Shown: positions 1 through 20,336 of the stretch, piece after piece | How positions within the stretch are numbered: position 1 is the stretch's first letter | Layout of the letters: each line of letters begins with the position of its first letter | Virus record (IMG/VR): IMGVR_UViG_3300006753_000108 | Coordinates: 1-20,336 of that record | Reading direction: 5' to 3' (one strand) | DNA: 20,336 nt | DNA from: a virus | Position numbers and translations under genes: made by a program | The notes under the pieces: generated by a model | What the model was told of the DNA's origin: nothing | Databases searched by the model: none | What the model saw: the letters and a program-made list of their open reading frames with translations, nothing else

Positions 1-1326
1 GAACTTTCTGATGATCCAATAGCGTACAAAGAAAAATATGGAAAAAATGGTTTAAGTTATCCAGGGGATGAAGCTTTAATTTATTCTGGCTGGTATGATG
101 TCGGCCAGAGAGACGACATAGAAACACCTGGATATTCTAAAAGTCATCATGAAAATAGGATAGAAGATTTAAAAGATGCTCTTATAGAAAATGAAAGATT
201 TACACAACATTTTCGTAGAGCTGGTATTGTTAGTGAATTTCAAGAAAAAGAACCCCCACTCGAAAAACCTAGGGATGCTATGAGCGACCGAATGCAATCC
301 CCACTTGAAAAACTTACGGACATATTTTCGCTTACCGACGACGCAGCAAACCAGCCCTCCACTAGGGCCGATTCCTTGCCTAAAGAGCAGGACTATTACG
401 ACACACTCGGCATCAGCCGGAGCGCCAGCCTGGACGATGTCAAGGAAGCGTATCGCAAGCTGGCCATGAAATATCACCCCGACCAGAATCCCGGAGACAA
501 GAGAGCCGAACATAAGTTCAAGAACATCAGTGAAGCCTACGAGGTCTTGAGCGACCGAATGCAAACCCCACTTGAAAAACTTACGTTTGATAAACCAAGA
601 TCATTTGATCCAATGTCCAGAAAGTTGGACAAGATGATGGAAACATATAGTCCTCGTAAGGATAAAGAAGTTACTGCCAGTGAAAGTATGCCCATGATTC
701 GTGAGTATATGAAACAGCATGAACTCTATGGCCCTGACATGCAAAAGACAGATGCTTTCTTTAGAAACTTTGATGCTGATGACCCAGATGCTGTGTTTCT
801 ACTCAGTGAAGACCCCGGTGCTGAACTAGCTCAATTACTTAGGAGTAGGTATTGGCACGACGATGGGGGGTATGATTATATGCTACAGGGTGATCCAGAT
901 GAAATGATATGGGCGGTTAATGAAGTCTCAGACTATGCCAACTGGCTGGATAAAAAGTTTAGTGAAACCCAAGACAGAACATACTTTGATGAAATAGAAA
1001 GAATTAACGTTGAGCATCTGGATGGAACCGGTGGCCGGAGCGTTAAGGAATACGCGCAGAATGTTAGAAAAGATTATCAGACCGATGCCTTTGATACAGA
1101 CCTAGATGACCTTACAGCCATAGAACAAAGCGCAGATAAACTTCACCAGATTATGGAACGCTTGGGTGTGAATACAAACGTGGATAGGTCAGACGAACTA
1201 ATAGATGATCCAGCACCACGGCCCCCTCATGGTTCCATGGGTTTAAAGATCACGAAGCCAGAGCCGCCCGCCCCTAAGAACTATAAGGCCGCTGTGAAGA
1301 GGCAAAAGCTGAAATTAACTGACTAA
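1..1326 (+). CDS. Phage protein with inserted DnaJ J-domain (5' end outside window)
   Basis: The frame is open from base 1 with no stop, so the gene begins left of the window; the ATG at 280 is internal. At about 391-547 it encodes a J-domain: helix I (QDYYDTLGI), helix II ([13 protein letters not shown]), the HPD loop at 475-483 and helix III ending EAYEVLSD. Helix IV, the zinc finger and the C-terminal domain of DnaJ are absent. J-domains stimulate DnaK ATPase through HPD. The rest is acidic and hydrophilic, has a Pro-rich tail and matches no family I recognise. It may be a virion or scaffold protein. The J segment is about 56% GC (67 of 120 bases at 361-480) against about 38% just downstream (46 of 120 at 601-720), and 38-bp direct repeats flank it. 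The gene converges on the minus-strand operon. J-domain identity is confident; the function of the host protein is unknown. Confidence 0.85.
281..318 (+). repeat. 38-bp direct repeat, left copy
   Basis: This matches 548-585 at 37 of 38 positions; the difference is T versus A in the codon after ATGCAA. It encodes [12 protein letters not shown], and the other copy reads [12 protein letters not shown]. The copies lie 267 bp (89 codons) apart in the same frame and bracket the GC-rich J-domain segment. A weaker related stretch (PPLEK) is at about 253-270. Confidence 0.95.
548..585 (+). repeat. 38-bp direct repeat, right copy
   Basis: This is the second copy of the repeat at 281-318. It begins exactly where helix III of the J-domain ends (EAYEVL then SD). 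Bacterial DnaJ proteins usually continue with Ser/Asp and a charged residue here, so the junction could be a microhomology crossover. That is an inference. Confidence 0.95.
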
Positions 1327-1447
1327 TGCCCGCGCTGGCGTTTTGCGCCTGTTCTGACAATCCAGTATAATTTTATGGTAGCACCCTACCCGCCCCCCTA
1401 CGGCCTGAGTGCTGTATGGCGCTTATATGGGTCTAAATACGGGTCAA
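1327..1447. other. Convergent intergenic spacer
   Basis: These 121 bp separate the ends of the plus-strand J-domain gene and the minus-strand nuclease gene. A 4-bp stem with a TTTTG loop (1337-1349) is the only hairpin I see. It has no T-run after it, so I do not call a terminator. No gene is evident. Confidence 0.6.
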
Positions 1448-1867
1448 TTATGCCGGTTTTGGGGCGTTGAATAGCCGCCACATAATCTCGGGCCAGTTGA
1501 ACGGGCCTTCCCATTTATACTTCGCATCAAAGTTTAAGCCTTTATCAGCCACGGTCATACTGTGTTGACCTTCCCATGCGTAAATCACATCTCCCTTGCC
1601 TTTTCTAACACCTTCATACTTATCCCGCGCAATTATCCAGGTGACGCCTCCGGCGCGTGTTCTGCGAAAATGCCACGCGATCTGTTCAGGTGAGAGCTTT
1701 ATCTGCCGCCCCTTCACTACCTTAAGCTCCACCCAGTATTCACGACTATCGTAGCCTATGTTGATATCCGGTATCCCGCGTCCGGTGTCGCCTGTTTCGA
1801 TGCGCTGGTGGTGAGCATCCTTGGGCAGATGCTTTATGAATAGCTTACTAAAGTTCTTTTCGCTCAT
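1448..1867 (-). CDS. VRR-NUC / PD-(D/E)XK nuclease
   Basis: 139 residues. The core has the PD-(D/E)XK pattern: Gly31-Ile-Pro-Asp34, then Glu47-Leu-Lys49 in YWVELKVVKG, followed by LSPEQ (Gln62) and an aromatic/basic helix. This arrangement is typical of the VRR-NUC (virus-type replication-repair nuclease) family, stand-alone phage enzymes thought to cut branched or structured DNA during replication and recombination. The length fits a single-domain member. The start overlaps the previous gene by 20 nt and has only a weak Shine-Dalgarno sequence, so translation is probably coupled. It is the last gene of the leftward operon. Its DNA looks more GC-rich than the genes just upstream, which may mark a separate acquisition. 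Confidence 0.85.
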   Translation of the reverse strand: MSEKNFSKLFIKHLPKDAHHQRIETGDTGRGIPDINIGYDSREYWVELKVVKGRQIKLSPEQIAWHFRRTRAGGVTWIIARDKYEGVRKGKGDVIYAWEGQHSMTVADKGLNFDAKYKWEGPFNWPEIMWRLFNAPKPA

Positions 1868-2042
1868 TTTCTGGAACCGTCCACACCATTAATTCTTTAC
1901 CACATTCTTCACATTCTTTTATTTTTCTATCTACAATCCACCAGCCACATTTTAGACAGTGAGCAACATCTAAGTTGGATGTGACTCTTTGCTGGATAAT
2001 ATCTTTTTGGAGTGGATTATCTGTGATTAGATTTTTAATCAT
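1848..2042 (-). CDS. Small zinc-ribbon protein
   Basis: 64 residues. Two CxxC knuckles (Cys29/Cys32 and Cys44/Cys47) separated by 11 residues form a likely zinc ribbon. Nothing else is recognisable, and the N-terminal 25 residues show no motif. It starts 2 nt after the stop of the upstream gene with only a weak Shine-Dalgarno (an A-run) and overlaps the nuclease start by 20 nt. A nucleic-acid-binding or regulatory role is possible but is inferred only from the zinc knuckles. Confidence 0.7.
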   Translation of the reverse strand: MIKNLITDNPLQKDIIQQRVTSNLDVAHCLKCGWWIVDRKIKECEECGKELMVWTVPENERKEL

Positions 2043-2044
2043 GT

Positions 2045-2269
2045 CTATTTTTTTGCCGTTGCTGTTTCAAGGGTGCCGGTTTCAACAAGTTGAACACCAT
2101 CTGTTGTTTGATTATCAAAAGACACATTGTCGCCTTTTTTTATATAATGTTTTTGACGAATTCTAGCTTTTTCTTCAGCTGTTCGTTGATTTGATGGTGT
2201 TTCATTTATAAAATCTCCCCCATCATCACTTAATAGTAATGCTGAACTTAGTGTTATTTTTATGTTCAT
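2045..2269 (-). CDS. Hypothetical small phage protein
   Basis: 74 residues, no family recognised. The N-terminus is short and mildly hydrophobic (IKITLSSALLL). The middle is charged and the C-terminal half looks beta-rich (KKGDNVSF...VQLVETGTL). The ATG is well supported: GGAGG lies 9 nt upstream on the minus strand. It overlaps the preceding gene by 44 nt and is followed after 2 nt by the zinc-ribbon gene, so it belongs to the same transcript. Confidence 0.6.
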   Translation of the reverse strand: MNIKITLSSALLLSDDGGDFINETPSNQRTAEEKARIRQKHYIKKGDNVSFDNQTTDGVQLVETGTLETATAKK

Positions 2270-2435
2270 TTACTAATACCTCCAGTTTTTTTGCTGTAAG
2301 TTTATATTTTTCAGCTATCCAAAGTACCGTGTCCGGCAAGAACTTTTCCTCCGTAAGCATATAATGTAGCTGTTCTGTTGCAAGTTCTGTATCTTTATTC
2401 AATTGTTTTAGTTTATCTTTGATACTTGTTTCCAT
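2226..2435 (-). CDS. Hypothetical small helical protein
   Basis: 69 residues from the ATG at 2435. An upstream in-frame ATG at 2456 would add seven residues but has no Shine-Dalgarno. Both starts lie inside the 3' end of the polymerase gene (overlap 28 or 49 nt). The protein is Lys/Glu/Leu-rich and predicted mostly helical, possibly a short coiled coil, with a Lys-rich C-terminus. No family is recognised. Its overlaps with the polymerase and the next gene suggest coupled translation. Confidence 0.55.
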   Translation of the reverse strand: METSIKDKLKQLNKDTELATEQLHYMLTEEKFLPDTVLWIAEKYKLTAKKLEVLVNEHKNNTKFSITIK

Positions 2436-4360
2436 AATTGATTTGCGTTCCCCCATGTTTGACCAAATTCACAATCTACTACTATGGGTACAGAAAGATT
2501 TACCGCTTCCACCATGCATTGCTCACAAATCTTGTATTCTTTTTCATTACTTATAGACATATCTAATTCATCATGCATTTGTAGCATAGGTAGTTGTCCT
2601 TCTTGATAAATAGCCCGCATTGCTTTTTTAGTCATATCAGCAGCACTGCCTTGAATTAAACGATTAAGTGCTTTATATGTAAAAGCTCGTTTAATTCCGG
2701 GGCCATATTTTTTCAATGCTTTATCTCTACCAGAAATAGCTACAGACGGGCCTTTAATTAATTCCCATGTGTCAAAATGACATAATCGACCTTCTATTGT
2801 GCGTATCCAACCTCGTTCTTGTGCTAAGTTGGAACAAGTATTGATTAATCCTTTAACAAACGGCACACTTTCGTGATATGAATTTAAAATTTCTTTGCCC
2901 TCTGCTCCAGGAACTTCATAGTCATTACCTGTACGTTTATTGGTTTTCCGTTCCGTAGGTAAACCTAAATCGTGGCACAGTTTTACTCCCCCCATTCCAT
3001 AAGTAATACCTAGATTAATTGTTTTAGCGTCTTTTCTTGGTATATTAGCTAATTCTGCCACCATGCCATGATAATCTGTATTTGGATCTTCATTATATTT
3101 ACGAACGGCTTCTTCAGCACCATTTTGTTTTGTCAAATAAGCGTAATGAACAGTAAGGCGCGGTTCTTGTGACGAATAGTCAAACGCCCCCCAGACTGTG
3201 TCTTTTTCTGGTAAAAATAAACCGCGTATCATAGGCGCAAATTCCGCATCCCGTGCTGTGGTTTGCTGAAGATTAGGATTACTACTACTTAATCTGCCCG
3301 TTACAGTTCCTCCTTGTTCACTTTTTAATGGATGTAATTCAGTATGAATGCGCCCATTGACGCTATGCGATAATATGGTGCCTTCTAAAAATGTATTGAT
3401 TGTTTTTTCAGTTTGGCGTATTCGTAATATTATACTTGTAATAGGATGATCATGTGCTGCGAGAAATTCCTTAGTAAAACTAGGTAATCCAGTTGGAGTG
3501 TAAGTATAGGATAGTCCTAATTTATCAAAAGCTCTTGCTAAACTTTCATTTTCCCAAACAGCAATCGTAACTTCGTAAGCATCCCTTATTTTCTTATGAA
3601 GCTTTTGTATTTGGCTTTTAAGTTTTGGAACTAATTGTTCGGCTTTGTTTACATCAACTCGTATGCCTCGTTCTCGCATTTTTATAAACATAGGAACGAG
3701 ATCTATTTCTAAACGAAATAACTCTTCAAGTCCATCCCGTTCCAATAACTTTTGTTCATATTTCCAAAGATCATATGTCACTTTAACATCTTGTTCAGCG
3801 TACGGCCCTACAAGTTCAGGAGGTAGTCTGTAAAGATTTGCCTTAATGTTTTTTCTAGGAATACCAAAAACAACGGCAGCTTCTTCTAGTAAGCGTTCAT
3901 CTTTACTTGTCCCTATCCAGTCTTTAGAGATATTGTCTAAACTATAAGACGTCCTATTTTCATCAATTAAGGCGGCAGCAAACATAGCATCATTTATTTC
4001 ACCTTTAGTTTCAATGCCCTCAGCTCGGTTCCATCCTATATCATACATTGAATTAAAGAATATTTTTGGTATGTTAGATCCACAAAGATCTGACATGTAT
4101 TCTAGCACCAAGTCCTTATCTAAATTAGACCCTTGTTCATGTGCGATAGGTAAGTAATAAGTATCTATGCTAGACCCGCGCACAAGACCAATTGAAAACC
4201 CTATTACATTTCCATCTTTTCGCGCCCAGCCACTTCCACGTTCTTTTAAATTTGGATCTTTTGTTTCATTGTCCATAGCTATGGCATCACAGCCGCGAAA
4301 ATCGGGTAAAATTTCTGGGGGTACCCAGTTATTCTCAGGTATGAATAGAGGTAGTTGCAT
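2408..4360 (-). CDS. polA: Family A DNA polymerase with 3'-5' exonuclease
   Basis: 650 residues; this should be the replicative polymerase. The N-terminal proofreading domain has Exo I Asp30/Glu32, Exo II Asn103/Asp107 and Exo III Tyr187/Asp191. The polymerase domain has TGRLSSSNPNLQ at 354-365, motif A Asp394 in FDYSSQEPR, motif B Lys446 to Tyr454 (KTINLGITY) and motif C His596-Asp597-Glu598. There is no 5' nuclease domain, which fits phage Pol A enzymes. Leu450 sits at the position of E. coli Phe762, the residue whose Phe/Tyr/Leu variants have been linked to phage lifestyle. The ATG has GAGG 5 nt upstream and lies within the end of the HTH gene (26-nt overlap). Unlike the SAR116 phage HMO-2011 enzyme as I remember it, no DnaJ-type insert is visible between the exonuclease and polymerase domains. 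Confidence 0.97.
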   Translation of the reverse strand: MQLPLFIPENNWVPPEILPDFRGCDAIAMDNETKDPNLKERGSGWARKDGNVIGFSIGLVRGSSIDTYYLPIAHEQGSNLDKDLVLEYMSDLCGSNIPKIFFNSMYDIGWNRAEGIETKGEINDAMFAAALIDENRTSYSLDNISKDWIGTSKDERLLEEAAVVFGIPRKNIKANLYRLPPELVGPYAEQDVKVTYDLWKYEQKLLERDGLEELFRLEIDLVPMFIKMRERGIRVDVNKAEQLVPKLKSQIQKLHKKIRDAYEVTIAVWENESLARAFDKLGLSYTYTPTGLPSFTKEFLAAHDHPITSIILRIRQTEKTINTFLEGTILSHSVNGRIHTELHPLKSEQGGTVTGRLSSSNPNLQQTTARDAEFAPMIRGLFLPEKDTVWGAFDYSSQEPRLTVHYAYLTKQNGAEEAVRKYNEDPNTDYHGMVAELANIPRKDAKTINLGITYGMGGVKLCHDLGLPTERKTNKRTGNDYEVPGAEGKEILNSYHESVPFVKGLINTCSNLAQERGWIRTIEGRLCHFDTWELIKGPSVAISGRDKALKKYGPGIKRAFTYKALNRLIQGSAADMTKKAMRAIYQEGQLPMLQMHDELDMSISNEKEYKICEQCMVEAVNLSVPIVVDCEFGQTWGNANQLWKQVSKIN

Positions 4361-4574
4361 CTGGCCTCACAAGTTTAACTTCAAAACCAAGAGCGTTTGC
4401 CCAATCAACAAATTGATGTATATCCGGGGGCTTCTTTTTACTGTGCCATCGACTAATAACACTGGATGAATATCCCGTTAATTCTGCAATTTCAATAAGT
4501 GTTAGCTTATTTAAGTGCCCCGAATGTATTAGACATTGTACTAATTGCTTACTGGTCATCGGTATGCGCCCCAT
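4335..4574 (-). CDS. Small helix-turn-helix regulator
   Basis: 79 residues. Residues about 25-50 (LTLIEIAELTGYSSSVISRW) look like a Cro/CI-type helix-turn-helix, followed by basic KKK and a helix (IHQFVDWANALGFEV) typical of short XRE-like proteins. The start could be the ATG at 4574 or the one at 4559; both have G-rich weak ribosome sites. The gene overlaps the start of polA by 26 nt, so the two are probably translated together. It is the only evident DNA-binding repressor-like protein here and is a candidate ligand for the palindromes at 16988 and 15173. That link is speculative. Confidence 0.7.
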   Translation of the reverse strand: MGRIPMTSKQLVQCLIHSGHLNKLTLIEIAELTGYSSSVISRWHSKKKPPDIHQFVDWANALGFEVKLVRPDATTSIHT

Positions 4575-4632
4575 CTTGCCCCGCTACAAGCCAGTTCTAG
4601 CTTTTTACCGGGCTTATGCTGCCCCCTGCCCA

Positions 4633-5001
4633 TCAGATTTGGTCTGAATCCGGAGCATCGTTCTGGATAACAATTTGCGTGGTATTTTCACTTTGAAATA
4701 ATTCTCCAGTGGTCATACTTACAACCTCAGCTTCGACGAGCATTAAATAACGGCGTAAATCACTAATGTCGTCTAACAATCCATCTGTCTTATCTCTTTC
4801 TTTATACAGAGCTGCTAAAATATTATAGTCCCCGCGTAAATGGTTTTCAATTCTATCCCATTTGCGGGCAAGCATCATAAATGCTCCAACGCCACCTCGT
4901 TTTTTCCAACTGGAACCGTATTCGGTTTCTTTTTCTAAAAGCACCTTAACATCATTATCCGCGACTTGCTGAAGATATTCTAAATGTTGATTATCTGACA
5001 T
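4633..5001 (-). CDS. Phage protein resembling Nmad1/DUF1599 or MazG-like all-alpha proteins
   Basis: 122 residues. Conserved-looking blocks are YGSSWKKRGGVGAFMMLARK with WDRIEN following (about 28-53), and LDDISDLRRYLML (about 76-88). The Tyr-Gly-x-Ser-Trp plus Lys/Asp-Arg-Ile pattern recalls the nucleotide-modification-associated domain 1 group. The D-x-x-x-D helix recalls all-alpha NTP pyrophosphohydrolases. I cannot decide between them. GGAG lies 7 nt upstream of the ATG. It overlaps the sulfotransferase gene by 11 nt and closes the modification block before the HTH and polymerase genes. Confidence 0.6.
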   Translation of the reverse strand: MSDNQHLEYLQQVADNDVKVLLEKETEYGSSWKKRGGVGAFMMLARKWDRIENHLRGDYNILAALYKERDKTDGLLDDISDLRRYLMLVEAEVVSMTTGELFQSENTTQIVIQNDAPDSDQI

Positions 5002-5674
5002 GTTCTTTCTCCGGGTATATTTCTTTAAATTCTTGTGATGAACAAAGATGATTTATTTGACTTCTCGTTAAAAGTTTATGCCCCGTGCCAATTTTTCCTG
5101 ATCTAAAAAATCTATGCGCGTGGGGACTGCGGGCATTCATTTTGAAACCGCCTTTTTCCTCCTGCTTACGGCATATTTCAAATGAACTAAATTTTACTGC
5201 GCGACACAAACGCTCATAGTCATATGATAACCCGAAATATAAAATAAGATAACCAAATATTTCTACTGGTGTTTTATACATGTCTTCGTAACGTAGCATT
5301 AATCCAGCATGATGTTTCCAACTAGAAACATGAAGGGGCCAGTGTTTTGCTACATGGGTGACGGATTCATTAATAGAAATATTTTTATGGTCGCTGAAAC
5401 TAGGAACTATGTCACAAGGATGGCGAACATGATAAACAGCTCTGTGCGTTTTATGTAGTTTATGATTATAATCTTTATGTGTTTTTGCATAAACTTGTCC
5501 ATGTCCGTGTTCTAGATTTTTCAAGGTTTCGCCACAACTAAATGGGATTTCTGTACTATAACTGGCCACATCCAAAGGTCTTTTCATATTTAGTATATAA
5601 TTCGCAAGAAAAATCCGAATCCAGGTGTTTCCACTTTTTGGATATCCGGCAAGCCAAATAGGTTCATGCGTCAT
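4991..5674 (-). CDS. PAPS-dependent sulfotransferase
   Basis: 227 residues; a compact but apparently complete member of the cytosolic sulfotransferase fold. The 5'-phosphosulfate loop is YPKSGNTW (11-18). KTH (Lys64-Thr65-His66) sits where the catalytic His lies in this family. The 3'-phosphate motif is VRHPCDIVPSFSDH (83-96, with Arg84 and Ser92), RYED follows at 128-131, and FRSGKIGTGHK (190-200) matches the C-terminal R-x-G-x-x-G PAPS loop. The enzyme should transfer sulfate from host PAPS to a hydroxyl or amine; the acceptor is unknown. There is no signal peptide, so it acts in the cytoplasm. It overlaps both neighbours by 11 nt and lies among DNA-modification genes. Sulfation of a modified base, or of a surface or metabolite target, are the alternatives. 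Confidence 0.9.
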   Translation of the reverse strand: MTHEPIWLAGYPKSGNTWIRIFLANYILNMKRPLDVASYSTEIPFSCGETLKNLEHGHGQVYAKTHKDYNHKLHKTHRAVYHVRHPCDIVPSFSDHKNISINESVTHVAKHWPLHVSSWKHHAGLMLRYEDMYKTPVEIFGYLILYFGLSYDYERLCRAVKFSSFEICRKQEEKGGFKMNARSPHAHRFFRSGKIGTGHKLLTRSQINHLCSSQEFKEIYPEKEHVR

Positions 5675-5918
5675 TACAAAACTTCATTGCGTTTTCCCAA
5701 CCATTTTTTATTGGATTAAACCAAGCTTCTGCATCAAGTTCCTTGATATCAAAATCAGTTTTTAGTAATTGTTCTTTAATATTTCCATCGAACACAAAGA
5801 TTTTTGGATCCTGTTCTTCTAAAAAATTAAATTCAATAATTGTTTTAACCGAATCTATTTTTTTATCGCTTGTAACTACAGTAATTATTTCAGCACGAAT
5901 TAATTTAAAATTGCTCAT
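5664..5918 (-). CDS. Hypothetical small protein
   Basis: 84 residues, no family recognised. It reads as alternating beta strands (FKLIRAEIITVVTSD, TIIEFNFLEE, KIFVFDG) followed by a helical end (AWFNPIKNGWENAMKFCNDA). It joins its neighbours by an ATGA overlap with the HD gene upstream and an 11-nt overlap with the sulfotransferase downstream. It is therefore very likely co-translated with them and may be an accessory subunit. That role is inferred from position only. Confidence 0.6.
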   Translation of the reverse strand: MSNFKLIRAEIITVVTSDKKIDSVKTIIEFNFLEEQDPKIFVFDGNIKEQLLKTDFDIKELDAEAWFNPIKNGWENAMKFCNDA

Positions 5919-6397
5919 AAGTCTGCTTCCATAGCGATAAGCTCATTAAGCATTGTTTTAGAATTTTCATCAAGAGCAGTATCCTGTAAATATTTTACTC
6001 CTCTTACAAATATTTCTTTAAATGTTCTGTTACCTCTACGTTCTTCTTCAATACAAAACCAAAGCAGTTCCATCATATCTGCAATTTTTAATCGTTTTTT
6101 ATCATCATCATCTAATGCGATCCATAAGCCCATTTCATTCATTAAATTATGTTCTACGTCTGCGAGAGCTTGGGCTAATTTTGGGTGCTTCCATTTAATA
6201 GGCGCTGGATTATCTCCTAAATGAGCTTCAGATACATCATGATAAAGGGCGGCAAGAAGTAAGTTCTTGCTACAATTTTCCCAGAGCTTGGCGCATAGAA
6301 CAGCCACCCCCCACGAATGCTCCCCAACACTTTGATTACGAACTGGGGGAATCGTGTGCCACCTGAGAACGCTTCCGCCCTGTCTTATTTGCCGCAT
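5915..6397 (-). CDS. HD-domain 5'-deoxynucleotidase (YfbR-like)
   Basis: 160 residues. It shows the YfbR-type pattern: RWHT, Arg20 in VRNQSVGEHS, metal ligand His27, His53-Asp54 in ALYHDVSEAHLGD with Glu57, and Asp107 in KIADMMELL. Family members remove the phosphate from deoxynucleoside 5'-monophosphates. Within a hypermodification block it could lower dTMP or another competing nucleotide, as phage-encoded dTMPases do in hydroxymethyluracil phages; the substrate cannot be read from sequence. The start is secure: AAGGAG lies 8 nt before the ATG, even though this puts the first 62 nt inside the end of the upstream thymidylate-synthase-like gene. The stop forms an ATGA overlap with the next gene. 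Confidence 0.88.
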   Translation of the reverse strand: MRQIRQGGSVLRWHTIPPVRNQSVGEHSWGVAVLCAKLWENCSKNLLLAALYHDVSEAHLGDNPAPIKWKHPKLAQALADVEHNLMNEMGLWIALDDDDKKRLKIADMMELLWFCIEEERRGNRTFKEIFVRGVKYLQDTALDENSKTMLNELIAMEADL

Positions 6398-7364
6398 TAT
6401 TTTGTCTCCTTACCAACCATTCTTTACATGCTGCTCGCCAGTCACTAGCCATAATAAAATCTATTTGATTATGGGCTTCTTGATAATTTTTATGTTTCCA
6501 TGCCCGCCACGCCTGACGCATGGGTTCCGCTACCGCACCAAAGAACGGATTAGAATAATGCTTAATTTTTATTTCATGAATAAAACAAGATAGGTCTTCA
6601 TCCCATAGCTTAGGATTTTCTACCATTGGCATTGTTGTAACATTACCATAATCATACGGATCCTCGGGAGCCGGATCAGGGGAACCTAGTTTATCTAATA
6701 TATCCACATAAGCATGAAAATCATTACTTACTTGATGATAGTACCCCATGCGAAAACCTGTCATACTTGCCATATATTCTTGAAGCATGGACATGTGAAC
6801 AGCGTTAGCCCCATAAGCCCCCCAGATAATATCATTAGAACGATTACACACTGTCATATCTAATCGCCCTGCTCTAGCTCTAAATAATATCGTTAAATTA
6901 CAGGGAAAATCTTTGCCCTCTTTACCAAGATCAGCTACTGGATCCCACATAGTAAGCACCGCTCTACGAGTATTTGGATCTTTTTTCAATAGCCTAATTA
7001 TTTTAATTATTTGATCAGTTTCATTCTGACCAAACCAACGTCGCCATCTGGTGCCATAAGCTCCATGAAAGTTTTTGCCATTGTCACTAAATTTGTAAAA
7101 TTGACTATTAAATTCACTTATCCATTTAACATCGTTTCGTCCATTTAACATCCACAAGGCTTCCATAAGATGAAAAAATGGGTTTGCATCACGAATTTTG
7201 TTAAACAGTACTCGTTCCCAGGGACGGACATATGTAGTGCAAACAGGACTCGGATAAGTGATTACCTTACCGGCTCTGCTGTCTTCTTCCTTGCCCCGTG
7301 CTAATAAATCTCTAAGTCCAACAACATAGGCTTCATTCACATTGCGGGCATGAATTATGTGCAT
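6336..7364 (-). CDS. Thymidylate synthase-fold pyrimidine (hydroxy)methyltransferase
   Basis: 342 residues from the ATG at 7364, chosen over a TTG at 7388 because the fold begins right after it (MHIIHARNVNEAY) and the overlap shrinks to 10 nt. In the numbering of the longer form, Arg141-Arg142 bind phosphate, Cys163 in FPCNLT is the nucleophile, RSNDIIWG (183-190) replaces the usual RSCDxxLG, and His225/Tyr227 bind the nucleotide. The next loop reads AYGANAV where ThyA has LPFN, so the Asn that selects dUMP is displaced or moved by one. The enzyme could be a true thymidylate synthase or a dUMP/dCMP hydroxymethylase. The neighbouring kinase and aGPT-Pplase-like genes favour 5-hydroxymethyl-dUMP. 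The roughly 20-residue basic tail overlaps the HD gene. Confidence 0.88.
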   Translation of the reverse strand: MHIIHARNVNEAYVVGLRDLLARGKEEDSRAGKVITYPSPVCTTYVRPWERVLFNKIRDANPFFHLMEALWMLNGRNDVKWISEFNSQFYKFSDNGKNFHGAYGTRWRRWFGQNETDQIIKIIRLLKKDPNTRRAVLTMWDPVADLGKEGKDFPCNLTILFRARAGRLDMTVCNRSNDIIWGAYGANAVHMSMLQEYMASMTGFRMGYYHQVSNDFHAYVDILDKLGSPDPAPEDPYDYGNVTTMPMVENPKLWDEDLSCFIHEIKIKHYSNPFFGAVAEPMRQAWRAWKHKNYQEAHNQIDFIMASDWRAACKEWLVRRQNNAANKTGRKRSQVAHDSPSS

Positions 7365-7945
7365 ATTAAATTTTCCAACTTGTTCCAAGCCGCTTCACGA
7401 TCTAACATAGCGGCGTTCATATTATCAATTTGACATTTGCCCCAAGTTTTTTGATTCGTATTATACATACGAGTTAAATTATAAATTGTTCTTTCATCAG
7501 GCACGGCTTCTTCAGGCGTTTTACCACGTTCAATTCTACGAGCAACTACGGCTTCTAAACATGTCTTAATATCCGTATCTAAAAACAAAAAGAAAAAAGG
7601 AGTCGTTTCTGCTAGTTCTTTCCAACGTCCATAGCTATTACAGGTAAGTAGCCCTTCAAAGATAACGTGTTTGTGAATTTCATTTGCCTTTACTACAAGA
7701 TTCATAACCTGATCTTGAGTTTTAATAGTATCACAACCCCCGCACTTAGTTTCATAGCGACCTACTACATGAACCCCGTTGTTGAGCGTGTAGCCAACAA
7801 TCTTTTTCTTAGTAGTTGATTTTAATATATCTCGTTTTCCAAGCACATAATCTTCAATGTGATCAACAACAGGATATTTGTCAAACAGCCGCTTTATCAT
7901 GTAACTTTTACCTGTGCCAGAAGTTCCTCGTATATTAATTATCAT
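7355..7945 (-). CDS. P-loop kinase, candidate 5-hmdU DNA or nucleotide kinase
   Basis: 196 residues. Walker A is GTSGTGKS (7-14). VIFEGLL (94-100) is a Walker B-like strand, and Arg136/Arg137/Arg140 form a likely lid. A distinctive block, GRYETKCGGCDTIKTQDQV (62-80), carries a CxxC pair. Size and lid fit small-molecule or nucleotide kinases. In hypermodifying phages a P-loop domain phosphorylates 5-hydroxymethyl-dU in DNA, often fused to the helical domain that is here encoded separately at 8800-9654. I infer a split version of that enzyme; a dNMP kinase is the alternative. GGAG lies about 7 nt before the ATG, and the gene overlaps both neighbours by about 10 nt. Confidence 0.8.
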   Translation of the reverse strand: MIINIRGTSGTGKSYMIKRLFDKYPVVDHIEDYVLGKRDILKSTTKKKIVGYTLNNGVHVVGRYETKCGGCDTIKTQDQVMNLVVKANEIHKHVIFEGLLTCNSYGRWKELAETTPFFFLFLDTDIKTCLEAVVARRIERGKTPEEAVPDERTIYNLTRMYNTNQKTWGKCQIDNMNAAMLDREAAWNKLENLICT

Positions 7946-8483
7946 TTAAATTCTCCAATTTTTCAAATACCGAGAAACATCTAATGCGGTTATTGAAACC
8001 ACACATAATGCCCACGGCAGCGACAAATTTTCCATTTTTTGGACACTTGGGTAAAATGTAGTGAAGGATCCCCACCTTACCGCCAATTTCAAGCACTTCG
8101 AATGCTCTTTTAATAATCTCATTTGGCTTTGGATAATTATCAGCCCCCGCCCAATATTTATTAGCGTCTTCCATTGAATACGGCGGGTCGCATATTATAT
8201 AGTTCCATTGCCCCGGCCATGGATCCCGCACATCTTGTAAATAATTAGGGGCACACTCAGGATTTATATCTAATGTTTTGTCGTTATCTCCAAAGCCTCC
8301 TTTATATGGATAAAGCCGCGACATACCGCCGCATACATGTAGAACATTATCGTTACGACTTGCGCCAATTAAGGTTCGTGCCCTTTCCGGGAATCCGCCA
8401 AGATAGGCACCGTAATATTTCTTCCCATCTTTTAGTTTGGCTCTAGCAAGAAACCAAATATCGGTAATGGGCCTATACGTCAT
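7935..8483 (-). CDS. SAM-dependent methyltransferase with DPPY motif
   Basis: 182 residues. It has a Rossmann start (NVLHVCGG, 46-53), an acidic Asp72 ending strand 2 (TLDINPE), Asp84 and Asp87 in LQDVRDPW, and the catalytic DPPYS at 99-103 preceded by hydrophobic WNYIIC. DPPY is the signature of amino-group DNA methyltransferases (N6-adenine or N4-cytosine). No separate target-recognition domain is visible in this short protein. It could methylate adenine or cytosine, or an amine on a modified base. The start is an ATGA overlap with the upstream gene and the end overlaps the kinase by 11 nt. Confidence 0.8.
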   Translation of the reverse strand: MTYRPITDIWFLARAKLKDGKKYYGAYLGGFPERARTLIGASRNDNVLHVCGGMSRLYPYKGGFGDNDKTLDINPECAPNYLQDVRDPWPGQWNYIICDPPYSMEDANKYWAGADNYPKPNEIIKRAFEVLEIGGKVGILHYILPKCPKNGKFVAAVGIMCGFNNRIRCFSVFEKLENLNDN

Positions 8484-8734
8484 TTTACTCGACTTTTCAT
8501 TTTATCTACAAATGGCTGCGTAAATCCTTGATACTTTTCATGGCCTAACTTATCACGTACTAGGGCATTATAAATTTCCACTAAGGCCAAGGCTCTATCC
8601 GACATTTCTGCATTTTCAGGTAAAAATAACTGTGTGCCATCTTCTTCGGTTATTACTACAGCCGTATCATTTGGAGACAGGGTGATATTTTTACCTTGAA
8701 TAACATTATAAGCATCCGCAAAGCCCGGAAACAA
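8480..8734 (-). CDS. Hypothetical protein, start codon unclear
   Basis: From the TTG at 8734 this is 84 residues with no recognised family: a beta-rich N-terminus (NITLSPNDTAVVITEEDGTQ) and a helical C-terminus. The TTG has no ribosome site. The frame stays open and protein-like to about 8800 (KVKNTAGAVVPIEVNALF precedes it), where a perfect AAGGAG (8795-8800) overlaps the stop codon of the previous gene. No ATG, GTG or TTG follows that site in frame; the nearest codons are ATA (8789-8791) and ATC (8786-8788). The true product may therefore start at 8788-8791 and have about 103 residues. It ends in an ATGA overlap with the methyltransferase. Confidence 0.65.
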   Translation of the reverse strand: MFPGFADAYNVIQGKNITLSPNDTAVVITEEDGTQLFLPENAEMSDRALALVEIYNALVRDKLGHEKYQGFTQPFVDKMKSRVK

Positions 8735-8799
8735 AGCATTGACTTCGATTGGAACTACGGCCCCCGCAGTATTTTTTACTTTTGTGATTATAGTCTCCT

Positions 8800-9654
8800 T
8801 TATGATTCAAATCGTTTATATTTATTTCTTGGACGTCCTTCGCCCAGCCGCACCCTTTCATACTTATCAAATTCACAAAGTTGAAATTGTATGCAGTGTA
8901 AATCCAATTCAATGTAGTGTTCGGGCCAGTGAAATGCTCGTTGACCAAATATCGCTAATAATTCCCTTAACATTTGCTTTTCAGATCGTTTGGCTTTTAT
9001 ATCATATTCAAAAACTCGGTTAAGGCCACGCCGAGCACCCGGACCGAGAGGACACCAAGTATTGCGATCTTTACATTTTGACAAAACAGGAGTGTGCATT
9101 GCGTCTTGCAAAACTTCTTTTGTCATAAAGCCACTGCCGCCAAAACCTTTTAACTGACGCATACGATTGGCTGTTGTTTCCCAGGATTTTGAATTAAGCG
9201 CCAATGCGGCAAGAGAATCTTTTATTTCCCAAAGCGGGCGTAAGAAAAGATTGCACACAACTTCTTGTTTCGGGGCACTTATTCCTTGGTTAGTGATAAC
9301 ATAAGCCCCAGTAAAAACACGCATACCGGCCGACAAACGATTAGTGGCAAGTTGAATTATTCTAATACTGTCAAATCTTGCTTGCCAGCCAACAGCTTCT
9401 GCAAATTCGATTGTTCCAAAGTAACGAAAAAAGGCACAGTTAAATAACTGTTTGCCGAGGGGTTCATTTAAATTAGGACCGGTCCAATGTTCCCGCATCC
9501 ATCTAGTAGTCTTATCGTGTTCTCTATCAACATTGGTAAATTTATATGTTTGTAAAATTTTATCGTCGGTCCAAGGCCACGGCGCACCTGTTTCTTTCTT
9601 TAGGCGAATTTCTTCTCGCTTACACATAAATTCACAAAACTCTTTAGTTCTCAT
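8800..9654 (-). CDS. aGPT-Pplase / 5-hmdU DNA kinase helical-domain protein
   Basis: 284 residues. The N-terminal block has KREEIRLKKETGAPWPWTDD (12-31), then YKFTNVDREHDKTTRW (37-52). A helix-hairpin-helix-like stretch, LKGFGGSGFMTKEVLQDAM, is at 168-186. The C-terminus has EFDKYERVRLGEGRPRNKY (261-279). These match what I know of the aGPT-Pplase2 / HMUDK_hel family, identified by Iyer and Aravind and linked to phages with 5-hmdU-derived hypermodified thymine (phiW-14, SP10, ViI, M6). Family members act on hydroxymethyluracil in DNA, forming a pyrophosphorylated intermediate that is then displaced by another group. The P-loop partner appears to be the gene at 7355-7945. The ATG sits just after the stop of the 9657 gene, with GGGGG upstream. 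Confidence 0.85.
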   Translation of the reverse strand: MRTKEFCEFMCKREEIRLKKETGAPWPWTDDKILQTYKFTNVDREHDKTTRWMREHWTGPNLNEPLGKQLFNCAFFRYFGTIEFAEAVGWQARFDSIRIIQLATNRLSAGMRVFTGAYVITNQGISAPKQEVVCNLFLRPLWEIKDSLAALALNSKSWETTANRMRQLKGFGGSGFMTKEVLQDAMHTPVLSKCKDRNTWCPLGPGARRGLNRVFEYDIKAKRSEKQMLRELLAIFGQRAFHWPEHYIELDLHCIQFQLCEFDKYERVRLGEGRPRNKYKRFES

Positions 9655-9656
9655 TT

Positions 9657-9875
9657 CTAACCCCCGAATAAATTATGAATAATATCAAACTTTCCTTGTT
9701 CTAAAAGCACTAATATATCCCGACCATCTATGGTGCTGGTGTCCTGATAAAGTGAACCATCGGTGGTACGGCCTAAAACAATGACATGATCAAATTCTAT
9801 TTCTTTCGCTCTTTCTAATATGTCTTTAGGTAGTGTTGGAACACCCTCCATAGTCACTACGTTTTTAATGTTCAT
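9657..9875 (-). CDS. Hypothetical small protein
   Basis: 72 residues, no named family. A short beta-alpha unit is visible (LPKDILERAKEIEFDHVIVLGRT), then DGSLYQDTSTIDGRDILVLLE. Such small beta/alpha proteins are frequent in phage replication modules. AAGGGA lies about 6 nt before the ATG, which supports the start. It ends 2 nt before the aGPT-Pplase-like gene and follows the structured spacer at 9876-9979, so it is the first gene of the modification block. Confidence 0.6.
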   Translation of the reverse strand: MNIKNVVTMEGVPTLPKDILERAKEIEFDHVIVLGRTTDGSLYQDTSTIDGRDILVLLEQGKFDIIHNLFGG

Positions 9876-9979
9876 GACATTCCCTTAAAAGGTGTGGGCT
9901 TCTCACCCACTTGAAGGTTACAAGAATTGGTGTTAAAATAAACTCCAATTCGGGGAGTCGAACCTTTAAGACCTAGGCA
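9876..9979 (-). other. Structured spacer with two hairpins and a tRNA T-arm lookalike
   Basis: These 104 nt lie between two minus-strand genes, longer than most gaps in this operon. Hairpin 1 (9924-9951) has perfect 7-bp arms GAATTGG/CCAATTC plus three inner pairs. Hairpin 2 (9894-9910) has 5-bp arms GTGGG/CCCAC around a 7-nt loop, then a short T-run on the minus strand. At 9954-9964 the minus strand reads GGTTCGACTCC, like a tRNA T-arm, but it does not fold into a tRNA. It may be an RNA control element, terminator or attachment-site remnant. Confidence 0.4.
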
Positions 9980-10282
9980 CTAGGCCGCTTGCTTGTTCTC
10001 TACGGAACCTTCTAAACGAATACGACCATAGGCTGTATCTTTTCGAACATTACGCAAAGTGCCGCCAATAGCTTTCGCCTTGACCAAAAATTCAGCAACT
10101 GTCATGCCATCCCTATACACAGCAAAGATCTTTGCTGCTTTTGTGCCCTCCCGGCGTTGACGAACATTATCGTCCCCAACTAAATAAATTTTTTGGTCGG
10201 GACCAACCATCACGTTTTTAATGTCGTCCTTAGAAACTAAAGGAGTCTTTGGTCTTTTAGTTTCTTCTATATTATTAGCCAT
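9980..10282 (-). CDS. Hypothetical small basic protein, possible HTH fold
   Basis: 100 residues. The N-terminus is charged and probably flexible. The C-terminal half (GTKAAKIFAVYRDGMTVAEF, then Gly-Gly-Thr-Leu-Arg and YGRIRLE) reads like a helix-turn-helix followed by a beta hairpin, as in small phage DNA-binding proteins. This is pattern-based and I cannot name a family. GGAGG lies 8 nt before the ATG. It sits between the helicase gene and the structured spacer before the modification genes. Confidence 0.6.
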   Translation of the reverse strand: MANNIEETKRPKTPLVSKDDIKNVMVGPDQKIYLVGDDNVRQRREGTKAAKIFAVYRDGMTVAEFLVKAKAIGGTLRNVRKDTAYGRIRLEGSVENKQAA

Positions 10283-10340
10283 ATTTTAGTCCTCCACTTG
10301 TGGGCTGAATACTTTCTGATAAAAATAGCATACCATCAAA

Positions 10341-11828
10341 CTATATTGGATAAAAGAAGAACTTTGTGTTTGGGACAATAATGTGCAAATTTTTTCGAGT
10401 TCTAGTTGCTCCTACGTAGAATACTCGTTTTTCTGCGTCCGGCATTTTAATCATATCTTGATACGTACGATGAGCCATGTCTGTGAATAAAATAACATTA
10501 TCTGCTTCACCCCCTTTTGCCCCATGTATTGTAGAAAGATTTATTCTAGGAGTTTTAGTTATTTTTTCACCCTTGCGTAAAGCAGCTATCATATAAGAAC
10601 GTTCTACTAAACTCATTTTATCAAAAGCTTCGTGCCATATAGCCGTTGTTAGTATTTCAAAATTATCTTTTAAAAATTCTAAAGTGAAGCAACCTTCCTT
10701 TGGAATTTTTGCCATCTTGCCTTTAATATTCCAAATAATGTTTTTAGCTTCTTTAGCATTGCATTCACCTCCTTTTCGTAATTTTTCCCACGCCATTATT
10801 GTGTCTAAAGTAGTTTGATCTACACTCCGGCGTTGTCGTCTTTCGTAAATCAAACCTTCTCTTCGACACTGTTCCTCTACAGGATCTAGGAAAAATGCAT
10901 TTCTAGCTAACACCAACCAGCTTCCCTTATCCATGTTAATATTTTCAGTTGTGGTGTGATAATTTATTCCCCCTTCTTCTTCTTTACTAGCCCATTGTTT
11001 TTCTCTGCGTGTTTTTACTTCTTTTATAATATTTAAAGCAAAATTTTGAATTTTTTGGGGAGTTCTATAACTTTTATTTAAGGTATTCACCTTTCCTTTA
11101 AGATTAATAAAATAATTTATATCTGCCCCTGCCCATTGAAATATGGCCTGATCATCATCTCCAGCTACAATAACTTTTTTTGCTGAAGCCGCCAATTTTT
11201 CAACCATGCGCCACTGGAGTTGACTAAGGTCTTGGGCTTCGTCAATAACCAAAAGATCAAGAGAAGGAGCACCGCCGTCCCCAACAAAACGCTCAAGCAT
11301 ATCAGTGAAATCAAATAAACCGTGAGCAAGCTTAAATTTTTTAAGTCCATTATGCACTCTCTCTATTTCATACCAGCCTAAATCATTAGTATTTGATTTC
11401 CACTGTTTTTCTAAAGACACGCATTTTAATCTAGCTAAAGAAGAAAGAAACAACGCTTTGTCGCCTTTACTGTTTCCGTATATTGTTCCGTCCTCTGAAT
11501 TTATTTTTCCACTAATTCTAAGCCCCATAATATCACCAAATTCTTGATATTTTTTATAATTCATGACATGATTTTTACTTAGTCCTAGCATTCTAAAAGC
11601 CATGCTATGTAAAGTGCGAAAATGAGGTAGTTGTTTTTCTGACAGCATAAAACGATCACGCGCACGTTCTATGGCTTCATTTGCTGCTTTACGAGTAAAA
11701 GCCACAAATCCTATCCTATCCGGTCTTACGCCTTCTTGTAATGCCTTATCCACTTGATCTAATAAAAAAGTTGTTTTTCCGGTTCCTGGTTATGGGGGGC
11801 CGATAATTATTTCTGGACGAAATGTCAT
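10341..11828 (-). CDS. UvrD/Rep-like SF1 helicase, in-frame TAA in Walker A
   Basis: Reading from the ATG at 11828 (AAGGAG 10 nt upstream), the N-terminus is MTFRPEIIIGPP, then TAA (11790-11792), then PGTGKTTFLLDQV in the same frame. The remaining 470 residues from the GTG at 11753 are intact and carry the other SF1A motifs: Ia (FVAFTRKAANEA), DEAQD at 171-175, GDDDQAIFQW (198-207), SYRTP, STIHGAKG and YVGATRTR. Numbering is from that GTG. The stop is flanked by identical CCA codons, and removing TAACCA restores the canonical GPPGTGKT P-loop. A product starting at GTG 11753 would lack the P-loop and could not hydrolyse ATP. Either a recoding event makes the full protein, or the gene is freshly inactivated, or there is a sequencing variant. 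It would normally unwind DNA for replication or recombination. Confidence 0.85.
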
Positions 11829-11866
11829 CGGCCCCAGTCTCCTTCATAATAATCATACGTTTTCAT

Positions 11867-13402
11867 TTACAGTACATCTCCCCCCATATCTGGCAAATTA
11901 AATGAACCCACTTGTTGTTCAGGCTCTGGGATATGCCAAACATTTACCCCTCGGCCGCGAATTTTAAAAAAGTGAGTTTTGCCACCCACAACTTCTGAAT
12001 CTAATTTTGCGCTTATTTGACTTCTTGTATAGTACTTAAAACCATGACGCAAAAGATAAGCTTCAAGATCCTGTAAACGAAAAAATACTCTGGCTAAATT
12101 ATCGTCCTCTGGATCTGTTCCTGTCCAAGGTCTTCCAAGCAATAATTCTTCTCTGTTATTACTGGCTAGTCTACTGTCTGTGGTAAATGAATAAAGTAAC
12201 TCCATAAACTGATCAACTAGCCCTGCCCCTTCTGGTTTATCCAATGGAATACATTTATCCATTAATGATTGAATTAAACTTTGCCATTGTCTTTCTGTTA
12301 CTTTTGGGGGCATGTAATTTAGATTATTCATACAAACTTTTTGAAATTTAAATTGCTGCTGTAATTCTTCCGTAGATAATTCTAGGGTTGTGTTATTTAC
12401 TTCAAGAAACCATACGGGTTGATCCGTGGGTATTTTACGAAGACTATTCATAATAGGTAAGGCTCCCCCACCTATGCCAAATTTTCTTGTTCTGCATATT
12501 GTTGCATTGCAAAAGGCTGAAATAGGCTGATCATTACATCTAAAGTTATAATCTTTTTTGTCTAATTGCTTAATTATAATTTGAACTTCTTTTGAACTCA
12601 GCGGAGGATCCATGTGGTTTTTATTTAATTTTTCAAGTTCTTTTTCCCAACCATCTGGGAATGCTTTTTTGCAATATACTCCTAAAGCAAATAAGCCATT
12701 GTTTCTAGTTCCTTGAGGAAATCCTTGCGCCACTAAACATTGCAAACAAGGCGGACCATCTACCAATGTTTCATTTGCTATTGAAGTTTCTATGGCGTTT
12801 AGTTCTTTAAAAGTTATTCGACTATCCTCAGCATATTTTAAAAAGCTTTCTAGTCGCATAGCCTTGCCTTTTCTATCTAAGGCATAACGAGTTCCGTCAT
12901 TACCCCCGAAATAAGGCATATTTAACCAGTTACCAAGATCCCCTTTGTCCACTAGCACTTTAGATTGCTTTGGAAAAATTTCTGATTTGCCATAGCCAAG
13001 AGAAGCTGCAATTTCAGATAGTTTAATTTGAAGTTCTTTTGCTAAAACTGGGTCACTAAAGAAAATAGCTAAATGACAACCCCCACTTTTTGAACGCAGA
13101 GGTATCATGGGCAGTTTTTGTTTATAGACTCGTAGAGCCAGTGTTTTGATATCTAGGGCATAGTCATCGATATCTATAGCCCCCCAGACACAAAAATTAT
13201 CCCGATTAATTGGAATTATACCAAGATTTTGCTCACCATTTAAGTGAGCTTCCCATAAAGCAATGGTCACAGGTTCTCGCTTAGTAAATGCCTTGCCTTG
13301 TTGTTTTCCGTTTTGGTCTTTTGCATCCGCTAAAATATGTACGCCGTGGGCTTCTTCCATACCGGCGAATAAATTCATCATGCGGTTGGCTAAAGAAGGC
13401 AT
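11867..13402 (-). CDS. Archaeo-eukaryotic-type primase (PrimPol-like) with PriCT domain
   Basis: 511 residues. The catalytic AEP core is at about 20-190: motif I GAIDIDD (Asp77/Asp79), motif II SKSGGCHL (His110), then EIFPKQ (Glu141) and GNWLNMPYFGG (157-167), an arrangement I associate with TOTE-type and phage AEPs. Residues about 230-290 (RNNGLFALGVYCKK, later MDPPLSSKEV) fit a PriCT-1 domain. Cysteines 219, 222, 289, 298 and 303 cluster around it and could bind zinc or an iron-sulfur cluster. The C-terminal 190 residues are not recognised; no helicase motifs occur. It should lay primers for the polymerase, with helicases supplied by neighbouring genes. The start follows a G-run and the hairpin at 13420-13444. 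Confidence 0.85.
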   Translation of the reverse strand: MPSLANRMMNLFAGMEEAHGVHILADAKDQNGKQQGKAFTKREPVTIALWEAHLNGEQNLGIIPINRDNFCVWGAIDIDDYALDIKTLALRVYKQKLPMIPLRSKSGGCHLAIFFSDPVLAKELQIKLSEIAASLGYGKSEIFPKQSKVLVDKGDLGNWLNMPYFGGNDGTRYALDRKGKAMRLESFLKYAEDSRITFKELNAIETSIANETLVDGPPCLQCLVAQGFPQGTRNNGLFALGVYCKKAFPDGWEKELEKLNKNHMDPPLSSKEVQIIIKQLDKKDYNFRCNDQPISAFCNATICRTRKFGIGGGALPIMNSLRKIPTDQPVWFLEVNNTTLELSTEELQQQFKFQKVCMNNLNYMPPKVTERQWQSLIQSLMDKCIPLDKPEGAGLVDQFMELLYSFTTDSRLASNNREELLLGRPWTGTDPEDDNLARVFFRLQDLEAYLLRHGFKYYTRSQISAKLDSEVVGGKTHFFKIRGRGVNVWHIPEPEQQVGSFNLPDMGGDVL

Positions 13403-13419
13403 TTGACCCCCCGAAAATG

Positions 13420-13444
13420 CCCCCGCCCCTTAAAGGGGCGGGGG
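13420..13444 (-). terminator. Strong GC hairpin between SSB-like and primase genes
   Basis: This is a perfect inverted repeat of 11-bp arms (CCCCCGCCCCT / AGGGGCGGGGG) with a TAA loop, 7 nt after one stop codon and 17 nt before the primase ATG. On the minus strand it is followed by CATTTTC, so only a short U-run. It may act as a leaky terminator or 3'-end stabiliser that raises SSB-like expression over primase. Confidence 0.6.
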
Positions 13445-13451
13445 AAGTTAA

Positions 13452-14246
13452 TTAAAAGGGGGCTTCTTCCGCTGCAAATTTGGTGCTAACAGTTTCTTCT
13501 TGAGTATGTTTGACAATAACATCGCCTTGCCCAATAGCCTTACTGAATACTTTAGCAGCACGATAAACATCTAGATTTGTCACAGGGCCGTGTAAAGCAA
13601 TATTCCAGCCAGACCAGTGGTTGTCGTCTTTTGACTCTCCTGTTGTTGTTATCTTGTACATTCGGCTATAGCTGGGGGCTTTAACAACACCGTTGGAAGT
13701 CTTTAAAACTTGCTGTGCGATAAGACTGTTCCATTTACGGCTATGTTTTAATTGTGTGCTACTCATGGACATTACCGCCTGTTCCGCAGAACCGGCGTCT
13801 CCGTTTATTATAAGAACATAGTGTTCTGCCGTGTCCTCAATGATAGTGCCCTCCGTCGTAACATTTTTGTTTCTTTCATTTTTTGTGGTTTCTGGCAGCA
13901 CTTCATTACGGGCGTATGAATTAACAATACCCCCGCCAGATTCGCGTGGTGTCCACTCTAATACTTTGAAGTTAAAGCCACACGGAATTACGATGAGTTC
14001 ATCATTTTCTCCCCAAAGCTGCCCCGTCACAGTGTTAAAGATGTCTCCTTCTTGGGCACCTTCAATATACGCCCCGTCACGTTTAGCAAGTTGCGGACTC
14101 ATCTGTTGTAATATCCGCAAGAAAGGTATTGCCATGTCTTCGGTCGTTATTCCTTGTTGACCGTCACCGGCATCGGCTACCATTTCTTGTTCAAGATTAG
14201 CCGGTAAATTATCCTTTGTGTTTGCTACTACATTATTCTTAGCCAT
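13452..14246 (-). CDS. Conserved phage replication-module protein, possibly ssDNA-binding
   Basis: 264 residues from the ATG at 14246, which has AGGA 8 nt upstream. The frame extends further 5' but that part lies in the neighbouring gene. A Gln/Asp/Gly-rich N-terminus precedes ITTEDMAIPFLRILQQMSPQ and YIEGAQEGDIFNTVTGQLWG, then a beta-rich body (ELIVIPCGFNFKVLEW) and an acidic C-terminal tail ending EEAPF. The acidic tail and beta-rich body suit a phage single-stranded DNA-binding protein, and its place before the primase supports a replication role. I do not recognise a characterised family, so the function is inferred. Confidence 0.7.
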   Translation of the reverse strand: MAKNNVVANTKDNLPANLEQEMVADAGDGQQGITTEDMAIPFLRILQQMSPQLAKRDGAYIEGAQEGDIFNTVTGQLWGENDELIVIPCGFNFKVLEWTPRESGGGIVNSYARNEVLPETTKNERNKNVTTEGTIIEDTAEHYVLIINGDAGSAEQAVMSMSSTQLKHSRKWNSLIAQQVLKTSNGVVKAPSYSRMYKITTTGESKDDNHWSGWNIALHGPVTNLDVYRAAKVFSKAIGQGDVIVKHTQEETVSTKFAAEEAPF

Positions 14247-14250
14247 TGTA

Positions 14251-14811
14251 CTATCCTTTTTTAATGGTCGATTTTTGTCCAAGGTATGCTCCGAAAAGCT
14301 CAAGCGGGATGGACATACCCGCTTCGACCTGTTCACGCAACCATGCTTTAAGCGTACTTGAGTGAACACTTTCTTTGTCTGTAGGCATTAATCCTAAACC
14401 AGACAAAGCCGTGACCGCTTTTGTGGCGGATTCTTCATTTTTTCCCACATCAACGGAAACAATATGTTTAATGATGTCCCCGAAATCATTATTCCGAAGC
14501 CACTCATGAGCTTCTTCTAAGTTTTCTTTTGGAATTTTAGCACTTACAAAAGGTTTTATCATAAGTGTATCACCATTGGCTGTGGTAATTTTACTTAATC
14601 CTATTTCATCCATAACAGCTGGAATAATCCGTGTTTGAAGTTCTAAGAGCTTTGCTTTATTTGCCCTAAGAAGTTCCTCATTTTCTTCAACAATTTTTTC
14701 CCAGTAAACTTGTTCTTGAACCAGTTTTGCAATTTCTTCCAACTTAGAATTATTCGGAATTTCAGGGTTTAAGGCATCATTTTCCATTTCAGCAAATACA
14801 TCGTTAGTCAT
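14251..14811 (-). CDS. Conserved phage protein, coiled-coil N-terminus
   Basis: 186 residues, no assigned function. Residues about 22-65 form a Glu/Leu-rich likely coiled coil (KLEEIAKLVQEQVYWEKIVE onward). The second half has ITTANGDTLMIKPFVSAKIP and a C-terminal block (TLKAWLREQVEAG, IPLELFGAYLGQ). The pattern looks like proteins I associate with phage replication regions. The start is strong (AAGGAG 7 nt upstream) and is an ATGA overlap with the gene before; the stop lies 4 nt before the SSB-like gene. Confidence 0.65.
   Translation of the reverse strand: MTNDVFAEMENDALNPEIPNNSKLEEIAKLVQEQVYWEKIVEENEELLRANKAKLLELQTRIIPAVMDEIGLSKITTANGDTLMIKPFVSAKIPKENLEEAHEWLRNNDFGDIIKHIVSVDVGKNEESATKAVTALSGLGLMPTDKESVHSSTLKAWLREQVEAGMSIPLELFGAYLGQKSTIKKG

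Positions 14812-20336: not shown

Follow-up and report, generated by a model that had tools for sequence, protein, structure and literature searches.

Pseudomonas phages M6 and YuA and Delftia phage phi W-14 provide the closest described systems to the locus reported here. The DNA of M6 contains 5-NedU, which is derived from 5hmdU via a 5hmdU DNA kinase (PMC6449724). Its genes are arranged in the order gp54-gp55-gp58, with the polymerase gene gp62 downstream. Phages of this type carry an amino acid:DNA transferase, ADDT (in YuA with a PF18724 match at E 5e-50), and PLP and radical SAM enzymes have been named in the M6-like phage SN1. In the putrescinylthymine pathway of phi W-14, 5-hm-dUMP is synthesised, incorporated and then phosphorylated in DNA (PMC5977210), and putrescine displaces pyrophosphate. 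Closer in sequence is a group of uncultivated cassettes in which a ThyA-fold predicted dUMP hydroxymethylase (TS) and the helical protein HMUDK_hel (HEL) occur together with TAGT or GT4 glycosyltransferases (L005/L323, L006 and L324-L327).

The window analysed here is the 20,336-nucleotide IMG/VR record IMGVR_UViG_3300006753_000108. It represents a 20 kb part of the genome of a mesyanzhinovirus-like phage, and the thymine-modification gene set that it carries is genuine and M6-like in build. Homologues of the M6 and YuA dUMP hydroxymethylase, kinase, HMUDK_hel and HD protein are found near a family A polymerase, and the window has a methyltransferase and a sulfotransferase in addition. It shares with phi W-14 the first steps up to phosphorylation (PMC5977210), but a displacing enzyme was not identified in it, nor were the PLP and radical SAM enzymes of SN1 found in its 20 kb. 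We consider it probable from these gene contents that the block is a cassette for thymidine hypermodification of the 5-hmdU kinase type, working by the four-step scheme developed below.

Organisation of the gene block

The genes of the run all lie on the minus strand, reading from 9875 to 4633 (Table 1). Adjacent genes overlap by 4-62 bases except at two places, where 65 bases (8734/8800) and 2 bases (9654/9657) separate them, which bears out an earlier remark that most gene ends overlap. Judged by consensus match only, there are no terminator-like sites on the minus strand inside the run, and one such site is present just upstream of it, at 9959-9941.

Table 1. Features of the gene block and its flanks
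Position	Strand	Feature	Support
2408..4360	-	Family A DNA polymerase, conserved cassette flank	E 3.3e-52
4633..5001	-	Conserved cassette neighbour, no assigned function	Family recurs in related loci
4991..5674	-	PAPS-dependent sulfotransferase (PF00685, Sulfotransfer_1)	E 1e-10
5664..5918	-	Small AT-rich protein (GC 0.28), without family assignment	Profile searches and locus comparison
5915..6397	-	YfbR-like HD deoxynucleotidase	HD profile, E 3e-18
6336..7364 (ORF to 7388 with TTG start)	-	ThyA-fold predicted dUMP hydroxymethylase (TS)	PF00303 3.5e-25, phrog_5131 6e-120
7355..7945	-	P-loop 5-hmdU DNA kinase homologue	HMUDK_HMUD1 1.3e-5
7935..8483	-	Small DPPY-motif DNA methyltransferase-like protein	phrog_3816 'DNA methyltransferase' 3.9e-22
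8480..8734	-	Small protein without family assignment	No family hit below E 0.04
8800..9654	-	HMUDK_hel (HEL), helical DNA-glycosylase-like protein of the 5-hmdU pathway	PF18723 1.2e-36
9657..9875	-	Small phrog_11040 protein, opens the run	E 1.1e-12
10341..11753	-	UvrD-like helicase, conserved flank on the opposite side from the polymerase	E 7.5e-26

The preliminary description had recognised in this run a thymine-hypermodification block with a ThyA-fold enzyme, a P-loop kinase, a DPPY methyltransferase, a YfbR-like nucleotidase and a PAPS sulfotransferase, and profile searches confirmed each of these families (Table 1). Its identification of the 4633-5001 protein as Nmad1 did not hold, as neither this protein nor four homologues gave a Pfam Nmad1 match at E up to 10. 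The 4633-5001 family recurs in 42 and 64 related loci, and homologues of the YfbR-like HD protein were found at 44 loci of the first set and at 116 later loci. A homologue of the protein that opens the run was absent from the first 84 related loci.

Predicted synthesis and phosphorylation of 5-hydroxymethyl-dU

Phages whose modified bases are known have enzymes homologous to those of the window, and three initial steps can be proposed on this ground. The ThyA-fold enzyme would produce 5-hydroxymethyl-dUMP, while nucleotide pools would be adjusted by the HD nucleotidase; the phage PolA would incorporate 5-hmdU into DNA; and part of the 5-hmdU in DNA would be phosphorylated by the P-loop kinase together with HEL, which would act as a base-presenting protein of DNA-glycosylase-like fold.

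The window TS is 48% identical to M6 gp58 and retains Cys163 and Asn195, while the position of ThyA Trp80 is a gap across the whole TS clade in the alignment. Translation probably begins at the inner ATG (7364) and not at the TTG (7388), because this is where M6 gp58 and L006 begin. A dUMP hydroxymethylase of the M6 and phi W-14 kind is thus predicted from homology and residue signature, features of a sequence that cannot by itself be separated from that of a true thymidylate synthase. The family is indeed named thymidylate synthase in both Pfam and PHROG, and the cassette might then only make thymidine, with the kinase and HEL acting elsewhere. We regard this as very improbable, since the identity and active-site signature are held in common with gp58 of a phage with 5-hmdU-derived bases, the Trp80 position is missing throughout the clade, and the linkage of TS to HEL is conserved.

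The preliminary description had made its interpretation depend on the family of the 8800-9654 protein, which was placed inside HMUDK_hel by its PF18723 match and its fold. The AF2 model (pLDDT 94.9) has as its top PDB fold match the 5-PmdU glycinyltransferase 8z2n (VIA Z 11.2), followed by HhH DNA glycosylases (3knt, Z 10.8). Single-protein viral scans with HEL, and likewise with the sulfotransferase, yielded no confirmed relatives of either protein; profile scans succeeded for both.

The kinase scores 25.2 bits against HMUDK_HMUD1, just below the Pfam cut-off of 27. Its assignment is strengthened by homology to M6/Ab18-type kinases: it is 27-34% identical to Pseudomonas phage proteins with 98% of its length covered, and 21-36% identical to ten kinases of related cassettes. 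Two Delftia phage records also matched it in tblastn. The PHROG 800 name for this protein, 'terminase small subunit', was rejected as a misnomer. In the window the kinase gene follows that of HEL, whereas in nearly all kinase cassettes it precedes it.

A fixed core with a swappable slot

Loci carrying both HEL and TS were collected in a census, which comprised 220 fetched loci and 161 after dereplication. As the two genes recur together in all 220, the gene block is not a chance assembly. The dereplicated cassettes contain a glycosyltransferase-slot gene in 85 cases, a kinase in 61, neither in 15 and both in none. Loci obtained through the kinase scan bias a test of this exclusivity, and it was therefore repeated without them, with the same outcome (glycosyltransferase 76, kinase 11, both 0; Fisher p 9e-7). 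One family, c8, was considered as a glycosyltransferase, but is termed here a glycosyltransferase-slot gene without known family because profile comparison gave it no support; the exclusivity persists when c8 is omitted. The design of these cassettes shows a fixed core of hydroxymethylase and HEL combined with a swappable decorator.

The nearest relatives of the window lie among the glycosyltransferase cassettes named above, with identities of 57-62% for HEL (L323, L324, L325 and L326) and 56% for TS, and all 16 of the 16 nearest HELs are of the glycosyltransferase type. Window and relatives have in common the order UvrD-HEL-slot-TS ahead of the polymerase region. They differ in the slot itself, which holds a glycosyltransferase in the relatives, some of them with radical SAM, and a kinase and a methyltransferase in the window. 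The window lineage thus appears, from this comparison, to have replaced the glycosyltransferase of the slot by a kinase. Such a modular design leads to the testable proposal that HEL presents the base to various decorators as their common partner, and is more than a kinase domain.

The displacement step

The fourth step is where the window departs from the described pathways. ADDT/aGPT-Pplase3 (PF18724, PF18746) gave no match at E up to 10 in the 20 kb record. The preliminary description had invoked the known route in full; its hydroxymethyl-dUMP, incorporation and phosphorylation steps stand by homology to M6, and for its displacement step no counterpart was found in the record. Because the record is a 20 kb fragment, ADDT may lie elsewhere in the genome, and the phage could follow the ordinary M6/phi W-14 route with displacement by an amino acid or amine, its ADDT being encoded in the missing two thirds. 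Of 50 kinase records, 39 do have ADDT, as this route would predict. The distance between the two genes is, however, at most 5 kb in 37 of the 38 measured cases, and the window gave no ADDT match over the 12.4 kb that it covers upstream of the kinase or the 7.3 kb downstream, so that we think the ordinary route unlikely, at perhaps one chance in a few. In addition, ADDT was not detected in some kinase contigs as long as 43-64 kb (L248, L253, L043 and L052).

As no ADDT was found in the 20 kb, the end product would most likely be 5-phosphomethyl-dU (or its pyrophosphomethyl equivalent), or else the product of a further enzyme, perhaps encoded outside the fragment. The methyltransferase, for which phrog_3816 is the sole family match and in which the DPPY motif is present, was rejected as a likely displacing enzyme because a relative with 64% identity (L402) sits among unrelated phage genes, in a contig stretch without the core genes. 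The window may thus represent a glycosyltransferase-type lineage turned kinase-type, which either no longer has the usual displacing enzyme or never acquired it, and which may reveal a phosphomethyl end product.

The sulfotransferase

The sulfotransferase scores 41.9 bits against PF00685 (cut-off 22). Motif alignment finds its PAPS-binding site and catalytic residues intact, including the catalytic His, and its fold is that of SULT (E 3e-9). It shares the PKSGNTW loop, KTH and the FF-R-GK motif with cytosolic-type PAPS sulfotransferases such as TEG12, StaL and SULT1, but is a short form (227 aa) located within a phage DNA-modification cassette. It is probably a functional, co-expressed and recently acquired tailoring or accessory enzyme.

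A search for the same cluster in other gene neighbourhoods, as proposed in the preliminary description, returned no sulfotransferase in any of the 161 dereplicated HEL+TS cassettes, and no TS, HEL or kinase near viral sulfotransferases at 76 loci. Recurrence with these genes in other phages, which would mark a conserved DNA-modification enzyme, was therefore not seen. The suggestion of a sulfated base is thus upheld as to the enzyme, which is real and probably co-expressed, and not as to a comparative tie to DNA. With tblastn, 50,697 phage records yielded no match at 1e-5 and two chance-level matches at E up to 10. The lone sulfotransferase among 83 related records (G063/L085) was rejected as a cassette part; its neighbours are tail-like genes, and although L067 belongs to the same record, the TS of L067 is far away.

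The enzyme could nevertheless sulfate the hydroxyl of 5-hmdU, or of a later-added group, in DNA or in the nucleotide. Sulfate would then be either a final anionic decoration, so that the phage would carry thymine in a sulfated form (such as 5-sulfooxymethyl-dU or a sulfate-bearing product of the phosphorylated base), or a reactive ester leaving group that replaces phosphate and activates 5-hmdU for displacement in ADDT's stead. The absence of ADDT would call for such a replacement step, the active-site residues are intact, and tailoring enzymes have been recruited into related cassettes (FkbM, GNAT, sugar epimerase and radical SAM). Cytosolic SULTs provide a precedent, as they convert hydroxymethyl groups on aromatic rings to reactive sulfate esters (PMC4710668). 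Against this stand the cassette and viral-locus counts given above, the terminase and peptidoglycan-hydrolase-like genes that adjoin the nearest phage relatives, the nearest solved structures, which act on small molecules, and the prior use of the same hydroxyl by the kinase. Sulfation of the base is in our estimate possible but improbable. Should the enzyme act on DNA, nucleic acid modification would gain a new class. The literature searched contained no DNA modification that depends on a sulfotransferase, a weak negative given its partial coverage, and we know of no earlier example in a hypermodification pathway.

We give about even chances to the sulfotransferase being an unrelated accessory gene that stands in the cassette only incidentally. 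The target of the enzyme would then be a sugar or lipid of the host surface or a small molecule, and it might serve, for instance, to change receptors while the infection proceeds. Its five sister phage sequences (L087-L091) lie outside DNA-modification loci, it has hundreds of bacterial relatives (mostly Alphaproteobacteria among the matches listed), and the 76 viral sulfotransferase loci are free of cassette genes. An incidental position is harder to reconcile with the placing of the gene inside a tight nucleotide- and DNA-modification run, where it lies between the conserved 4633-5001 gene and that of the HD nucleotidase and overlaps each adjoining gene by 11 bases, a placing that also favours a role in base sulfation. 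The interiors of related cassettes, moreover, hold mainly nucleic-acid and tailoring enzymes, together with homing endonucleases.

Organisation of the modification block

The 20,336-base virus record, a fragment of a genome, has a gene content like that of YuA, M6, Lucjan and Sonora (Mesyanzhinovviridae) in their replication half, with an SNF2 helicase, Pam3 gp33/gp34-like proteins, an archaeo-eukaryotic primase, a UvrD helicase, the modification block and a family A DNA polymerase. The block runs from 9875 to 4633 on the minus strand with overlapping gene ends, and no terminator-like sites were found on this strand within it. A DnaJ-domain protein (1-1326; 1.7e-24) is encoded on the opposite, plus strand at the window edge. 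Block proteins were identified by Pfam and PHROG scans, and their functions were assigned from homology.

Proteins of the modification block
Protein	Position	Strand	Evidence
HMUDK_hel (HEL)	8800-9654	minus	1.2e-36
Small DNA methyltransferase	7935-8483	minus	phrog_3816
P-loop kinase, HMUDK_HMUD1-related	7355-7945	minus	Pfam/PHROG scans
Thymidylate synthase fold (TS)	6336-7388	minus	Pfam/PHROG scans
YfbR-like HD	5915-6397	minus	Pfam/PHROG scans
Sulfotransfer_1	4991-5674	minus	Pfam/PHROG scans

The protein at 4633-5001 had been described as Nmad1-like, a name that finds no Pfam support; its family recurs in related cassettes. TS is 48% identical to M6 gp58. Its catalytic Cys and uracil-specifying Asn are both retained, and, as in the M6 enzyme, no residue occupies the position of Trp80 in ThyA (E. 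coli reference). The residues common to 11 kinases of related cassettes are retained in the window kinase. Homologues of the 5-hmdU kinase are labelled 'terminase small subunit' in public records (M6, locus L403, 41685-42248; Ab18 ORF12). PHROG 800 uses this label too, and it appears to be a misannotation.

HEL and its cassettes

The confident structure model of HEL (pLDDT 94.9) best matches gp46 of phage PaMx11, a 5-phosphomethyl-dU glycinyltransferase (8z2n; VIA Z 11.2, 215 residues); HhH DNA glycosylases come next (3knt, Z 10.8). This likeness is only suggestive, since the Foldseek E-values are weak by themselves (0.39) and middling Z scores can arise by chance among helical folds; it would be consistent with a base-presenting role.

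Searches of viral sequences used TS, the kinase and HEL as queries, each listing up to 80 loci, and the local HMMs were made from small families. Among the matches listed, at least 220 loci had HEL together with TS; dereplicating them at 90% identity of HEL left 161. The typical gene order is UvrD, HEL, decorator slot, TS, HD or neighbours, and PolA. By Pfam, the slot holds a TAGT or GT4-like glycosyltransferase, radical SAM, methyltransferase or FkbM protein, and kinase cassettes hold ADDT (amino acid:DNA transferase), a DAO-type oxidoreductase and others. A glycosyltransferase-slot gene (clusters c0, c6 or c8) occurred in 85 of the 161 dereplicated loci listed, a kinase in 61, neither in 15 and both in none (Fisher p 2e-30); with c0 and c6 only and kinase-fetched loci left out, the counts were 76, 11 and no locus with both (p 9e-7). 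Both p-values assume independent loci and are optimistic given phylogeny. Among the matches listed, the 16 HELs nearest to that of the window were all of glycosyltransferase type, and the window therefore looks like a lineage whose slot was taken over by a kinase.

A possible displacement step

Of 50 kinase records, 39 carry ADDT; where its distance from the kinase was measured, it was within 5 kb in 37 of 38 cases. Searches of the 20,336-base window at E up to 10 detected neither ADDT nor aGPT-Pplase3. Some kinase contigs of 43-64 kb (L248, L253, L043 and L052) lack detectable ADDT, so a kinase route without this enzyme may indeed exist. Directly upstream of the kinase in such contigs lie genes without assigned function (L248:8674-9300 and 9339-10001; L043:7086-7865; L052:7931-8590), which are candidate alternative displacing enzymes. 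In phi W-14, the pyrophosphorylated base can be carried in DNA upon failed displacement (PMC5977210).

The sulfotransferase

By its motifs (PKSGNTW loop, KTH, FF-R-GK, and the Arg and Ser conserved in the 3'-phosphate site) and SULT fold (TEG12 match, E 3e-9), the sulfotransferase is a genuine PAPS enzyme. Its gene overlaps each neighbour by 11 bases and is not distinct in base composition. A broad HMM of 148 sulfotransferases found no further HEL, TS or kinase locus with a sulfotransferase among the matches listed; the Pfam model found one among 83 records, located outside the cassette. Cassette genes occurred in none of the 76 viral sulfotransferase loci listed, and the sister sequences (support 0.97) adjoin phage terminase genes; the gene was therefore probably acquired recently. 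DNA would be an attractive substrate, because SULT chemistry turns benzylic-type hydroxymethyl groups into reactive sulfate esters (PMC4710668).

The one outside the cassette (L085:1471-2810) is a sulfotransferase-like gene dissimilar to that of the window. In this related record it adjoins a gene resembling Asp/Arg-hydroxylases, and glycine-rich, tail-like genes lie beside them.

Other possible decorators in related cassettes

Cluster c8 (L072:8188-9141; also L373, L379 and L384) fills the glycosyltransferase slot in nine dereplicated HEL and TS cassettes; it has no match in Pfam or PHROG and no relation to TAGT or GT4 by profile comparison, and is possibly an unknown decorator. A second slot family without assigned identity (L366:10861-11952 and 10 relatives, L339, L345, L376 and L380 among them) is probably a divergent glycosyltransferase, since it aligns to the GT4 cluster with an hhalign probability of 83% over 324 columns. 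A GDP-mannose dehydratase-like epimerase (L371:10904-11851), placed between HEL and the TAGT glycosyltransferase, hints at a sugar donor made by the phage. A Myo-inositol-1-phosphate synthase (L320:6775-7881; 8e-36) lies within a cassette that also has tandem genes for two HELs and two kinases. Finally, kinase homologues occur in tandem pairs directly upstream of HEL in L251, L258, L259, L266, L268, L272 and L273, which may reflect divided substrates or successive phosphorylations; in L268, a gene without assigned function intervenes in the kinase-kinase-HEL arrangement.

Follow-up and report, generated by a model that had tools for sequence, protein, structure and literature searches.

The window analysed here, a stretch of 20,336 nucleotides from a virus (IMG/VR record IMGVR_UViG_3300006753_000108), carries a helicase gene whose Walker A motif is split by an in-frame stop codon lying between two identical proline codons. 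The question raised by this locus is whether the helicase has been lost, or whether it is still produced by ribosomes that pass over the interruption.

The window helicase and its split Walker A motif

The gene product is a PcrA/UvrD-like superfamily 1 helicase, which matches UvrD-helicase, UvrD_C and related families in Pfam and the structures of PcrA/UvrD in PDB sequence searches. A gene encoding an archaeo-eukaryotic-type primase (Pfam) lies upstream of it, at 11867-13402. The minus strand of the window reads ATG ACA TTT CGT CCA GAA ATA ATT ATC GGC CCC CCA TAA CCA GGA ACC GGA AAA ACA, and its translation gives MTFRPEIIIGPP, then a stop, then PGTGKTTFLL... The CCA TAA CCA interruption of the P-loop is exactly as described in the first-pass annotation (11795-11787, minus strand): six extra bases, TAACCA, split this UvrD/PcrA-like helicase at the Walker A motif (M-TFRPEIIIGPP-TAA-P-GTGKT), and the frame that follows the landing CCA is open over 482 codons, up to the TAG at 10341 (-). 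The features of the locus are listed in Table 1.

TAA, TAG and TGA all serve as ordinary stops in the other genes of the window; there is therefore no code change, and a recoded stop is ruled out. The longest ordinary call of the ORF caller starts at GTG 11753, past the Walker A motif, so that the gene would be annotated as truncated.

Table 1. Positions of the features of the window helicase, and of the int-alpA RNAs found at other loci
Feature	Position	Strand	Remark
Shine-Dalgarno sequence AAGGAG	11839..11844	-	ahead of the hairpin by 3 nt and of the start codon by 10 nt
Hairpin 5' arm, GGGGCCGATGA	11825..11835	-	contains the start codon; stem score 11
Start codon ATG of the helicase	11826..11828	-	sole in-frame start of the 5' segment
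Hairpin 3' arm, TTATCGGCCCC	11796..11806	-	pairs with the 5' arm; also encodes I-G-P of Walker A
Take-off codon CCA (Pro 12)	11793..11795	-	read from sequence
In-frame stop TAA	11790..11792	-	read from sequence
Landing codon CCA	11787..11789	-	read from sequence
Remainder of Walker A, G-T-G-K-T	11772..11786	-	in frame after the hop
Downstream helicase frame	10341..11786	-	481 codons and stop TAG; no start codon before the P-loop
int-alpA RNA (RF02996)	L345:587-651		overlaps the HNH ORF or lies immediately 5' of it
int-alpA RNA (RF02996)	L332:2167-2231		overlaps the HNH ORF or lies immediately 5' of it
int-alpA RNA (RF02996)	L335:13913-13978		overlaps the HNH ORF or lies immediately 5' of it
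int-alpA RNA (RF02996)	L068:4634-4699		overlaps the HNH ORF or lies immediately 5' of it
int-alpA RNA (RF02996)	L351:6283-6345		overlaps the HNH ORF or lies immediately 5' of it
int-alpA RNA (RF02996)	L075:949-1014		overlaps the HNH ORF or lies immediately 5' of it
int-alpA RNA (RF02996)	L077:6044-6109		overlaps the HNH ORF or lies immediately 5' of it
int-alpA RNA (RF02996)	L089:8813-8878		overlaps the HNH ORF or lies immediately 5' of it

A family of helicases interrupted at the same nucleotide

A similarity scan of IMG/VR gave 66 relatives, and all those that reach the P-loop are uninterrupted except L067, which has eight extra bases at the insertion place of the window (CCA TGA TG CCG). 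IMG/VR was also scanned for a pattern (GPP, a stop, 0-30 nt, GTGKT), and once for P-loop variants. Counted as distinct junction sequences, 40 helicase genes, the window included, have an insert at the identical nucleotide, while about 270 relatives are uninterrupted. A look at related phages, which had been proposed as a check, yielded 39 further distinct genes interrupted at this place. Such a number of interruptions at one nucleotide is not due to chance, and it excludes a sequence error as the origin of the stop in the window.

The insert is 6 nt long in 36 of the 40 genes, 8 nt in two (L086/L067 and L150), 7 nt in one (L156) and 13 nt in one (L076). A stop codon follows GPP immediately in every case (TGA in 16 loci, TAA in 15, TAG in 9). 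TRR was required at the stop position, and TGG was allowed in the first two pattern scans, neither of which gave a helicase with TGG in place of the stop. Similarly, no stop-free insert is present at this point in a set of 307 loci, found mostly via protein similarity, whose members are either uninterrupted or have a stop-containing insert. The stop is therefore not an artefact of the search pattern. An exact scan of IMG/VR for GGNCCNCCNTAACCN... gave no match, because most loci have other stops or CTN.

The P-loop scans covered any gene with the pattern, though no credible case outside helicases was obtained; there is therefore no sign of the module in other GPPGTGKT genes. The pattern matches L071, L074, L079, L080, L082, L085, L087, L093, L153 and L155 are due to chance or are unrelated, and L172, the sole match in a pattern scan of genome contigs, is not a helicase, has closed frames and is also a chance match. 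All of the 15 isolate or genome regions of cultured phages (L157-L171) have uninterrupted P-loops, and five of them encode a different helicase, of the AVAG[SA]GK type. The record of Providencia phage Kokobel2 (MW145138.1; L167:1501-2316, at the record end) stops inside an unannotated helicase gene of this kind.

Take-off and landing codons

tRNA-Pro (anticodon 3'-GGN-5') can pair with CCN and, via a G-U pair, with CUN. The landing triplet is C[C/T]N in all 36 six-nt loci (CTA in 11, CCA in 9, CTG in 9, CCG in 3, CTT in 3 and CCT in 1), and its third base is that of the take-off codon in 22 of them (permutation p 5e-5) and differs in the other 14. The scan for P-loop variants demanded CY, and the fair test of the landing codon is therefore provided by the earlier scans, which put no condition on it: the triplet is CYN in 17/17 loci, the window included, with a matched third base in 14 (p 3e-4). 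The first-pass annotation had considered matched take-off and landing codons to be a requirement. The third base does tend to match, but identity is not required, since CTN is the commonest landing codon. The landing codons of the two 8-nt loci are CCG and TCG.

The take-off codon is CCG in 23 of the 40 loci, CCT in 9, CCA in 8 and never CCC; 63 of 263 intact relatives have CCC at this position. The absence of CCC points to the UGG isoacceptor of tRNA-Pro, but this argument is limited in strength because the loci are not independent.

At the expected landing site of the 7-nt and 13-nt loci, no triplet would allow tRNA-Pro to re-pair. Both contain CCU UGA C (L156:3362-3391 and L076:3868-3903), a context of RF2-type +1 shifts, and the frame is open after such a shift, with two extra residues in L156 (GPP-DD-GTGKT) and four in L076 (GPP-DGKT-GTGKT). 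These two genes may use +1 frameshifting instead of a hop, either as unexplained exceptions or as a second mode.

In stop-codon readthrough, an amino acid would be inserted at the TAA and the helicase would have two extra residues (GPPxPGTGKT). Most inserts, being 6 nt long, would keep the frame, and a stop codon followed by C is a leaky context. However, the 7-, 8- and 13-nt inserts put the product of readthrough out of frame, which excludes plain readthrough as the common mechanism. In the intact relatives, GPP and GTGKT are never separated by additional residues. Readthrough also gives no reason for the constant C[C/T]N triplet after the stop, or for the link of its third base to that of the take-off codon. 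Readthrough is therefore improbable. The comparison, through the insert lengths, the landing triplets and the match of their third base, favours the tRNA-Pro hop from CCA to CCA over the TAA that had been put forward from the window alone.

A hairpin and a Shine-Dalgarno sequence upstream of the stop

The first-pass annotation missed a strong hairpin, a Shine-Dalgarno (SD) sequence just upstream of it, and a link to mobile HNH genes. The window hairpin (GGGGCCGATGA/TTATCGGCCCC) has a folding energy of -24.6 kcal/mol (z -3.7), and 0/200 shuffles fold as well. A hairpin is found in all 38 module loci with enough upstream sequence (stem score 8-19), L069 and L334 being left out of this count because they are cut by the contig end; the mean stem score is 4.7 in 271 intact relatives, with a maximum of 9. 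The 3' arm is the coding sequence directly before the take-off codon, for example GTC TTC GGC CC (V-F-G-P), and the 5' arm is its complement, which begins about 20-50 nt upstream of the GGN codon.

Among 27 distinct hairpins, 97% of the pair cells are standard and 18 cells have changes on both sides, with compensatory changes in 5 of the 10 base pairs of the stem. None of 500 shuffles reaches any of these measures, a count which is not a probability since the hairpin sequences are related. Sliding the arms destroys the pairing.

Of the 38 loci, 36 have an SD sequence of at least 4 nt in the 16 nt that precede the hairpin; in 34 loci it is at least 5 nt long, which is the case in 7.5% of random 16-nt windows. 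In many loci (e.g., L068, L072, L149 and L344) the start codon is upstream of the SD sequence, which is therefore within the gene and is not an initiation signal. Folding of the hairpin leaves 3 nt between the SD sequence of the window and the take-off codon, and about 9 nt up to the landing codon; in most loci the SD spacing in the folded state is 1-4 nt.

The hairpin/SD module is absent from the intact relatives. Indeed, L174, an intact gene 87% identical to L089, lacks the hairpin. A take-off stem-loop around the take-off codon amounts to weak local stems in some loci, which is expected from the CCN...GGN codons.

Selection on the downstream frame

The frames downstream of the interruption are open over about 460-960 codons, even though the 7-, 8- and 13-nt inserts change the frame, and in pairs of module-bearing genes their omega is mostly 0.04-0.3, which indicates purifying selection. 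In-frame starts past the P-loop are at positions that vary between loci, and all would give a protein without Walker A. It therefore appears that the helicase must be made through the interruption.

It has to be considered that the insert, as an endonuclease scar or an immunity mutation, may have killed the helicase, and the HNH elements that adjoin many copies (see below) could profit from a destroyed target. The open and selected downstream frames make such a knock-out very unlikely, and a covarying hairpin, an SD sequence and a codon-matched landing site are not what a scar would leave. The alternative first kept for the window, a fresh inactivation or a sequence error, is excluded by conservation and purifying selection.

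Internal initiation is just as unlikely. The SD sequence and the folded hairpin would set the ribosome on the landing codon, or on a later GTG or ATG start, as in the hairpin-shortened initiation sites of T4. The geometry is like that of folded initiation regions, including the distance to the landing codon in the folded window. However, the landing codons (CCA, CTA, CTG, CCG, CTT, CCT) are mostly not start codons, the later starts are those of variable position past the P-loop, and the 5' segments retain an in-frame start and a coded [V/I]-[F/L]-G-P-P. RF2-type +1 frameshifting as the general mechanism, the hop being a mere appearance, is extremely unlikely: it opens the frame after CCU UGA C in L156 and L076, and the SD spacing in most folded loci resembles the 3 nt of RF2, but a +1 shift leaves the helicase frame in 6-nt inserts and thus applies to two loci at most.

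Proposed mechanism of the stop-hop

The translation of the window helicase mRNA very probably involves a programmed bypass, or stop-hop, with a hairpin and SD module, tolerance of G-U pairing at landing and an association with HNH genes. Comparison of the loci shows the module, its covariation, its patchy spread, the purifying selection downstream and, in many loci, the HNH neighbour. From the restoration of GPPGTGKT and this selection, we infer the hop itself, in which the hairpin and the SD sequence would have driving roles.

The ribosome would initiate at the ATG at 11828, melt the hairpin and read 12 codons up to the proline CCA, at which point TAA would occupy the A site. The peptidyl-tRNA-Pro would then detach, move 6 nt forward and re-pair at the second CCA, and decoding would resume at GGA to give the exact GPPGTGKT. 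The hairpin, by re-forming behind the ribosome, and AAGGAG, by pairing with 16S rRNA, would both drive the hop and guide it. The 5' stem-loop of T4 gene 60 is considered as a motor that pulls the mRNA while its pairing is completed behind the ribosome, and +1 shifts are driven by an SD sequence that ends 3 nt short of the shift codon (PMC5009743). The SD spacing in the folded window, 3 nt to take-off and 9 nt to landing, fits both ideas.

Association with HNH elements

An HNH-type ORF adjoins the helicase in 15 of the 40 module loci. It is directly upstream of the helicase in L068, L075, L077, L089, L091, L154, L331, L332, L335, L343, L345, L348, L351 and L352, and a NUMOD4/HNH-like ORF occupies this position in L086. 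HNH_3 (PF13392) was detected in 9/9 tested ORFs of the main type, including those of L331 and L332. The int-alpA RNA (Rfam RF02996) is present at the 5' end of the element in 8 of the 9 scanned loci of the main HNH type, the exception being L154. No HNH ORF is found beside the window helicase, nor beside many other module loci.

A quick tree (LG+G4) was built from 105 helicases; the distribution of the module on it requires 23 changes, and well supported branches force at least 14 of these. L331, which has the module, and L183, which does not, have 97% of 3,500 nt in common, counted from a point shortly ahead of the P-loop; they differ in the segment upstream of the P-loop, which holds the HNH-type ORF in L331, L332 and L335. 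The phages of the pairs L331/L183, L332/L184 and L345/L349 are near-identical or related, but one member lacks the module or the adjoining HNH gene of the other, which makes them good natural donor/recipient pairs.

An ORF beside its target and a patchy presence, as for a free-standing HNH homing element, are found in L331/L183 and L332/L184, but not at the window itself. A group I intron or an intein was rejected: the window, L067/L086 and the HNH loci have no Rfam intron match, there is no motif support, and the gap is 6 nt.

The stop-hop module was apparently spread by mobile HNH homing-endonuclease genes. It would belong to, or have been left behind by, HNH elements that target the conserved P-loop DNA, which the HNH protein presumably cleaves. 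The site would be shielded from the enzyme by its 6-nt interruption, and the hop would keep the helicase alive. There is a precedent in T4, where mobA is inserted in the topoisomerase gene and the site may be protected by the 50-nt segment that gene 60 bypasses (PMC5009743, PMC2988022). It is rather probable that an RNA leader (int-alpA), an HNH endonuclease and the stop-hop module form a mobile element with the Walker A sequence of phage helicases as its point of entry. The element would be tolerated since translation skips the interruption, and the window carries the stop-hop module alone.

Comparison with known systems

The closest relative in principle is T4 gene 60, with its 50-nt bypass and mobA. 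In both systems a stop comes right after the take-off codon, the same tRNA pairs at landing, an upstream 5' stem-loop is thought to pull the mRNA, an SD-like sequence is present, and an HNH homing endonuclease is linked to the segment inserted in a replication gene (PMC5009743, PMC2988022). Unlike gene 60, which uses tRNA-Gly over 50 nt, the helicase module has a gap of 6 (7, 8 or 13) nt, and would use tRNA-Pro and allow G-U at landing. Its SD sequence is before the hairpin, compared to 6 nt before the landing codon in gene 60, and it occurs at many loci in many phages instead of one. The nascent-peptide signal of gene 60, 25-30 residues before take-off, has no counterpart: the window has 12 residues before take-off, which rules out a nascent peptide acting in the exit tunnel as in gene 60, and several loci have about 9-12, too few for a long signal of this kind. 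The helicase module is therefore a variant and not a member of the gene 60 type.

The bypass elements of Magnusiomyces capitatus mitochondria are also many short inserts removed at translation, with take-off and landing codons that are not always matched (PMC5009743), but they act on the mitochondrial ribosome and are seemingly independent of mRNA context, whereas the helicase module is structured and found in phages. The terminase of Streptomyces phage Hau3, a likely case of bypass, similarly has a short gap with an SD sequence 5' of it (PMC5009743); it centres on a UUA codon, and the helicase hop on a stop. The RF2 (prfB) +1 frameshift shares an SD sequence close upstream of the P-site codon and a stop in the A site, but it is a regulatory shift of a single nucleotide without a hairpin.

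According to a review of 2016, in-frame stop-hops had no known natural example (PMC5009743). The stop-hops in E. coli, as that review presents them (its reference 54), are synthetic and laboratory-made, while the helicase loci are natural. No report of bypassing in phage helicases was found in open-access papers. The helicases would be the first natural stop-hop family, stop-hops being otherwise those of synthetic constructs.

Significance

Programmed bypassing has so far rested on one well-studied case on the bacterial ribosome, T4 gene 60, and on mitochondria. The helicases provide 40 natural versions of a compact module (SD sequence, hairpin, Pro-stop-Pro/Leu), whose built-in variation makes the take-off and landing requirements directly testable. 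The module also gives a search rule for more cases, and gene finders miss stop-hop genes such as the window helicase.

If such a mobile element exists, the hop would serve homing as introns do at the RNA level and inteins at the protein level. This suggests a third way for homing elements to sit inside essential codons without killing the gene.
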